In this document: in pieces, positions 1-64,000 of the stretch
Layout: the number at the start of each line of letters is the position of its first letter
Position numbering within the stretch: the stretch's first letter is position 1
Source: Acidithiobacillus ferrianus
GTDB taxonomy: Bacteria; Pseudomonadota; Gammaproteobacteria; Acidithiobacillales; Acidithiobacillaceae
NCBI RefSeq assembly: GCF_010378095.1
Contig: NZ_WNJL01000034.1
Location: forward strand, 1 to 64,000
Length of the DNA stretch: 64,000 nt
Direction: 5' to 3'
Position numbers and translations under genes: made by a program
Notes under the pieces: generated by a model
Databases searched by the model: none
What the model saw: the letters and a program-made list of their open reading frames with translations, nothing else
Told to the model about the DNA's origin: nothing

Positions 1-99
1 TCTCGCCCTCCCGTCATGTCACGCGCGCTTGCGCACGGGAGTAAAGAATACATGATTATTTAAGGATAAGATCTAAGTGTATTGGTAGATCAGCATGCC

Positions 100-712
100 C
101 TACACTTCGGGGCGCGTCGGCTTCTTGGCCCAGCAGTAACGGGTATCGCTGATCCGCCCAAAGCGCGCTTCGTCCTGGTACATTACGCGCAAAGGGCGGT
201 AGGTCGGAAACATCGCCAAGACTTCGGCTATGGCTTCGGGCAGTTTTTTTCCAGACTTCCCGGCGTTCCGCATCGCCCTGTGGATGGTAGGTGTCGGGAG
301 CGAGCTTCCGTCAACCGTGGCGTGCCAACATGCGATAGATCGTCGAAAGCGCCATGGGTTTTCCCACCTTCTCCTCAATCAGCGGCTTGAGTTGAGGAAT
401 CACGACGATGCCGCCCTTTTGTGCGTCGGCCAATACTTCGTCGAGAATGCTGGCCTCTCGTTCCAGATCAGCCAATGCATGGTTGCGCAATGCGGTTTTC
501 GCCTGGGGCGGCTTCATAGCCCCTTCGGCAATTTTGCCAAAACGCGTGCGTATCGCACAGGTGGCGTTCACGGAGCGTCCGATGGCCCGCGCCGTCTGCT
601 CCAGGGGCAACAGCACCGCCTGTGCCCGCCTCAGTTCTTCAGCTGTCTTCGCGCTGCGCAACCACTCTCGTGCCGCCACCGCATGCTCTACTCCACCTGC
701 CGGACGTGCCAT
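100..712 (-). pseudogene. IS630-family transposase remnant
   Basis: The minus strand encodes the N-terminal helix-turn-helix part of an IS630/Tc1-type transposase (ending TIYRMLARHG) and, in another frame, the start of the DDE catalytic domain with the characteristic MYQDEARFGRISDTRYCW block. Joining them needs a TGG-to-TGA change after ARHG and a one-base correction in the seven-T run at 244-250. The catalytic domain then stops at 100-102, soon after the first acidic residue, so the C-terminal half is absent. It is inactive and marks the left border of the cassette region. Family assignment is firm; whether the frameshift is biological or a sequencing error is open. Confidence 0.85.
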
Positions 713-809
713 GCCACGATCCCCCTAAGAAACATGGCATATTATCACTGCTTATAACGCAAGTTGGAATTATATGGATGTGTGTATCAATTTACATCCG
801 CTGCTGACA

Positions 810-834
810 CCGCACAACTCGCGCCCCGTTAGGT
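810..834. repeat. half attC-like site
   Basis: This 25-base stretch is identical to one arm of the full attC-like site at 1584-1647, in inverted orientation, and ends in GTTAGGT, which fits the GTTRRRY core box. The matching second arm is missing; the sequence beyond it runs towards the IS630 remnant. It lies just past the SDR stop codon and is read as the truncated boundary of that cassette. Confidence 0.6.
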
Positions 835-840
835 GGCTGC

Positions 841-1581
841 CTAGAACTGCACATGATTCGTGGAGCCACCGTCAACGTACCAGTTTGCGCCAGCAACGAA
901 ACTTGCTGCTGGGCTGGAAACGAAAGCAACAACCCGAGCAATCTCTTCTGGTGTGGCTAGCCGTTTCAACGGGTTTCGTTGAATAACCGTTTTGAAGAGT
1001 TCAGGGTCATTGAGGCGCACTTGGTCCCAGAGTCCACCCGCGAAAAGAGTATCGCCGGGAGAGACCGTATTCACGCGGACTGTTGGCAGGAGGCGCAAGG
1101 CGAGGGACTTCATGTAGTGGGCTACGGCGGCCTTGCCGGCGCCATATGAGGCTGACTTCGGCGCAGCCAACGAGCCAGCTTTGGAGCCAATGTAGGTGAT
1201 CACCCCGTGAGACGACCTGAGGAGGATGGGTATCGCAGCTTCGGTTGCATCGACGGTGGCCTGGACGTCAGTCTGCAGTGATTCTCTCCAATCTGTGCTC
1301 AGTGCGCTAACGTTTGGAACGAAGATGTCGAAGGGATCTAGCGTCTCGAGCCATTTGGTGAAGTTCGCGCTATCCGTAACGTCGATAGCTTTTGCCTGAA
1401 CCTTTCCGGGGAGATCAGCGAGCAAGCCAAGTGCCGCGTCGATTTGCACCTGGCGTCGAGCACAGAACGATACCCGGCAACCTTCGGCTGCGAGTGCGTG
1501 AACTATGGCGGCGCCGATTCCGGAGGAACCACCAGTGACGACCGCATGGAGACCTGTGAGCTGAAGGTTCAATTGAGCCAC
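841..1581 (-). CDS. SDR-family oxidoreductase (cassette gene)
   Basis: A 246-residue short-chain dehydrogenase/reductase of the classical type: NAD(P)-binding TGGSSGIG at residues 16-23, Asp at about 68-70, an Asn at 90, catalytic Ser 133, Tyr 146 and Lys 150 (YGAGK), and the usual C-terminal YVDGG. A cytosolic NAD(P)H-dependent carbonyl or alcohol oxidoreductase is expected; the substrate cannot be told. The start is GTG at 1581, only two bases from an attC core box at 1584-1590, with AGGTAGG formed across the junction as a possible ribosome binding site. Both sides carry attC arms, so the gene is a complete cassette. Confidence 0.88.
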   Translation of the reverse strand: MAQLNLQLTGLHAVVTGGSSGIGAAIVHALAAEGCRVSFCARRQVQIDAALGLLADLPGKVQAKAIDVTDSANFTKWLETLDPFDIFVPNVSALSTDWRESLQTDVQATVDATEAAIPILLRSSHGVITYIGSKAGSLAAPKSASYGAGKAAVAHYMKSLALRLLPTVRVNTVSPGDTLFAGGLWDQVRLNDPELFKTVIQRNPLKRLATPEEIARVVAFVSSPAASFVAGANWYVDGGSTNHVQF

Positions 1582-1583
1582 CT

Positions 1584-1647
1584 ACCTAACGGGGCGCGAG
1601 TTGTGCGGCACCCGCGTAGCGGTGTCCGCTCGAACGAGGGGTTGGGC
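1584..1647. repeat. attC-like site (64 bp)
   Basis: It begins ACCTAAC (RYYYAAC) and ends GTTGGGC (GTTRRRY), with inner arms GCGGCACC and GGTGTCCGC that pair with one extrahelical base, the hallmark architecture of integron attC sites. It lies between the SDR gene and the HigA-like gene. The outer sequence is shared with the longer sites at 2762-2875 and 7107-7219. Confidence 0.8.
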
Positions 1648-1656
1648 CGCACGATT

Positions 1657-1965
1657 TTACGCAGCAAGTTCTTGCAAAACTTCGGGGTAGCGTTCTGCGA
1701 CGCGGAAGAGCGTTTTTGCCGCGCCTGACGGCTCTCGGCGACCCTGTTCCCAGTCTTGGAGCGTGCGCACAGAAACTCCAAGCAGCGCAGCGAAGGCGGT
1801 TTGAGAAAGGCCGGATGCCAAGCGGGCATGAGCGACTGCAGAAATCTCGGGGCAATGAACACGGGCACGAATGCCCGCCTTCATTTCGCGCACCGACGTT
1901 AGCAGTTCAGCACCAATGTCAATTTTGGGCTGGCGGCCCACAGGCTTTTGTTTGGCTTTACGCAT
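1657..1965 (-). CDS. HigA/XRE-type antitoxin
   Basis: A 102-residue protein with a C-terminal Cro/CI-type helix-turn-helix at about residues 53-78 (LSQTAFAALLGVSVRTLQDW), typical of HigA-like antitoxins that neutralise a RelE/HigB partner and repress their own promoter. The start is the ATG at 1965, which overlaps the last codons of the toxin frame upstream (AATGCGTAA), the usual toxin-first HigBA layout. The gene appears intact whereas its toxin is frameshifted. An attC site follows ten bases after the stop, so the pair was a mobile cassette. Confidence 0.85.
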   Translation of the reverse strand: MRKAKQKPVGRQPKIDIGAELLTSVREMKAGIRARVHCPEISAVAHARLASGLSQTAFAALLGVSVRTLQDWEQGRREPSGAAKTLFRVAERYPEVLQELAA

Positions 1966-2270
1966 TTTCAATCTCCTCTTTGATCTGCCGGAGCACATGC
2001 GCCGGGATGTTGTCGCGCACAGGTTTTCCGTAAACCAGCAGCAACCAGATTTCTCCATCGGCGAGGCGATTGAAGTATAACTCGCACCCCACCGCGCTTG
2101 CCACGGCCAACACTTCCCCATCGGACCTTTCTCACACCTCCCGACCCAGACACGACATCACCAGCATCTGGGTTTCCGGCGATGAACGTGATAAAGGCGG
2201 TTCGATCTTCATCGCTCCAACAATCGTTGGCGAGGCGGACAAACGTAGGAGTTTCGATAACCGTGAACAT
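1958..2270 (-). pseudogene. HigB/RelE-type toxin, frameshifted
   Basis: The frame starting at 2270 (MFTVIETPTFVRLAND) runs in-phase to GKRGGVRVI, a classic RelE/HigB core. The expected continuation, YFNRLADGEIWLLLVYGKPV to a C-terminus at 1958-1960, lies in another frame. A loss of two bases near 2073 (a missing TA in a TATA-like stretch) explains it. The product would be an mRNA-cleaving toxin if intact. As written it is inactive, leaving an orphan antitoxin. A sequencing error cannot be excluded. Confidence 0.75.
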
Positions 2271-2309
2271 GTATCCATGTATACGGCATTGCCGTAGTCC
2301 AGTCAAACG

Positions 2310-2462
2310 CTAGAGATATGGCTCATAGTAACGAGATTGGCTGGCCGTTCGTTCAAACTCAGCCACAAGCGCGAGACCAAGCTCGACACCCGCCTTCAGC
2401 GTATAGAATGCTGCTGCGTCATGCAGTTCGGCGAGCGCCGGTGGAGCAACGACGAGCTTCAC
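2310..2462 (-). pseudogene. ParE/RelE-type toxin, C-terminally truncated
   Basis: A GTG start at 2462 overlaps the stop of the upstream antitoxin gene (GTGA), giving 50 residues beginning VKLVVAPPALAELHDAAAFY, a recognisable ParE-family N-terminus with the ALxEFER helix. The protein ends at about half the normal 95-100 residues, in unrelated sequence (SQSRYYEPYL). The toxin is probably dead through recombination. It is too short to be obvious in an ORF search. Confidence 0.7.
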
Positions 2463-2683
2463 TTCAGCGCTGCACGGACCTGTGCCAGAGCGTCAGCAAT
2501 CGGAATGACTTGCAACACCCCACTTTCGATGTCAGCAATTCTGCGCTCGGTTTCGGCGGCCCACGCTTCCTCAATCTCGGTATCTTCGTCAAGACTAGCG
2601 AGCAATAGCTGAGCGAAAGCTGCGCGTTCCCCTGCAGTTAGTTTCAGGGCTTCGGCTTCGAGCAATTCGAGTTGATTTCCCAT
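2459..2683 (-). CDS. addiction-module antitoxin (PF09720 type)
   Basis: A 74-residue acidic, helical protein. The N-terminal ELLEAEALKLTAGERAAFAQ and central LLASLDE followed by EEAWAAETERRIADIESG match the small addiction-module antitoxins that pair with ParE/RelE toxins. Its stop overlaps the GTG of the truncated toxin downstream, so the two formed an antitoxin-toxin operon. No DNA-binding motif is obvious. With the toxin truncated, this antitoxin is probably a relic. Confidence 0.8.
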   Translation of the reverse strand: MGNQLELLEAEALKLTAGERAAFAQLLLASLDEDTEIEEAWAAETERRIADIESGVLQVIPIADALAQVRAALK

Positions 2684-2761
2684 GGCTAATGTCTCCGTAA
2701 AGATAATATAAAGTTATACCGCGAGTTTGGTGCCGAGTGAAGGGGAAATGTCCAACGAGAT

Positions 2762-2875
2762 GCCCAACGGGGCACGAGTTGTGCGGCACCCGCGTGAGGC
2801 CGGAGGGCACGGAGTGCGCGGAGGCTCACGCGGGCGTAGCCGCGTAGCGGTGTCCGCTCGAACGACAGGTTGGAC
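2762..2875. repeat. attC-like site, long (114 bp)
   Basis: Core boxes GCCCAAC (2762-2768) and GTTGGAC (2869-2875) bracket arms nearly identical to those at 1584-1647, plus a central palindromic insert (CGCGTGAGGC ... GGCTCACGCG) that lengthens the hairpin. Long variable centres are normal for chromosomal integron attC sites. Confidence 0.75.
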
Positions 2876-2986
2876 GAAGCCGCTACGCGGAGGAGTCGCC
2901 TGCTGCGGCGCCACGAATTATTCTGCACCTTCATCCCCTCAATGCCGAGGGGTTGATTCTGCAATATTTCGTGAGGACAAACCAGC

Positions 2987-3894
2987 ATGAAGACCCCCAC
3001 CGACGATCACTTTGAGCGGCAATACCAGACGCATCTCAAGCACCTCAAGCTCAAAGGCCTGCAACCCAAGACCATCGAGGCGTACGCCCGTGCCATCCGC
3101 CGCATCGGCGACTACTTTGATCATCAGATTGACGCATTGACCGCAGCGCAACTCACCGACTACTTCACCGACCTGGTGGCATCGCACTCCTGGAGTTCGG
3201 TCAAGCTCGACCTGTACGGGCTGAAGTTCTACTACGCGCATGTCTTGCGCCAGCCCTGGGTCGCGCCCGGTCTGATCAAGCCACCCAGGAGCCAGCGCTT
3301 GCCGGACATCGTCACGGTCGACGAGGCCCGGCGGCTGTTCGCAGCCACCCGCGTCGTCAGTTACCGGGTGTTCTACTTCACCCTCTACAGCCTGGGACTG
3401 CGCCTGGGCGAAGGACTGCGGCTTCAGGTCGGCGACATCGATGCGGCACGCGGGCGCGTGCATATCCGCGACGCCAAAGGCAATCGGGATCGCTTCGTCC
3501 CGCTGCCGCAGGCAACTCATCAGATCTTGCGCCGCTTCTGGCAGGTGCATCGCAACCCGGTGCTGTTGTTCCCCAATCGCCACGGCGGCTTGAAGGGTGC
3601 GGCAAGCGCCACCACGCCGATGGATCGCGGCGGCGTGCAAACCGCGCTGCACCAGGTGGTCGAATCCTGCAGCCTAAAAAAAAGATCACGCCACACAGCC
3701 TGCGCCACAGCTATGCCACCCACCTGATCGAGGCCGGAGTCGATCTGCTCGAGGTCCAGAAATTCCTCGGCCATCATTCCATTCTCACCACCGCCCGCTA
3801 CACCCACCTGACAGACCAGACCAGGCATCACGCCCTCGACCGGATCAACGGCCTGATGGATGGCTTTTCCATCTCCTGGGGGCAGGTCAAATGA
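2987..3894 (+). pseudogene. tyrosine recombinase of the IS91-type element, frame broken at an A8 run
   Basis: The first frame (2987-3727) gives a SAM-like core-binding domain and the start of a phage-integrase domain, with the first catalytic Arg in [12 protein letters not shown]. At the eight-A run 3666-3673 the reading must shift by -1 to continue [28 protein letters not shown] (HxxR, LGHH and catalytic Tyr) to the stop at 3892-3894. The shift site reads A AAA AAA G, a classical slippery pattern, so programmed frameshifting, mutation or sequencing error are all possible. The stop overlaps the transposase ATG (ATGA), indicating a translationally coupled pair. Full product about 302 residues. 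Confidence 0.85.
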
Positions 3895-5000
3895 TCCGCC
3901 TGGCGCAGGTCATCGACACCTTCGAAGCGGACTTCCTGGCGCAGTATCGGGACCGACTCACGTCTGATCACCATCGTGCGCTGGTGGCCATGAAGCAATG
4001 CCGCACAGAAGCCAGCCCGAAGATGCAAGTCCAGTGCACGGAATGTGACCATCGGAAGCTGGTGCCGCACTCCTGCGGACATCGCCACTGCCCCCACTGC
4101 CAGCACCATGAGAGTCAGCAATGGCTGGAACACCAGATGCAGAAGCAGGTGCCGGCCGAGTACTTTCTGCTGACCTTTACCCTGCCGTCCGAATTCAGGG
4201 CGCTGAGCTGGGCGCACCCGCGCGTCGTCTACGATTTGCTCATGCGCTGCGCTTGGGAGACGGTGCGCACCTTCAGCCACAATGACAAACCATTGCAAGG
4301 CACGCCCGGCGCCATCGCGGTGTTGCACACCAACACGCGGCGGCTGGACTACCACCCGCATGTCCATCTGGTCATGCCGGCGGCGGCGGTCGACGGCCAA
4401 CGCAAGCAATGGCGCACCAAGCGGCGGAGCAAGGCAAAGGGCGGCTACCTGTTCAACCACAATGCGCTGGCCAAGGTGTTCCGGGCGAAGCTGCTGGCGA
4501 GCATCGAAGCGGCTGGATTGACCTTGCCAGATCATTACCCCATGGCGTGGGTGGTGGATTGCAAATCCGTTGGCACGGGCGAGAAGGCGCTCATCTATCT
4601 GGGACGCTATCTTTACCGGGGCGTCATCGCCGAGAAAGACATCCTCGCCTGCGCCGACGGCCAAGTCAGCTTCCGTTATCGCAACGGCAAGACCGTGAAG
4701 CTGGAACGGCGCACCGTGTCCGGCGCGCCGTTCCTGTGGCTGGTGTTGCAGCATGTGCTGCCCAAGGGATTCAGGCGTGCGCGCAACTTCGGCTTTCTGC
4801 ACCCCAACTGCAAGCGCTTGATCGACTTGCTGCATGTGCTGCTCAGGTTCGCTCCGGGCCGGGCAGCGGCATGGGTCAAGCAGCGCGCACCGATTCTATG
4901 CGCTTGCTGCGGTGCGGTGATGATGATCGTGCGAACGCGGATTCGGTCGGGATGCTCAGGGGGCATGCCAACGCCAATTGCCCCCGAGGGGGCGCATTGA
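3891..5000 (+). CDS. IS91-family HUH transposase
   Basis: A 369-residue rolling-circle transposase: an N-terminal zinc-binding cluster ([19 protein letters not shown] and CPHC, residues 45-70), the metal-binding HUH motif in HPHVHLV near residues 151-157, and the tyrosine motif YLGRYLYRG near residues 236-244. Cytosolic, it would nick single-stranded oriIS. A CxxC at residues 343-346 near the C-terminus fits the family. Its ATG overlaps the recombinase stop by one base, so expression is coupled. The gene appears full length. Confidence 0.92.
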
Positions 5001-5249
5001 CCATGTAAGCGCCACGCCCTTCGGCAGGTATCGGGAGTCAGCACCCGCAAGCTGAGGCGCCGGCTTGCCTTGAATCTGGGCCATTCGCAGCAGCATCGAC
5101 CGGCCAACGAATAAAACGGGCATCGGCTGCCGCAACGGCAGACATGAAGCGGGCGGGGTAGCCCACATCCTCCCGGTGAAACTCCAAACCGGGGCACTTC
5201 CCAAATACATATTTTCTGTGCGGCTCGGTCGGCGCTCAGAACCGGGCTC

Positions 5250-5304
5250 GTCCAACAAACGGTTCAGATCGTGGCTTCGCACGATCTAACCTTATTCGTT
5301 AGGC
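5250..5304. repeat. attC site (55 bp)
   Basis: Core boxes GTCCAAC (5250-5256) and GTTAGGC (5298-5304) flank a near-perfect hairpin: GGTT, one extrahelical C, AGATCGTG, loop GCTTCG, CACGATCT, AACC. This is textbook attC geometry. The TAA stop of the dienelactone hydrolase gene lies inside the GTTAGGC box on the minus strand. Confidence 0.88.
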
Positions 5305-6036
5305 ATCGCCTTCGCGGCAGGCCAGCGTTTCCTGGAGGAAAGACTCGAAGATGCGCCATGCTCTGCGCGCACTGGCGGGATGAAAGGCGATCCCAGTTAT
5401 TCCCGCTTGGTCCGCCTCGGGATTGCTAAAGCTATGTACCGCGCCACCGAGCGACAACAACTGCCAGTCAGCTTTGGCAGCACGCATTTCTTCACCAAAA
5501 GCAATGACTTCCTCGTTGGAAATGAAGCTATCATCGGCTCCATGCAACACAAGGACTGATGATGTGATGATGCCTCTTTGCGCAGGCAACGGCGTAGACA
5601 AGCTACCGTGGAAACACGTGACGCTGCGAACGGGCGCGCCCGATCGTGCCAGTTCAAGAACTACGGAGCCACCAAAGCAAAAGCCGACCGCCCCAACTCG
5701 ATCACGGTCCACCTCGGGTTGAGCCTGCAGGGCATCGAAGGCTGCGCGGATTCGCGCACGGGCAACAGCACCGGTTCTGAACTGTTGAGCTCGGGATGCG
5801 GCGACTTCAGGGTTTTCTGTCACCGCTCCATTTCCATACATGTCTGCCGCCAACGCAACATAGCCGGACTCCGCCAATTGCCTGGCACGATGCTTGGCGT
5901 AGGTGTTCAGGCCCCACCACTCGGGGACAACGAGTACGGCAGGTCTAACCACACTTGTGAAACTTGGCCGCACGAGGTACCCAAGGAGGGTATCGTCTCC
6001 GTCTTGGTACTCAAGTACTGACTCTTCGATACTCAT
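5299..6036 (-). CDS. dienelactone hydrolase family protein (cassette gene)
   Basis: A 245-residue alpha/beta hydrolase of the DLH family: Glu 39 in PEWWG, nucleophile Cys 120 in GFCFGG, Asp 168-169 in HGADDSF and His 201 in AVHSFSNPEA complete the Cys-Asp-His triad. Family members hydrolyse dienelactones or related esters in the cytosol; without an aromatic-degradation neighbourhood the substrate is unknown. The gene is bounded by attC sites at 5250-5304 and 6088-6155 and its stop codon sits within the attC core box, so it is a stand-alone cassette. Confidence 0.9.
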   Translation of the reverse strand: MSIEESVLEYQDGDDTLLGYLVRPSFTSVVRPAVLVVPEWWGLNTYAKHRARQLAESGYVALAADMYGNGAVTENPEVAASRAQQFRTGAVARARIRAAFDALQAQPEVDRDRVGAVGFCFGGSVVLELARSGAPVRSVTCFHGSLSTPLPAQRGIITSSVLVLHGADDSFISNEEVIAFGEEMRAAKADWQLLSLGGAVHSFSNPEADQAGITGIAFHPASARRAWRIFESFLQETLACREGDA

Positions 6037-6087
6037 GGCTTGACCCGGTGATTGAGAGCAGCGATCTGCAAAATGACGGCACGCGAT

Positions 6088-6155
6088 GCATAACGTTTGA
6101 ATTCACCGGACTGCGTGGCTTTTCGCGCAGGTCCGGTGGAATGATGGGTTGGGCA
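6088..6155. repeat. attC site (68 bp)
   Basis: Boxes GCATAAC (6088-6094, one mismatch to RYYYAAC) and GTTGGGC (6149-6155) flank arms TTCACCGGAC-TGCG and CGCA-GGTCCGGTGGAA with two unpaired bases. The 3' end of the nuclease gene on the minus strand reads into it. Confidence 0.82.
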
Positions 6156-7065
6156 ACGCGTCATATGCTGGGCCATTAGTGAGTGGACTTAGCCCTGAAC
6201 TGATCGATGCTTCGCGATGGATGGCATGACCATAGGTTCGGCCGGAATGGGGTTCGAGCCAACATAAGAACTCAGAAATTAGAGTCTGGCGCGCTATTTC
6301 TTGGACGACGAAGGAGGTCGTCTCGTCTGGTTGACCAACCGTTTGGGCCAATAGAAACCGCCCTGCCATCGCATCGACTGTAAGAATATAGGCCCGTAAA
6401 TTCTCTTGGGACAGTCCGCGTACCGCCCAGCCAGCACCATACGACCTAGCCTCAAAATAGGCTTGTGCCTGTTTCTTCGAAAAAAAGAGAACTCCGTACG
6501 TCTCTCCATCTTGTTTATGGCCCGCTGGCGCTCCGGTGTCCAACTCAAATAATGTCCAGAACGGCTGGCCGATAGTTGCTTCCGTTGGAATAGCGACCAT
6601 CTCCAAGCGCATACCTAAAAGTTTGCCAATAGACGGTAGATCAGCAAGTACTAGCGCGGTGATTCCGTTGTCTTCGGCGAATTTCTGTGCACCGCTCTGG
6701 TATCCGTGGGCCGCAACAATGCACCCTCGCACCCCAGGACAGTCGTTGACCTTGGCACAAAAGGCCAAAACGCGATCCTTGTCCAAAGGGCGTTTCATGT
6801 TCTTACATTCGATCGCCACCTGGTGCCGAAGCCCCGTCAACTCGAACTCATAATAGACATCTATTTGATGGTCGAGGCCAGTTCTGCCCCGGATCGTAAC
6901 GTCACGTGCTACGAGCACCTTCTCTCCCTTCAAGTCCAACAACGTCTGATAGACCTGTCGAACGTGATCTTCGAACTCCCGCCAATCGCGAGGTTGCGCC
7001 GTAGCCTTCTGCGCTTTAAGAGCTTCGATTACAGCAGCTATAGATGGCTTCTTCGGACGCTTCAT
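6103..7065 (-). CDS. Mrr-like restriction endonuclease domain protein (cassette gene)
   Basis: A 320-residue protein. Residues 28-150 form an Mrr-type PD-(D/E)xK nuclease domain: Glu 31, Asp 69 (HQIDVYYEF) and Glu 86-x-Lys 88 (VAIECKNM), followed by GCIVAAHGYQSGAQKFAEDNGI, a typical Mrr continuation. The role is likely DNA cleavage of modified or foreign DNA; the C-terminal 160 residues are not recognised. The last 18 residues (NPSFHRTCAKSHAVR) are translated from the attC site itself, so the true terminus has been replaced at cassette level. Start ATG at 7065. It stands alone in its cassette, without a methylase. Confidence 0.8.
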   Translation of the reverse strand: MKRPKKPSIAAVIEALKAQKATAQPRDWREFEDHVRQVYQTLLDLKGEKVLVARDVTIRGRTGLDHQIDVYYEFELTGLRHQVAIECKNMKRPLDKDRVLAFCAKVNDCPGVRGCIVAAHGYQSGAQKFAEDNGITALVLADLPSIGKLLGMRLEMVAIPTEATIGQPFWTLFELDTGAPAGHKQDGETYGVLFFSKKQAQAYFEARSYGAGWAVRGLSQENLRAYILTVDAMAGRFLLAQTVGQPDETTSFVVQEIARQTLISEFLCWLEPHSGRTYGHAIHREASISSGLSPLTNGPAYDALPNPSFHRTCAKSHAVR

Positions 7066-7106
7066 GTCAGTTCAAGAGTAATTTGAGGTGACGGATGCTA
7101 AGTGTT

Positions 7107-7219
7107 GCCTAACGGGGCGCGAGTTGTGCGGCACCCGCGTGAGGCCGGAGGGCACGGAGTGCGCGGAGGCTCACCGGGCGAAGCCGCGTAGCGGTGTCCG
7201 CTCGAACGAGGGGTTCGCG
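7107..7219. repeat. attC-like site, long, one degenerate box
   Basis: GCCTAAC at 7107-7113 is followed by arms and a central insert nearly identical to the site at 2762-2875. The closing box reads GTTCGCG instead of GTTRRRY, so this outermost site is probably decayed. It marks the right border of the cassette cluster. Confidence 0.7.
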
Positions 7220-7395
7220 GGCGCTGTGCACCCAACATCCTCCTGCAACATTATATAGCAGCCTAAATTTTTCCGGATGAACGCCACACGCAAACGAATC
7301 CGCACAGAAATGCAGATCACCACCTATTCTTGTCCACAAACCTACACCAATTCATGATCCTACTCAATCCACCCCATGATTCCCCACCCCCAACG

Positions 7396-7417
7396 AAAAA
7401 GCGCCCCGAAAGGCGCC
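7396..7417 (-). terminator. rho-independent terminator of the RND efflux operon
   Basis: On the minus strand, GGCGC and GCGCC arms around a short loop are followed by a five-T run, 30-50 bases beyond the efflux permease stop. The rest of 7220-7448 contains no gene. Confidence 0.75.
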
Positions 7418-7448
7418 CGCCACCACAATCAGCTCACCGATAACAAAA

Positions 7449-10400
7449 CTACCCCACCAAATCCCTCTCCGGTTTCCGCACCTCCTGCCCGAACCACACA
7501 TAAAAAGCCGGAATCACAAAGAGCGAAACCAGTGACCCGAAGCTCAGACCGCTGACAATGACCAGTCCCATGGAAAACCGCGCATCGGCATTACCGCCAC
7601 TGGCAAAGAGCAAAGGCACCGCACCGGCAATCATCGCCGCCACGGTCATTAAAATGGGGCGCAACCGTAAAGTAGCAGCTTCCACCACCGCATGGCGTCG
7701 GTCGAAATGCTTTTCCGCCTGCATGACACGGGCAAATTGCACGATAAGAATGCCCTGTTTGGCGATCAGGCCGATGAGCATGACCATTCCCACCTCCGAG
7801 TAGATATTGACACTGGAGACCCCCAGACCGATGGGCAACAAGGCCCCGAAAAGGGCGACGGGCACGGCGGTGAGCACCACCAGGGCGTCGCGGAAGCTGT
7901 TGAATTGCGCTGCGAGCAGCAGCAGGACCATCAATAATGCAAAAGCGAAGGTGACCACCAGCGCACTGCCCTGATGCATGTACTGACGAGAGACACCGGC
8001 ATAGTGGATCTGATCTCCGGCGGGCAGGATTTTCTGGGCATGATCCCGCAGGAATTGCAGGGCTTGGCCCAATGATACACCCGGTGCCGGATTGGCCTGA
8101 ATGAAGACCGCGGGCAACTGCTGGAACTGCGGCAGGAAGGTGGGCGCCGGTCGCGACTGCAGGGAAACAAAGGTGGACAGTGGCACCTGCGCGCCGGATG
8201 GCGTCTTGATGGTGTAGGCCTTCAGGAAATCCGGATTGGCGCGCAGCGCGGGCGGTACCTGGGGCACGACGCGGTAGCTGAGGCCATCCATGTCGAAATA
8301 ATTGACGTAGTTGCCACCCAGCAGGGTTTCCAGATTCTGCCCGATATCTGCCATGCTCAGGCCGAAGGAGGCCGCCATCTGCCGGTTGATATGAATTTCC
8401 TGGATCTGATTGTTGTACTTCAGATTTTTGCAGACGAAGGAGAACAGGCCACTGGCTCTGGCCTCCTGCACCAGCTTGCCGGAGACCGCATCCAATGGAT
8501 GATAACCGCCGCCGGTACTGGTGATCACAAACTGTACCGGCAGCCCTACGGCCGCTCCCGGCAAGGGCGGCAGGCCGAAGGCGGAAAGCTTCATGCCCGG
8601 CACCTGCTCGGCCAGTTTCTGCACCTTCTCCTTGACCTGTTGCGTGGTGACATTGCCGCGCTCGGGTTTGAGCACCACCCCCGCCATCACCTCGTTGTTG
8701 AGCAGCATGCCGCCGATACCCACCCCATTGACCGCGAAGCTGTGGCTGCGACTGTCGATTTTATTGAAAACCGTCTTGGTCAGGTAACTATCGTAGGCAT
8801 TCATGTACTCCAGGGTCGCGGTCGGCTGGGCGACGCCGTTGACATAGACGATGCCCTGATTGGCCGGCGGGGCGAGCTCGCTCTGACTGATGGAGAAGAG
8901 GAAATAAATGCCGACGGTGAGGATCAGCGCCAGCGTCACCGTCGCCGGCCAGACCCGCAGGCTCTGAAACAAGGTGCGACCATACAGGGCCTTGAGCCGC
9001 CCGAAAACGTGGTCGACCAGATGCACCATCCGGCCTTCGTGCCCGGCCTTCAGGACCCGCGAGGCGAGCATGGGGGCGAGGGTCAGAGCGGCCACCATGG
9101 ATAGCAGCACCGTGGCGACAATGGTAAAGGCGAATTCGCTGAACAAATGCCCCACCAGACCGCCGATGAAAGCCATGGGCGCAAAAACCGCCACCAGCGT
9201 CGTCGCCATGACCAGGATGGGGCTGGCCAGTTCACGGGCGCTGGCTAGGGCGGCGTGCAAAGGCGTGGCGCCGTTTTCGATATGCCGGTGGACGTTTTCG
9301 ACGACGATGATGGCGTCATCCACCACCAGCCCGATGGCCAGCACCATGGCCAGCAAGGTGAGCAAATTCAGCGTGTAACCGAGGGCATGGAGGATAGTGA
9401 CCGCCCCCACCATCGCCACCGGGATGGCGAGCACCGGCACGATCAGCGCCCGCCATGAGCCCATGAAGAAGTAGATCACCAGGATCACCACCAGCAAGGC
9501 CAAGGCGATATTGACCTCCACTTCCTGCAAAGAACTTTTGACGAATTGCGCGCCATTGTAAATGGTGTAGCCCTGCATGCCCGGCGGCATGGTCGAGTCC
9601 AACTGGGCCATGGCTTTTTGAATACCCTGAGACACTTTCAGGGCGTTACTGCCGGGGGCCTGCTGGATACCGATATTTACCGCGGGCTGGCCGTCCACCA
9701 TCACCGATGAGTCGTAGGTCTGGGCGCCCAGGGAGACTTTGGCCACCTGTCCCAGACGAATCGGCACCCCATGTACCGTCGCCACCACCAGATTGCGGAA
9801 CTCGGCGGCGCTGTGCAAGGCGGTGTTGGCACTCAGGGAAACCGCCGTGTACTGACCGCGCAGACGACCAACCGCCGCGACGAAATCATTCTGCTTCAGG
9901 GCGGTGCTGACCTGCGCGGGGGTAATGCCCAGCACGGCCATTTCCTGGGGATTCAGCCAGACGCGCATGGCGTAGGTATTACCGTTGGGACCGGTGCCCG
10001 GCGGCAGGATGGACGTCAGCCCCACCCCCGGCACCGACTGAATGGCGGGCTGCACCACGCGGGTCAGGTAGTCGGTGATCTGCTGCTGATTGAAGCCTTT
10101 ACCATGGTAGCTCAGCAACATCAGGTAGGCACCGGAACCGGACATTTCCTGCACCACGGGCTGCATCACCCCCTTGGGGAGCTGGTTGAGGACCGTATTG
10201 ACCTTACTCTGCACCTGGGACAAGGCCGCGTTGGGATCTTCGCCCATACGCATATAGAGGGTGAGGATGGAAATACCGTCCTCACTCACCGCCGTCATGT
10301 AGTTGATGCCGGGAGCCTGCCCGACGGCCTTTTCCAGCGGTGCCGTGATAAAAGCGTTGACGGTCTTCGGGGTTGCCCCGAAGTAGTGGGTGGTCACTGT

Positions 10401-10535
10401 GATCATGGAGCTGTGGGTGGGCGGATACTCGGTGATGGGCATCAGGCCGAGGGAGCGCAGCCCGAAGAAAAACAGCACCAGGCTCAGGGAAATGGCGAGG
10501 ATGGGGCGGCGGATAAAGGGTTCGGTGAAATGCAT
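7449..10535 (-). CDS. RND multidrug efflux inner-membrane permease
   Basis: A 1028-residue RND transporter of the hydrophobe/amphiphile class (MexB/AcrB-like; closest in style to MdtB/MexK). It starts with a cytoplasmic MHFTEPFIRRPILA and a first membrane helix, two large periplasmic loops, and the GLVVDDAIIVVENVHRHIE block with the two adjacent Asp residues of the proton relay in TM4. Twelve transmembrane segments are expected. It would form a trimer and extrude drugs or organics with the adaptor and outer-membrane channel encoded immediately upstream. Nine bases separate it from the adaptor gene; a terminator follows. Confidence 0.95.
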   Translation of the reverse strand: MHFTEPFIRRPILAISLSLVLFFFGLRSLGLMPITEYPPTHSSMITVTTHYFGATPKTVNAFITAPLEKAVGQAPGINYMTAVSEDGISILTLYMRMGEDPNAALSQVQSKVNTVLNQLPKGVMQPVVQEMSGSGAYLMLLSYHGKGFNQQQITDYLTRVVQPAIQSVPGVGLTSILPPGTGPNGNTYAMRVWLNPQEMAVLGITPAQVSTALKQNDFVAAVGRLRGQYTAVSLSANTALHSAAEFRNLVVATVHGVPIRLGQVAKVSLGAQTYDSSVMVDGQPAVNIGIQQAPGSNALKVSQGIQKAMAQLDSTMPPGMQGYTIYNGAQFVKSSLQEVEVNIALALLVVILVIYFFMGSWRALIVPVLAIPVAMVGAVTILHALGYTLNLLTLLAMVLAIGLVVDDAIIVVENVHRHIENGATPLHAALASARELASPILVMATTLVAVFAPMAFIGGLVGHLFSEFAFTIVATVLLSMVAALTLAPMLASRVLKAGHEGRMVHLVDHVFGRLKALYGRTLFQSLRVWPATVTLALILTVGIYFLFSISQSELAPPANQGIVYVNGVAQPTATLEYMNAYDSYLTKTVFNKIDSRSHSFAVNGVGIGGMLLNNEVMAGVVLKPERGNVTTQQVKEKVQKLAEQVPGMKLSAFGLPPLPGAAVGLPVQFVITSTGGGYHPLDAVSGKLVQEARASGLFSFVCKNLKYNNQIQEIHINRQMAASFGLSMADIGQNLETLLGGNYVNYFDMDGLSYRVVPQVPPALRANPDFLKAYTIKTPSGAQVPLSTFVSLQSRPAPTFLPQFQQLPAVFIQANPAPGVSLGQALQFLRDHAQKILPAGDQIHYAGVSRQYMHQGSALVVTFAFALLMVLLLLAAQFNSFRDALVVLTAVPVALFGALLPIGLGVSSVNIYSEVGMVMLIGLIAKQGILIVQFARVMQAEKHFDRRHAVVEAATLRLRPILMTVAAMIAGAVPLLFASGGNADARFSMGLVIVSGLSFGSLVSLFVIPAFYVWFGQEVRKPERDLVG

Positions 10536-10543
10536 GGGGCGCC

Positions 10544-11629
10544 TCAGAGATGCACGGCGTTATTGATGCGCACGTGGTCGCCGCTGTGCAGCTTGACCTG
10601 TCCCGCGGTGACCACCAGATCCCCGGCCTTCAGGCCGGAGCGGATGACGACTTGGCCGTCGCGCTGCAGGCCCGTGGTCACCAACTGTTCTTTGGCGATG
10701 AGGGTCTTATCCGGGCCACCGGGGGTCAGCACGTAGACAAAATCCCCGTAGGTGTTAAAGCTCACCGCCACCATGGGAATCATCAGACGCGCCGTGGGGG
10801 CTTCTTTTTGCAGGACGACGCGGACGAACATGCCGGGCTTCAGGCCCTGTGCTGCATCAAGGAGCGCGCGGACGCTGACCGCCCGGTTTTGCGCATCGAC
10901 ATCGCTGGAGATGGCTTGCACTTTGGCGTTGTAGTGACGCAGGATATCGCCGTTATGCACGTCAATCCGTAGCTGTGCCCCTGTCTGTACGTCCTGCACA
11001 TTGCGCTGCGGGACGCTGAAGTCGGCATAGAGCTGCTGCAGGTTTTCGATGTGCACCACCGGCATACCGGCGTGGATATATTCACCCGGATTAACGGTGC
11101 GCAGGCCCAGCACCCCGGCGAAGGGCGCACGGACCTGCGTGTCCGCCAGCGATTCCTGCAAGGCCGTCACCTGAGCCTGTGCCGCACTCGCACCATAGCG
11201 GGCCTTATCCAAGGCGGCGGTGGAGATGCCGTGGATGGCGAAGACCTTCTCGGCGCGCTGATAGTCTACCTGGGCGAGAGCGGCCTGGGCCTGCGCGGCC
11301 TGTAACTGGCCGGGCAAAGCGCCAGGGTCCAGGGACAGGAGCAATTGTCCTTTCTGTACCGTGGCACCGGAGTGGAAACCGATACGCTGCACCACACCGC
11401 CGACCTGCGGGCTGAGCACCGCTCCCTGTTGCGGCACGATTTCGCCCACGGCAGTCAGCTCGCCCGCCATCGGCTGACTCCGCACGCGGGTGGCGGAAAC
11501 GGTGACCGCCGGGTTGGCGGCAGCCGCCAGGCGGGCCTGCAACTGGCCCTGACGCCATTGGTACCAGCCATAGATACCGCCGAAGAGCAGCACGATGATG
11601 ATACCCAGTAAGAAAAAGGCCTTCTTCAT
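10544..11629 (-). CDS. RND periplasmic adaptor (membrane fusion protein)
   Basis: A 361-residue HlyD/AcrA-family adaptor. An N-terminal membrane anchor (FFLLGIIIVLLFGGIYGW) is followed by a lipoyl half (VLSPQVGGVVQRIGF), an alpha-helical hairpin rich in Ala and Gln (residues 110-160), the second lipoyl half (VRAPFAGVLGLR) and a beta-barrel domain. It bridges the permease and the outer-membrane channel. Its start overlaps the end of the outer-membrane factor gene by four bases, so the three genes form one operon. Confidence 0.94.
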   Translation of the reverse strand: MKKAFFLLGIIIVLLFGGIYGWYQWRQGQLQARLAAAANPAVTVSATRVRSQPMAGELTAVGEIVPQQGAVLSPQVGGVVQRIGFHSGATVQKGQLLLSLDPGALPGQLQAAQAQAALAQVDYQRAEKVFAIHGISTAALDKARYGASAAQAQVTALQESLADTQVRAPFAGVLGLRTVNPGEYIHAGMPVVHIENLQQLYADFSVPQRNVQDVQTGAQLRIDVHNGDILRHYNAKVQAISSDVDAQNRAVSVRALLDAAQGLKPGMFVRVVLQKEAPTARLMIPMVAVSFNTYGDFVYVLTPGGPDKTLIAKEQLVTTGLQRDGQVVIRSGLKAGDLVVTAGQVKLHSGDHVRINNAVHL

Positions 11630-13182
11630 GCAGGGGCTCCTTGCGCGTTTTCAACGGTGGAATGGGTTTTGGCATCGGTAGCCGTGGCAGCGTTGGCATC
11701 CGGCCGCCAACCATCGCCCAGGGCGACAAAAAGCGCGACACTGTCCAGATATCGCTGACTGCGCGCGCTGATGGCGGCGACGGTATCCTGCTGATAGGCG
11801 ATCTCGGCATTGAGGACCGTGGCATAGTCGGTGGCCCCGTCGCGGTAGCGGGCTTCGGCCAGATGCAGGGCGGCGCCAGCGGCTTTTTGCGCGACCAGAT
11901 GGTGCTGATAGGCCGCATCGGCGCCCTGCAAAGCACGCAAGGCATCGGCCACTTCGCGGAAGGCGTTGAGCACGGTGCCGCGATAGCGATCACTGACCAC
12001 TTTGTACTGATCGAGGGCCGCGCGGCGCTGGGCGTGCAGCGCGCCGCCATTATAAATCGGCGCCGCTATCCCCGCCCCCAGCGACCAGAGGGTCGAGATG
12101 GGGTTGAAGAACATCTCCCCCGTCATGGCCGCCTTGCCGATGTCCGCCGTGATATTAAACTGCGGATAGAGATCGGCGGTGGCCACATCCGCCTGCGCCG
12201 CCGCTACCTGCAACTCCGCCGTTGCCGCCTGAATATCCGGGCGCTGCTCGGCCAAGGCCGAGGGCAGGGTGGTGGGCAGGCTGGCCGGCAATTGCAGGCT
12301 GGCGAGTGTCGGCATGGACAGGTCGGCATCGGGAGACTGGCCCAGCAAGGCCGCCAGGCCATGACGCGCCGCCGCCACATCCGCCTGCAAGGGGGCAATG
12401 CGCGCCTGCGCCGCGGCGGTGATGGCCTCCTGTTGATCCACACTTTGCAGGTTCTGATACCCCAACTGATACTCCTGCCGCAGCAGGTGCAGCAGACGGG
12501 CATCGGCGGCGGCGATCCGTTGCGCGGCATGGAGCTGCGCCTGCGCCGCCGCGCCGCTGATCACCGCCCGGCTCACCGCCGCCGCCAAAAAAACTTCACT
12601 CTGATGCAGACGGGCGCGGCTGACCGCCGCCTGGGCCCGGGCGGCATGGACTAGGTCGGCCTGCCGACCAAACACATCGGGGTTGTAGTGAACGTCGATG
12701 GTGCCCAGCAGCAGGCTGTAGAGATTACCGGGAATGCGGTAGCTCGCCCCGCCGTTCGCGCCGGTCCGTTGTGCCCGCCCGCGACCGACTCCGGCACCGG
12801 CGCCCACACTGGGCAGCAATCCGCCCTGGGCCACCGCGATCAAGGACCGCTCGCGCGCCAGGGCCGCCCGCGCCGCCTGTACATCCGGGTTGGCCCGCAT
12901 GGCCTGGCGGATATAGTCATTCAACGGCGTTGAACGGAAGAGCGACCACCAGGCCTGCGCCTCTTGCGTGGTCCACTGGACCCGCTGCTGAGCACCGTGC
13001 AGATTGATGGGATGGGCGTTATAGGTCTTGGGCGTCGGCACGGCAGGTGCGCCCAGCTGCGGCCCGACGGCGCAGCCCGCCGCGGCGACAACCCCGAGCA
13101 GGATACCCAGCCGGGCCATACCCGGAGCTGAACGCCCCGCTTTCCGTCGCTCCCGGCCATGCAGATACCTGGCGTTTTTCAT
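11626..13182 (-). CDS. outer-membrane efflux channel, NodT/TolC lipoprotein type
   Basis: A 518-residue outer-membrane factor, first gene of the efflux operon. A basic N-terminus precedes LLGVVAAAGC, a lipobox with Cys at about residue 37, so it should be lipid-anchored in the outer membrane. Two repeated helical/beta segments with AARAALARERSLIA and ATYATVLNAEIAYQQ-like stretches fit the TolC fold. ATG 13182 is preceded by GAGGG at proper spacing. It is divergent from the response-regulator gene across a 230-base control region. Confidence 0.93.
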   Translation of the reverse strand: MKNARYLHGRERRKAGRSAPGMARLGILLGVVAAAGCAVGPQLGAPAVPTPKTYNAHPINLHGAQQRVQWTTQEAQAWWSLFRSTPLNDYIRQAMRANPDVQAARAALARERSLIAVAQGGLLPSVGAGAGVGRGRAQRTGANGGASYRIPGNLYSLLLGTIDVHYNPDVFGRQADLVHAARAQAAVSRARLHQSEVFLAAAVSRAVISGAAAQAQLHAAQRIAAADARLLHLLRQEYQLGYQNLQSVDQQEAITAAAQARIAPLQADVAAARHGLAALLGQSPDADLSMPTLASLQLPASLPTTLPSALAEQRPDIQAATAELQVAAAQADVATADLYPQFNITADIGKAAMTGEMFFNPISTLWSLGAGIAAPIYNGGALHAQRRAALDQYKVVSDRYRGTVLNAFREVADALRALQGADAAYQHHLVAQKAAGAALHLAEARYRDGATDYATVLNAEIAYQQDTVAAISARSQRYLDSVALFVALGDGWRPDANAATATDAKTHSTVENAQGAPA

Positions 13183-13412
13183 GCAAAACCCTCACTCAGT
13201 CGATAGACGGGCATAAGCGGCGCTATCCGCAAGTCCCGGGAGGGCGACTCCCCGCCCGCCGTCGCAACAGGGAAAAATGGTAGCGGGAAAGCCTGTAACA
13301 ATCTTTGCCGCGGGCCGGTTAAAACGTAACAGACTGTCACTTTGGCGCCGGTCGGGAGGCTTTGTTACATTTGGCCTTGGCCCACCCGGGAACGACGGGT
13401 TAGAGTGTGCGC
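13183..13412. promoter_or_regulatory. divergent control region, efflux operon versus two-component genes
   Basis: Between the divergent start codons lie three related heptamers: TGTAACA at 13294-13300, CGTAACA at 13325-13331 and the inverse TGTTACA at 13363-13369, roughly three helical turns apart. They are candidate binding sites for the OmpR-type regulator encoded to the right. No strong sigma-70 promoter stands out. The assignment is inference from spacing and repetition. Confidence 0.4.
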
Positions 13413-14117
13413 ATGGACACCCAGAAACAGATTTTGGTAGTCGATGATGACCTGCGCCTGCGCAGCCTGGTGGAGTCGCACCTGCAGGGTTTTGGCTTTG
13501 CGGTGCGTGGCATCAATGACGGCCGGCAGATCGACAGTCTGCTTGCCGAAACACCGGTTGATCTGATCATCCTCGATCTGGGGCTGCCCCATGAAGACGG
13601 TCTGCAAATCTGCCGACGGCTGCGCCAGCATCATGAGGTCCCCATCCTCATGCTCACCGCGCGCGGCGATGAAATAGACCGCATCCTGGGTCTGGAGATG
13701 GGCGCCGACGACTACCTCGCCAAACCTTTTCACCCCCGCGAACTGGTGGCCCGCATCCAGGCAATCCTGCGCCGCACCCGCGCCATCGTATCCCACCCCG
13801 AAACGGGAATGCCCCCCTTCCAATGCGGCCCGTTCACCGTGGACACGAGTCGGCAGGAAATTCAACTGGACGGGCAGGTCTTGTCTCTCACCAGTGCCGA
13901 GTTCCAAACCTTGGCGACGCTCATTCAACACGAAGGCCAGCCCCTGACTCGCGAAAAACTCATGTGGCTCACCCGGGGCCGGCAGCTCGAAAGCGATGAC
14001 CGCAGTATCGACATGCAGATTTCCCGCCTGCGCCGCCTGCTTGACAGCACCCCCGGCCGCCCCCGGCATATCCGCACCGTCTGGGGTCATGGCTACCTGT
14101 TCGTCGCGGAGCCCTGA
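13413..14117 (+). CDS. OmpR-family response regulator
   Basis: A 234-residue response regulator from the ATG at 13413 (an in-frame GTG lies two codons earlier). The receiver has acidic Asp 11-13, phospho-acceptor Asp 55 (ILDLGLPHEDG), Thr 82 and Lys 104. The C-terminal winged helix (residues 140-232) has the OmpR-type recognition region and GHGYLF end. It likely controls the divergent RND efflux operon, a common arrangement. Its TGA overlaps the ATG of the sensor kinase (TGATG). Confidence 0.95.
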   Translation: MDTQKQILVVDDDLRLRSLVESHLQGFGFAVRGINDGRQIDSLLAETPVDLIILDLGLPHEDGLQICRRLRQHHEVPILMLTARGDEIDRILGLEMGADDYLAKPFHPRELVARIQAILRRTRAIVSHPETGMPPFQCGPFTVDTSRQEIQLDGQVLSLTSAEFQTLATLIQHEGQPLTREKLMWLTRGRQLESDDRSIDMQISRLRRLLDSTPGRPRHIRTVWGHGYLFVAEP

Positions 14118-15388
14118 TGGACCTGCGGGGTTTCTGGCCGCGCAGCACCTTGGGGCGGACCGTGCTCCTGCTGGCGGTTCTGCTGCTGGGGGCCCAGGGC
14201 GCCGTCTATGTCCTGTTCCATCAGTACGTGCTGAATCCTGCCGCCGCACGCTTCGCGGAATTTCTCTGGCAGACCGACCACGCCCTGATTATCGCCGGTG
14301 CCGATCACACCCCCACGGGTACACTGCAATGGCGGCCGTCCCGTGATCTGCCGGGCGCACCCGCCAGCAACTATTTTTTGCGTCAAAGCGCCCATTATCT
14401 CACCAAAATCGCTCCCGGCGCGGCGTTGCGGGTCGGCGACGCCGATGCCACCTGGATGTGGATTCGCGGAGACCGCCATCAACCCTGGCTGGGCATACAC
14501 GTCTCCCCCATGCATTTCGGCGGGCAAGGCTTCATGTTCATGCGCCTCGGCGTCATCGCCCTCTGTACCCTGCTCGGCGCCTGGCTCATCGTCCGTCAGA
14601 TCAATCGCCCCCTGGCCCGGCTGGCGGCGGAAGCCCCGCGCATCGGCCGGGGTGATATGCCGGAGTCCCTCAAACCCATCGGCGGCCCCCTGGAGGTGCG
14701 CCATCTGGAACAAGCCATCACCAGCATGGCTAGCGATCTGCACCGTCTGCACGAAGAGCGCACCCTGCTGCTTACCGGTATTTCCCATGAACTGCGCACC
14801 CCCCTGTCGCGCCTGCTGCTGACCCTGCATCTCCAGGATCACGACCTGCTGGCCGAAAAAACCGCCATGCTGGTGGACGTCAGCGAAATGGACGAGACCA
14901 TCGACAAGTTTCTGACCCTGGTGCGCAGCGGGGATCAGGAAAAAATCATCCCGGTGCAGGTGAACGACTGGGTGGCCGCAATGGCCGAAACGGCCCGGGA
15001 ACGCTACGGCCTGGAGGTACGGGTAGAGCATCCTGGCGAGGCCGCCGTCTTGCCGCCCCTGCGCTGCCGCCCGTTGGCGCTGGAACGGGTATTCCGCAAT
15101 CTTTTTGACAACACCCGGCGTTACGGTGGCGGACGCCTGGATATGCGGATCATCCGCCATCCCGCCCGCACCGAAATCTGTCTGCGCGACCATGGCCCCG
15201 GGGTGCCCGAACGGGACATCGGGCCGATGAACAGCGGCACCCTGCCCCGCCAATCCGGGCATGGCTCCGGCCTCGGCTTGCGGATTTGCCGGCGTATCAT
15301 GGCCCTGCACGGCGGCACCCTCCACTTCGCCAATGCCGGAACGGGCGGTTTGATCGCCCATCTCTCGTTCCCCGATCAGGGAGACTAG
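14117..15388 (+). CDS. EnvZ/OmpR-type sensor histidine kinase
   Basis: A 423-residue inner-membrane kinase. TM1 is at residues 13-35, followed by a periplasmic sensor of about 100 residues, TM2 at 142-160 and a HAMP domain. The H-box is GISHELRTPLSRL with His 224, the N-box NLFDNTRRYGG, and the G-boxes are DHGPGVP and GHGSGLGL. It phosphorylates the partner regulator with which it overlaps. The sensor domain is short and has no recognised ligand motif; given the genomic partner, an efflux substrate or envelope stress is plausible. Confidence 0.94.
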   Translation: MDLRGFWPRSTLGRTVLLLAVLLLGAQGAVYVLFHQYVLNPAAARFAEFLWQTDHALIIAGADHTPTGTLQWRPSRDLPGAPASNYFLRQSAHYLTKIAPGAALRVGDADATWMWIRGDRHQPWLGIHVSPMHFGGQGFMFMRLGVIALCTLLGAWLIVRQINRPLARLAAEAPRIGRGDMPESLKPIGGPLEVRHLEQAITSMASDLHRLHEERTLLLTGISHELRTPLSRLLLTLHLQDHDLLAEKTAMLVDVSEMDETIDKFLTLVRSGDQEKIIPVQVNDWVAAMAETARERYGLEVRVEHPGEAAVLPPLRCRPLALERVFRNLFDNTRRYGGGRLDMRIIRHPARTEICLRDHGPGVPERDIGPMNSGTLPRQSGHGSGLGLRICRRIMALHGGTLHFANAGTGGLIAHLSFPDQGD

Positions 15389-15429
15389 CGGCAGGCGATG
15401 TTTAGCGGTATTTTCGGACAAGGAGATGC

Positions 15430-15459
15430 TTGACAAAGTGTCCACAAAACAGGAATCAT
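15430..15459 (+). promoter_or_regulatory. possible sigma-70 promoter of the NRAMP-type gene
   Basis: TTGACA at 15430-15435, then an 18-base spacer and AATCAT at 15454-15459 (four of six matches to TATAAT). Located 35 bases before the start codon. Only a candidate. Confidence 0.35.
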
Positions 15460-15494
15460 TCGCGTTTAAATAAGATCACATATGGACGCCGTGC

Positions 15495-16766
15495 ATGTCA
15501 TCGACACCCGCCTTTTGCAAAACCAGCGCGCCGGTCCCTCATTCGCGCTGGAGCATTTTCCTGTCGGTGCTGGGGCCCGGTCTGGTGGTCATGCTCGCCG
15601 ACACCGATGTCGGCAGCATCATCACCGCCGCCCAGAGCGGCGCGCAATGGGGTTTCAAGCTCCTGCTCATGCAATTCGTCCTTATGCCGATTCTTTATAT
15701 CGTGCAGGAGCTGACGGTGCGCTTGGGCATCTTCACCGGTAAAGGCCACGGCGAACTGATCAGCGAAACCTTCGGGAAAGGTTGGGCCTATCTCTCCGTC
15801 GCCGGTCTCAGCGTCGCTACCACGGGTGCGTTGTTGACGGAATTCTCCGGAGTCGCCGGCGTCAGTCGCCTCTATGGCTTGCCGCGCTCTGTCGGGGTTG
15901 CCCTGGCGGCGGCCACCCTGCTGACCATCGTCTGGACCGGCTCGTACCGGCGCGTGGAACGTATTGCCCTGATCATGGGTCTCTTTGAACTCGTCTTTTT
16001 TGGTATCGCCTGGGCCAGCCATCCGAGTATTCGCGAAATGCTGGACGGCCTGCTGCACGCGCCCATCACCAACGACGACTACATGATGCTGGTGGCGGCC
16101 AACATCGGTGCCGTCATCATGCCGTGGATGGTGTTCTACCAACAATCCGCCGTGGCGGACAAGGGTCTGCATCCGGAACATTACCCCCACGCACGCTGGG
16201 ACACCGCCTTTGGGGCGGTGATTACCCAGTTGATCATGGCCGCCGTGCTGATCGCGACAGCCGCCACCATTGGCCGTCTGAATCCCAACGCTCCCCTCAA
16301 TACGGTGCATCAGCTTTCAGAGGCTATCATTCCCTACCTCGGCAACACCTGGGGACGCATCGTGTTTTCCGTGGGCATCCTCGGGGCGGGCATGGTAGCG
16401 GCCATCGTTGCCTCCCTCGCCGGAGCCTGGGGTTGGGGGGAAGTCACCGGCTTCCGCCACTCGCTGGAGCATCACCCCAAGGATGCGCCTTGGTTTTACG
16501 GGATTTACACCGTCATCATCGCAGCCGGCGCCGTGACGGTGATCACCATTCCTGACCTCGTCCGCCTCGACATCGGCGTGGAGGTGATGAACGCGTTGCT
16601 CCTGCCCCTGGTGCTGGGCTTCCTGGTCGCCTTGTCCATCAAAGCGCTGCCCGCCGCTCACCGCTTGCGTGGCCCCTACCTCTGGCTGGTGCTGTTTGTG
16701 GTGATCCTGACGGCCGGGTTGGGGGTTTATGGAGGCGTGACCAGCATCCCGGGGCAACCAGGATAA
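15495..16766 (+). CDS. divergent NRAMP-family metal transporter
   Basis: A 423-residue, 11-helix inner-membrane protein of the NRAMP superfamily. The TM1 metal-binding motif, DPGN in true Mn/Fe transporters, reads DTDVGS here (residues 36-41), and the TM6 motif is VIMPWMVFYQ, keeping the Met but replacing the usual His. This fits a bacterial side clade related to, but not the same as, MntH. Divalent metal transport is likely; ion preference is open. The start at ATG 15495 is uncertain by a few codons. It is a single gene after the two-component pair, not obviously co-transcribed. Confidence 0.85.
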   Translation: MSSTPAFCKTSAPVPHSRWSIFLSVLGPGLVVMLADTDVGSIITAAQSGAQWGFKLLLMQFVLMPILYIVQELTVRLGIFTGKGHGELISETFGKGWAYLSVAGLSVATTGALLTEFSGVAGVSRLYGLPRSVGVALAAATLLTIVWTGSYRRVERIALIMGLFELVFFGIAWASHPSIREMLDGLLHAPITNDDYMMLVAANIGAVIMPWMVFYQQSAVADKGLHPEHYPHARWDTAFGAVITQLIMAAVLIATAATIGRLNPNAPLNTVHQLSEAIIPYLGNTWGRIVFSVGILGAGMVAAIVASLAGAWGWGEVTGFRHSLEHHPKDAPWFYGIYTVIIAAGAVTVITIPDLVRLDIGVEVMNALLLPLVLGFLVALSIKALPAAHRLRGPYLWLVLFVVILTAGLGVYGGVTSIPGQPG

Positions 16767-16908
16767 ATGGGGGGGAATCCATACGAACAGGCACTTGCAG
16801 GGAATGGAATCTGTGCTATACCTAGGGGCGTCCACGTTGACACAGGCAGCCGCCTGACACACGCCGGTTTTGCCGCACCCCAACCATCGCGCCCTACAGG
16901 AGCTTTTC

Positions 16909-17616
16909 ATGTCCATTTTCAAGCACGCCGCAGATATTCTCGAAGCCAAGGTCAGCAAACTGCTCAGTAAGGCCGAAGACCCCGCGGAAACGCTAGAACT
17001 CTCGTATGAAAAGATGATCACGAGTCTGCAAGACGCCAAACGTCATCTCGCCGACGTGGTTACCGAGCGGGTATCCCTGGAAAACCAGATCGCACAGGCA
17101 CAAACACTGGCCGCCAAAGCGGAAGCGGATGCCCGCATGGCCCTCAACGCCGGCCGCGAAGATCTGGCGCGTAGCGCACTGGCAGAAAAACAGGCCGGGG
17201 CGCAGAAAATCGCCGCCCTGCAGGAAGCCCACGACCGCGTCGCCGCCCAGGCCCAGAAACTCATGGAATATGAGCAAGCCCTCCAGGATCGCATCGAACA
17301 GTTCCGCACCCAGAAAGAAGTGATGAAAAGCCAGATGGCGGCGGCGCAGGCGCAGGTGAAAGTCACCGCCTCCCTCACCGGCCTGGGTCATGGCCTGGAT
17401 GACGCCGGGGATACGTTGCGCCGAATGCAGGACCGCACCGCGCACGAACAGGCCAAGGCACAAGCCATGGATGGCCTGCTGGCGTCGGGGATCATCGATG
17501 ACCCTTTGGATCATCGCACCCAGACGGAACGGGAAATGGACAAACTCCGTGCCACCAGCGGTGTGGACGACGACCTCGCCCGCCTCAAGGCGGACCTGGC
17601 GGCGAAGCAGGGCTGA
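16909..17616 (+). CDS. pspA: PspA/IM30-family membrane-stress protein
   Basis: A 235-residue, almost wholly helical coiled-coil protein starting MSIFKHAADILEAKVSKLL. PspA/IM30 proteins bind the cytoplasmic face of the inner membrane and protect the proton gradient, valuable in an acidophile. The start is set by CAGGAG eight bases before ATG 16909; an upstream in-frame ATG lacks a site. No PspBC or PspF genes are adjacent and no sigma-54 element is apparent upstream, so control differs from the enterobacterial system. A DUF4124 gene follows by one base. Confidence 0.9.
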   Translation: MSIFKHAADILEAKVSKLLSKAEDPAETLELSYEKMITSLQDAKRHLADVVTERVSLENQIAQAQTLAAKAEADARMALNAGREDLARSALAEKQAGAQKIAALQEAHDRVAAQAQKLMEYEQALQDRIEQFRTQKEVMKSQMAAAQAQVKVTASLTGLGHGLDDAGDTLRRMQDRTAHEQAKAQAMDGLLASGIIDDPLDHRTQTEREMDKLRATSGVDDDLARLKADLAAKQG

Positions 17617-17617
17617 C

Positions 17618-18193
17618 ATGCCCGAAGCCCCGGACGACCGCCGCCCAGACCATCCACCCAGTCATCGGATGCCGGTCAGGAACACGTTGACGATGTTAGC
17701 CGCCATCGCCTGGAGCGTCGCTACGATTCCAGTCGCATGCGGAACTCCCATTTATCGGTGGATCTCGCCGAATGGCGTGGTGAACTACGGGGATCAAGCG
17801 CCCCGTGGAGCGCGGGAGGTTCAAATCATTCCAGCGCCACCGCCAGCGCCACCGCCGAAAGCACATGCCCCAACAAATTCGGGGCCGCCTGCAGAAGAAG
17901 GGGCTCCGGCCCCCGCGTCCAAGGCACGAACAGCCATCGATCGACTGAACCTGCTGGCTGCCCTCAATAACTATCGGAGCAGCCTGCAAGCCGCGCGGAC
18001 TCCCCCGCCACAGAACGTTTATCTACCCGGTTTTATTGGGCCTCAAATTTTTTATGGTCCGCACCGGTTTCGCGAAAGGCACCGGCAGTATTACCACCGG
18101 CAGACGTTTCCTCCCTCGCGCCGGCCACCCATGGTGCTGCTTCCGCCCCCCGCCCCCAATTCCGCCTATTCTTCGCCCACGATCCTCCCGTAG
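17618..18193 (+). CDS. DUF4124-domain exported protein
   Basis: A 191-residue protein. A basic start and hydrophobic stretch (LTMLAAIAWSVATIPVA, residues 23-39) form a signal peptide; ATG 17669 is an alternative start that would make it more typical. Residues 42-65 (PIYRWISPNGVVNYGDQAPRGA) are a DUF4124 core, a small envelope domain common in gammaproteobacteria. The remainder is Pro-rich and low complexity (PAPPPAPPPKAHAP; PPSRRPPMVLLPPP), probably disordered periplasmic sequence. The ATG is one base after the pspA stop, implying coupling. Function unknown. Confidence 0.75.
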   Translation: MPEAPDDRRPDHPPSHRMPVRNTLTMLAAIAWSVATIPVACGTPIYRWISPNGVVNYGDQAPRGAREVQIIPAPPPAPPPKAHAPTNSGPPAEEGAPAPASKARTAIDRLNLLAALNNYRSSLQAARTPPPQNVYLPGFIGPQIFYGPHRFRERHRQYYHRQTFPPSRRPPMVLLPPPAPNSAYSSPTILP

Positions 18194-18263
18194 CGACCCG
18201 TTTTCACCCGATGAATTGATACAACATAAAGGTTAGCGACGTGTCATTCGGTCTTTTAGCGGC

Positions 18264-18485
18264 TCACGCCACCGGACTGACATCTTCTCTCTCTTCACGC
18301 ATCATCTTATCGCCGTGCTTCCATAAGAAATAGATTGCAACAACCCCCATGGGGATCAACAAACTGGAAATGAAGGAAATAAGGAATGTCGTCACCTTCA
18401 AATACCGTCCCCGGCGCGTGTGCGCAGCGGCTATCGCCAGAAAAAAGTTTCTTATTTCTCTACCATCCGTATTTTCTCTGCCCAT
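18264..18485 (-). CDS. small single-pass membrane protein
   Basis: A 73-residue protein, unrecognised, with one strong membrane helix near residues 32-54 (TTFLISFISSLLIPMGVVAIYFLW) followed by a charged KHGDKMMREEREDV tail. A purine-rich GGCGAGAG precedes ATG 18485. It is convergent with the DUF4124 gene. Coding status is supported by the helix and ribosome site only. Confidence 0.5.
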   Translation of the reverse strand: MGRENTDGREIRNFFLAIAAAHTRRGRYLKVTTFLISFISSLLIPMGVVAIYFLWKHGDKMMREEREDVSPVA

Positions 18486-18488
18486 CAA

Positions 18489-19149
18489 ACTCTCGCCACT
18501 CGATAATTAGGTACGCTCTTAATATTGCCACACCGATAAAACAGCGTTTCCTGGGTTTCCGCGACTCTTCAAGAGAAGAATACATCTATTTGTTACATAT
18601 TAATTTTTTTATTTATTGAGGAGCACGAAGAACAGAATCAACCGCGCCTGGATAACTAGTTAAGCAGTCCAGGATTATGGACATGGTGACGAGGATCGTC
18701 AAGAAAGCGGCCCCGCCCGAAAAGCATGGGCACCCTCACGCATTCGCTCATGCTCCTTGCCACGCCATGCAAGCTCATCTCGGCGATCATCAATCGCGCC
18801 AGCGCACCTCCGACTTCGATAGATTTCCATTAAAAGCCGCTATTTTTGTACCTCGATCCCGCATATACGCGGGTTTCCGCCCTTTTTCCAAAACCCATGG
18901 CGGCACGCCTCGTTGACAATGGTTCTGGATTGAAAAGGACCGCCCATGTGATAGAGTAGGGGAGTCGACGCCATTTTCATATACAATGAAATAGCGTGAC
19001 CACAGGAGAAACGGTCGGATTCACGCATGCTGTCGCATCGGACGCGGGCGGAGCGGCGCAACACGCACGCCACCGCCGTCCGGGCTCGATGGGAGCAGTT
19101 CATCTGCCCGCGGCGGCTGCACACATATAGACACATCAGGAGGTTACTC
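18489..19149. other. 660-base intergenic stretch, no convincing gene
   Basis: AT-rich at the left (18500-18620) and mixed afterwards. CCCGC and GCGGG arms at about 18857-18872 form a hairpin followed by a T-rich run, a weak terminator candidate. Short frames through it look non-coding. CAGGAGG at 19137-19143 belongs to the protease gene. Confidence 0.5.
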
Positions 19150-22125
19150 ATGCCGAGTCGCTCTTATGTTGAATTGCCAGGCAGCCACCGACTGGAACCG
19201 GCCGCCACCCGTATCGCCGATGTGGCGCCGGACGAACCGATCGAGGTCAGCATTTACCTCAAACCCCGTCCTGACGATATCGATCTCTCGCGCCACCACA
19301 CCCGTGCGGAATTGAACGCACGCCGCGCCACGGCATATCAAAACGACATTCAATGTGTGACCGACTTTGCGCAACGAGCCGGGTTGAGCGTGATTTCCAT
19401 CGAGCCCGGGCGGCGTCTGCTCAAGTTGCGGGGACCGGCGGCACGGGTCGAAGCCGCCTTCAGCACCAAGCTCGGCCATTACCATGACGGCAAGCGCCAC
19501 TTCCGTGGCCGCGTGGGCCCGGTGCAGTTGCCAGAGGATGTCGCCGCCGTCGTCGAAGCCGTCCTCGGACTCGACACCCGGCCAGTGGCCGAGAGCCGCG
19601 TCGTCCAACTGCGCGACGCCGCGGCCATGCCGGGTTATCTTCCGAACCAGGTCGGCGCCCTTTACGATTTTCCCACGGCGGCATCCGGTGTCGGCCAGTG
19701 CATCGCCCTCATCGAGCTGGGCGGCGGTTATCTGGACTCCGATACGCAAGCCGCATTCCAGGCCATGGGCCTCCCCCCGCCGCGCGTGGTCGCCGTCTCC
19801 GTCGATCATGGCGTGAACCAGCCCAGCCCCTATAGCGGGGCCGATGGCGAAGTGGCGCTGGACATCCAGGTGGCGGGCGGCGTCGCGCCCGGCGCCAAGA
19901 TCGCGGTCTACTTCACCCCCAACACCGACGCCGGCTTCGTCAATGCGGTGACCGCCGCCGCCCACGACACAACGCACGAACCCGGCGTCATTTCGATCAG
20001 TTGGGGAAGCGCCGAGATGAACTGGACGCCGCAGGCGCTGCGAACGATGAACAGCGCCCTCCGAGACGCCGCCGCGCTCGGCATCTCGGTGTTCGTGGCC
20101 GCCGGCGACAATCTTGCGACAGACGGCATCAACGATGGCAAAGCCCACGTCGACTTTCCGGCATCGAGCCCCTGGGCGATCGGATGCGGTGGCACGGCCA
20201 TCACCGTGGCGCACCATGCCATTACCGACGAAAGCGTCTGGAATGACGGCACCAGCGGCACCGGCGGCGGAATCAGCGACGTTTTCACGGTGCCGGATTT
20301 CCAGAAAACCGTTTCGCTGCCACCCAGCGTCAATGGTGGTCGCCATGGACGCGGTGTTCCCGATGTGGCCGCCGATGCCGCCCCGGCGAGCGGCTACATC
20401 ATCGTCGTCCACGGTCATATGACCACGGTGGGCGGTACGAGCGCGGTCGCCCCGCTGTGGGCGGGCCTGACCACATTGATCAACGAAAAAGCCGCGCAGC
20501 CACTGGGGTTTTTCTTGCCAACCCTGTATCGGCAGCCCAATCTTCTTCGCGAGATCACCGTCGGGAACAACCGTCCTGCGGGCTCGAACATCGGTTATAG
20601 CGCCGGTCCAGGGTGGAACGCCTGCACCGGCCTCGGCGTACCACAAGGCCAGGCCCTGTTTCAAGCGCTGACCGCATCCGGCGCGGCCGCAGCGTTGCGG
20701 AACGATCCACTCGCCCCGATCCAGCACACCGTCGTCCTGATGCTGGAAAACCGGTCGTTCGACCACATGCTCGGATTCCTCTACGCCGACCAGGGCAACG
20801 TGTCGCCCGCCGGCCATCCGTTCGATGGCCTCACCGGCCGGGAGTCCAACCCCGACGCCCATGACAAAGCGGTCCGGGTCTTCCCGATCCAGGCGTCCCA
20901 GTCCTACGCCTACTTCATGCCCGGAGCCGATCCCGGAGAGGGTTATGCGGCAACCAATTCGCAACTCTTTGGCACCATCAGGGCGCCCGTGCCACCCGTA
21001 GCCACCAACCAGGGCTTTGTCAAGGACTATGCTTACACCCTCGGCTGGGAGAAGAAGGCCGGCTGGTCGATCCTGCCCGGCACCAAGGCCACCGGGATCA
21101 TGGGGATGTTCACACCGGATATGTTGCCGGTGCTGTCCGGCCTGGCGCGCGGCTACGCCGTTTGCGATCGCTGGTTCAGTTCGGTGCCCACGGAAACCCT
21201 GCCCAACCGCGCCTTCGTCTGCGCGGCCACTTCGCAGGGACACATGAACGACAAGGCGAAATGGTTCACCTGCCCCACTATTTTCGGTTCGCTGTCCCGG
21301 AGCGGCGTCGATTGGGCCGTTTACGGCTACGACACCGATCCCCTGACCCGATACACCTTCTCCGACATTACCCACGCCGCGGATAGCCATTTCGGCCGGT
21401 TTTCCGATTTCAAGGCCGCGGCGGCGGACGGATCACTGCCGGCCTTTACTTTCCTGGAGCCCAGTTGGGATAGCGCCGGTAACAGCCAGCACCCCAATTA
21501 CGACGTTGCGCTCGGAGAACAGTTCATCCATGACGTCTACTATGCCCTGCGCAACGGACCAGCGTGGAACGAGACGCTGTTGATCATCACCTACGATGAA
21601 CACGGCGGCTGCTACGACCATGTGCCGCCGCCGGGGGGGGCGGTGCCGCCCGACCATACGGTCGGCGAATACGGGTTCGACTTCACCCGTTTCGGCGTGC
21701 GCGTTCCCACCGTGCTGGTCTCGCCCCGCATCCAGGCCGGGACCGTTTTTCGGGTGCCCGATGGCTCCATGCCACTGGATCACACCGCAATCCTCAAAAC
21801 CGTCGAGCGCCGCTGGAATCTCCCGCCGTTGACCCAGCGCGACGCCGCCGCCCCGGATGTCGGCGCGGTGCTCACCCTCGCCGTGCCCCGCACCGACGAC
21901 CCGTTGGCGGGTGTCCGGGTGCCCGCCGCGAAAGAGAAGAATCCCGCCGCGGACATGCCCTCCCACCTCCAGCAGGTATATGCGGAGCTCGTCGCGCAGC
22001 TTCCCGTCCCCGATGCGCAGGGCGGCGCCCATCATGCGCTGCCGCCGTTACGGAGCAACCAGGACTGCAAGGCGTATATCCAGAAACGAACCGCGGCGTG
22101 GAAGGCTTCCAGAAAAGTCCGCTGA
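19150..22125 (+). CDS. sedolisin (S53) protease fused to a phosphoesterase (PF04185) domain
   Basis: A 991-residue two-enzyme fusion. Residues 8-145 are an S53 pro-domain. Residues 160-507 are a sedolisin/kumamolisin catalytic domain with Glu 234 and Asp 238 (GEVALD), oxyanion Asp 320 (VFVAAGD) and Ser 431 ([13 protein letters not shown]), plus a calcium-site-like [10 protein letters not shown]. Residues 525-991 are a phospholipase C/acid-phosphatase phosphoesterase with [41 protein letters not shown] and [14 protein letters not shown] metal motifs. Sedolisins work in acid. There is no classical signal peptide, as in kumamolisin. AGGAGG lies seven bases before ATG 19150. Single-gene unit. Confidence 0.93.
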
Positions 22126-22221
22126 AACGGGCCGCTTCGAGATCAGGCGTGTGCCTCACCCGGTCACGCCGGGGTATGGAAAAGACCCAATGACGCCAGA
22201 TCAAGTTTGATCCGGACGGGC

Positions 22222-23265
22222 CTATCCATGTTCGCCCAAGGTTTGTTCATTGGGGATTCCCCCGATCGGACACTCGGCCGTACCCGGTGTCGACCGGGTA
22301 ATCTTCTCGACGTTCGCGCGCGCCCGGGCCGGATTGGAAATCCAGGTCTTGTAAAACTCGTACGGGCAATCGCCGGCGCCGTTCAAATCGTCACCCGAGG
22401 CGATCATGCCGGTATAGCCCCGATGTAGCAGCTTATACAGATGGTTCTCGGACTGGCCGTGCTTGCGTGAGTCACGAATCTGGGAGACGGACAGCTCGGC
22501 GTACTGGATGCCGTACTCTTCCTCTCCGCACTCGCCCAGGGTGCGGCCGTCAAAGCCGATAATGGCGGAATGACCAAAGTAGGAATAGACCCCGTCAAAG
22601 CCGGTGGCGTTGGCCACGGCAACGTAGCAATCGTTCATCCATGCCATGGCCTTGGCGACGACGACCTGCTGCTCCTTGGAAGGGTACATGTACCCCTGGC
22701 AGCGGACGATCAACTCGGCACCCTTCATGGCGCAATCACGCCAGATTTCGGGATAGTTACCGTCATCACAGATGATCAGGCTTATTTTCAAGCCCTTGGG
22801 GCCGTCGGACACATAGGTCGCATTTCCCGGGTACCAGCCTTCGATCGGACACCACGGCATGATCTTACGGTACTTTTGCACGATCTCGCCCTGGTCGTTG
22901 ATCAGGATCAGGGTGTTGTATGGCGCTTTGTTGGGGTGCTCTTCATGCTGTTCACCGGTCAGCGAAAACACGCCCCAGGTCTTGGCATTGCGGCAGGCTT
23001 CGGCAAATATCTCGGTCTCGGCACCGGGGATGGTCGAGGCGGTCTGGTACATTTCCTCGGCATCGTACATGATCCCGTGGGTGCTATACTCCGGGAAAAT
23101 CACCATATCCATTCCCGGAAGGCCCTGTTTCATACCGATGACCATATGGGCGATATGCTTCGCATTCGCCAGAACCTCAGCCGTCGTATGGAGACGAGGC
23201 ATTTTATAGTTTACTACAGCAACGCCAACCGTATCCCTGCTGGACGAAATATCACCATGACGCAT
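22222..23265 (-). CDS. amiE: aliphatic amidase
   Basis: A 347-residue nitrilase-superfamily amidase converting short aliphatic amides (acetamide, propionamide, possibly acrylamide) to acid and ammonia. Catalytic Glu 59 (FPEY), Lys 134 (YRK), Glu 142 (PIEGWYPG) and Cys 166 (ICDDGNYPE) sit at exactly the AmiE positions, and the sequence follows Pseudomonas AmiE closely from [12 protein letters not shown] 23265 is preceded by AAGGAG at eight bases; a GTG three codons earlier is less likely. It is the last gene of the permease-fmdA-fmdB-amiE cluster and adds ammonia from a second class of amides. Confidence 0.96.
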
Positions 23266-23325
23266 ACCAACCACTCCTTATCATCACGTACGAGACCCAA
23301 CCCCATTTTTCCAGGCCCAACCATA

Positions 23326-23640
23326 TCAATGGCTAAGCATCCATGGCCGTCTCTGAGAGAATGGCAGGGCGTAGCCCTGATGTTTTTCACGTCCGTGCGA
23401 ACTGCCGCAACCACAAGATTGTTGCGTCTTTTTCGTTACAGACGGATTGTCAGCGCTCCGTTCATTCACTTGGTGGGCCATCCTCAGGTTTGAGGAAGCA
23501 CGCGACAAGCGGCATGGACTGATCACTCTTGCCGCCGACTGGTCACATTGCGGACAAACCGCCGGATCACCAGACTGTGCCAGCGGTCTGTTTTCGGTAA
23601 ATTTTCCGCAATGATTACATTCATATTCATAACTAGGCAT
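23326..23640 (-). CDS. fmdB: FmdB-family zinc-ribbon protein
   Basis: A 104-residue protein beginning MPSYEYECNHCGKF, with Cys 8, Cys 11, Cys 29 and Cys 32 forming a zinc ribbon, the FmdB/CxxC_CxxC_SSSS domain named for the Methylophilus formamidase regulator. The C-terminal half is low complexity with a CGCGSSHG end. GGGAGGG just before ATG 23640 fixes the start. It lies between fmdA and amiE, 60-90 bases from each. A role in amidase regulation is the family assumption, not shown. Confidence 0.85.
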   Translation of the reverse strand: MPSYEYECNHCGKFTENRPLAQSGDPAVCPQCDQSAARVISPCRLSRASSNLRMAHQVNERSADNPSVTKKTQQSCGCGSSHGREKHQGYALPFSQRRPWMLSH

Positions 23641-23727
23641 CCTATCCCTCCCACGAAAGGGTATGGCATAAAAACTACGACCAACCATAGAGCGCTGCCA
23701 GTTCACTCTATTATTCCCGCTGTTCTC

Positions 23728-24954
23728 TTAGGTCGGCTTAGCCAGCTCTACGGCCCTATCCACCAATACCCTAGGACCCGCGCTATCTGGCATGATATTG
23801 AATTCGAATATCTCTGTTGGAATATATAATGTAGCGCATGCGTTAGGTATATCGACAATACCGCTTATCCGGCCCTCGACGGGCGCTGTACCTAAAATAA
23901 CATAGGCCTGCTCGCCGGAATATCCGAATTTTTTAAGATATTCTATGGCATTCAAAGCGGCTTGTCTGTAGGCAACGTGAGCGTCCAGGTAATACTGCTT
24001 TCCTCTCTCGTCCACGGATATCCCCTCAAAAACCAGAAAATCATTATAATTTGGACCGGATGTCCCGGTTTTGAAGATAGGATTCTTTATTCCATATTTT
24101 TCCATCCCACCCTTTATAAGATCCACATGCAGATCTATCCAGCCTGCCATTTCAATGGCCCCGCAGAATGTTATTTCTCCATCGCCCTGAGAGAAATGCA
24201 AATCTCCCACGGAAAGGCCTCCCCCTTCCACATATACTGGGAAATAGATACGAGAACCTCTCGTCAGGTTTTTGATATCAACATTACCGCCATGCTCACG
24301 TGGAGGCACAGTCCGCGCCCCAACTTTCGCCGCTTCTTTCGCTTGCTGTGGCGGCATATGGCCCAGAAGGGCGGTATCCGCGTAAGGAGGCGCCGCCAGA
24401 GGCGGGATCCGGTTCGGGTCAGTAGCGATCAGTTCCGCCTCTCTGGCATTCCATTCATTTAAAAGCTCACGAGAAGGCAAGCAACCGATCAGACCAGGAT
24501 GGCTCATTCCATGTATGCGCACTCCAGGGACATGACGCGAAGTGGCGTATATCCCATGAAAGTCCCAACACGCTTTTCTTGCTTCCGGATAGTGATCCAC
24601 AAGAAATCCACCGCCATTTTCACGAGCAAATATACCTGTAAAACCCCATTCACTTTCCTGAAACGCACCGATATCCAGTATATCGACCACCAAAAGATCT
24701 CCCGGATCCGCACCCGCAATCTCCACAGGACCACTGAGATAGTGCACTTTAGTAAGGTCAACATCGCGCATATCAGTGGCATCATTGTCGTCAACTATCT
24801 GGCCACCGGTCCAGTCTAGGCATTCGATTCTGAAGTCCTCACCGGGATTCACCGATGCTACGAAAGGGATATCAGGGTGCCACCTGTTATGGGGTAGCAT
24901 ATCCTGTTTTTCCGCAGGTTTATTGATGTCCACCTTAATCAATGTTTTTGGCAT
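23728..24954 (-). CDS. fmdA: formamidase
   Basis: A 408-residue acetamidase/formamidase (FmdA_AmdA, PF03069) matching the length and pattern of the Methylophilus enzyme: MPKTLIKVDINKPAEKQ at the start, the central FSQGDGEITFCGAIEMAG and HLSGP-type HYLSGPVEIAGADPGDLLVVDI motifs that include zinc ligands. It hydrolyses formamide to formate and ammonia in the cytosol. TAGGAGT precedes ATG 24954. The 149-base gap to the permease upstream contains no clear promoter, so co-transcription is likely. GC is lower than in the efflux operon, suggesting acquisition. Confidence 0.95.
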   Translation of the reverse strand: MPKTLIKVDINKPAEKQDMLPHNRWHPDIPFVASVNPGEDFRIECLDWTGGQIVDDNDATDMRDVDLTKVHYLSGPVEIAGADPGDLLVVDILDIGAFQESEWGFTGIFARENGGGFLVDHYPEARKACWDFHGIYATSRHVPGVRIHGMSHPGLIGCLPSRELLNEWNAREAELIATDPNRIPPLAAPPYADTALLGHMPPQQAKEAAKVGARTVPPREHGGNVDIKNLTRGSRIYFPVYVEGGGLSVGDLHFSQGDGEITFCGAIEMAGWIDLHVDLIKGGMEKYGIKNPIFKTGTSGPNYNDFLVFEGISVDERGKQYYLDAHVAYRQAALNAIEYLKKFGYSGEQAYVILGTAPVEGRISGIVDIPNACATLYIPTEIFEFNIMPDSAGPRVLVDRAVELAKPT

Positions 24955-25103
24955 GGAAACTCCTAATATTGGTCAGAGAATTACGGGCTTAATGACCATG
25001 TTCAAAATTACCAAGGGCGAATAAATACCTCTGCGCATGTGAATCAAACGCTCAATAACCAAACCCGTCACCCGCACCAACAAAAAGCGTCCGACCGAGA
25101 CCA

Positions 25104-26759
25104 CTAGGCACACTTCACCGGAATACTGTTCACCGTGCCAACGGTCTTACACTTATCATGGCATTCACTCTCTAAAGAACAGCACAGTGAGCAAATGGGT
25201 CCCTCATGAAAAGGACAACAGGCCATGTCCTCTTTTTCATATTCAAAACCGCAAGATGTACAACCTATGACATCATGATGAGTGCCGGCATGATAATGCG
25301 CCTGGCGTGCGATATAATACTTGCCCTTGGTCAGAATCGCGATAACAGGAGAAGATATAAACGCTACAAGCAATGCGATGAACGCACTAAAAGCTGAGCC
25401 ATATGGACCAAATGTGCCGAAGAAAGCAGCAACGGAAATAACTGATGCGATCGACATGGCCCCGAAGCCGACCGGATTGAAGTTATACAAGTGGGCACGC
25501 TTGAACTCCAGGTATGAAGGGCTCAATTTGAGGATTGGCTTGTTTATAACGAGATCGGCAACCACCGCGCCAATCCAGGCTACCGCAACGTTGGAATAGA
25601 ACCCCAGGATCGTACCCAAGATGGAGAACATGTTGGCTTCCATGAGGGCAAGAGCGATTCCGACATTGAAAAAAATATAAATCACTCGACCTGGATGCAC
25701 ATGCAGCAGACGAGAAAAGAAGTTTGACCATGATAAAGATCCAGAATAAGCATTGGTCACGTTTATCTTGATTTGAGACAGGAAGATAAACAGAGCGGCC
25801 ACCGTCAAGGCAATGCCTGCTGATGGAAACACATATCCGAACGCTGCAATATACATGTGTACAGGTTGATTTGCATCAGCCAGAGCAGTCCCGTGCGATA
25901 CGGCCAGAGAAGAAAAGAACGAACCCATCAACTGCTTACTCGCACCTAAGATCACCCATCCCGGACCAGCGGCCATAACTGCCAGCCACCACATCCATTC
26001 TCTACCTATTTTCTTCGCCGGCATGAATCGTAAGTAATCGGCCTGTTCCCCAATTTGAGCAATAAGGGAAAGCGCGATACCCGCGGCCGTGCCATAGAGG
26101 AGCGGATTGAAGCTCGAACCACTAGGCGACTTTCCGGTAAAACTCGTCCAGGCGGCGACTGATGACGGATCCTTGATCAATACCGCGACAACAGGCACAA
26201 CCAGGAGGGTGATCCAGATGGGCTGGGTCCATTTTTGTAAAACTGACAGGAGCGTCATTCCAAAAACTACCAGTGGAATGATAATGAGCGTTGAGATTGC
26301 GTATGCCGCCGCCAATGGGACACCAAAAAATATGTTCATGGCCTGCGACATCACCGAGCCCTCAAGGGCGAAAAATATAAAGGTGAATGATGCGTAAATG
26401 ACTGACGTGATGGTAGATCCCAGATATCCGAAGCCAGCACCGCGCGTCAACAAATCAACGTCTACGTTGTATTTTGCCGAGTAATAGGCAATCGGAATTC
26501 CTGTTAGAAAAATGATTATAGCTGCCGTAAGAATACCCCAAAAAGCGTTCGTAAATCCGAACTGAATTGCGAGAGAGCCACCGATGGCTTGGTCAGCCAT
26601 GTAAGCAATGCCGCCCAGAGCGGCCATAGCGACCGCATACTCGGACCATCGTCGAAAACTTGAAGGGGCATAGCGCAACGAGTAATCCTCAAGAACCGGA
26701 TTATTGACTAGCCCTCCAAATATTCTCGTTGAGCGTGTTGATTTCACGTTAGCTACCAT
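25104..26759 (-). CDS. NCS1-family permease with Cys-rich C-terminal tail
   Basis: A 551-residue transporter of the purine/cytosine-permease (NCS1) superfamily with about 12 membrane helices. Its neighbours suggest it imports an amide, urea or a related nitrogen compound rather than a nucleobase. After the last helix, about 50 cytosolic residues carry ten Cys (CTSCGFEYE, DMACCPFHEG, ICSLCCSLESECHDKCK), a zinc- or iron-cluster-like module. ATG 26759 has GGAGA upstream; the longer frame start lacks one. A near-consensus sigma-54 promoter lies 40 bases upstream. Substrate is inferred only. Confidence 0.85.
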   Translation of the reverse strand: MVANVKSTRSTRIFGGLVNNPVLEDYSLRYAPSSFRRWSEYAVAMAALGGIAYMADQAIGGSLAIQFGFTNAFWGILTAAIIIFLTGIPIAYYSAKYNVDVDLLTRGAGFGYLGSTITSVIYASFTFIFFALEGSVMSQAMNIFFGVPLAAAYAISTLIIIPLVVFGMTLLSVLQKWTQPIWITLLVVPVVAVLIKDPSSVAAWTSFTGKSPSGSSFNPLLYGTAAGIALSLIAQIGEQADYLRFMPAKKIGREWMWWLAVMAAGPGWVILGASKQLMGSFFSSLAVSHGTALADANQPVHMYIAAFGYVFPSAGIALTVAALFIFLSQIKINVTNAYSGSLSWSNFFSRLLHVHPGRVIYIFFNVGIALALMEANMFSILGTILGFYSNVAVAWIGAVVADLVINKPILKLSPSYLEFKRAHLYNFNPVGFGAMSIASVISVAAFFGTFGPYGSAFSAFIALLVAFISSPVIAILTKGKYYIARQAHYHAGTHHDVIGCTSCGFEYEKEDMACCPFHEGPICSLCCSLESECHDKCKTVGTVNSIPVKCA

Positions 26760-26798
26760 GGACTGTCTCCAGTGCTGAATGTTCCGCCGACAAGCCAA

Positions 26799-26814
26799 TG
26801 CAATAGGCATGCCA
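26799..26814 (-). promoter_or_regulatory. sigma-54 (-24/-12) promoter for the permease-fmdA-fmdB-amiE cluster
   Basis: On the minus strand TGGCATGCCTATTGCA matches TGGCACN5TTGCW at all but one fixed position, with GG and GC exactly one helical turn apart. It is 40 bases upstream of the permease start. It needs RpoN and an enhancer-binding protein. Confidence 0.85.
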
Positions 26815-26906
26815 CAGTTCCGCCACGCCATTCGTCATCATTTTATGGAAGGGAACGGTCACCAAGGACGGGCTTCTGCGCTGTTATGGTGCAACACACG
26901 CCTAAG

Positions 26907-26923
26907 CGCACCCGATTTGTGCA
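26907..26923. promoter_or_regulatory. NtrC-like enhancer site between divergent sigma-54 promoters
   Basis: CGCACC-N5-TGTGCA approximates the NtrC palindrome TGCACC-N5-GGTGCA with two mismatches. It lies about 95 bases upstream of the minus-strand promoter and about 55 upstream of the plus-strand one, suitable for a shared enhancer. Confidence 0.6.
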
Positions 26924-26976
26924 GAATCAGGACCGGCCGCTTAGCGAGGTATAGCGAAGTAAAGATGGCCATGATC

Positions 26977-26992
26977 TGGCACAAAAAGTGCT
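26977..26992 (+). promoter_or_regulatory. sigma-54 (-24/-12) promoter for the porin gene
   Basis: TGGCAC-AAAAA-GTGCT matches the consensus except one T in the -12 element; GG and GC are at correct spacing. It is 43 bases upstream of the porin ATG. Confidence 0.75.
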
Positions 26993-27034
26993 TTCTCAGA
27001 CGGACGGTTATCACCCCCTCATTGGAGCAGAAAT

Positions 27035-28198
27035 ATGGTCAAACTACAGATCAAGTCCCTTGCGGCAGTCGGGTTGCTGGTATCCACTGCGAGCTTGGCA
27101 TACGCGGATGGCTTTTCCATTCCACCACCACTCCAGGTAGACGCAGGTCCAATCGGGAAAATCAATGTACAAGGTGTGGTATCGGCAATGGGTTTCGCAC
27201 AAACCAACCCCGCTGGTTCAGGACTGAATGGAAAGAACTTTGGCGCGGCAATCACAAACGGGCTGGTGATGATCAACAAATCACACGGACTGGTACAGTT
27301 CAACCTCATCGCAGGGGCCTATAATTTCCCCAATCTGGGACAACCATTCCACTCTGCTAACACCGCCATACAAGATTTTACCGCATTACCAGAGGCTTAC
27401 GTATCCATTGTGCCAACCGGCAATTTCTCGCTGAGCGCCGGGCAACTTCCAACATTGCTTGGGTACACGGGCACGCTGGATTTCAATCGAATGAATATCG
27501 AAGGCGGATTCCCGTGGACCATACAACCATCTTATAGCCGAGGAATTCAGGCAAACTACTCGATAGGCCCCGTATCTGCGTCTTTATCATGGAACGACGG
27601 ATATTTTTCAACCCGTTATAATGTCATATCCGGACTGTTGACATATACAATTAACCATGAAAACTCTCTCTCATTTTACGCTGCCGGGAATACGGGTCAT
27701 ACGGGTAATGTAAGCGATCTATCCTCGTTGGCATTCTCAAAAAACGGTTATGTCGATAGCTCCTTGGTTTATGATAACAGCAATCTCTACGGGCTTTACT
27801 ATACCTACGGCGGGCCAAACTTTACGGTCACGCCAGAAATTCAGTACATGTATACACCGGTCAACGCCGCTTTCGGCGTCTCTCACAGTTCCAGTGATAT
27901 CAGCGCCATGATACATGCGGATTATTACATCAGTGACAACTGGTCTATCGCTGGTGGCATCGACTATGAAAAATCGAGCTCAACGGGTGAAGGCACCAAT
28001 GCCACTGGGGGTTATTTTGGTTACGGCCCAGGATCCAGCGCGCTCGGTGTCATGATCACTCCGACCTATACAGATGGAGGCTATTTCATTCGCGACGAGC
28101 TATCTTTCGTCCGCCTGACCCACTACACCAATGGCTTCGGAGCTAATAACAGCCCTGACCAATTCCGCGATATTCTCGAAACCGGCTTCTGGTTCTGA
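27035..28198 (+). CDS. outer-membrane beta-barrel porin (BBP2-like)
   Basis: A 387-residue exported protein. A signal peptide (LAAVGLLVSTASLAYA, cut near residue 24) is followed by alternating beta-strand sequence rich in Gly, Asn, Ser and aromatics, ending ...TGFWF with the terminal Phe required for outer-membrane assembly. It resembles the BBP2-type porins found beside urea/amide transport genes. A likely role is passage of small nitrogen compounds across the outer membrane, inferred from the divergent sigma-54 arrangement with the permease. It is convergent with ureG. Confidence 0.82.
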   Translation: MVKLQIKSLAAVGLLVSTASLAYADGFSIPPPLQVDAGPIGKINVQGVVSAMGFAQTNPAGSGLNGKNFGAAITNGLVMINKSHGLVQFNLIAGAYNFPNLGQPFHSANTAIQDFTALPEAYVSIVPTGNFSLSAGQLPTLLGYTGTLDFNRMNIEGGFPWTIQPSYSRGIQANYSIGPVSASLSWNDGYFSTRYNVISGLLTYTINHENSLSFYAAGNTGHTGNVSDLSSLAFSKNGYVDSSLVYDNSNLYGLYYTYGGPNFTVTPEIQYMYTPVNAAFGVSHSSSDISAMIHADYYISDNWSIAGGIDYEKSSSTGEGTNATGGYFGYGPGSSALGVMITPTYTDGGYFIRDELSFVRLTHYTNGFGANNSPDQFRDILETGFWF

Positions 28199-28247
28199 CG
28201 CGACCATCAAAAGTGTTGAGGGTTTCGGAAGTTCGGGGAGCCCCTTT

Positions 28248-28844
28248 TCACGTTAAAGCCCCCACTACAAAATCTTTTACGCTGCTAAGCCCCTCTCCCG
28301 TTTTCAAATTGGTAAACACGAAAGGGCGTTCACCCCGCATGCGGCGGGTATCTTCTTCCATCACCGTCAGGCTGGCTCCGACATACGGAGCCAGATCGAT
28401 TTTGTTGATGACCAACAAATCGGAGCGCGTGATTCCCGGTCCGCCTTTGCGCGGTATTTTGTCGCCGGCCGCGACGTCGATGACGTAAATACTCAAATCC
28501 ACCAGTTCCGGACTGAACATGGCGGCCAGATTATCGCCACCGCTTTCCACGAACAGCAGTTGCACCATGGGGAAGCGAATCTCCAGATCTTCCAGGGCGG
28601 CGAGGTTCATGGAGGCATCTTCGCGGATGGCCGTATGGGGGCAACCGCCCGTTTCCACGCCAACGATGCGCTCGGCTTCCAGAGCATCGTGGCGCACCAG
28701 AAACTCCGCGTCCTCCCGGGTATAGATATCGTTGGTGACCACCGCAATCTCATAACGCCCCCGCAGGGCTTTGCAGAGGGATTCCACCAACGCCGTTTTC
28801 CCTGAGCCCACCGGCCCGGCAATGCCTACCCGTAACGCCTCCAT
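28248..28844 (-). CDS. ureG: urease accessory GTPase UreG
   Basis: A 198-residue SIMIBI-class GTPase that drives nickel insertion into apo-urease. P-loop GPVGSGKT at residues 10-17, the nickel-binding Cys 68-Pro-His 70 motif, [14 protein letters not shown] and the NKID base-recognition motif are all present. It is the last gene of ureDABCEFG, 18 bases after ureF. It may also be recruited for the nickel-dependent guanidine hydrolase upstream, but that is speculation. Confidence 0.97.
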
Positions 28845-28862
28845 ACTTATCTCCTTGCCCCA

Positions 28863-29537
28863 TCAACTGCGAAAAAGCCGACTGTACAAGGTCTCGTGCC
28901 CCATACTCGCCAAGGCCTGCCCCGTATTCCAGCTGTATAAGTCCTCAGGCGATGCCCTCATCGCGAATTCCGTGACACCCTGGATCATTCCATGCAGATT
29001 CCAGAGGAGTTGTTGCCCTGCCGTCTGTCCCAAGGGAATCAGCTTGACTCCGGCACTGATCAGATTGGCCAGCCAGCTATGGACATAGGCGTAAATACTT
29101 GCCTCGGCCGGCAATTGCCACCGCACGGCGACCAGGGCGTATACGCTCACGAAGTGTTCCGGGGTCCGATCAGCGGCGAGACCGTCGCCAAGTTGTTCCG
29201 CGAGGCGCCACAAAGCCCGTGCCATGTTTTTGCTCTGGGCACGCAATTCCTCGCTCTCCCGGGTCGCGCCCAACCAGGCGTCCCAGTAGCACAACTGTTC
29301 TGCATTCCCTTCAGCCGCAGCCGCCATCGCTCGATACAGGATGGCGGCGTCCACCTGAATCGGTCCATACGCCAAGGCATCGCTTAGCCAGCGCCGTAAA
29401 CCCACGGCATCCCGAATCCGCCCTTGAGCAACCAGATATTCCAGGCACTCGGAATAGGCAAAAGCCCCTATCGGCAGAGCGGCACTGCTGAGTTGCAACA
29501 GACGACCTAGCGTCACCGGATCGACGGGAACCATCAA
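28863..29537 (-). CDS. ureF: urease accessory protein UreF
   Basis: A 224-residue all-helical protein with the UreF signature near the N-terminus (LLQLSSAALPIGAFAYSECLE) and WNTGQALASMGHETLYSRLFRS at the end. UreF bridges UreD-urease to the UreG GTPase dimer during activation. It overlaps ureE by four bases. Confidence 0.95.
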   Translation of the reverse strand: MMVPVDPVTLGRLLQLSSAALPIGAFAYSECLEYLVAQGRIRDAVGLRRWLSDALAYGPIQVDAAILYRAMAAAAEGNAEQLCYWDAWLGATRESEELRAQSKNMARALWRLAEQLGDGLAADRTPEHFVSVYALVAVRWQLPAEASIYAYVHSWLANLISAGVKLIPLGQTAGQQLLWNLHGMIQGVTEFAMRASPEDLYSWNTGQALASMGHETLYSRLFRS

Positions 29538-29986
29538 TGGGCGTAGTGGTGGGCCATGTAGGCGCCCTTTTCCGGAACGAAGGCCGCAGACTCATCGATG
29601 ATCCGCAGACCGCCCAGATGTCCGATCAGGTGCGCCAGGACATGGTCGGGCTTGATGCGCAGGTAATCCGGCGCCAGTTCCATGGCCACATGGCGATTGC
29701 CGAGATGATAGGCAGCGCGCAAGAGGGCGAAGGGATCATCGGCACGCAGGGTATATACAGGTTCAGGCTCGGCGCGTATCCGCGCGACCGGCTCTCCGGT
29801 ATCGGACAACAACACGTCACCCGGCCGCAGCACCGACCCCCGGGGCAGATGCAGACGCAGAGTATGGCCATCCGCCATTTCGACCAGTTGGCGGGCCTTT
29901 TCGCGCTGCTCGGCGGTCATGGACAGGTCGATCAGGGAACGCGCGTCACTACTTCCCGGCTCTGCCCGTGTCGTGAGGATCACCAT
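29534..29986 (-). CDS. ureE: urease nickel metallochaperone UreE
   Basis: A 150-residue nickel chaperone with a peptide-binding N-terminal domain and a C-terminal metal-binding domain (YHLGNRHVAMEL). The tail MAHHYAH has only three His, so it is a short-tail UreE and not a His-rich nickel store. It delivers Ni to UreG. It lies two bases from ureC and overlaps ureF. Confidence 0.95.
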   Translation of the reverse strand: MVILTTRAEPGSSDARSLIDLSMTAEQREKARQLVEMADGHTLRLHLPRGSVLRPGDVLLSDTGEPVARIRAEPEPVYTLRADDPFALLRAAYHLGNRHVAMELAPDYLRIKPDHVLAHLIGHLGGLRIIDESAAFVPEKGAYMAHHYAH

Positions 29987-29988
29987 GG

Positions 29989-31695
29989 TCAGAACAGGAA
30001 GTAACGCTGGGCGAGAGGGAGGGAAGAAGCCGGCTCACAGGTCAACAGGACGCCATCTGCACGCACCTGATAGCTTTGCGGATCGACTTCGATTCTGGGG
30101 AGGGCGCTGTTGTTTTTCATATCCTTCTTTCCGATATGGCGGGTGTGGGAGACAGGTAGGACCAGACGCCGTAATCCGAGATCGGCGGCGACGCCATGCT
30201 CCCAGGCATGCCGGGACACGAAAGTCACGGACGTCTGATAACGTGCGGCGCCGAAAGCGGCGAACATGGGGCGGCCATACACCGGCTGGGGGGTCGGAAT
30301 ACTGGCATTGGCATCCCCCATCTGCGCCCAGGCGATCATGCCACCCTTGAGCACCAGATCAGGCTTGACCCCGAAAAAGGCAGGACGCCAGAGCACCAGG
30401 TCGGCAAGTTTGCCCACTTCCACCGAGCCGACCTGATCCGCCACCCCATGGGTGATGGCGGGGTTGATGCCGTACTTGGCGATATAGCGTTTGATCCGGG
30501 TGTTGTCGTGCTCGGGAGGGTCCACCGGCAGACTGCCGCGCTGGACTTTCATTTTATGTGCCGTCTGCCAGGTACGCAGGATGACTTCGCCGACCCGGCC
30601 CATGGCCTGGGAATCGGAAGCCATCATGGAAATAGCGCCCATGTCATGGAGGATATCCTCCGCGGCGATGGTCTCGCGGCGAATGCGCGATTCGGCAAAA
30701 GCCAGGTCCTCCGCAATGGCGGCATCCAGATGGTGACAGACCATCAGCATGTCCAGATGTTCTTCGATGGTGTTCACGGTATAAGGGCGGGTGGGGTTGG
30801 TGGAGGAAGGCAGCACGTTGGCTTCCCCGCAAACTTTGATGATGTCCGGCGCATGGCCGCCCCCGGCGCCCTCAGTATGATAACTGTGGATACTCCGCCC
30901 CTTGAAGGCGCGGATGGTGTTCTCGACGAAACCCGCCTCATTGAGGGTGTCGGTATGGATGGCCACCTGCACGTCATAGACCTCGGCCACTCCAAGGCAA
31001 CAATCGATGGCCGCCGGTGTCGTGCCCCAGTCCTCATGCAATTTGAGGCCGATGGCCCCCGCCTCCACCTGCTCCCGGAGTCCTGCGGGACGGGCGGAGT
31101 TCCCCTTGCCGAGAAAGCCCAGATTCATGGGGAAGGCTTCGGCACTCCGCAGCATCTGCTGTATATACCAAGGACCGGGTGTGCAGGTGGTCGCGTTCGT
31201 ACCCGCCGCGGGACCGGTCCCGCCTCCAAGCATCGTGGTGATCCCGGAAGCCAGCGCGGTCTCGATGAGTTGCGGGCAGATGAAATGAATGTGCGAATCA
31301 ACGCCTCCGGCGGTGAGGATCATCCCCTCGCCGGCGATGATTTCCGTTCCGGGGCCAATGATGATATCCACACCCGCCTGGGTATAAGGGTTGCCCGCTT
31401 TGCCGATGGCGGCGATACGCCCCAGACGAATGCCCACGTCCGCCTTGACGATGCCCCACCAATCGACGATCACCGCATTGGTGATGACGAGGTCCATGGC
31501 GCCCTCGGCCTGGGTGAGGGGAGATTGCCCCATACCATCGCGGACGACCTTGCCGCCGCCGAATTTGACTTCATCTCCGTACCGGGTATGGTCCCGCTCG
31601 ATCTGAATCCAGAGTTCCGTATCGGCCAGGCGAACGCGATCCCCTGTCGTCGGACCGTAATGCTCGGCGTACGCCGTTCTGTCCATTTGTGCCAT
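29989..31695 (-). CDS. ureC: urease alpha subunit (catalytic)
   Basis: A 568-residue amidohydrolase carrying the dinickel centre: His 135 and His 137 (DSHIHFICP), the carbamylated Lys 218 and adjacent KLHEDWG, and the flap Cys-His-His (VCHHLD) near residue 321. It hydrolyses urea to ammonia and carbamate in the cytosol. Length and motifs are those of ordinary bacterial three-subunit ureases; nothing suggests inactivity. Nine bases follow the ureB stop. Confidence 0.98.
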
Positions 31696-31704
31696 GGGTT
31701 TACT

Positions 31705-32028
31705 CTATGCGCCTCCGTCCAGAGCGCCTTCCACGAGGCCATTGAAACCGAATACCCGCCGCTCCCCCGCAAAGGGAATCAGGGTGACCTCCCGACTGTC
31801 TCCCGGTTCGAAGCGGGTCGCCGTCCCTGCCGGGATATCGAGGCGCATACCACGGGCCTTTTCCCGGTCAAACGCCAAGGCGGCGTTCGTCTCGAAAAAA
31901 TGATAGTGGGAGCCCACCTGGATGGGCCGGTCCCCGGTGTTGGTGACCGTCAACTCAATGGGGTCGCGGCCCGCATTCAGGGTCAGGCTACCCGTGGTGG
32001 GACATATTTCTCCGGGAATCATCGTCAT
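31705..32028 (-). CDS. ureB: urease beta subunit
   Basis: A 107-residue UreB, starting [20 protein letters not shown] and containing [20 protein letters not shown] and the [15 protein letters not shown] motif. It is a structural subunit of the (ABC)3 urease and anchors accessory proteins. The gene is separate from ureA, unlike the ureAB fusion of Helicobacter. Confidence 0.97.
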
Positions 32029-32046
32029 CGCTCCTTGCCCCGCCGC

Positions 32047-32349
32047 TCACCGAATGGGCTGATGTACCGTCACCAGTTTGGTGCCATCCGGAAAGGTGGC
32101 CTCGACCTGCACTTCCGGAAGCATTTCTGCCACCCCCTCCATCACCTCGTCGCGACGGAGAATCCGACTGCCTTCGCTCATCAGTTCGCACACCGACTTG
32201 CCGTCCCGCGCGCCTTCCAGTATGGCGGCGGAAATATACGCTACCGCCTCGGGATAATTGAGTTTCAATCCCCGGCCCTTGCGCCGTTCGGCCACCAGGG
32301 CGGCGGTAAAAATCAGGAGCTTGTCCTTTTCTTGCGGGGTGAGATTCAT
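32047..32349 (-). CDS. ureA: urease gamma subunit
   Basis: A 100-residue UreA with [23 protein letters not shown] at the start and [22 protein letters not shown] near the end. The correct start is ATG 32349; a longer reading frame upstream overlaps ureD out of context. Structural subunit of urease. Confidence 0.97.
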
Positions 32350-32359
32350 GGGTGCCTCA

Positions 32360-33211
32360 TCAGGTATTCCACACACGGGGCGGACAAAGTGGGCGATGGA
32401 ACATGACCTCCCGCAGGATACGCCATATTGCCACGAAACATCTACGCGCATTGGCCGTGGAAGCACCAAGATAGCGTGCGACCAGACCATGCTCCAAGCG
32501 CGTCACCGCAAACTCCGCTTCGGCATGGCCATATGTCCCGCACTGACGGCAACGATCCAGGGTGTCCTGATCGACAGCCTTTCCGATCCAGACCAAAGTC
32601 CCCATGACAGGCTGTCCTTTCAAACCGAAAGCCGTCTCCAGCAAGGGACTTCCCCCGGCGAGCAACTGCCGGTCTATCCAGAGGGGGCGGCCGTTCTGCC
32701 AGATTTCTGTGGCGGATTTCCAGTGCCCGGCCGCAAAACGCTCTCCCGCCCCGCTGCGACCGAAGCGCAGGACGTCCCAGCTCAACCAGGAGGTATTCCG
32801 CTCCAGAAAAACCCGCAATTCTGACTGAATCTGCGCACCATCGAAAACAATGGTTTCCTGGGGCAACCACTCCATGGCCGCGCCTTCGGCAAGAGACACT
32901 CGCACCGTTTGGATGGCGCCCGCCGCACTCCCATATACCTTGCTTGCCCCCGGGGTGGTCAGCAATACCCGGGCATCGTTTTCCAGAGCGATGCCCATCA
33001 CCAAGCGGTCGTCATTGGCGATACCCCCCGACGGATGGAGGATGGTACCATGACAGATTTCCCCGCCCTCGGGATAAAACGGTTTCTGGAAGGCCAGTGG
33101 CACGCGGGCCTCTTGCCGCGCTAGCCGCGTTCTTCCCGCTTTCCAGTCGAAGGTCAAGGCCAACTGACCTTGCCAGTGGGTAACCGACGTTTCGCTGCTG
33201 TTTTTGACCAT
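32360..33211 (-). CDS. ureD: urease accessory protein UreD (UreH)
   Basis: A 283-residue scaffold protein, first gene of the urease set. The motifs [24 protein letters not shown] and [11 protein letters not shown] are diagnostic. UreD binds apo-urease and UreF and forms a nickel tunnel. No sigma-54 or strong sigma-70 promoter was found in the 84-base gap to gdmH, so the urease genes may be read from the riboswitch-controlled promoter at 36871. Confidence 0.95.
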
Positions 33212-33295
33212 CTCCCATCTCCGTCGTCTGCCGATTCGAAAATGAAGCTTTTCGGCTCTAAAACACCCAACGCCAGGAAGGCGGATACGGTATAG

Positions 33296-34477
33296 CTACC
33301 CCCTGATAATGCCCTTATGAGAGCCCAACTTGCCGTGCGCCACTATTGTACCGAGCACATCCACGATTGCCCTGAGCGCCATCAAAGAAGTGATATCCGA
33401 AACATCATAAGGAGGCGAGACCTCAACAACCTCCATTCCGCAGATACCTTCCCTGGCGACCAACTGCAAAAGCCGCAGAATTTCTCGCGGAAGAAATCCA
33501 CCAGGTTCGGGCCATCCCGTTCCCGGGACAAATCCCGCGTCGACACAATCAATGTCAAATGACAGGTAAACCGCATCAACCCCTTTCCACGCCATCTCAA
33601 GCGCCACTTCCGCTGTTTTTTCCAGCCCCAGTTTATCGACATCGCTCATCGTAAGAATAGTGGTGTTTCGCTTCCTTGCCTCGGCAACCGCCTCCCGCGG
33701 CACCTGCCATCCGCCAATCCCCACCTGCACCAGATTTTCTGCCGGAATATTAGGAATATTTGTAGCGTGAAACCACGGCGTGGTATGCATTCTTTCATCC
33801 AGATCTTTTTCCTGAATATCGGCATGCCGGTCAAAATGAATGATCCCTATCTTCTTGTCCGTGTGACTCGCTATACCTCTGACTGTTGCAAAACCTATGG
33901 AATGATCTCCACCGAGAATGATCGGAAGGGCGCCACTGGCAAAAACATGGCCCACGCCTTTACTGATTTGATCAAACGTCTTTTCTATATTGGCAGGAAT
34001 GGTAAAAATATCACCCACGTCGCATAATGACATTTGCTCTCTGAGGTCAACTCCTATCTCATAGTTGTAGGGCGTATACAAAGCGGATATCCGCCGGATT
34101 CCCTGAGGACCAAATCTCGTACCCGGTCTATATGTCGTGCCCCCGTCAAAGGGCACGCCGAGAACAGCCACGTCATAGCTTCCTACATCCTTGACATCCT
34201 CAATGTAAGGTGCCTTCAGAAAGGTATTGATTCCCGCGAAATGAGGGAGTTCTCCTCTGGAGAACGTCGAAATAGACTGATCTTCGATACTATCGGCACC
34301 CTGCAAACCGTGCCTGATTGCCGCCTTTCTCTCTTCATCCCATTTTACTCCGGGAATATCACGTTCTTTGTGCATCGCCCGCCACCCATCCAACTTGGTT
34401 TTATCAAAAGACGGATGGTGACGACGCGCAAATCGGCTACCAAGCGATCCCTGCCATACATTACCCTTCTGTTTCAT
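33296..34477 (-). CDS. gdmH: Ni-type guanidine hydrolase (ureohydrolase family)
   Basis: A 393-residue arginase/agmatinase-fold enzyme. Metal ligands are His 192 (GGDHSIG), Asp 216, His 218 and Asp 220 (FDRHAD), Asp 308 and Asp 310 (SFDIDCVD), followed by PGTGWPEPGG. The N-terminal extension of about 95 residues, FDRHAD in place of DAHxD, and HTTPWFHATN are as remembered from cyanobacterial Sll1077, the nickel-dependent guanidine hydrolase giving urea and ammonia. A guanidine riboswitch upstream and urease downstream support this over agmatinase. GGGGGA precedes ATG 34477. Dedicated GhaA/GhaB nickel chaperones are not seen here. Confidence 0.88.
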   Translation of the reverse strand: MKQKGNVWQGSLGSRFARRHHPSFDKTKLDGWRAMHKERDIPGVKWDEERKAAIRHGLQGADSIEDQSISTFSRGELPHFAGINTFLKAPYIEDVKDVGSYDVAVLGVPFDGGTTYRPGTRFGPQGIRRISALYTPYNYEIGVDLREQMSLCDVGDIFTIPANIEKTFDQISKGVGHVFASGALPIILGGDHSIGFATVRGIASHTDKKIGIIHFDRHADIQEKDLDERMHTTPWFHATNIPNIPAENLVQVGIGGWQVPREAVAEARKRNTTILTMSDVDKLGLEKTAEVALEMAWKGVDAVYLSFDIDCVDAGFVPGTGWPEPGGFLPREILRLLQLVAREGICGMEVVEVSPPYDVSDITSLMALRAIVDVLGTIVAHGKLGSHKGIIRG

Positions 34478-34531
34478 TACATCCCCCTTTTCAAGTATAC
34501 ACCTGTATAAAACCACAAATAATGCGTACCA

Positions 34532-34919
34532 TTACGAGGCCACCCTCTCCAGCAAATCATCATCAGACAATTGAGCTGTGGTACTTCTTATTCGATTTCT
34601 GATCGATTCCACCAAGTCTACCACTTTCGCATCCGACTCAACGACCAACCCTTGTTCGTCTCTAGGCAGGGTTTCCGTCGTGAACACGCTGTCTACCCTC
34701 CCGGGATTCGGGGCCAAAACTATAATCCGGTCACCCAGAATCACCGCCTCCTTGACATCTTGAGTCACTAAAATCGCGCTTGTCTTTTCTATGATGCATG
34801 GAAAAACTAATGTCTTCCAACACCTTCTTTTTCGGGTCTCCCTTTTTGCGAGAGCCAAAGCTCTTTGAGACATGAGCAACGCTCAACAGAGGTGCATTAT
34901 TATTCATAACGTCTTCCAC
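34532..34919 (-). pseudogene. ABC transporter ATPase remnant (NitT/TauT type)
   Basis: The first 40 residues (LLSVAHVSKSFGSRKKGDPKKKVLEDISF) are the start of an ATP-binding subunit and, in another frame, SAILVTQDVKEAVILGDRIIVLAPNPG to the end are its last 85. Everything between, including Walker A, the LSGGQ signature and Walker B, is deleted. This is a real internal loss of roughly 130-150 codons, not a sequencing artefact, and kills the transporter. Confidence 0.88.
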
Positions 34920-35688
34920 CTAAATAATAAGAAATAAAGAATACGAAATATCAAATCAAAAATTACCCCAAGCACACCGATAATGAATACGCCAACAAAA
35001 ATTCTTGGGGTGTCCATGAAGCGCTGCGCCTGCATGATAGCGAACCCAAGCCCACGATTCGCGGCAACCATTTCGGCGACCACGAGATAGGTCCATGCCC
35101 AACCCATATTGACCCTTAAAACATTCAAAATGTCTGGTGCCACCCCACGCAATATTACCAGAGTTATCACCTCTGATTGCTTCGCTCCCATTGTGTACAT
35201 GGTTTCCACATAATCTTGAGGAACATTCCTTACGGCGTCAGCAGCCATGACGATTATCTGAAAAAATACGCCAATAAATATTATTGATACCTTGGCAGAG
35301 TCACCAATCCCGATCCACAAAAGCACCAAAGGAATAAACGCCGATGCCGGCATATATCGAAAAAATCATTGATCGGCTGAAACACCGCCTCAACCACCTT
35401 AAAAGTACCAATGTATAGACCGACTGGTACGGCAAGCAGCGCGGCATACGAAAAGCCGAGAACGACCTGCTTTACACTGACGTATATATCCCGTAGCAAA
35501 GTGGTATGCCACCAAACCTCAAAAGAACGAAAAACCCGCGTCGGTGATGGTAGAAATAGAGGACTAACCACTCCCGAGCTTGAGATTAGGTGCCACAGCA
35601 GCAGTGGCATTACAAAACCTAAAATGGAAAGCGCCATATAGGTGTGCTTTGATATTGGATGTCTCAACTTAAAAATCATGGCATCCAA
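34904..35688 (-). pseudogene. ABC transporter permease, frameshifted (NitT/TauT type)
   Basis: Two frames together give a normal 260-residue SsuC/TauC-type permease: PISKHTYMALSILGFVMPLLLWHL to FQPINDFF, then RYMPASAFIPLVLLW with the EAA-type loop region, to the end. The join needs one extra base in the six-A (plus-strand) run at 35360-35365. It belongs with the neighbouring binding protein and ATPase as a guanidine importer of the ykkC-associated type. Confidence 0.85.
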
Positions 35689-35739
35689 CCTCTTTTATCG
35701 ATCTGTCAACCCCGTTACAGTGAGCGGAATGAAGAAAGC

Positions 35740-36723
35740 TCACCCTGCCGAATTTACGAACGCCGGATCTATAAAATGCTGGGGGTCAGGCGCATGACTT
35801 ATCGCCCCGACTTTCTTTAAAAAAACGCTCGTATCATGAGTGCTGTGGTATAGTGATACCACCTTATGATCATATTGTTTGTTCATGGAATACTTATTCA
35901 GATGTTCTCCGAACAGCCGGGTGCCGGATAGCGCGGTAGAGTAAACCTTCGGCGATAACTCTACGTGTGGTGCCATTATCTTCGCGGCTTCCATAGGATG
36001 CTTGTCAATGAATTTTACCGTTTCGAACCACACATGTGCCAGGTTGACGAATTGCTGGGGATATTTATTTATTATTCCTGTTCGCGCAGCAACCACATCT
36101 GGAATTAGCCCCGGAGCACTTGCGCTTGAAAATAAGGTGTGTCCGGCGCCCCGAGCCTCTATTCTTTGTATCCAGGGATTCCAAACGCCAGCCGCAGGCA
36201 CTCGTCCAGTCATCAAGGCTGCAGCGGCGTCGGCGGTAGACAGATTCACAAACCTTACCTGATCCAGGGGAATATTATTTTTTGCCAGTCCATATTAGTC
36301 CAAGTATTGTTCTATTGAGTCCATCCTCACCGCTATAGTTTTTCCTTTCAACTGTTCGAAGTTATGTATGCCGCTGTTAACCATCAGTGCATCGTTTCCG
36401 TGTGAATTATCGGTAGTGAGAACCACTTTAATGGGTACTCCTTTTTACACCGGTGCGAGTGTATCTATTAACGCCTGGCAGTTTGCATCTATTTTACCGG
36501 CAGACAATGCCTCTACCGAGGTCATGTAGCTGGTAAACCACACGAGCTTGAAATGCGCATCATATTTTTTAAAATATCCGTTGTGCTCTGCCACATACCA
36601 CGCGACCCAACCTGGCCAATCACTTAGCCCAAGAGTTATAGTGGGTGTCGCAAAGGCCGCGGCTGAGTTAATCGCGATAACTGCCGCGACACCAGCCAAA
36701 AAAGTTTTCTTGCGTAAGGACAT
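35740..36723 (-). pseudogene. ABC substrate-binding protein with two nonsense codons (guanidine-type)
   Basis: One continuous frame of 327 codons encodes a NitT/TauT-family periplasmic binding protein, with signal peptide TFLAGVAAVIAINSAAAFA and TITLGLSDWPGWVAWYVAEHNGYF. It is interrupted by TAA after LAPV and again after EQYLD, both where Glu, Gln or Lys is expected. The first gene after the guanidine riboswitch, so the ligand was presumably guanidine. GGGAGG precedes ATG 36723. Confidence 0.88.
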
Positions 36724-36736
36724 GGTTTAGCCTCCC

Positions 36737-36772
36737 AAAAAATAAAGGAGATACAATAGTCATTGTATCTCC
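36737..36772 (-). terminator. riboswitch expression-platform terminator
   Basis: Perfect 11-base arms (GGAGATACAAT and ATTGTATCTCC, loop GACT) followed by TTTATTTTTT on the minus strand. The first five bases GGAGA also form the 3' end of the guanidine aptamer, so ligand binding and termination are mutually exclusive: an ON switch. Confidence 0.93.
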
Positions 36773-36861
36773 CGGGTTTTTATCCCTCCGTGGCCCCTTG
36801 CCAGGGGTGAAGCTCTCGGACCGAACGCCATTGTCATCGATGGCTGGAACCCTAGCTTCAC
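36768..36861 (-). ncRNA. guanidine-I (ykkC) riboswitch aptamer
   Basis: The minus strand holds every conserved ykkC block in order: P1 arms GTGAAGC and GCTTCAC, CTAGGGTTCC, hairpin GCCAT...ATGGC, CGGTCCGAGAG, hairpin CCCCT-GGCA-AGGGG, then CACGGAGGGATAAAA and CCCGGGAGA. It binds free guanidinium and lets transcription continue into the transporter/gdmH genes. Seen directly; class assignment is very secure. Confidence 0.97.
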
Positions 36862-36870
36862 TCAGTTTAA

Positions 36871-36886
36871 GGCAAGTATGATGCCA
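36871..36886 (-). promoter_or_regulatory. sigma-54 promoter driving the guanidine riboswitch transcript
   Basis: Minus-strand TGGCAT-CATAC-TTGCC matches the -24/-12 consensus except two weakly conserved positions. The predicted start falls at about 36860, the first base of the aptamer, so transcription starts straight into the riboswitch. Confidence 0.82.
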
Positions 36887-36979
36887 TTTCATATTTTAAT
36901 TATAAAACATGTAGTTAAAGCATTAACGCGCACTCACCTCCGCTGATCACGCACACCTATAGGGCAATCCTTGTTTTTC

Positions 36980-36996
36980 CGCACCATTACGGTGCA
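36980..36996. promoter_or_regulatory. NtrC-like enhancer palindrome
   Basis: CGCACC-ATTAC-GGTGCA is one base from the NtrC consensus TGCACC-N5-GGTGCA, about 100 bases upstream of the sigma-54 promoter at 36871-36886, the normal enhancer distance. Confidence 0.7.
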
Positions 36997-37420
36997 ATCA
37001 CGGGCTTCCTCCACTTATTACTCATTAAAAAAGGGACGGTACGAGACCACACCTTAAAGATCCCGATAGTTAGAACCCGGGTTCGTCCTCCAGGCCAGGT
37101 AAAGAAAGGGCAAGACGTGTATCACCCCTCTCAATCCAAATTCAGACGCGGCACTAGAACAAGTACGCCTCTCTCGACGAAAAAGCCGACACCTTGCCAG
37201 GCGAGCGCGGACACGGCCCGGAAACAGCGTGGTCCCGGGTATTTCGCTATGGGCTTGCCATCCCGTTACCAAGCCCATAAAATATGCACAAGCGTCACCT
37301 TAGCGATACGCTGCGGTAGCCATTAAGCGCGTCATGACTTAGGTAGGCGGACTGACTTGATGGTTGCCTCAATGCTTGTGCGCGCAAGCGCAATCCCCCA
37401 CCTGATGAAGGAGCCGACGA
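36997..37420. other. 424-base stretch without a clear gene
   Basis: No frame with recognisable protein features on either strand. It lies between the nitrogen island's control region and the PCP_red gene; GAAGGAG at its right end is that gene's ribosome binding site. Confidence 0.5.
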
Positions 37421-37594
37421 ATGAGCGAACAGACGCTGCCCTGGGACGAAGACGCACTGCAACGCCTGGAGAAGATGCCCTCTTTCGTGCGCAACATGGC
37501 CAAGGCCAAAATCGAGAAGGCCGCCAGGGAAGCGGGCGAGTCGAAAGTTACCGCCACATTTCTCGATGCCAACAAAGGGAAACTGATGGGTTAG
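37421..37594 (+). CDS. PCP_red-family mini-protein
   Basis: A 57-residue protein, below usual ORF cut-offs: LPWDEDALQRLEKMPSFVRN then MAKAKIEKAAREAG and a VTATFLDANKG tail. This is the domain (PF08369) found at the C-terminus of light-independent protochlorophyllide reductase subunit B and, as a stand-alone, in many non-phototrophs. It is helical and basic; function outside chlorophyll synthesis is unknown. GAAGGAG seven bases before ATG 37421 supports translation. No bacteriochlorophyll genes are nearby. Confidence 0.85.
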   Translation: MSEQTLPWDEDALQRLEKMPSFVRNMAKAKIEKAAREAGESKVTATFLDANKGKLMG

Positions 37595-37654
37595 CGTCAG
37601 TTCGAACGTGTCGGTTGAGGGATGGCGTTCCATAGTGCACGTACCTCACGTACG

Positions 37655-37735
37655 TGCTGCTCGTCGGGCAGAAGCCACTCCCTCAAGCCGAAGGATGTCT
37701 GGATTATCCGGATCTACCTGCCAACGGCGTCTCCG
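37655..37735 (+). pseudogene. integrase N-terminal scrap
   Basis: VGQKPL in one frame and LKPKDVWIIRIYL in another resemble the start of a small tyrosine recombinase (pattern VGQKxPLKxKDVWxIRxxLQ). Only about 25 codons remain. Weak but suggests past insertion at this site. Confidence 0.35.
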
Positions 37736-37829
37736 GCCGATCATCTTCCCGTGACACCCCAAGCAGATGAGTTTGAAATATTGCATAAATGTAGTAACGT
37801 ACCTATATTACTTTCTAGGAGGTGTCGCC

Positions 37830-38084
37830 ATGACCATCACGACCCTATCCAGCCGGGAACTTAATCAGGACGTTACTCGTGCCAAGAAAGCGGCCAAGAA
37901 CGGCCCAGTGTTCATCACGGACCGCGGCAAACCAGCACACGTGCTGTTGAGCATCGAGGAATACCAGCGGCTTACTGGCAAACGTAGGAACCTCGTTGAG
38001 GCGCTATCCATGCCAGGCATTGCCGAGATCGAAATTGAGTTCCCTCGTTCACGCGAGCTTCCTCGGCCAGCGGCCTTTGAATGA
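37830..38084 (+). CDS. Phd/YefM-type antitoxin
   Basis: An 84-residue antitoxin: MTITTLSSRELNQDVTRAKKAAKNGPVFITDRGKPAHVLLS is the Phd/YefM DNA-binding fold, and the C-terminal EIEIEFPRS stretch would bind the toxin. Ribosome site AGGAGGTG precedes ATG 37830. Its stop overlaps the toxin ATG (ATGATG/TGA). It should repress the operon and neutralise the PIN toxin. Confidence 0.93.
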   Translation: MTITTLSSRELNQDVTRAKKAAKNGPVFITDRGKPAHVLLSIEEYQRLTGKRRNLVEALSMPGIAEIEIEFPRSRELPRPAAFE

Positions 38085-38509
38085 TGTTCCTGCTCGATAC
38101 CAATGTCATTTCCGAACTGCGCAAGGCCGGCGATGGCAAGGCCGATGCCAATGTCACCGCATGGCTGTCAGGCACGGACGCGACGAGTTTCTACATCTCG
38201 GCCGTGACCATCATGGAACTTGAGCTTGGTATTCTCCGTGTGGAGCGGCGTGACGCCGTTCAAGGGGCGCGGCTGCGCACTTGGATGGATCACCATGTTC
38301 TTCCTGAATTCTCCGAGCGCACGCTGTCGATTGATGAGATGGTAGCACTTCGTTGTGCCCAACTCCATGTGCCCGATCCTTGTCCCGAGCGAGATGCGTA
38401 TATCGCAGCCACCGCACTTGTGCATGGCATGACCGTCGTGACCCGGAATGTAGCCGACTTCGAGCCGACCGGCGTGGCCCTCATCAATCCTTGGGAGGCT
38501 CACCGCTGA
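38081..38509 (+). CDS. VapC/FitB-type PIN-domain toxin
   Basis: A 142-residue PIN-domain ribonuclease. The four acidic positions are in place: LLDTNVISE (Asp 6), MELELG (Glu 47 region), ERDAYIAA (Asp 101 region) and TRNVADF (Asp near 123). It would cleave RNA unless held by the Phd-type antitoxin with which it overlaps. It appears intact. The antitoxin-toxin pair sits in a scarred region with transposase and integrase fragments. Confidence 0.94.
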   Translation: MMFLLDTNVISELRKAGDGKADANVTAWLSGTDATSFYISAVTIMELELGILRVERRDAVQGARLRTWMDHHVLPEFSERTLSIDEMVALRCAQLHVPDPCPERDAYIAATALVHGMTVVTRNVADFEPTGVALINPWEAHR

Positions 38510-38603
38510 CCAAGTCGCTGTCTGCGCTGCGATATGCGCATGGGCGGGCACGCCACGCATTGGACGGAAGAGTAAATACCGCTTATGTCTTGATCCCGGC
38601 CCG

Positions 38604-39072
38604 GGCTGGGCGTAGCCGTCGTTGCCCCTCTTGTGGCTTTAATCGTGGTTGTCCTGAGATCGGCCTCTCTTCGGCTCGCGGTGAGGGAAATCCCGCTCGC
38701 CATGCTCGTCGGCGTGCATGTGATACGCATTTTAGGTGTCTATTTCCTGGTTCTTTATGCGCAGGATCGGCTACCCGCGCCGTTCGCCCCCTTGCCGGTT
38801 GGGGCGACACGATCACCGGACTTGCAGCAATACCGCTCGCATGGTGGCTTGCCCGTGGCGAAACAGCGGCACGCCCACTGCTGTGGCTCTGGAACAGTTT
38901 CGGTCTGCTGGATCTCGTCATGGCAATCGGCTTGGGGGCAGTTTCCGCACCGGGTCCTCTGCAACTGATCACCGCTTCGCCGGAGACGACCATGATGACC
39001 ACGCTGCCTTGGTTGATCATTCCCGCCTTCATCTGCTGGCGGCTATCCATCTTGCGATCTATTATCGTCTGA
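38604..39072 (+). pseudogene. membrane protein, frameshifted
   Basis: GLGVAVVAPLVALIVVVLRSAS to QDRLPAPFAPL in one frame continues as GWGDTITGLAAIPLAWWLARGE to the end in another, switching near 38800. Five or six membrane helices are visible. No start codon with a ribosome site is found, so the N-terminus is also lost. Family not recognised. Confidence 0.6.
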
Positions 39073-39144
39073 TCGGCCGAGGGAGTGAGGTTGTCCGGCG
39101 TCAGCGCCAATGAGACAAAGCGGCGGTGATTGAGACAGAAATCC

Positions 39145-39479
39145 TCAACGCACAAAGGGGGAAAGTGCCGAACCCGCCTTTTCATACATGCACATAGAGA
39201 CCGCCGGAAATAATGATATTGTCAAATCGTGATTATATGGTTCTATGGATACCTTCTCTATATCGCGATCCACCAGCTTTTTGCGCCCGCCATCAGGTCG
39301 ACGAACCCGGCCTTTCGGGAGTGTATTGTCCGGATCCTTGAACTCCTTGAGACCCGCCACCATGACGACCCAGCACCTTGGTCTCTTACCGCCGCATATA
39401 GCCGTCTCTGCCACTCATCCAGTATCTCTTCGAGCGCTTGGTGTCGGACTGCATCAATGCGTCTGCTTCCATGCCGCAA
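39145..39479 (-). pseudogene. ISAzo13-type transposase N-terminal remnant
   Basis: Minus-strand frames give EILDEWQRRLYAA, then GLKEFKDPDNTLPKGRVRRPDGGRKKLVDRD in a shifted frame, matching the N-terminal region of ISAzo13-family transposases (RVRRPGGGRK block). The catalytic domain is missing. It lies directly before the biosynthetic-looking operon, hinting at acquisition by transposition. Confidence 0.65.
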
Positions 39480-39608
39480 GACTATGCCTGCGCAATGACA
39501 TTCAAGAAATCTAGCATTCTGCCTGTTACCTTTTCATGCGTGGATTGAATGTATGCGCTTAAATCCTAGAGTCAGAGTTTTGTGTCCGCTAACAGCGAGG
39601 CTTGGAGC

Positions 39609-40268
39609 ATGTTTCCTGAAATGTATAGTGACCCGCAGGCACGATATTCTATCTGGATGGAGAGGAACCCCCAGCCGCTGGGATTCTTAACCTCATTATG
39701 TGAGCATGGTCGAGTTCGTATATCAACTCGAGGACCAGATGGTACTAGCAGTGCTGCAGCAGCAAGACATATTGGTTCCAGCGCAGACGGCGATCCACCG
39801 CTGCTACTTCGGGATAGCTATGAAGACGCGGCGGAAGACGTTGCCGCGCACAGGGCAGATTGTCTTGTTGTTGCCAATGCATATGCGGGAATCAATCGCT
39901 TTTATATCTCAAAGAAACTTGTCTTAGCGACCGCATTTCCTTTCATGACACCGCCCTATGGTGTTGCTATTCGCAGGGATGCAAAGCGCCCTGAAAATAC
40001 TTTCAAACTGGCAACACACCCGGCTCCAAGACATCTGATAAACGATTGGTTTACCGTGCAGCAATTGAGTAACCTGGTTGTTATCGAGGCCAGTTCAACC
40101 AGCACTGCAGCAAAAATGGTGGATGCAGGCGAAGTTTGCGCATGCATCACAACAGAGCCAGCCAGGCGCAAGCATAAGTTGGCTTTTATAACGCAAACAG
40201 TCCGCATTCCAATACTTTGGTCCGTCTTCGTCAGCACGAACCATAAGATCTTTCTTTGGTCTACTTAG
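39609..40268 (+). CDS. BacA-like prephenate decarboxylase homologue
   Basis: A 219-residue protein resembling BacA of bacilysin synthesis, a non-aromatising prephenate decarboxylase of the prephenate-dehydratase fold. Shared features: STRGPDGTSSAAAARHIG (residues 39-56, GPxGTSS), ADCLVVANAYAGINRFYISK, PFMTPPYGVAIRRD, and STSTAAKMVDAGE. It lacks an ACT domain, as BacA does. ATG 39609 was chosen over GTG 39582 because GAGG lies upstream at usual spacing. First gene of a five-gene run; lower GC than flanks. Dehydratase activity is the alternative. Confidence 0.75.
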   Translation: MFPEMYSDPQARYSIWMERNPQPLGFLTSLCEHGRVRISTRGPDGTSSAAAARHIGSSADGDPPLLLRDSYEDAAEDVAAHRADCLVVANAYAGINRFYISKKLVLATAFPFMTPPYGVAIRRDAKRPENTFKLATHPAPRHLINDWFTVQQLSNLVVIEASSTSTAAKMVDAGEVCACITTEPARRKHKLAFITQTVRIPILWSVFVSTNHKIFLWST

Positions 40269-40277
40269 GGAGCTTCT

Positions 40278-40688
40278 ATGAATCGTTGCGTTTTTGTAAT
40301 AGCACAAGACATTCCAGTTGGTTTGGTAGCAAATACGGCGGCGATTCTGTCCATGACTCTGGGGCGGAATTTTCCAAACCTGATTGGACCCGACTTGATA
40401 GATGGGGCTGGTACGTTCCACCGGGGAATTACAACACTCGTTCTCCCCATTCTTAAAGCTACATCAGAAGTCATTTCGACGATTAGATCCAAAGTCCTGT
40501 CGAAAGATTCTGGAGATATATTTGTCGCAGATGTTTCCAATGCCGCACAGGAGACCAAGACCTATGAGGAGTATGCAGCGCGTTTGCAGATAGCATTGGA
40601 GGATGATCTTCGTTACCTGGGGTTATGTCTATACGGTCCAGATTCTGCCGTACGTTCATTAACTGGCAACCTGCCATTGTTTCGGTGA
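40278..40688 (+). CDS. DUF2000-family protein
   Basis: A 136-residue DUF2000 (PF09391) protein: CVFVIAQDIPVGLVANTAAILSMTLG at the start, LVLPILKA in the middle and LCLYGPDSAVRSLTGNLPLFR at the end are the family hallmarks; the fold is like peptidyl-tRNA hydrolase 2. Biochemical role unknown. AGGGAGC precedes ATG 40278, nine bases after the preceding stop. Confidence 0.85.
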   Translation: MNRCVFVIAQDIPVGLVANTAAILSMTLGRNFPNLIGPDLIDGAGTFHRGITTLVLPILKATSEVISTIRSKVLSKDSGDIFVADVSNAAQETKTYEEYAARLQIALEDDLRYLGLCLYGPDSAVRSLTGNLPLFR

Positions 40689-40694
40689 GCACAC

Positions 40695-41471
40695 ATGGGT
40701 ACTATTAGAAATAATGACACCAATATGATCTCTATCACAGACGTAGAGTTCTGCAGGGGAAGTTCCGAATCGCCAAACGAAATGCCTGTATCGAGAGTCA
40801 TTCTTAGTGCATTTTTGATTGACCGCTACCCTGTCACCAACAAAGCCTTCAAGGCGTTCATCAAGGCAGGCGGGTATTCAAATCAGCGATTCTGGATACC
40901 GCAGGGATGGGAATATATCAAAGCTAACAAAATCAACACGCCACTCTATTGGGATGATCCGAAATGGAACGCTCCTGATCATCCTGTAACTGGCGTGTCA
41001 TGGTGGGAGGCCAGTGCTTTTGCCTGCTTTAAGGGGAAATCGTTGCCTTCAGAAGCTCAATGGGAATGCGCTGCGCGCGGCGTTGATGAGCGGCGTTACC
41101 CGTGGGGAAACGCTCCCGCAGACGCGACGCGTGCGAATTTCGCGGTTGAATGTGAACCAGATGCACTGCTTCGTGCATCGACGCCCGTCGATCGCTACGC
41201 AGACGGAGTCTCACCTTATGGCTGTCTCGATATGGCCGGCAACGTAGGTGAGTGGTGTATAGATAACGCTTCGGCGGACTACAGCTGGGATCTAACGCGA
41301 CAAGACCCTCTATATCTCACAGAAGTAGAAGAAGAACACATATTGCGTGGCGGATCTGGACTTCACAGCGACGATTACCTTAGATGCAGTAGCCGCGATT
41401 ACTATCCGCCCGGTGTGCGCGACAATATCGTTGGCTTTCGTTGCGTGATTGCCATCTCAGATGGAAATTAA
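40695..41471 (+). CDS. SUMF1/FGE-fold protein (EgtB/PvdO-like)
   Basis: A 258-residue formylglycine-generating-enzyme-like domain: FLIDRYPVTNKAFKAFIKAGGY, HPVTGVSWWEASAFACFKGKSLPSEAQWECAARG, DMAGNVGEW and GFRCV are canonical. Only one of the two copper-binding Cys of true FGE is kept (YLRCSSRD; the partner position is Asp), and no sulfatase is nearby. The fold is also used by EgtB-type sulfoxide synthases and PvdO-type oxidases, so an oxidative tailoring role is plausible. Six bases after DUF2000. Confidence 0.85.
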   Translation: MGTIRNNDTNMISITDVEFCRGSSESPNEMPVSRVILSAFLIDRYPVTNKAFKAFIKAGGYSNQRFWIPQGWEYIKANKINTPLYWDDPKWNAPDHPVTGVSWWEASAFACFKGKSLPSEAQWECAARGVDERRYPWGNAPADATRANFAVECEPDALLRASTPVDRYADGVSPYGCLDMAGNVGEWCIDNASADYSWDLTRQDPLYLTEVEEEHILRGGSGLHSDDYLRCSSRDYYPPGVRDNIVGFRCVIAISDGN

Positions 41472-41475
41472 TGGT

Positions 41476-42036
41476 ATGACGCTATTAAAGACACCCTATA
41501 TTGAGAAAAAGCCTTCTTCTCTGCGGTACTACCAGGAAGGCGTGCCTAATATAGACGTTGATGCCTGGACGTTAAATATAACTTCATTGACCGGCAACTC
41601 TGTCAAACTCGATCGCTCGGCGCTACTAGCGCTTCCGCAATTCACCCACCACCGCCGTATGGTTTGTGTCTGCAATTGGTCTATCAAGCGGTATTGGCAA
41701 GGCGTTCTGCTTGAAGATGTCCTAACTGAAGCGAGAATCGACACACAGGCCACGGCTAACACGTTTCTAAAACAAACCAGTGTCGGAACCACAGACAAGG
41801 GCGTGTATGAGTCATGGATTAGGTTGGATGAGGCGCTTGAACGTTCAACCATTCTCGCTCATTCCGTGGATGGTGAACCTCTCCCACTGGAGCAAGGATA
41901 CCCTCTGCGTTTGATTGACTTCGGCCTGTATGGTTACAAAAACGTCAAAGGGCTGACGTCAATCGAGGTCGTCGATCAGTGGCAACTCGGACATTGGGAG
42001 CGCATAGCAGGATATGCCCTGGATGGTACTTGTTAA
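41476..42036 (+). CDS. small Mo-cofactor oxidoreductase (sulfite-oxidase/YedY fold)
   Basis: A 186-residue Oxidored_molyb (PF00174) protein. The Mo-ligand Cys lies in RMVCVCNWSIKRYWQGVLLEDVL, where a second Cys replaces the usual Glu; GVYESWIRLDEAL, PLPLEQGYPLRLI and YGYKNVKGLTSIEVVD are typical. No Tat or Sec signal is present, so it is cytosolic, unlike YedY/MsrP. ATG 41476 is preferred over ATG 41461, which overlaps the SUMF1-like gene more deeply. Substrate unknown; genomic context suggests a tailoring redox step. Confidence 0.8.
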   Translation: MTLLKTPYIEKKPSSLRYYQEGVPNIDVDAWTLNITSLTGNSVKLDRSALLALPQFTHHRRMVCVCNWSIKRYWQGVLLEDVLTEARIDTQATANTFLKQTSVGTTDKGVYESWIRLDEALERSTILAHSVDGEPLPLEQGYPLRLIDFGLYGYKNVKGLTSIEVVDQWQLGHWERIAGYALDGTC

Positions 42037-42105
42037 GCCCAAGCGATACTGGGCCGTGGATCTCAAATCTCACCAATTTACTCAAAACAAAGGCGAGGTA
42101 ACAGA

Positions 42106-42738
42106 TTGGTAAGTCAAAAGCTGGCTATGCTTATAGCCCCAGGGTTTTTAATACCTGCCTTGGCTTTTGCATTCGTGACCTCAGTATCGCCAGGCCCAGT
42201 AAATGTGATTTCAGCAACATCAGGGGCCAACTTTGGCTTTTCACGCACCGTCCCTCATGTGTTAGGCGCAACATTTGGTTTCACCTCCCTTCTGTTAGGA
42301 ATGGGGTTTGGACTTCAAGGGGTTATGTTGCGTGCAAGCTGGCTTCATTGGGTTCTCAAAGGCGTAGCCGCCCTTTTTCTAGGATATTTCGCTTTCGTCA
42401 TGATTATGCGTAGATCATCTACCGACATGACCGAAACATTGCCGCGCCCACCACGACTAACTGAGGGGTTCTTGCTTCAGTGGACGAATCCTAAGGCGTG
42501 GATTGTAGCGGCGACAGGTGTTGGTACCTATACCATGCAAGGGCCGATCTACACATCAAGCGTTCTTACATTAAGCGCGATTTTCGCCTTAGTTTGTTTC
42601 CCTTCAATAAGCATCTGGGCAGCAATGGGCCACGGCGCAACCAAGTTCCTCGTCTCTGGAAATGCAATGAGGTGGTTCAATCGCTCAATGGGGGTGTTGC
42701 TTCTTGGATCAGTAATCGCTGTCCTCTTCTTCGGGTGA
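42106..42738 (+). CDS. LysE/RhtB-family amino-acid exporter
   Basis: A 210-residue, six-helix exporter: FVTSVSPGPVNVISATSGANFGF (the LysE PGP motif), LKGVAALFLGYFAF and LLQWTNPKAWIVAATG are diagnostic. It exports amino acids or analogues across the inner membrane. Start TTG 42106 with AGGTAACAG upstream; ATG 42127 is an alternative. Its 3' end overlaps the convergent AraC-type gene by 30 bases. It likely exports the product of the upstream genes. Confidence 0.88.
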   Translation: MVSQKLAMLIAPGFLIPALAFAFVTSVSPGPVNVISATSGANFGFSRTVPHVLGATFGFTSLLLGMGFGLQGVMLRASWLHWVLKGVAALFLGYFAFVMIMRRSSTDMTETLPRPPRLTEGFLLQWTNPKAWIVAATGVGTYTMQGPIYTSSVLTLSAIFALVCFPSISIWAAMGHGATKFLVSGNAMRWFNRSMGVLLLGSVIAVLFFG

Positions 42739-43518
42739 CTGGGGTGCCACCCTAAACAACACGCGCCTGAACTCACCCGGTGTTACGCCAAATAAACGTT
42801 TAAAGCTTCTTGTGAAATGAGGTTGATCTGAAAAATACAATATTGCTGCGATATCCCGGAACGGTGTACCTTGCCTAATTAAGTGCCGGCTTTGAAGAAC
42901 CCGCAATTGCCGTAAGTACTCGTTTGGCGTAAGACCTACCTGTTTCTTAAATAGTCTAATAGCCTGCCAACGCGAGTACTTTGTGGCACTTTCAATATCT
43001 TTCAAGCACAAAGGCTCCTGCCACCTTTCATCTATCAGCCTGCGAAGCGGAAAAACTTCTTTATCCGGCAATGACCTTTTGGGTCTATCGATATACTGAG
43101 AAAATTTATCTAGCCATAGTTTGATCTGCGCTTCGTCATGAAGTTTTTTCGATACGTCGAAAAACTCAATACAATCAGGGGCAACCCAAACACGCTGGCT
43201 GGATGCGAACGTCGCGGTGAGTATTTGTGGGGCATGGACCTTGAGATACATTTCGGATATGTAGTAGACGTCGTAGTTAACGGGCTTTCCTGCTGCGCAA
43301 GCATGCACCTCATATGCAGGGATGATGAAAATGGACCCGGCTGGTGCAATGTGGTCAACCCCGCCCGAATTGAAGTGGCATTCTCCTTCGATAATATGAC
43401 CCACAGACCAAACGTCGTGAAAATGTTGGGATAGACCAGTATAGTTTAATTCAGCGTGCATGATCTCCACTTCGCTGGCAATACCCACTTGCCACATTTG
43501 AATGGTCTTCGCGTCCAT
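42709..43518 (-). CDS. AraC-family regulator
   Basis: A 269-residue regulator with an N-terminal cupin-like effector domain (LSQHFHDVWSVGHIIEGECHF, PAGSIFIIPAYEVHAC) and a C-terminal double helix-turn-helix (residues 170-265; DIAAILYFSDQPHFTRSFKRLFGVTPGEFRR). AAGGAG precedes ATG 43518. AraC genes convergent with LysE exporters are common; it probably senses the exported metabolite. Its promoter lies in 43519-43621. Confidence 0.9.
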   Translation of the reverse strand: MDAKTIQMWQVGIASEVEIMHAELNYTGLSQHFHDVWSVGHIIEGECHFNSGGVDHIAPAGSIFIIPAYEVHACAAGKPVNYDVYYISEMYLKVHAPQILTATFASSQRVWVAPDCIEFFDVSKKLHDEAQIKLWLDKFSQYIDRPKRSLPDKEVFPLRRLIDERWQEPLCLKDIESATKYSRWQAIRLFKKQVGLTPNEYLRQLRVLQSRHLIRQGTPFRDIAAILYFSDQPHFTRSFKRLFGVTPGEFRRVLFRVAPQSPEEEDSDY

Positions 43519-43621
43519 AATCGACTCCTTGCGTATTTGGGGTCCCCTCAGGAAACGGAATTTAAAGTACGTTAAGGAAGCTCTGAACAAGCGACATGCT
43601 GGCTGCTTGCCGATCCATGCG

Positions 43622-45688
43622 CTAGGCGGTGAGCCGAACCCTCTGGAGGAGCTTGGCGTTGATGGCGACGATCACCGTGGAAACGGACATCAGCGCCGCC
43701 CCCACCGCCGGGGAAAGCACCAGGCCAATACTGTAAGCCACTCCGGTAGCAAGGGGGATCGCCACGATATTGTAGCCGGCACCCCACCACAGGTTCTGGA
43801 TCATCTTGCGATAGGTCGCCCGGGAAAGTTCCAGGATGGCCGCCACGTCCCGGGGGTCGGAGCGGACCAGCACGATGTCCGCCGACTCGATGGCGACGTC
43901 CGTGCCCGCCCCGATGGCGATCCCAACGTCCGCCTCCACCAGGGCAGGCGCATCGTTGACGCCGTCGCCGACCATGGCCACGCGCAATCCCCGCGCCTGC
44001 ACCTCCTTGATCTGCTCCGCCTTTTGTCCAGGGAGCACTTCGGCGAAATAGTCGTCCAGCCCCATTTCCTGGGCCACCCAACGGGCCACCGCTGCGGAGT
44101 CGCCGGTCAGCATCATCACCTGCACGCCCATCCCCTTCAGCCGCGCGAGGGCTTCCCGCGACTCCGCTCGAATGATGTCGGCCAGCGCGACCGCCCCCGC
44201 CGGTTTCTCGTCGATGAGCAGGTATACCACCGTTTTGCCCTGGGATGCCAAGGCCGCGATCCGCTCATCGCTGACATCAAGGCCATGCTCCTTGAGATAG
44301 CCGGGGCTTACGACCTTCACATTGCGCCCATTTACAACGGCTTGTGCACCCTTACCGGGGATGGCCTTGAATTCCTTGGGAGACTCGAAGCTGATGCCCC
44401 GCTCTTTGGCATCTGTCACGATGCCGGCGGCGATGGGGTGCTCCGACTGACTTTCGAGGGCCGCGGCGAGCCGTACGACCTCATCTTCGGTGTATCCGCC
44501 CAGCACGACCACATCCGTGACGCCGAACCGCCCCTCCGTCAAGGTCCCGGTCTTGTCGAACACCACCGCCTGCAGTTGGCGCGCCCGCTCAAAAGCGGAC
44601 CGGTCCCGGATGAGCAGCCCATGCTGCGCCGCCAGGGCGGTGGATACGGCGACGACCAGCGGAATTGCCAGGCCCAGGGCATGGGGACAGGCAATCACCA
44701 TCACCGTCACCATGCGGGCCAGGGCGAACTCGAAGTGCTGGCCAATGACCAGCCAAGTGGCCAGGGTAAGCCCCCCGACGCTCAACGCGGCAAGGGTCAG
44801 CACCAGGGCCGCGCGGTCGGCCAGGTCCTGGGTCCGGGAGCGGGACTCCTGCGCCCGGCGCACCATCTCGATGACCTGTGAAAGATAGGTTTCACTGCCG
44901 GTCTTGTGGACCTCGACGGTGATACTCGACTCCCCGTTAACCGAGCCACCGATAACTTCGTCGCCGCCCCCCTTCTCCACGGGCTGGCTTTCGCCGGTGA
45001 GCATGGCCTGATTGACGGTGGTTCGCCCTTCGACGATACGCCCGTCCGTGGGAGTTTTTTCGCCAGGCTTCACCAATACCCGGTCACCGCGCTGCAGATT
45101 GGCGACCGGCACGTCTTTCATGCCCTCCGGGGTTACGAGATGGGCCTCGGATGGCATCATTTGCACCAGTTTTTCCAGTGCGCCGGAAGCCCCCAAGACT
45201 GATTTCATCTCGATCCAGTGGCCGAGCAGCATCACATCGATCAGCGTGGCGAGTTCCCAGAAGAACACTTCACCCTGAACCCCGAACACGACGGCACTCG
45301 AGTAAAAATAGGCCACGCTGATGGCCAGGGCGATCAGCGTCATCATGGCTGGCTTGCGGGTTTCGATCTCGGCAAACAGCCCCTTCAGGAAGGGCCAACC
45401 GCCGTAGAAATACACCCTGCTCGATAGCGCGAAAAGCGCATAGGACGACCCCGTAAAGGCAAGAGCAGCCTCCAGCCCCAGCAGATGCTGGATAAGCGGC
45501 GACAAAAAGAGTATGGGGATCGTCAAGGCCAGCGATACCCAAAACCGCCGCCGGAAATCGACGATCATGGCACCATGGTCATGACCGCCATGCATCCCGG
45601 CGTGGTCATGAGCGGCGAGGTGCATATGGGCGTGGGAATCGGGGTGGGCGGTTTCCATCCCGTGTTCCTGATGCCCCGAATGGTCCAT
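43622..45688 (-). CDS. copB: copper-exporting P1B-type ATPase, CopB class
   Basis: A 688-residue heavy-metal ATPase. A His/Met-rich cytosolic N-terminus (residues 1-40) takes the place of CxxC domains. The TM6 metal motif is CPH (334-336), which marks the CopB (P1B-3) class; phosphorylated DKTGT at 378-382, TGES (231-234), HP (SEHPIA) and GDGVNDAP are all present. It removes copper or silver from the cytosol. ATG 45688 has AAAAGGAG upstream. It is divergent from the SHOCT protein and CusCBA set. Confidence 0.93.
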   Translation of the reverse strand: MDHSGHQEHGMETAHPDSHAHMHLAAHDHAGMHGGHDHGAMIVDFRRRFWVSLALTIPILFLSPLIQHLLGLEAALAFTGSSYALFALSSRVYFYGGWPFLKGLFAEIETRKPAMMTLIALAISVAYFYSSAVVFGVQGEVFFWELATLIDVMLLGHWIEMKSVLGASGALEKLVQMMPSEAHLVTPEGMKDVPVANLQRGDRVLVKPGEKTPTDGRIVEGRTTVNQAMLTGESQPVEKGGGDEVIGGSVNGESSITVEVHKTGSETYLSQVIEMVRRAQESRSRTQDLADRAALVLTLAALSVGGLTLATWLVIGQHFEFALARMVTVMVIACPHALGLAIPLVVAVSTALAAQHGLLIRDRSAFERARQLQAVVFDKTGTLTEGRFGVTDVVVLGGYTEDEVVRLAAALESQSEHPIAAGIVTDAKERGISFESPKEFKAIPGKGAQAVVNGRNVKVVSPGYLKEHGLDVSDERIAALASQGKTVVYLLIDEKPAGAVALADIIRAESREALARLKGMGVQVMMLTGDSAAVARWVAQEMGLDDYFAEVLPGQKAEQIKEVQARGLRVAMVGDGVNDAPALVEADVGIAIGAGTDVAIESADIVLVRSDPRDVAAILELSRATYRKMIQNLWWGAGYNIVAIPLATGVAYSIGLVLSPAVGAALMSVSTVIVAINAKLLQRVRLTA

Positions 45689-45892
45689 AGGATCTACTCC
45701 TTTTGCCGACAGGCGTCGAGTTTGCCTTGCACATTCTTCCCAAGGCGAGGTAATCCAGGGTGCAGCCACGGAAAAAAGGCTTGCCCCAGTTCACACGGAG
45801 CTGTCGGAGGCAACCGACCATTTTTCGCATATTTGCGCGACGGCCATCCTTGAACTATGTTTTGATGCTAGTCGCTTTCGGAACACGATGCC

Positions 45893-46318
45893 ATGAATCG
45901 AGCGAAGACGTGGAAGGGCGCGCGGCTAACTCTGGCTGGCCTTGGTTTGGCGAGCATCGCCGTGATGGCCATGGCGCAGACGGCTCCCACCATCAGCCAG
46001 GCGCCCGCACAGAGTCCATCCCCATCCCCTGTCTATCCAGGCTATGGCATGATGGGAGGTTGGGGCCCTGGCTACGGATACGGGATGGAACCGGGCATGA
46101 TGGGATATGGTATGTGGTTTGGAGGATTGGTGTGGATCCTGATCCTGATCGGTATCATAGCCATAATCGTGTTTTTGATGCGATCCCTCTCCGTCGGCCG
46201 ATCCGATCACCCTGGAGATGATGGCAGGACGGCGCTCAAACTTCTGAGCGAGCGTTATGCCCGCGGCGAAATCGGCCGCGAGGAGTATCTGGAGAAGAAG
46301 CGCGATTTGGGCGGATAG
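45893..46318 (+). CDS. SHOCT-domain membrane protein
   Basis: A 141-residue envelope protein: signal-like N-terminus (residues 12-29), a Gly/Met/Tyr-rich segment (YGMMGGWGPGYGYGMEPGMMGYGMW is the region near residues 50-75), one membrane helix (WILILIGIIAIIVFLM) and a C-terminal SHOCT motif (LLSERYARGEIGREEYLEKKRDL). The Met-rich part could bind Cu(I). Such proteins often sit in copper-efflux loci. Confidence 0.85.
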   Translation: MNRAKTWKGARLTLAGLGLASIAVMAMAQTAPTISQAPAQSPSPSPVYPGYGMMGGWGPGYGYGMEPGMMGYGMWFGGLVWILILIGIIAIIVFLMRSLSVGRSDHPGDDGRTALKLLSERYARGEIGREEYLEKKRDLGG

Positions 46319-46531
46319 CGCATAAGGCATGTCATAAGACCCGGACCCGGTGCGGGATCGACCTTTGGCGTGGGCCTCGTTTTTGACGATCAGCTTGCTC
46401 GGCGCGATACCCGGTACCGCAGGCGCTTAACCGGAACCGGCCTAACGGAGCAACCGCTGCCCCCGCTCCCGGCTACGCCTCGGGCATGATGAGAGGACAA
46501 TCGTCATTGGTCGTCAACAATCGCGAGAGCA

Positions 46532-46560
46532 TTGACATTTGATGGCCGTTGCGTTGTGAT
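46532..46560 (+). promoter_or_regulatory. possible sigma-70 promoter before the efflux operon
   Basis: TTGACA at 46532-46537, a 17-base spacer and TGTGAT at 46555-46560 (four of six matches), 30 bases before the first gene of the heavy-metal efflux cluster. The remaining 46319-46531 has no gene. Confidence 0.35.
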
Positions 46561-46589
46561 GGCCACACTAGCAGCTTGAGATTAGTGCT

Positions 46590-46979
46590 GTGCGCGTTTT
46601 TCGCCTGTTCGTTCGCCGGATAGCCTTTATGGCCCTGCTTCTACTGCTGCCTTGGATGTTGGCACCCGTAGACGCTGCCTCGGCGTCGTGCGCCCTGTCG
46701 ATGACAGGGGTAGCCGCACATAGCACACAAACACCGCGTTGCGAGCAGACCCTCGGCGTTCCGGCCCAGCAAGGCACCTGCCTGACTGCTTGCTGCCACC
46801 ACGATATGATGACACCGGTGGCGGAGAGTGTCGATAACATCACCCCCGCCATGCCGGCCTTCGCCGTTTCCGTCGCGTCCTGGCTTATCCTCCCTTCTCC
46901 TAAGCCCGTTCCCCACTTTCTCCACGTTGCGGTCCACACTGGTCTTCCCCCGCTCTCCGCAGTTCGTTTTCTCATTTAG
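46590..46979 (+). CDS. small exported Cys/His protein of the metal-efflux operon
   Basis: A 129-residue protein with a signal peptide (IAFMALLLLLPWMLAPVDA) and a mature part with five Cys and a CCHHDMM motif, which could bind copper or silver in the periplasm. It resembles small CopL/DUF2946-like proteins of metal operons in position and pattern, without a firm family match. GTG start at 46590. It leads the CusCBA-type genes. Confidence 0.6.
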   Translation: MRVFRLFVRRIAFMALLLLLPWMLAPVDAASASCALSMTGVAAHSTQTPRCEQTLGVPAQQGTCLTACCHHDMMTPVAESVDNITPAMPAFAVSVASWLILPSPKPVPHFLHVAVHTGLPPLSAVRFLI

Positions 46980-47072
46980 TCTCCCGCCTGAATCCGTAGC
47001 CCCGCGCGCATAGTCGCGCCGGACAGGAAATCCGCGTCTTCGGCCCTAACTCAGGCCGCATGTGGAGACTAT

Positions 47073-48383
47073 ATGAGCGATGTGCAAAGAAGTTCTGGAA
47101 ATAAACATTTTTTAAAGTGGGTTGCGGCTATTCGCAGGGGCGCAGAGCTACTCTCCCTTCCCGTCATGCTGATGATGGTGTTCAGCCCTTATGCCAGTGC
47201 CGCCCCATTGAGTCTGCAGGAAGCGGAGGCGATTGCCTTGCGGCAGAATCCTGGTCTTGGCGTTCTGGCCCAAAAGATTGCGGAATTGCGGCATCAGGCC
47301 ATTGCGGTGGCCCAACTGCCCGATCCGCACCTCGCCCTTGGCGCCGCGAACCTGCCCCTCAACAGCTTCTCCATGAACCAGCAGCAGATGAGCATGTTGA
47401 GCGTGGGTCTGAGTCAGACCTTTCCCTCCTTTGGCAAACTGGGGCTGAAGGGACAACAGACGGGGATAGAGGCGCGGGAAGCGGCTGACACCTTGCGCGG
47501 CCGGTCCGCCGAGCTGGTGCTGCTGCTGCGCCGCGCCTGGCTGCAAGCCCTCTATGCCGAAGACGCGGTGGCCACGGTCCGCCACCAGGAGCGGTTGCGA
47601 TCCGAGACGGTGCAAGCGGCGCTGGCGCTGTACCGCTCCGCCCAGGGGTCACAGGCCGATGTATTCCGCGCGCGGTTGGCGCGCGACAGTCTGGCCAATG
47701 ATATCAGCAAGTTGCAATCTGATCGGGCGAGCGATCTCGCGCAAATCGCGCAGATCCTGAATCTGCCGGAACCGCCGTCCATAGCGCATCGATGGCCAAA
47801 CCTGCCCCCACCGCCCACCCTTGCCGAAGCGGAAGCCCGGCTCTCCGGTCAACCCCTCCTGCGCGCCGCCCAGGCGCAAACCCGCGCGGCGCAAATGGGC
47901 GTGCGGGTGGCCAAAACCGGCTATTGGCCGGAAGTCACGGTCAGTGTCGATTACGGTCAGGATTTCTACCCCGGCAGCCCCAACTGGCTGTCGGCGGGGG
48001 TTGACCTGAGTCTGCCCATATTTCCGGGAGATCGCCAGGACCAGGACGTCGCCGCCGCCCGGGCCAAGGCCCTGCAGGCGCAATATCACTACGAGGACCA
48101 GCATCTGGCCTTGACCCGGCAGGCGCGTGCCGCTTTCGCGCGCTATGCCGCCTTCAAGGCCCAGTTGGAGCGCACCGATCGACAACTGCTGCCCACCGCG
48201 CGCGCGGCCTTTTCCGCGACGCTCGCCGCCTACTCGGCGGGACGTGCCGAACTGAGCGCGGTGCTGCGTACCCAGAAGGACGTGCTGGGCTATGCCTTGA
48301 CCCGCCTGCAGTATCGCCGCGACCTGGCCCTCAGCGCCGCGGAGCTGGATTTCCTCACCACCCAAGGAGAGATACAACCATGA
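47073..48383 (+). CDS. outer-membrane channel of heavy-metal RND system (CusC/CzcC-like)
   Basis: A 436-residue TolC-family protein with signal region VMLMMVFSPYASAAP and two repeats of long Ala/Gln/Arg helices. LSLQEAEAIALRQNPGL is the typical beginning of the mature domain. It forms the outer-membrane exit of the CusBA pump. Overlaps the adaptor by four bases. Confidence 0.9.
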   Translation: MSDVQRSSGNKHFLKWVAAIRRGAELLSLPVMLMMVFSPYASAAPLSLQEAEAIALRQNPGLGVLAQKIAELRHQAIAVAQLPDPHLALGAANLPLNSFSMNQQQMSMLSVGLSQTFPSFGKLGLKGQQTGIEAREAADTLRGRSAELVLLLRRAWLQALYAEDAVATVRHQERLRSETVQAALALYRSAQGSQADVFRARLARDSLANDISKLQSDRASDLAQIAQILNLPEPPSIAHRWPNLPPPPTLAEAEARLSGQPLLRAAQAQTRAAQMGVRVAKTGYWPEVTVSVDYGQDFYPGSPNWLSAGVDLSLPIFPGDRQDQDVAAARAKALQAQYHYEDQHLALTRQARAAFARYAAFKAQLERTDRQLLPTARAAFSATLAAYSAGRAELSAVLRTQKDVLGYALTRLQYRRDLALSAAELDFLTTQGEIQP

Positions 48384-49690
48384 AGCCACGCCACTGGATC
48401 ATCGGTATCGGCCTGCTCATCATTGGTGTGGGTCTCGGGGCCGGCGCGGTGTGGTGGTTGCGGGCCCTTGCCACGGCGCCGAGTGCCCACTCCGCCGCTG
48501 CTCCGGCAAGTACGCCCAAGGGACGGCACATCCTCTACTGGGCCGCGCCCATGGACCCCAAGATTCATTCGGATCACCCGATGAAGGACAGCATGGGGAT
48601 GCCCTATATCCCGGTGTATGCCTCCGGTCCCCATCCGCAAAAAGATACCGGTCTCCACGTCGATCCGCGCCTGGCGCAAAACCTGGGAGTGCGTCTCGTG
48701 GAAGTCCAGCGCCGTCAGATGGGCCACGCCATCCACACCGTGGGCACCGTGGCGGTGGACGAGAACCGGGTCTATTCCGTCAATCCGCGCTTCTCCGGCT
48801 GGGTGACACGCTTGAACGTCCGGGCCGTGGGCGACCCGGTGCAACGCGGCCAGGTGCTCGCCGAGGTGTACTCCCCCGAACTGTACAGCGCCCAGCAGGA
48901 ATATCTCATTGCCCGCCGCCCGGATGGGACGACGGAAGACTCCGCACTGCTGGCGGCGGCCCAGTCGAAGTTACGGCTGCTGGGCATGCCGCAAGGCCAG
49001 ATCGCGGCGCTCGCCCGGCGCGGCACGGCGGCGCGGGACGTGCCGCTCCTGGCGCCCGCCTCCGGGGTAGTCGAGGCCCTCGACGTGCACCAGGGGGGGT
49101 ATGTCTCGCCGCGGACGAATGTCTATGCGATCGCCAATCTCGACCGGATCTGGGTCAATGTGGCGCTCTATTCCTATCAGTTGCCGTGGGTACGGATCGG
49201 CGATCCCGTGCGTCTGCGCCTGCCCGCCTATCCCGGCAAATCCTGGGAGGGACGCCTGAGCTTTCTCTATCCCACCTTGAACCCCAAAAACCGGACGGTG
49301 ACGGCCCGGCTGAGTGTGCCCAATCCCGGCGGGACGCTGCGCCCCGGCACCTATGCCGACGCCACGGTTCTGGCCAGCCCCGAAGAAACCCTGGCGGTAC
49401 CCAGCAGCGCCGTACTACGTACCACTCAGGGGGATTATGTGATGCTGGGGGAGGGCCAAGGGCACTTTTTGCCGGTACAGGTCGCCCTGGGGGCGGAGGC
49501 CGACGGCTGGGTGGCCATCGACCAGGGACTCAAGACGGGGGATCGGGTAGTGGAGAACGCCCAATTCCTGCTCTATTCCGAGTCCCAGTTCCAGTCGGTC
49601 AAGGCCCGCATGCTGGGCGGCAACACGGCGTCCACCCAGAGCGCCATGGCCGGGATGGATATGGGTCCGGGAGGGCAATCCCATGATTAG
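48380..49690 (+). CDS. periplasmic adaptor of heavy-metal RND system (CusB-like)
   Basis: A 436-residue membrane fusion protein. After a membrane anchor (residues 7-30), residues 51-78 are a heavy-metal-binding domain, YWAAPMDPKIHSDHPMKDSMGMPYIP; it has Met and His but no Cys, as in the CusB/SilB subgroup rather than Czc proteins. Barrel-sandwich and helical hairpin domains follow. Copper/silver specificity is inferred. Overlaps cusA by eight bases. Confidence 0.9.
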   Translation: MKPRHWIIGIGLLIIGVGLGAGAVWWLRALATAPSAHSAAAPASTPKGRHILYWAAPMDPKIHSDHPMKDSMGMPYIPVYASGPHPQKDTGLHVDPRLAQNLGVRLVEVQRRQMGHAIHTVGTVAVDENRVYSVNPRFSGWVTRLNVRAVGDPVQRGQVLAEVYSPELYSAQQEYLIARRPDGTTEDSALLAAAQSKLRLLGMPQGQIAALARRGTAARDVPLLAPASGVVEALDVHQGGYVSPRTNVYAIANLDRIWVNVALYSYQLPWVRIGDPVRLRLPAYPGKSWEGRLSFLYPTLNPKNRTVTARLSVPNPGGTLRPGTYADATVLASPEETLAVPSSAVLRTTQGDYVMLGEGQGHFLPVQVALGAEADGWVAIDQGLKTGDRVVENAQFLLYSESQFQSVKARMLGGNTASTQSAMAGMDMGPGGQSHD

Positions 49691-52600
49691 GGCGATCATG
49701 CGCTGGTGTATGGCGAATCGCGTCCTGGTCGTCATCGCCGCCTTGGTGCTGATGGCCGGCGGTGCGTTGGCGGTGATCAACATCCCCCTGGAGGCCATCC
49801 CCGACATCTCGCCCACCCAGGTCATCGTCAAGACCTCCTACCCGGGCCAGGCGCCGCAGATCGTTCAGGACCAGGTCACCTATCCCCTGGAGACCACCCT
49901 GCAGGAGGTGCCCGGCGCCCAGGCCGTGCGCGGCTACTCGATGTTCGGGGACTCCTATGTCTACGTCCTCTTCAAAGGGGGCACCAGCATCTATCAGGCC
50001 CGCAATCTGGTGCTCCAATACCTGAGCCAGGTGCAGTCCAAACTGCCGCCGGGGGTCACGCCAGCCCTGGGTCCCAACAGTTCGGGGGTGGACTGGATCT
50101 TCGAGTATGCCCTCAGCGACCCCGGCGGGACTTTGAATCTGGCCCAACTCACCACCCTGCAGAACTGGTTTCTCAAGTACGAACTGCAGGGCATCCCCGG
50201 CGTCGCGGAGGTGGCCACGGTGGGGGGCATGGTGCAGGAGTACCAGGTGGTGGTGGACCCCCAGAAACTCCTTGCCTACGACCTGACCCTGCCGGAGGTG
50301 GAGGCCGCCATCCGCGCCGCCAACGGGGAGACCAGCGGGTCGGTGGTGGAGATGGGGGAAGCGGGTTATATCGTCCGTACCTCGGGTTACATTCATTCCC
50401 TCAAGGATCTGGAAAACGCGTCGCTGGGGGTGCGCGACGGCGTGCCCATCACGTTGCGGGAGGTGGCCCGGATACAGTTGGGTCCGCAGTTGCCCAATGG
50501 CGTCGCCGAACTCGACGGCAAGGGGCAGGTGGTGGGCGGTATCGTGATGATGAACCAGGGGGGCAACGCCTATGCCCTCATCCATCAGATCGAGGGCAAG
50601 CTCAAGGACATCCAGCCCTCCCTGCCCAAGGGCGTGCAGGTCGTCACCACGTACAGCCAAGCGCCGCTGATCCAGCGCAGCATCCATACCCTGACCGGCA
50701 AGCTGCTGGAGGAATCCCTGGCGGTGGCGCTCATCTCCTTGCTTTTCCTGCTGCGCGCGCGTTCCGCGCTGGTGGCCCTCGTCGCCCTGCCATTAGGGAT
50801 ATTGGCCGCCATCCTTATCATGTGGGCCATGGATGTCCCCGCCAACATCATGTCCCTGGGCGGTATCGCCATCGCCATCGGGGTGATGATGGATGCCCCC
50901 GTGGTCATGATCGAAAACATGCACAAGCATCTCGAAAGAACGTCCGGCGTCGACCCCTGGGTGGCGGCCACGGCGGCGGCGGCGGAGGTCGGTCCGGCCC
51001 TGTTCTTCTCGCTGATCATCATCGCGGTCTCCTTCCTGCCGGTCTTCGCCCTGGGCGGTGAGGATGGCAAGCTCTTCGCGCCGCTGGCCTTCACCAAGAC
51101 ATTTTCCGTGGCCGCCGCCGCCATGCTCTCTATCACCCTGGTGCCGGTCCTCATGGCCTGGTTCATCCGCGGTCGCATCCTCCCTGAACACCGAAACCCG
51201 CTGAACCGGGTCCTGGCGTTCCTCTACCGACCAGTCATCCACGCTGTCCTGCGCGCGCCCTGGATCATTTTGGTCCTGGCCCTGCTGCTCACGGCCACCC
51301 TCTTTTATCCCTGGAACCGTCTGGGGTCGCAGTTCATGCCTCCCCTGAACGAAGGGACGCTGCTCTACATGCCGATCTTTCAGGACCCCGCCGTCTCCAT
51401 CGGTGAGGCAGCCATGATCCTGCAACAGACGGACCGCATCCTCAAGACCTTCCCCGAGGTGAAAACCGTCTTCGGGCAGGCGGGCAGGGCCGAGACGGCG
51501 ACCGATCAGGCACCCCTGTCGATGTTTGATACGACCGTCACCCTCAAAGAACCGAATCAATGGCCCGCCGGGATGACGATACACCGGCTGCAAAACCAGA
51601 TGAATGAGGCATTGCGCATTCCTGGCCTGTCCAACGTATGGACGCAGCCGATCAAGAACCGGGTGGAAATGGTGACTACCGGGTTGACGACCCCCCTGGG
51701 CATCAAAGTGGCCGGTACGGATCTGAATGTACTGAACCGCCTGGGACAACAACTCCAAACGGTTTTACAGAAAATACCCGGCACTCAGAGCGCCTATGCG
51801 GCCCGGGTTACCGGCGGCCGCTACATCGTCGTGCACACCGACCGCGCCAAGGCCGCCCGTTACGGTCTTTCGGTGGCGGAGGTGAACCGTCTCGTGGAAA
51901 CGGCCATCGGTGGCGAGGTCCTGACCACCGCGGTGCAAGGACTGGAGCGCTTCCCGGTGGATCTCCGTTACCCCCGGGCGCTGCGCCAGTCCCTGTCCAC
52001 CCTGATGGAAAGCCGCATCGCCACGCCCGATGGCGCCCAGATCCCTCTGGCCCAGGTGGCCGATCTTCGCATCGAGGACGGGCCCGCCATGCTCACCAGC
52101 GACAACAGCCGCCTGAACAACTGGATCTACATCGATCTGAAACCCGGCACCAACATCGGCACCTATGTGCCCCGTGCCAAGGCGGCGATCGCGAAAGCCG
52201 TCCGTCTCCCAGGAGGTTATACCGTCTCCTGGGTGGGTCAGTATCAGGTCATGGAGCAGGCCGCCAAGCGCCTGGAGCTGGTCATTCCCGCCGTCATCCT
52301 CCTGATCGCCCTGCTTCTGTACTTCAACTTCAAAAACTGGGTGGAGGTGACCATCATTCTGCTCACCCTGCCCCTGTCCCTGGTCGGCGGTTTCTGGCTC
52401 GTCTACTGGCTCGGCTACAAACTCTCGGTGGCGGTGGCCGTGGGTTTCATCGCCCTGGCGGGGGTGGCGGTGGAATTCGGGGTGGTGATGCTGCTCTACC
52501 TGGACCAGGCCATCCTCCGGCGGCAGGCCCTGGACGCCTTGCAAACCTGGCACGACCTGCGGCTGGCCGTCATCGAGGGGACCATGCTGCGCCTGCGGCC

Positions 52601-52793
52601 CCTGGCCATGACCTTTACCCTGGTGGTGGGCGGCCTCTTGCCCATCATGTTCAGCCATGGCGCCGGCGCCGATGTGATGAAACGCATAGCCGCCCCCATG
52701 GTGGGCGGCATGTTCAGCGCCGCGTTGCTGGCGCTGCTCGTGATCCCCGCCCTCTACGCCCTGTGGCAAAAACAGCGATTGGGCCTGCGGTGA
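49683..52793 (+). CDS. heavy-metal RND efflux pump (CusA/CzcA family)
   Basis: A 1036-residue HME-RND transporter with twelve membrane helices, starting MIRAIMRWCMANRVLVVIAALVL. The TM4 region reads GVMMDAPVVMIENMHKHLE with the charged relay residues of the monovalent-metal (CusA/SilA) subgroup rather than the DFG motif of CzcA. It exports Cu(I)/Ag(I) from periplasm or inner membrane through the CusBC partners. The neighbouring CopB ATPase and Met-rich adaptor agree. Confidence 0.93.
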   Translation: MIRAIMRWCMANRVLVVIAALVLMAGGALAVINIPLEAIPDISPTQVIVKTSYPGQAPQIVQDQVTYPLETTLQEVPGAQAVRGYSMFGDSYVYVLFKGGTSIYQARNLVLQYLSQVQSKLPPGVTPALGPNSSGVDWIFEYALSDPGGTLNLAQLTTLQNWFLKYELQGIPGVAEVATVGGMVQEYQVVVDPQKLLAYDLTLPEVEAAIRAANGETSGSVVEMGEAGYIVRTSGYIHSLKDLENASLGVRDGVPITLREVARIQLGPQLPNGVAELDGKGQVVGGIVMMNQGGNAYALIHQIEGKLKDIQPSLPKGVQVVTTYSQAPLIQRSIHTLTGKLLEESLAVALISLLFLLRARSALVALVALPLGILAAILIMWAMDVPANIMSLGGIAIAIGVMMDAPVVMIENMHKHLERTSGVDPWVAATAAAAEVGPALFFSLIIIAVSFLPVFALGGEDGKLFAPLAFTKTFSVAAAAMLSITLVPVLMAWFIRGRILPEHRNPLNRVLAFLYRPVIHAVLRAPWIILVLALLLTATLFYPWNRLGSQFMPPLNEGTLLYMPIFQDPAVSIGEAAMILQQTDRILKTFPEVKTVFGQAGRAETATDQAPLSMFDTTVTLKEPNQWPAGMTIHRLQNQMNEALRIPGLSNVWTQPIKNRVEMVTTGLTTPLGIKVAGTDLNVLNRLGQQLQTVLQKIPGTQSAYAARVTGGRYIVVHTDRAKAARYGLSVAEVNRLVETAIGGEVLTTAVQGLERFPVDLRYPRALRQSLSTLMESRIATPDGAQIPLAQVADLRIEDGPAMLTSDNSRLNNWIYIDLKPGTNIGTYVPRAKAAIAKAVRLPGGYTVSWVGQYQVMEQAAKRLELVIPAVILLIALLLYFNFKNWVEVTIILLTLPLSLVGGFWLVYWLGYKLSVAVAVGFIALAGVAVEFGVVMLLYLDQAILRRQALDALQTWHDLRLAVIEGTMLRLRPLAMTFTLVVGGLLPIMFSHGAGADVMKRIAAPMVGGMFSAALLALLVIPALYALWQKQRLGLR

Positions 52794-52818
52794 TGAGGGT
52801 ACGGATGAGGAGGAAGTA

Positions 52819-53568
52819 ATGACATCGACAACGGATAACCGTTATATCCTGCACCCTGTCTGGGACCCGCTGCTGCGAGCGCTGCATTGGTGGATGGCGC
52901 TTGCCATGATGGCGCAATTCACCTCAGGCGCTACCCTCCTGGCCTTGGGTAACGACATGTCTGACACCCTGATGGGGAAGGTCGACATCATCCATTATAT
53001 CGGCGGCTATGCTTTCGCCGCCGGGCTGGTGCTGCGCATCCTCTGGCTCTTTGTCGGCCCGCCGACGGCGCGCTGGCGCGACCTCCTGCCTCTGACGCCA
53101 GCCCAGCGCCGCATCTGGCGGGAAACCCTCTTTTGCTACCTGAGCGGTTTTCACCGCCCGATCTCGGCCTATCGGGGGCATAACGCCTTCGCCGGCCCGG
53201 CCTACCTCGCCTTTTTCCTGATCGCTGCGGCGCAGATCGCCTTGGGTATCCGTCTCTCGCTCATGCCGGATAGCGAAGCGATGCACTCCCCGTTGATGGT
53301 GATGCATGAATGGGGTTTCTTTCTGCTGCTTGCCTTCGTCATTGTCCATGTGGCGCTCGTGATGGCGCACGAGATCGCGGGTCGCCACGGCTTGATATCG
53401 GCCATGATCCACGGTCACAAGGGGTTCACCGAGTCGGAACACCAAGCCCTTCATGCCGATTGGGACGCTGCGCTCAGTGTCCAGGCGGATCCGGGCAATG
53501 AGACGGAAGGGCTGGACGATATGACTTCAAAAAACGGAGATGTCACGAAAACCCGGCACGAGCGATGA
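52819..53568 (+). CDS. cytochrome b561-family protein
   Basis: A 249-residue four-helix di-heme cytochrome b561: heme-ligand His in LRALHWWMALAMM, DIIHYIGGYAFAAGLVLRILW, VMHEWGFFLLLAFVIVHVALVM. It moves electrons between quinol and periplasmic acceptors. It starts 25 bases after the efflux pump, with GAGGAAGT before the ATG, so it is co-transcribed with the copper pump, suggesting a link to copper redox state or respiratory protection. Confidence 0.9.
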   Translation: MTSTTDNRYILHPVWDPLLRALHWWMALAMMAQFTSGATLLALGNDMSDTLMGKVDIIHYIGGYAFAAGLVLRILWLFVGPPTARWRDLLPLTPAQRRIWRETLFCYLSGFHRPISAYRGHNAFAGPAYLAFFLIAAAQIALGIRLSLMPDSEAMHSPLMVMHEWGFFLLLAFVIVHVALVMAHEIAGRHGLISAMIHGHKGFTESEHQALHADWDAALSVQADPGNETEGLDDMTSKNGDVTKTRHER

Positions 53569-53755
53569 ATAGGTGAGTGGTACGGACGCGCAATTCCGCC
53601 GTTGGTGGAAAAAAGGCCAACTGGAAAATGAAAACACGAAGTAACCCGGTAATTCGGCCAAGTTCCCATCGGGGAACACCACGGCGATATTATCGAATTA
53701 TATCATCCACTGGATTTCTACTAAATTCATCTGAATCAATACAGGAGGATTCACC

Positions 53756-54064
53756 ATGACGCTGGTAGCATCCCGCCAAGAGACAAGCAAAGAAAGTCAG
53801 ATCATGACAACCAGACTTCGCCATGCCGCCCTGCGGGGGGTTATGATGACGATCCTTTTGACCGCGCCATTATCTGCCTATGCACGCGAAGATCATGCGC
53901 CAACCAATCCGAGGTATGAAACAAAAATACTGACAGATAAAGCAGAATATTTAACATACACCATGATAGTACAGATCAAGGATGGTCGCTGGAAGGAAGT
54001 CGTCAAGAATGCCCAAAAGGTTGCCGAGATCGGCAAACAAATACAAGCAATAAACGCTTATTGA
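53756..54064 (+). CDS. small exported protein, unknown
   Basis: A 102-residue protein, unrecognised. CAGGAGG precedes ATG 53756; a second start at 53804 would place the hydrophobic signal (GVMMTILLTAPLSAYA) nearer the N-terminus. The mature part is about 60 residues, charged, KILTDKAEYLTYTMIVQIKDGRWKEVVK.. with no Cys. It may be a periplasmic helper of the metal region. Confidence 0.65.
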   Translation: MTLVASRQETSKESQIMTTRLRHAALRGVMMTILLTAPLSAYAREDHAPTNPRYETKILTDKAEYLTYTMIVQIKDGRWKEVVKNAQKVAEIGKQIQAINAY

Positions 54065-54205
54065 TGTGGCTGCTGGCGCCATTAGACCTTCATGACGGGT
54101 AGGAATACGGCATCTGCCGAATGGCTTGATATAACGGGACGACTCCTTTGTGGGGGAGGGACGACCGGGCGGAAGTTAGTCGTGGCGCTGAAGGCAGAAC
54201 TCCTG

Positions 54206-54331
54206 TCACTTGGGCCGCCGAAAGCCGAGGAAAGAGTGCATGGTTAATCCTAAAAACAGCAGTTCCCTTTCGCTGAAATCAAGAGGTTCATCAGATAGGA
54301 CGGGGATTTTGGCGTAAGACGAAGTCACCAT
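54206..54331 (-). CDS. possible 41-residue ORF
   Basis: The minus strand encodes AKIPVLSDEPLDFSERELLFLG and HSFLGFRRPK with good codon texture, stopping at 54206. It is below usual length limits, has a weak ribosome site and no recognised family; it may be the tail of a lost gene. The rest of 54065-54438 holds nothing convincing. Confidence 0.3.
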   Translation of the reverse strand: MVTSSYAKIPVLSDEPLDFSERELLFLGLTMHSFLGFRRPK

Positions 54332-54438
54332 AACGGACTTTAGAGTTATTTTAGTGAGGCATTCTGGTATATATTCGCCGAACAGCCGGTACGAAGGTTA
54401 CGCTACGTCAGGTACAGAACACTCAAGGGATCCCACAA

Positions 54439-55065
<627 letters not shown>

Positions 55066-55248
55066 ACCGTGCAGCGGTTTGGACAGTGGCCCTAAGTTGC
55101 TTTCACAATGCACCGTTACAGTTCGTAAATCGGGTTATCCTGGCATAGTTGCCGTTGCCATCACCCGCTCCTCGGGCGATGGAATGTTTCCATTCGTTAT
55201 CGTTGTTTTGTGCGCGCCACCGTGAGTGCGTCCCAGTCACATGCCCGC

Positions 55249-55785
55249 AGAAGACATTGCGATTGGCCAAGCCGACACTGCCTTGGCACCATTTTGATGG
55301 GGCTGGTAGCCATTGCCTTAGCCGGCCTGATTGCCGCCATCGCGATTACCGCAAGTACTTCCTGGACCGTGGGAGAGGCGCTTAAACTCCCGCGAAGCAT
55401 CAATTTACGGCCTCAACGCGCGCTCCCATTCTACTTATCAGGGTTTCTGGGTACGGCCTTGATCATCCTGATCCCCCACGCCACACTGGGACTCCTGAAC
55501 CTCACCATGCAGGTAGTGGCTTCCATCTTCATACCCGCGGCGACGATGTTCCTGCTGATGCTGCTGAACGACCATGAAATCATGGATCAGCACGTGAATC
55601 GGCCATGGCAGAATATGGCGGCATTCAGCATAGTCGGTTTGCAGAGGATGTCAGGGAGTTGGCACCGTTATCCCGGCACCCGTTCAAGGTGCGGTGAAAA
55701 TCGCGTTTTGGGGGCTGCGGCTCTACATCGTCGCCATGCTGATACTGGTGACGATTGGTTTTACCTGCGGGATGCATTGATTTAG
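55249..55785 (+). pseudogene. NRAMP-family transporter, C-terminal fragment
   Basis: ITASTSWTVGEALKLPRSINLRPQRALPFYLSGFLGTA to NDHEIMDQHVNRPWQNMAAF is the last third of an NRAMP metal transporter, equivalent to helices 8-11. The N-terminal two-thirds, with the metal site, are missing, and after AAFSIVGLQ the frame breaks. It is not closely similar to the intact NRAMP-type gene at 15495. Confidence 0.75.
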
Positions 55786-55933
55786 GGTGCAGGCTTAATC
55801 AAGGAGGCGCCACAACTTGGACAGTAAACAGAAATGTTATATTTTTGATATTAATACATGAAAAATTGTCTGTTTCTGAGCATTACCGCTGGCTGGTGGT
55901 AGTGCCCTAGCGGGCATTGCAAAAGGTACCAAC

Positions 55934-56762
55934 ATGAACAAAATAAAATTTTTTTCCTGTTACCGCCTTGCTGGCAACGCTTATCATGAGCATCCAAGCC
56001 GTACGTGCAGATGATACCACCCAAAATCCCTGCACCGGGCCGTCCGCATTGCTCGCCCTGCTAGATCGACCCACCGTGTCTGACAGCGCCTGTGTGGTGC
56101 AATACGGCCAAGCCGTACTGGAAGCGGGTTACCAACACACCAACCTTACGGGAACCGGAGGCGGCACTGCCGATAATTTTCCCGAGGCGGAATTGCGCTT
56201 TGGCCTACCGGGCCACAACGAATTCGTCCTGCTGCCGCCCAACGACAATCTCCAGCAGGTCCCAGGCAGCCCACATCTCCAGGGGTTCTCGGCCACCACG
56301 GTCGGCATCAAGCACGAATTGGGCTATACCAAACACTGGCTGGGGGCCGTGGAAAGCTTGTTTACCCTGCCCTCCGGAGGCCCGGCCTTCGGCAGCCGGG
56401 GAACAGGGGTAGCTTTTAACGGCATCGTTGACTATGCCCCCAGCAACAACACCGGGATATCCTTGCAATTGGGCGTCACATCTCAGACCAATCCCACACT
56501 CGCAGGCGGTGGCCGCTTCACCAGCGTTAATCCGGACATCACCTTTACCTGGTTGCCTTTGTGGAATCTACAGTTCTATGGCGAGGTCTACGGACAAAGC
56601 CGCACGGGGCCGGGCCTGGGGTCCGGTTTTGATGCGGACGGCGGTGTGCAGTACCTGCTTACCCCCTACTGTGAGGTGGACCTCGAAGAAGGTGTGCGCC
56701 TGAGCGGAAATCTAGGTGGATTTACCCACTACTTCGGGGCAGGGATGGGTTTCCTGTTCTGA
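55934..56762 (+). pseudogene. outer-membrane transporter-like protein, signal peptide frameshifted
   Basis: From 55968 a clean frame encodes a 250-residue beta-rich outer-membrane protein (MetA-pathway/transporter-like) ending HYFGAGMGFLF. Its signal peptide begins at ATG 55934 (MNKIKFF...) but the seven-T run 55949-55955 has one T too many; with six, the sequence reads on as PVTALLATLIMSIQAVRA. Sequencing error, slippage or real mutation are all possible. The last 16 codons recur at 63259-63336. Confidence 0.75.
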
Positions 56763-57335
56763 TCCGTTAGGATCCTTGATAAATCAGTGCGGCCTAGCTT
56801 TAACGGTGTCTTTGGTGTCGTGCCGGGGTGAAGGTTAAATTCCAGGTCCAACCTGGGAGGTGGACGGCCCTGCTACTGGGGCCAAATATGCCGAACTCCT
56901 TCAATAACCCAGGTGTGCAAAGCGAATTTTCAATCAACGGATGGGCATCATACCGATGGTCGCTGATCTTTTACGGTCAAGTGACATCTTCCGATGCTGG
57001 ATCTGTGGAACGGGCGGGCAGGGCTCCACATCCATGCTCCAAGTTACCAGGATTCAGGATGTGCAGTGCTCACCGTGTAGACAATACCGGAATCCTCTCT
57101 GTGAGGCGCTGCGCGCGCAGTGAATACCCAAAGTGGGTGGGGGGTGGCGGTGTTCGTCGCGTCGGTTATCCTCTATCACGCCATGCCGCCATTTGACATG
57201 CGCCGGCTTGCGTCATCGCAGTCTATCTCGATAGTTAACCCCATTGAGGTGTTAAACTATCCATCACTGCACATGATAGCGCTTGCGCCAAGAGTGAGAG
57301 CGACTGATCGCATGATCATTGAAAAGGACGCCGTC
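56763..57335. other. 573-base stretch, only gene debris
   Basis: A GTG-initiated frame at 56828 encodes KFQVQPGRWTALLLGPNMPN and FSINGWASYRWSLIFYGQV, which look like part of a secreted or outer-membrane protein but match nothing recognised; it runs into non-coding sequence. No RNA gene seen. Confidence 0.4.
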
Positions 57336-57530
57336 ATGGATAAGCTCATCGTCGCGCTGTTCGTAATAACCGCCCTTGCAGGGTGTTCGCGTTCCGATGG
57401 TCTGGATGATAGCCATACCGTGAAATGGTACATGGCGCACGATGCCGCCGCCTATCCCTCTTTTCTTGTGGGTTTTTTGGGGCCGGCGAATTCAAATAAT
57501 AACCACCCTCCCTCTGCGGTCAGCCGGTAG
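57336..57530 (+). CDS. EexN-like small lipoprotein, shortened
   Basis: A 64-residue protein with a lipobox (LIVALFVITALAGC, Cys 17) and TVKWYMAHDAAAY, the conserved TVxWYxAH motif of EexN/entry-exclusion-type lipoproteins from conjugative elements. The usual C-terminal CxxNPG..C.NA is missing, so the gene is truncated or altered. AAGGA precedes ATG 57336. It hints at an old integrated conjugative element near the tRNA-Lys gene. Confidence 0.6.
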   Translation: MDKLIVALFVITALAGCSRSDGLDDSHTVKWYMAHDAAAYPSFLVGFLGPANSNNNHPPSAVSR

Positions 57531-57792
57531 GCCACCCAGATGACTGGTGTCACAGGTCGGAAATACGGCGCTACCGGCGGGCTATCTCACCTGGATGGGG
57601 CCCGAAAAAAAATGACACCGCTGAATGGCCCTGCGTCCGAATTCTCGCCGGAGCGTGTCCCAATTGCCAGTGGTGAACGCCCAAGGGATGGGAGATTGCA
57701 GGGTTCGCGCAATGGATACCGTGTGGAGGCCAGTTACCGAAAATACAAAAACCGCCTAGGCTGGAACTCGCATAACACCTTGTTTTATTTGG

Positions 57793-57865
57793 TGGGGACG
57801 GCGGGATTCGAACCCGCGACCCACGGCTTAAAAGGCCGCTGCTCTACCGACTGAGCTACATCCCC
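57793..57865 (-). tRNA. tRNA-Lys (anticodon TTT)
   Basis: The minus strand folds as a cloverleaf: acceptor GGGGATG/CGTCCCC, D-arm GCTCAGTCGGTAGAGC, anticodon loop CTTTTAA with TTT, T-loop GGTTCGAATCC, discriminator A, CCA encoded at 57790-57792. Nothing else was seen in 57531-57789. Confidence 0.97.
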
Positions 57866-58067
57866 AAAGGCAACATCTAGCAAGATAACTGCTAGGGCTG
57901 CGTATTATCCAGTGCAGGCGGAGACTGGTCAAGGCTGGTCAGCCACACAAGCGCCCGCGTACATCGGTTCGATGCATACGGGAGTTTGGCGCACTGCAGC
58001 CCTCGCAAAGCAAACGCACGCGAGTGCTAAGTGTCTCTACGGGAGAATCATATGCAGAAAACTTGAG

Positions 58068-58097
58068 CGGGAGTAGCGCAATATTTCGCTACTCCCG
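58068..58097. repeat. perfect 11-bp inverted repeat (hairpin 1 upstream of LysR gene)
   Basis: CGGGAGTAGCG and CGCTACTCCCG with an 8-base loop. Not followed by a T run, so not a standard terminator. It lies 120 bases upstream of the LysR start. The rest of 57866-58219 is non-coding. Confidence 0.7.
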
Positions 58098-58132
58098 AAG
58101 GATGGTTAGTTTTAACATGAGCGTTCGCATTT

Positions 58133-58186
58133 TGGTGATCGTGGGCAATTTTGCCGATTTTCCAGAACCGGTGCCCACGATCACCA
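58133..58186. repeat. perfect 15-bp inverted repeat (hairpin 2 upstream of LysR gene)
   Basis: TGGTGATCGTGGGCA at 58133-58147 and its exact complement at 58172-58186 with a 24-base loop, ending 15 bases before the AGGGAGGA ribosome site of the LysR gene. It could be an RNA leader structure or a protein-binding repeat. Confidence 0.7.
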
Positions 58187-58219
58187 GAATATGCATCCAC
58201 CTCAGGGAGGACCATCTCG

Positions 58220-59128
58220 TTGCGCAACCTTGACGATCTAGTCGTATTCATTCGTGTTGTGGACTGTGCTAGCTTTTCAGCGGCCGCGCGATCTCTCGAT
58301 CTGTCGCCGACGACTGTCAGCAAACAGATCACAAGACTAGAGAAACAGCTTAATATAGGTTTGTTCGAACGAAATACTCGTCAAATAAAAATAACAGATG
58401 AAGGGCGGGCGATAGCCGAGCGCATGCGGTCAGCATTGGCTCTGCTTGACGAAGCTACTGAAATCGCTCGAAGGGGAGCGGCCGATCTCGATGGTACAAT
58501 TCGCATTACCGCTCCGGTTCCATTCGGCAGCCGTTATATAGCAGCCGCCACCGCTGCGTTTCGCAAACTTCATCCAAAGGTTGGTTTCGAGTTATATCTA
58601 ACTGATCGAATCATTGATCTCTATGCGAGTGATGTCGATGTGGCGATCCGGATTGCTCATCTCAACGATTCGCAATTAATTGCCCGCCGTCTCGCCAACA
58701 ACCATCGTATTTTGGTTGCATCGCCCGAATATCTGGAACGCTATGGTACGCCCAGTCATCCGAAGGATTTAGCTAAACATGCCTGTCTTCTCTTTTCTTA
58801 TCCAGGCTATCCACGAAATAATTGGAACCTGCACTCGACCATTGTTACTGGTGATGCAGAAGTGATCTTCGTGAACAGCGATCTCGTGACCGATAGCGGA
58901 GATACGCTCCGAAATTGGTGTGTTGAAGGGCTCGGGATCTCGCTGAGAGAAAGGTGGGACATCACAGACGAGATTCGGGCTGGTAGATTAACCCATGTCC
59001 TTCCAGACTGGGAGGAACAAGCGAACCCAATTAGTCTCGTTCGTCCGAAGAGATATCCAACACCCAAGCGTATAAGCGCCTTCGGTGAGTTTCTTGCCCA
59101 GCAGTGGCGTAATCCTCCATGGGAATGA
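58220..59128 (+). CDS. LysR-family regulator
   Basis: A 302-residue LysR protein: winged helix at residues 3-60 (FSAAARSLDLSPTTVSKQITRLEKQL), then a periplasmic-binding-like effector domain. It belongs to the group where MFS or oxidoreductase genes are targets. The start is TTG 58220, set by AGGGAGGA eight bases before it; the longer frame includes the hairpin leader and is unlikely. It faces the MFS gene across 316 bases. Confidence 0.92.
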   Translation: MRNLDDLVVFIRVVDCASFSAAARSLDLSPTTVSKQITRLEKQLNIGLFERNTRQIKITDEGRAIAERMRSALALLDEATEIARRGAADLDGTIRITAPVPFGSRYIAAATAAFRKLHPKVGFELYLTDRIIDLYASDVDVAIRIAHLNDSQLIARRLANNHRILVASPEYLERYGTPSHPKDLAKHACLLFSYPGYPRNNWNLHSTIVTGDAEVIFVNSDLVTDSGDTLRNWCVEGLGISLRERWDITDEIRAGRLTHVLPDWEEQANPISLVRPKRYPTPKRISAFGEFLAQQWRNPPWE

Positions 59129-59444
59129 GTAAAGTGGCTCGCATTCCGCTGGAGGCCAGCGGAATGCACACGCTGCTTCTTCTGTATCAGAATAGATACA
59201 AACCCACAATTTAACCTACTTTTCTCCCATGCCACCCCTAGCACTTGTGATTCGTATTTTCTCTAAAAATATTGCCTAATTGTACTGATACAATATTTCC
59301 AATAGTTTTTAGCCCCAATAAATAGCATGAAACTTTCGACATAAAGTCATTAATAACTCATATATTATAGATTACATAGTTCTTATAGGAGAACCAACTT
59401 TTTGAGAATACGAGAAAAACAGAGGTTGTGTATGAATGGCTATA
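59129..59444. other. 316-base AT-rich convergent intergenic region
   Basis: Between the 3' ends of the LysR and MFS genes. Clearly AT-rich from 59230 to 59420, with several short A/T palindromes; no gene, RNA or confident terminator found. Confidence 0.5.
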
Positions 59445-60653
59445 TCAGGGTTCTTCCTGCACATGCGCAACTTTTGTGGTTCGCGTCAGCGCTCTCATGG
59501 AGGGTAGAGTTAGCTGACAAACAAGCGCGAAGATCGAGATCGCAGTGATGCCCGTCCCGATTGGCGCCAGTGATTGCAGTCCCCAGACATGAATCGCGAC
59601 GCCGCCGATACCAGAGCCAGCCATGACACCGGTATTGAAGGCGGCAATGTTCATTCCTGAAGCGACATCCATGGTTTGCGGTCGGTGACGCTCGGCTAGC
59701 ATCAGGAGACGTGACTGAAGTGGGGGGATTACGCCATAGGTAGTGAACCCGAGCAATGCCACGAGCCCGATCATTGTGGCAGACTGGTGCAGCGAAAAAG
59801 CGATCAGTCCGAGCGATAACATAATGCCAAAGAGCAGGATAACCGAGGCACGATCCATCCCCTGGCTGTCAGTAAGACGCCCCCCCAACACGTTGCCGAG
59901 TGCCGCACCAAAGCCGTAAGCGAGCAGCGTCAAGCTAATGATCTCGACGCTGGCACCAGCTATCTGAAGCAGAGTCGGTGAGACGAAGGAGTAGAAGGCA
60001 AAGGAACCTGCATAGGAAAGCATGGGTATGCTTGCACCCGCCAGCATCTTGCGGTCAAACAAAACGTCGAGATCGCGCCACCCTGAACCCCTAGTCGTGG
60101 CCTCACCCGAGCCGACGGGCATCAGTGTAGCGATGCCTAAACTACCGATCAGCGCGCAGATGGCGATGGCGAAGAAGATAATTTGCCAGCCTAGAATGCT
60201 GCCCAGCCAAGTTCCAAGCGGCACCGCGAGTGACATGGCTACCGTCAAGCCTCCAAAGACGAGTGCCAGCGTTGCACCGGCGCGCCGAGGAACGACGAGC
60301 CGGGTAGCAACCCTGGAGGCGACGGCGAAGAAGACACCGTGAGCCAGCCCCGACAGAAAGCGGGCGCACAGCAGCAAAGTCAGACTTTCGGAAAAACTCG
60401 TCATCAGGTTCCCTGCACTGAAAACCAACATGGCAGCAAGGATCAGATGCTTGCGCGGCCGATTTGCGGCGAAAGCCGTCAGGATTGGCGCACCGATGAC
60501 GACCCCAGCGGCATAGAATGTAACCGTTAGGCCAATCTGGGTGACACTGACATTAAAGTACGTCGCCATGACGGAATTGAGGCCGATAGTTATGAACTCG
60601 CTGAATCCGAAAGCGAAGGCGCAAAGCGAAAAAATGTAGATGATGGGGGGCAC
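59445..60653 (-). CDS. MFS transporter (DHA1-like)
   Basis: A 402-residue, twelve-helix major facilitator: FSEFITIGLNSVMATYFNVSVTQIGLTVTFYAAGVVIGAP is the family start with motif A-like GRLTDSQG in the second half and RFLSGLAHGVFFAVASRVA (motif C region). AraJ/arabinose-efflux style drug or sugar exporter. GTG start at 60653 is supported by GGAGG nine bases upstream. Lower GC than neighbours. Convergent with the LysR gene, probably its target. Confidence 0.9.
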   Translation of the reverse strand: MPPIIYIFSLCAFAFGFSEFITIGLNSVMATYFNVSVTQIGLTVTFYAAGVVIGAPILTAFAANRPRKHLILAAMLVFSAGNLMTSFSESLTLLLCARFLSGLAHGVFFAVASRVATRLVVPRRAGATLALVFGGLTVAMSLAVPLGTWLGSILGWQIIFFAIAICALIGSLGIATLMPVGSGEATTRGSGWRDLDVLFDRKMLAGASIPMLSYAGSFAFYSFVSPTLLQIAGASVEIISLTLLAYGFGAALGNVLGGRLTDSQGMDRASVILLFGIMLSLGLIAFSLHQSATMIGLVALLGFTTYGVIPPLQSRLLMLAERHRPQTMDVASGMNIAAFNTGVMAGSGIGGVAIHVWGLQSLAPIGTGITAISIFALVCQLTLPSMRALTRTTKVAHVQEEP

Positions 60654-61258
60654 GGACCCAACCTCCGTTCAAGTGACCAACATTGCTTGCAAGATTTTTG
60701 GATCAGACGAGATGCACTGATGTTGATGGCAGCTTGCGCTTTGTGCGTTCTATACAAAAGGCTTCTAATGGAAAAATACTTGTGGCGAATTGGTATAAAT
60801 GAGCTTCGTGCAGTCGACTAGAGGCGGCCATTGCTTGAGCACGAGCTGAAAGCCCAGCTTGATGTAGCAAGATCAACAATCCTTGCGGGTTCGTTGCTAA
60901 CAGTCTATTTCTATTTGCTATAGTCATTTTTAGTCTGGGAATAATATCCAACTATTTGTTTTCATGGACATAGATGCACAGGACAAATCTGCCGTGACCG
61001 TGTAACCGCAGGGCCTCGCCATTCTCTCCACTTAGTCCTATGATTTAACCTCTGAAGGTTTCGTCCTTCTGAAGAAGGAAGGCCGCGAGGTCCGGCAGCG
61101 CACCATCAAGGATCTGGATCGGGCCGCCTCGACGCTGCCGAGGCATACCGGATGCTCCTTGATACCGGTCGTGTATATTGAACAATATTGTAAATCCACC
61201 CAATATTGGAATTTCCCAGTAATCGCCGATACCACTGAATTCATGAATGGGAGAGATC
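60654..61258. other. 605-base stretch without a supported gene
   Basis: A minus-strand 82-codon frame at 60703-60951 lacks a family or ribosome site. Between 61048 and 61190 the plus strand reads TSEGFVLLKKEGREVRQRTIKDLDRAA, coding-like debris of unknown origin. GGGAGAG at the right end belongs to pirin. Confidence 0.4.
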
Positions 61259-61957
61259 ATGATCACCATACGGAAAAACCAGGAACGTGGCCTGTCCTCC
61301 CATGATTGGCTGGACAGTCGCCATACTTTCTCCTTTGCGGGCTACTACGATCCAGACTGGGTGGGTTTTGCCAGTTTACGTGTAATCAATGACGACCATG
61401 TTGCGCCGGGCGCCGGTTTTTCACCGCACCCTCACAAAAACATGGAAATTATCAGCTATGTGCTGGAAGGGGATCTGAGGCATGAGGACAGCATGGGCAA
61501 CCGCGCGCTGATTCGTGCCGGCGAGGTGCAACGGATCAGCGCGGGGAGCGGCATTGTTCACAGCGAATACAACGCCTCGGCCACGCAACCGGTGCACTTT
61601 CTGCAGATCTGGATTGAGCCCAATGTGCTAGGTGGCAATCCCGCTTATGCCCAGAGGCGCTTTGACGCGGCAATAAAGCAGGGGCACCTATGCCCGATCG
61701 TATCTCCCAATGGGAGGGATGGATCACTCAGCATCCAACAGGATGCCCTACTCTATGCCGCCTTGCTGGAAACGGGGGAGCACGTGGAATACGCCCTATC
61801 CCCAGAACACAGGGCTTACGTGCAGGTAGTCCGCGGCAAGGTGAATGTGGATGGTGCCGAACTGAGCGCCGGGGACGGCGCCGGTATTCGCACGGAAACG
61901 ACCGTGGGCATCACCGCCCTCGCACCGAGTGAACTTTTATTGTTTGACCTGCATTGA
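61259..61957 (+). CDS. pirin-family protein (YhhW-like)
   Basis: A 232-residue bicupin: ERGLSSHDWLDSRHTFSFAGYYDP, then metal ligands in FSPHPHKNMEIISYVLEGDLRHEDS and SGIVHSEYN (His, His, His, Glu). Some members are quercetin 2,3-dioxygenases; others regulate metabolism, so the reaction is unsure. GGGAGAG precedes ATG 61259; an in-frame ATG four codons upstream forms part of that site. Confidence 0.93.
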   Translation: MITIRKNQERGLSSHDWLDSRHTFSFAGYYDPDWVGFASLRVINDDHVAPGAGFSPHPHKNMEIISYVLEGDLRHEDSMGNRALIRAGEVQRISAGSGIVHSEYNASATQPVHFLQIWIEPNVLGGNPAYAQRRFDAAIKQGHLCPIVSPNGRDGSLSIQQDALLYAALLETGEHVEYALSPEHRAYVQVVRGKVNVDGAELSAGDGAGIRTETTVGITALAPSELLLFDLH

Positions 61958-62226
61958 GGCGGACCAGTCTCGGATATCAATCGCTATTCGGGCGTTGTTA
62001 TTCTGGATCGTCCACTGGTTCTTCAGTATCGGGGATCATTGGCCGCATCGTGCTGAGGACTTCCCGGTTCACGGTTATATCCACCATGTCCACACCGAAG
62101 CCCCCCAATACGCTATCCAAAGCGACAAAAGCCGCCACGCGGCCTATCATAAGGGCTGTGCCCTGCGACTCGTGGGCGGAGAATCGCAGGATTGATCATC
62201 CCGGTCTTCCCGAGGAGGTGGCCGCC

Positions 62227-63285
62227 ATGGAAGGGAAAGGCCTGCCTGGAGTGCTGGACTCCACCGTAAAGGACCTGGCCCCCGCCTATTTCGCCCTGGT
62301 GATGGCCACGGGCATCATCTCTCTGACGGCGAAGGCCATGGGTCTTCCGATCCTCGCACGGTTGCTTTTCTGGCTCAACGGGGCCTTCTACGGGGTTCTA
62401 TGGTTCCTGTCCTTTTGGCGCATTCTCCGCTTTGGCCGACGCTTGCGCGCGGATCTCACGGATCACCTGCGCGGTCCCGGATTCTTTTCGGCGGTGGCCG
62501 GATCCAGCGTCCTGGGCAGCCAGTTCGTCGTTCTTGCGGGCCAGGAAATGGTGGCCCTTCTGCTCTGGGGCCTCTCTCTCATCCTTTGGTTGATGTTGAA
62601 CTACGGTCTATTCACCGTCTTCATCATCCAAAGACGCAAGCCTTCCTTGGAACAGGGCATCACCGGCGCCTGGCTCTTGGCGGTGGTGGCCGCCCAGTCC
62701 CTCGCCGTACTCGCCGCGATTCTGGATGCGCGCTGGGAGCCCATGCATCGCCTGGAATTCAATTTCATCGCGCTCTCTTTATGGCTCTGGGGCGGCATGC
62801 TTTATATCTGGATCGTGGTGCTCATCGTTTATCGTTACACGTTCTTCCGTTTTTCGGCGCAGGATCTGGTGCCGCCGTACTGGATCAACATGGGGGCTAT
62901 GGCCATCTCCACCCTCGCGGGTTCCCTGCTCATCGCCAACGGTCGCGATGCGCCTTATCTGCATGCTCTTTTACCCTTCCTCAAGGGCTTCACGGTCTTT
63001 TACTGGGCCACGGGAAGTTGGTGGATCCCGTTGCTGATCGTCCTGGAGGTCTGGCGCCACGGCGTCAAGAGGATTCCCGTCCGCTACGACCCCCTCTACT
63101 GGAGCATGGTCTTCCCCCTCGGCATGTACAGTCTCTGCACCCTCCACATGGCGCAGAGCATGGATCTGCCCTTTTTGCTCCCCCTCGGAAGGCTCTTCTT
63201 CTATCTGGCGCTGCTCGCTTGGGCGATTACCTTTTGTGGAATGATCCACCGCTTGGGGTCAGGTCTGCGCACGGGAACGAAATAG
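62227..63285 (+). CDS. SLAC1/TehA-type (TDT) transporter
   Basis: A 352-residue, ten-helix protein of the TDT family: DLAPAYFALVMATGIISLTAKAMG at the start, and the aromatic gate region typical of TehA/SLAC1 anion channels and C4-dicarboxylate carriers. GAGGAGGT lies before ATG 62227; the frame continues upstream but without protein-like sequence. The 61958-62226 gap has no clear gene. Substrate (anion, sulfite, dicarboxylate) not determinable. Confidence 0.87.
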   Translation: MEGKGLPGVLDSTVKDLAPAYFALVMATGIISLTAKAMGLPILARLLFWLNGAFYGVLWFLSFWRILRFGRRLRADLTDHLRGPGFFSAVAGSSVLGSQFVVLAGQEMVALLLWGLSLILWLMLNYGLFTVFIIQRRKPSLEQGITGAWLLAVVAAQSLAVLAAILDARWEPMHRLEFNFIALSLWLWGGMLYIWIVVLIVYRYTFFRFSAQDLVPPYWINMGAMAISTLAGSLLIANGRDAPYLHALLPFLKGFTVFYWATGSWWIPLLIVLEVWRHGVKRIPVRYDPLYWSMVFPLGMYSLCTLHMAQSMDLPFLLPLGRLFFYLALLAWAITFCGMIHRLGSGLRTGTK

Positions 63286-63359
63286 AAAACCCATGCCTGC
63301 CCCGAAGTAATGGGTAAAGCCACCCAGGTTCCCGCAGGGGTCTTGACGATGGTGGCCAT
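63259..63359 (-). pseudogene. scraps of an integrase start and an outer-membrane-protein tail
   Basis: Minus strand from ATG 63359 reads MATIVKTPAGTW, the usual beginning of many tyrosine integrases; in another frame from about 63336, GNLGGFTHYFGAGMGFLF repeats the C-terminus of the protein at 55934-56762. Both are tiny relics beside the tRNA-Met gene, overlapping the 3' end of the SLAC1-type gene. Confidence 0.5.
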
Positions 63360-63449
63360 GGCAGGAATCCTCTCGACAGGATCGGTACTGTACTGAATCC
63401 GCACCCGGGGACTGTCAGAGTCATAATTATGACATCTTGTTTTGCTTGG

Positions 63450-63523
63450 TGGCGCTTCAGGGACTCGAACCCCGGACACGCGGATTATGATTCCGCTGCT
63501 CTAACCAGCTGAGCTAAAGCGCC
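63450..63523 (-). tRNA. tRNA-Met (anticodon CAT)
   Basis: Cloverleaf on the minus strand: acceptor GGCGCTT/GAAGCGCC, D-arm GCTCAGCTGGTTAGAGC, anticodon loop ATCATAA with CAT, T-arm GGGTTCGAGTCCC, CCA encoded at 63447-63449. An elongator tRNA-Met is most likely; a tRNA-Ile2 with modified CAT cannot be excluded. Not an initiator form (acceptor is fully paired). Confidence 0.92.
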
Positions 63524-63590
63524 GTGAGGCGCCAATTAAAGCCCTAACCGGCGCGCCTGTCAAGGCGACCGGCGCTTCGCCCATTCCGCG

Positions 63591-64000
63591 TCAGCGCAAC
63601 AGGCGGCGGCCAAGCAGGCGCCAGGCCCCCACGTAGGCCGTGAGGGTGTACAGCCACAATACGCCTATATGGTAAAACGCCGCGTGCGGCAGATGTCCGG
63701 TCAGCAAAGGGCGCAGCAAGGCCACGACATGGGTCAGCGGCAGCACCTGGGCCAGGTGTTGTGCAAAAGGCGGCAACGAATGGATGGGGTAAAAAACACC
63801 GCAAAAAAGGAACATGGGCGTTATGACCAGGGTAAAATAATACATGAAAAAATCGTAGCTCCGCGCCAGTGCGGTCATGACCAGCGCCAACCCCCCGAAA
63901 CTCAGGCCCGCCAGCAGAATCACCGGCGGCGCCAAAAATATCCAGGGACCCTGTATGGCGCCGAAGAAGCTGGCCACGATCATAATGGCAACGGCGCTGA
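63591..64000 (-). CDS. ABC-2 type transporter permease (partial, 5' end outside window)
   Basis: The last 136 residues of an ABC-2 membrane permease: LSFGGLALVMTALARSYDFFMYYFTLVITPMFLFCGVFYPIHSLPPFAQHLAQVLPLTHVVALLRPLLTG is split across the helices typical of NodJ/DrrB-like proteins. The reading frame continues past 64000 without a start. An export ATPase is probably just outside. Confidence 0.88.
   Translation of the reverse strand, partial: SAVAIMIVASFFGAIQGPWIFLAPPVILLAGLSFGGLALVMTALARSYDFFMYYFTLVITPMFLFCGVFYPIHSLPPFAQHLAQVLPLTHVVALLRPLLTGHLPHAAFYHIGVLWLYTLTAYVGAWRLLGRRLLR

Follow-up and report, generated by a model that had tools for sequence, protein, structure and literature searches.

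A conserved six-gene operon with a BacA-family protein and an FGE-fold/molybdopterin protein pair in Acidithiobacillus ferrianus, and its proposed prephenate-derived product

Background

Several bioactive compounds are made via prephenate decarboxylases, the family of BacA, the first enzyme of the bacilysin operon. In the 64,000-nucleotide stretch of A. ferrianus DNA analysed here as a whole (the window), a compact gene set begins with a BacA-like gene and contains none of the enzymes known to follow BacA in bacilysin synthesis. The set also offers functional clues for three uncharacterised proteins: DUF2000, an FGE subfamily without copper site or DinB domain, and a minimal molybdopterin (Mo) enzyme. 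No description of the six-gene set was found among the papers that the literature searches listed.

The locus

As the original prediction had described, six genes lie at positions 39609-43518, five of them on the plus strand with a convergent cupin-AraC gene, and their GC content (0.47-0.51) is below that of their neighbours (0.63 for the Cu-ATPase gene to the right; 0.574 for the window). The first three genes are separated by 9 and then 6 bases, the FGE-fold and Mo genes overlap by 11 bases, and the LysE and AraC genes overlap tail-to-tail. Promoter and terminator scans gave site numbers close to those obtained in shuffled sequences, and a single-protein scan of the genome contigs returned no relative.

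The BacA-like protein

The first gene (39609..40268, plus strand) encodes a 219-aa BacA-like protein of the prephenate-decarboxylase family; its ATG at 39609 is also the start of the 95%-identical protein P0001. With the Pfam prephenate dehydratase profile (PF00800) it scored 22 bits, under the cut-off of 25.2, and the best fold matches of its AlphaFold model (pLDDT 83.5) are prephenate dehydratases. Other solute-binding-type folds rank below the dehydratases in VIA-align 2, and we read these matches as reflecting a shared common fold. When 13 dehydratase domains and 17 BacA-like proteins were placed in one tree, the BacA-like side was split from the dehydratases with a support of 100/100. The BacA encoded by a Streptomyces sp. 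ADI95-16 operon of bacilysin type (L009) fell on the BacA-like side, albeit on a long branch flagged by the tool. The NTTRF and ENS motifs were present in all 13 dehydratases (one reads NLTRF) and missing at those columns in all 17 BacA-like proteins, most of whose rows have gaps at the NTTRF columns. The tree split and the absent motifs rule out a plain prephenate dehydratase, in agreement with the original prediction, and the genome carries its own full-scoring prephenate dehydratase gene elsewhere. By sequence, motif and fold, the window protein is a member of the BacA family: it has the A[NH]AY and W-x-V-F stretches in common with the BacA of the bacilysin-type operon, to which it is 32% identical (30% to the Vibrio halioticoli protein). 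The letters TRF and ENS turn up elsewhere in one BacA-like protein each.

Another reading would have the protein keep the dehydratase fold and act on a different substrate, or merely bind one. The likeness to solved dehydratases is at the level of the fold, and the acylase GqqA is among the solved structures with that same fold, so that the fold alone does not settle the reaction. The loss of the dehydratase motifs points the same way, as do the divergent Vibrio-family copies, where HHAP replaces HPAP, and the lack of A[NH]AY in 3 of the 17 BacA-like proteins (G549, Serpentinimonas and Staphylococcus). However, the window protein lies inside a clade with the BacA of the bacilysin-type operon and shares both stretches with it, and we consider a change of substrate improbable.

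Comparison with known prephenate decarboxylase systems

The window set resembles the bacilysin bac operon (BacA-BacG) in its BacA-family first enzyme, its dedicated exporter and its compact organisation. In contrast, the cupin BacB, the SDR proteins BacC and BacG, the ligase BacD and a BacF-type aminotransferase were all absent from the vicinity of the BacA-like gene: none of BacB, BacC, BacD, BacF or BacG was found among the eight window proteins scanned, which bears out the earlier claim that the BacB/C/D/F partners are missing. DUF2000, FGE-fold and Mo proteins are present instead, and a LysE-family exporter occupies the place of the MFS exporter. A homologue of the L009 BacB occurred in only one of 41 BacA-like loci compared, namely L009 itself (the window stands outside the 41).

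Also related are the BacA/Dabb/DUF2000/AMP-ligase/aminotransferase/OCD/LysE clusters of Pseudomonas, Pantoea, Vibrio and others, for which we know of no characterised product. Like the window set and its relatives, they combine a BacA-like protein with DUF2000, LysE exporters and Lrp regulators; they differ in holding a ligase, a branched-chain-type aminotransferase, an ornithine-cyclodeaminase-like protein and a Dabb protein, and in having neither an FGE nor a Mo protein. The aeruginosin/suomilide, salinosporamide and Photorhabdus dihydrophenylalanine pathways, with AerD, SalX and the Photorhabdus enzyme, use the BacA-type non-aromatising exit as the window set would. Their tailoring genes differ and many are tied to peptide synthetases; to our knowledge, no FGE/Mo/DUF2000 set occurs in them. 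The accessible portions of two papers describe the BacA-type enzyme as leaving the shikimate path without aromatising (PMC9147277; PMC10157211), and the accessible portion of a third likens the Hil operon to the bac operon and names no BacA, DUF2000, FGE or Mo gene in it (PMC3684760).

Conservation of the operon in other genomes

The identical six genes were found in identical order in 7 other genomes, namely V. halioticoli, five of Aliivibrio type (the fifth assigned by similarity only) and one more. Since the same order recurs in these 7 genomes, it goes beyond chance, and the set is a conserved operon; the co-occurrence that the original prediction called for is thus found. The operon proteins of V. 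halioticoli are 24-50% identical to those of the window, and the AraC gene, convergent in the window, is co-directional in the seven same-order relatives. Among the Aliivibrio-type genomes, the Mo protein is 98.6-99% identical in three to an entry labelled A. fischeri ES114, while that of a fourth matches at 100% an entry labelled uncultured Aliivibrio. The gene order is rearranged in Amycolatopsis and in two further Vibrio-family members, and one of these versions comprises five of the functions and has an Lrp regulator. Sixteen other genomes of the genus were searched for the BacA gene without a hit. The operon is horizontally spread and was probably acquired in this genome.

The FGE-fold and molybdopterin proteins

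The third gene (40695..41471, plus strand) encodes a stand-alone 258-aa protein of the FGE/EgtB fold (PF03781, E 2e-54), a fold common to FGE and the EgtB/OvoA/SenA sulfoxide synthases. Its model (pLDDT 92.5) has EgtB (4x8b) as top fold match. Of the entries listed, 80 are 46-99% identical to it and those that follow are mostly at or below 45%; the protein belongs to a subfamily of its own, with EgtB nearest in fold. In the alignment, His224 and Leu229 occupy the positions of the two C-terminal FGE cysteines, which we take to bind copper, and His224 is present in all 39 close members aligned. The missing copper cysteines exclude a role as formylglycine-generating enzyme. EgtB and OvoA sulfoxide synthases carry an N-terminal DinB-type iron-binding domain; Pfam returned PF03781 as the sole domain of the window protein and no DinB-type domain, and a role as EgtB is excluded by the missing iron domain. 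One relative is labelled NirV, a gene whose activity is called unknown in the accessible text of PMC10356946.

The adjoining gene (41461..42036, plus strand) encodes a small molybdopterin oxidoreductase of 191 aa (PF00174, E 8e-31), and the genome has a MoaA-type gene for the Mo cofactor. At the Mo-ligand position, all 27 relatives aligned have a Cys, presumably the ligand itself. With PF00174 and this Cys, both likewise found in MsrP (YedY) and the sulfite oxidases, the window protein belongs on its sequence to the sulfite-oxidase family; MsrP and SorA are the nearest named enzymes. It differs from them in that proteins of its type are shorter (about 212 aa), have KPSSLRYYQ near the start and are accompanied by an FGE-fold partner. 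In the window, the Mo frame stops 25 codons before that of the nearest relative, and three-frame translation against relatives and P0190 traced the conserved C-terminal stretch in another frame (42037..42112, plus strand). P0190 itself is a full-length 216-aa copy from elsewhere, with 99% identity across its first 191 residues.

The FGE-fold and Mo proteins are a pair: at least 14 pairs of entries, picked by eye, have longest contigs of equal size, and two single-member entries (P0040, P0197) are FGE-Mo fusions. The pair could be a self-contained redox or sulfur module, a cytosolic relative of MsrP and sulfite oxidase with its helper, which protects or repairs and tailors no metabolite. Its presence in many lineages and the closeness of the Mo protein to MsrP and SorA agree with this, and in the Bacillota and cyanobacterial relatives outside the loci read the pair may be used independently of BacA. 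Such a role is nevertheless quite unlikely here, as every one of the 10 FGE loci with readable surroundings has BacA next to the pair (10 of the 11 loci read, the eleventh ending at a contig edge).

The DUF2000 protein

The second gene (40278..40688, plus strand) encodes a 136-aa DUF2000 protein, well over the Pfam cut-off (PF09391, E 3e-38; 131 versus 25 bits). A profile of 12 relatives matches the solved structure of Atu0240 (2gax; E 7e-10). A tRNA-protecting hydrolase would be one possible reading of its fold. The literature searched contained no mention of DUF2000. Within the 41 BacA-like loci, some of which end at a contig edge, DUF2000 is near BacA in 22 and PhzF in 14, with both in one (V. 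halioticoli) and neither in 6. When loci were merged by single linkage at a BacA identity of at least 60%, giving 10 groups of which one locus each was counted, both were present in 1, DUF2000 only in 4, PhzF only in 1 and neither in 4 (Fisher P = 1). The idea that DUF2000 and PhzF fill interchangeable isomerase slots therefore lacks support from the statistics.

Export, regulation and the amino group

The fifth gene (42106..42738, plus strand) encodes a 210-aa LysE-family exporter (PF01810, E 2e-11), 39% identical to that of the V. halioticoli operon, and the minus-strand gene at 42709..43518 a 269-aa AraC-family regulator with a cupin sensor domain (PF12833, PF02311). An aminotransferase gene lies beside the BacA-like gene in 38 of the 41 loci compared and none beside the six-gene form. 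The pathway reading of the original prediction, perhaps an exported amino-acid-like antibiotic or signal, stands as regards the BacA-like protein and the co-occurrence of the genes, but lacks the adjacent aminotransferase seen in most loci. The product could instead be non-amino, a keto acid or cyclohexadienone signal exported by LysE, a family whose members are not solely amino-acid exporters. We hold this to be unlikely: an aminotransferase is present in the Amycolatopsis version and shares 34% identity with the BacF-like enzyme of the bacilysin-type operon, and Lrp/AsnC regulators, which often sense amino acids, are found in one rearranged version and in the wider clusters.

Proposed function

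Taken as a whole, the locus is best explained as an acquired biosynthetic operon for a prephenate-derived, tailored and exported compound, to which we give a probability of roughly 60%. The catalytic steps, their order and the product we infer as follows. The BacA-like enzyme would decarboxylate prephenate without aromatising it, yielding a keto acid of the dihydro-hydroxyphenylpyruvate type; DUF2000 would act near this step, its target perhaps being the labile diene of the ring; and redox tailoring of the product would fall to the FGE-fold protein paired with the small Mo enzyme. A housekeeping aminotransferase would probably supply the amino group. The amino-acid-like compound so formed would be exported by LysE, and either it or an intermediate may be sensed by the cupin-AraC regulator. 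More speculatively, and with rather low confidence, the operon may represent a new prephenate branch that starts with BacA, in which DUF2000 replaces the diene isomerase BacB (or PhzF) and a stand-alone EgtB-fold protein with a new conserved His site and a minimal cytosolic Mo enzyme are the two parts of one oxidoreductase, the exported amino-acid-like antibiotic or signal having the squid symbiont Aliivibrio fischeri among its makers. We know of no description of such a two-part EgtB-fold/Mo oxidoreductase.

With its Mo gene truncated, the operon may be inactive in this genome and could be a dying passenger without function. The shortened Mo frame, the absence of the BacA gene from the 16 congeneric genomes and interrupted operon copies in two other carriers favour this view, which we find doubtful though worth keeping in mind: the reading frames of the remaining five genes are open, Mo, FGE and BacA proteins of full length and nearly the same sequence are known from elsewhere, and the frame break may possibly be a sequencing or assembly error. 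Uninterrupted operon copies are present in L057 and L058, where the Mo protein shares about 99% identity with the A. fischeri ES114 entry, so that in these A. fischeri-like genomes of a tractable symbiont the function is open to genetic testing.

Gene content and conserved order of the locus

The placement of all six genes at 39609-43518 (BacA-like protein, DUF2000, FGE-fold protein, molybdopterin (Mo) oxidoreductase, LysE exporter and AraC regulator) was confirmed, with Pfam E-values of 3e-38 for DUF2000, 2e-54 for FGE-sulfatase, 8e-31 for Oxidored_molyb and 2e-11 for LysE, while a cupin-type sensor was also found in the AraC protein and the BacA-like protein scored slightly below the prephenate dehydratase cut-off. 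The lower GC content noted in the original prediction likewise holds (0.47-0.51 for the operon genes versus 0.63 for the Cu-ATPase at right). Overlooked there was that the Mo frame stops 25 codons short of the conserved C-terminus, which resumes in another frame; a full-length copy is found among database proteins (entry P0190), 99% identical across the first 191 residues.

The six-gene set is a real unit. Neighbourhood analysis bore out its co-occurrence elsewhere, the full order being present in 8 of the 11 FGE loci read (the window and Vibrio halioticoli counted once each, plus others), and BacA being adjacent in 10 of these 11. The AraC gene is convergent in the window and co-directional in the other 7 loci with the six-gene order. 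The V. halioticoli plasmid carries BacA, DUF2000, FGE, Mo, LysE and AraC as ordered in the window, at identities of 30, 38, 50, 45, 39 and 24%, respectively. Within the Vibrio family, FGE matches at E <= 1e-50 came from 8 of 296 genomes. One of these shows 100% identity with the query from V. halioticoli; of the seven others, five (L055-L059) carry all six genes in order, but in L059 BacA and FGE are interrupted. The remaining two are more distant (FGE 40-41%): in L061 the genes run BacA-FGE-Mo-DUF2000-LysE and an Lrp regulator is divergent; L060, the one locus where BacA is not seen beside FGE, shares this arrangement from FGE, where its contig begins. In the order of Acerihabitans, 2 of 345 genomes matched, one of them counted before; in the other (L063) all six stand in order, with interruptions in BacA and Mo. 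The L059 and L063 copies thus look as if they were decaying. Amycolatopsis sp. WAC 01376 shows DUF2000, an EamA exporter, an aminotransferase, BacA, FGE and Mo.

Distribution

The operon is rare and patchily distributed. The BacA protein was found in 1 of 57 genomes searched, its own, and in none of the 16 other genomes of the genus. Similarly, the Mo subfamily (1 of 369 genomes of the class) and the FGE subfamily (1 of 398 genomes of the phylum) were each seen only in this genome, and in the Amycolatopsis family the FGE subfamily was restricted to strain WAC 01376 itself (1 of 297). Labels on relatives of the Mo protein include Vibrio, Xenorhabdus, Aliivibrio fischeri ES114, Bacillus, Kroppenstedtia and Solimicrobium. 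The Mo proteins of L057-L059 share 98.6-99% identity with the A. fischeri ES114 entry, that of L056 matches an uncultured Aliivibrio entry at 100%, and that of L055 reaches 85% with this Aliivibrio entry and 89% with an unnamed one.

The FGE-fold protein and its Mo partner

The window FGE protein was modelled with a pLDDT of 92.5, its nearest fold being EgtB. Among the 120 matches listed of 552, 80 showed 46-99% identity and the rest 45% or below, except one short entry. We aligned 39 close proteins (37 of these 80, together with those of the window and of Amycolatopsis) and 7 outer ones. His224, Cys188, Tyr237, Arg242 and Asp243 are invariant in 39/39 close proteins and kept in 1/7, 3/7, 0/7, 3/7 and 1/7 outer ones, respectively. 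In the window protein, His224 and Leu229 stand where FGE has its two copper-binding cysteines. By eye, the L061 protein is devoid of His224, so this residue is not universal among the operon's FGE proteins. Between the FGE and Mo match lists, at least 14 pairs of entries agree in the length of their longest contig, which suggests a shared contig for each pair; in two single-member entries, FGE and Mo are fused. Cysteine stands at the Mo-ligand position in all 27 Mo proteins aligned, and the genome has a MoaA-type gene.

BacA-like loci at large

We compared 41 BacA-like loci, namely 9 of 22 matching plasmid records, 31 loci that a single pattern scan turned up among genome contigs, and that of V. 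halioticoli (also among the 22). Within 6.5 kb of BacA, DUF2000 is present in 22 of them, and FGE with Mo occurs only in Amycolatopsis and V. halioticoli. Over the same distance, an aminotransferase accompanies BacA in 38 of the 41 (exceptions: V. halioticoli and plasmid loci L007 and L010), which makes the six-gene form, lacking one, unusual; this absence is the strongest point against an amino-acid product. On a small Serpentinimonas plasmid (L007), the BacA-like gene is accompanied by DUF6421, an NTF2-like protein and LysE; on a Staphylococcus xylosus plasmid (L010), its companions are an ATP-grasp protein and a DMT transporter.

A further conserved cluster comprises Lrp, Dabb, DUF2000, an AMP-ligase, a branched-chain-type aminotransferase, BacA, carboxymuconolactone-decarboxylase-like and ornithine-cyclodeaminase-like proteins, and LysE (L002, L003, L005, L021, L024, L027-L029, L031, L032, L040 and L041). 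Its hosts include Pseudomonas, Pantoea, Vibrio and Photobacterium, and a P. aeruginosa plasmid carries one copy; we know of no description of this cluster.

Proposed pathway

In our best reading, in which every catalytic role is predicted, the BacA-like protein would decarboxylate prephenate, following the BacA chemistry described in PMC9147277. DUF2000 would act near this decarboxylation, the FGE/Mo pair may perform redox tailoring, and a housekeeping enzyme could add the amino group; LysE would export the product, and AraC would act as regulator. What appears new here is the set of partners around a putative prephenate decarboxylase pathway, a kind of pathway already known. Literature searches listed no work on the six-gene set, and none of the papers covered contains the word DUF2000; this is weak evidence, as the coverage takes in a minority of subscription journals.

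Other features of the window

Left of the operon lies a Phd/YefM antitoxin and PIN-domain toxin pair (37767-38509, plus strand). A Guanidine-I riboswitch (36767-36866, minus strand) stands upstream of minus-strand genes, and the open frames beside it at 34.5-36.7 kb are short and apparently interrupted. The Rfam family 5_ureB_sRNA matches 31257-31546 (plus strand) at 88 bits. The host is probably an Acidithiobacillus: of 15 plasmid records that matched a 24-kb query, the best comes from Acidithiobacillus caldus, with 88% identity across a third of the query. The metal efflux (RND) region at about 46.5-55.1 kb shows this 88% identity to a plasmid of A. caldus SM-1.
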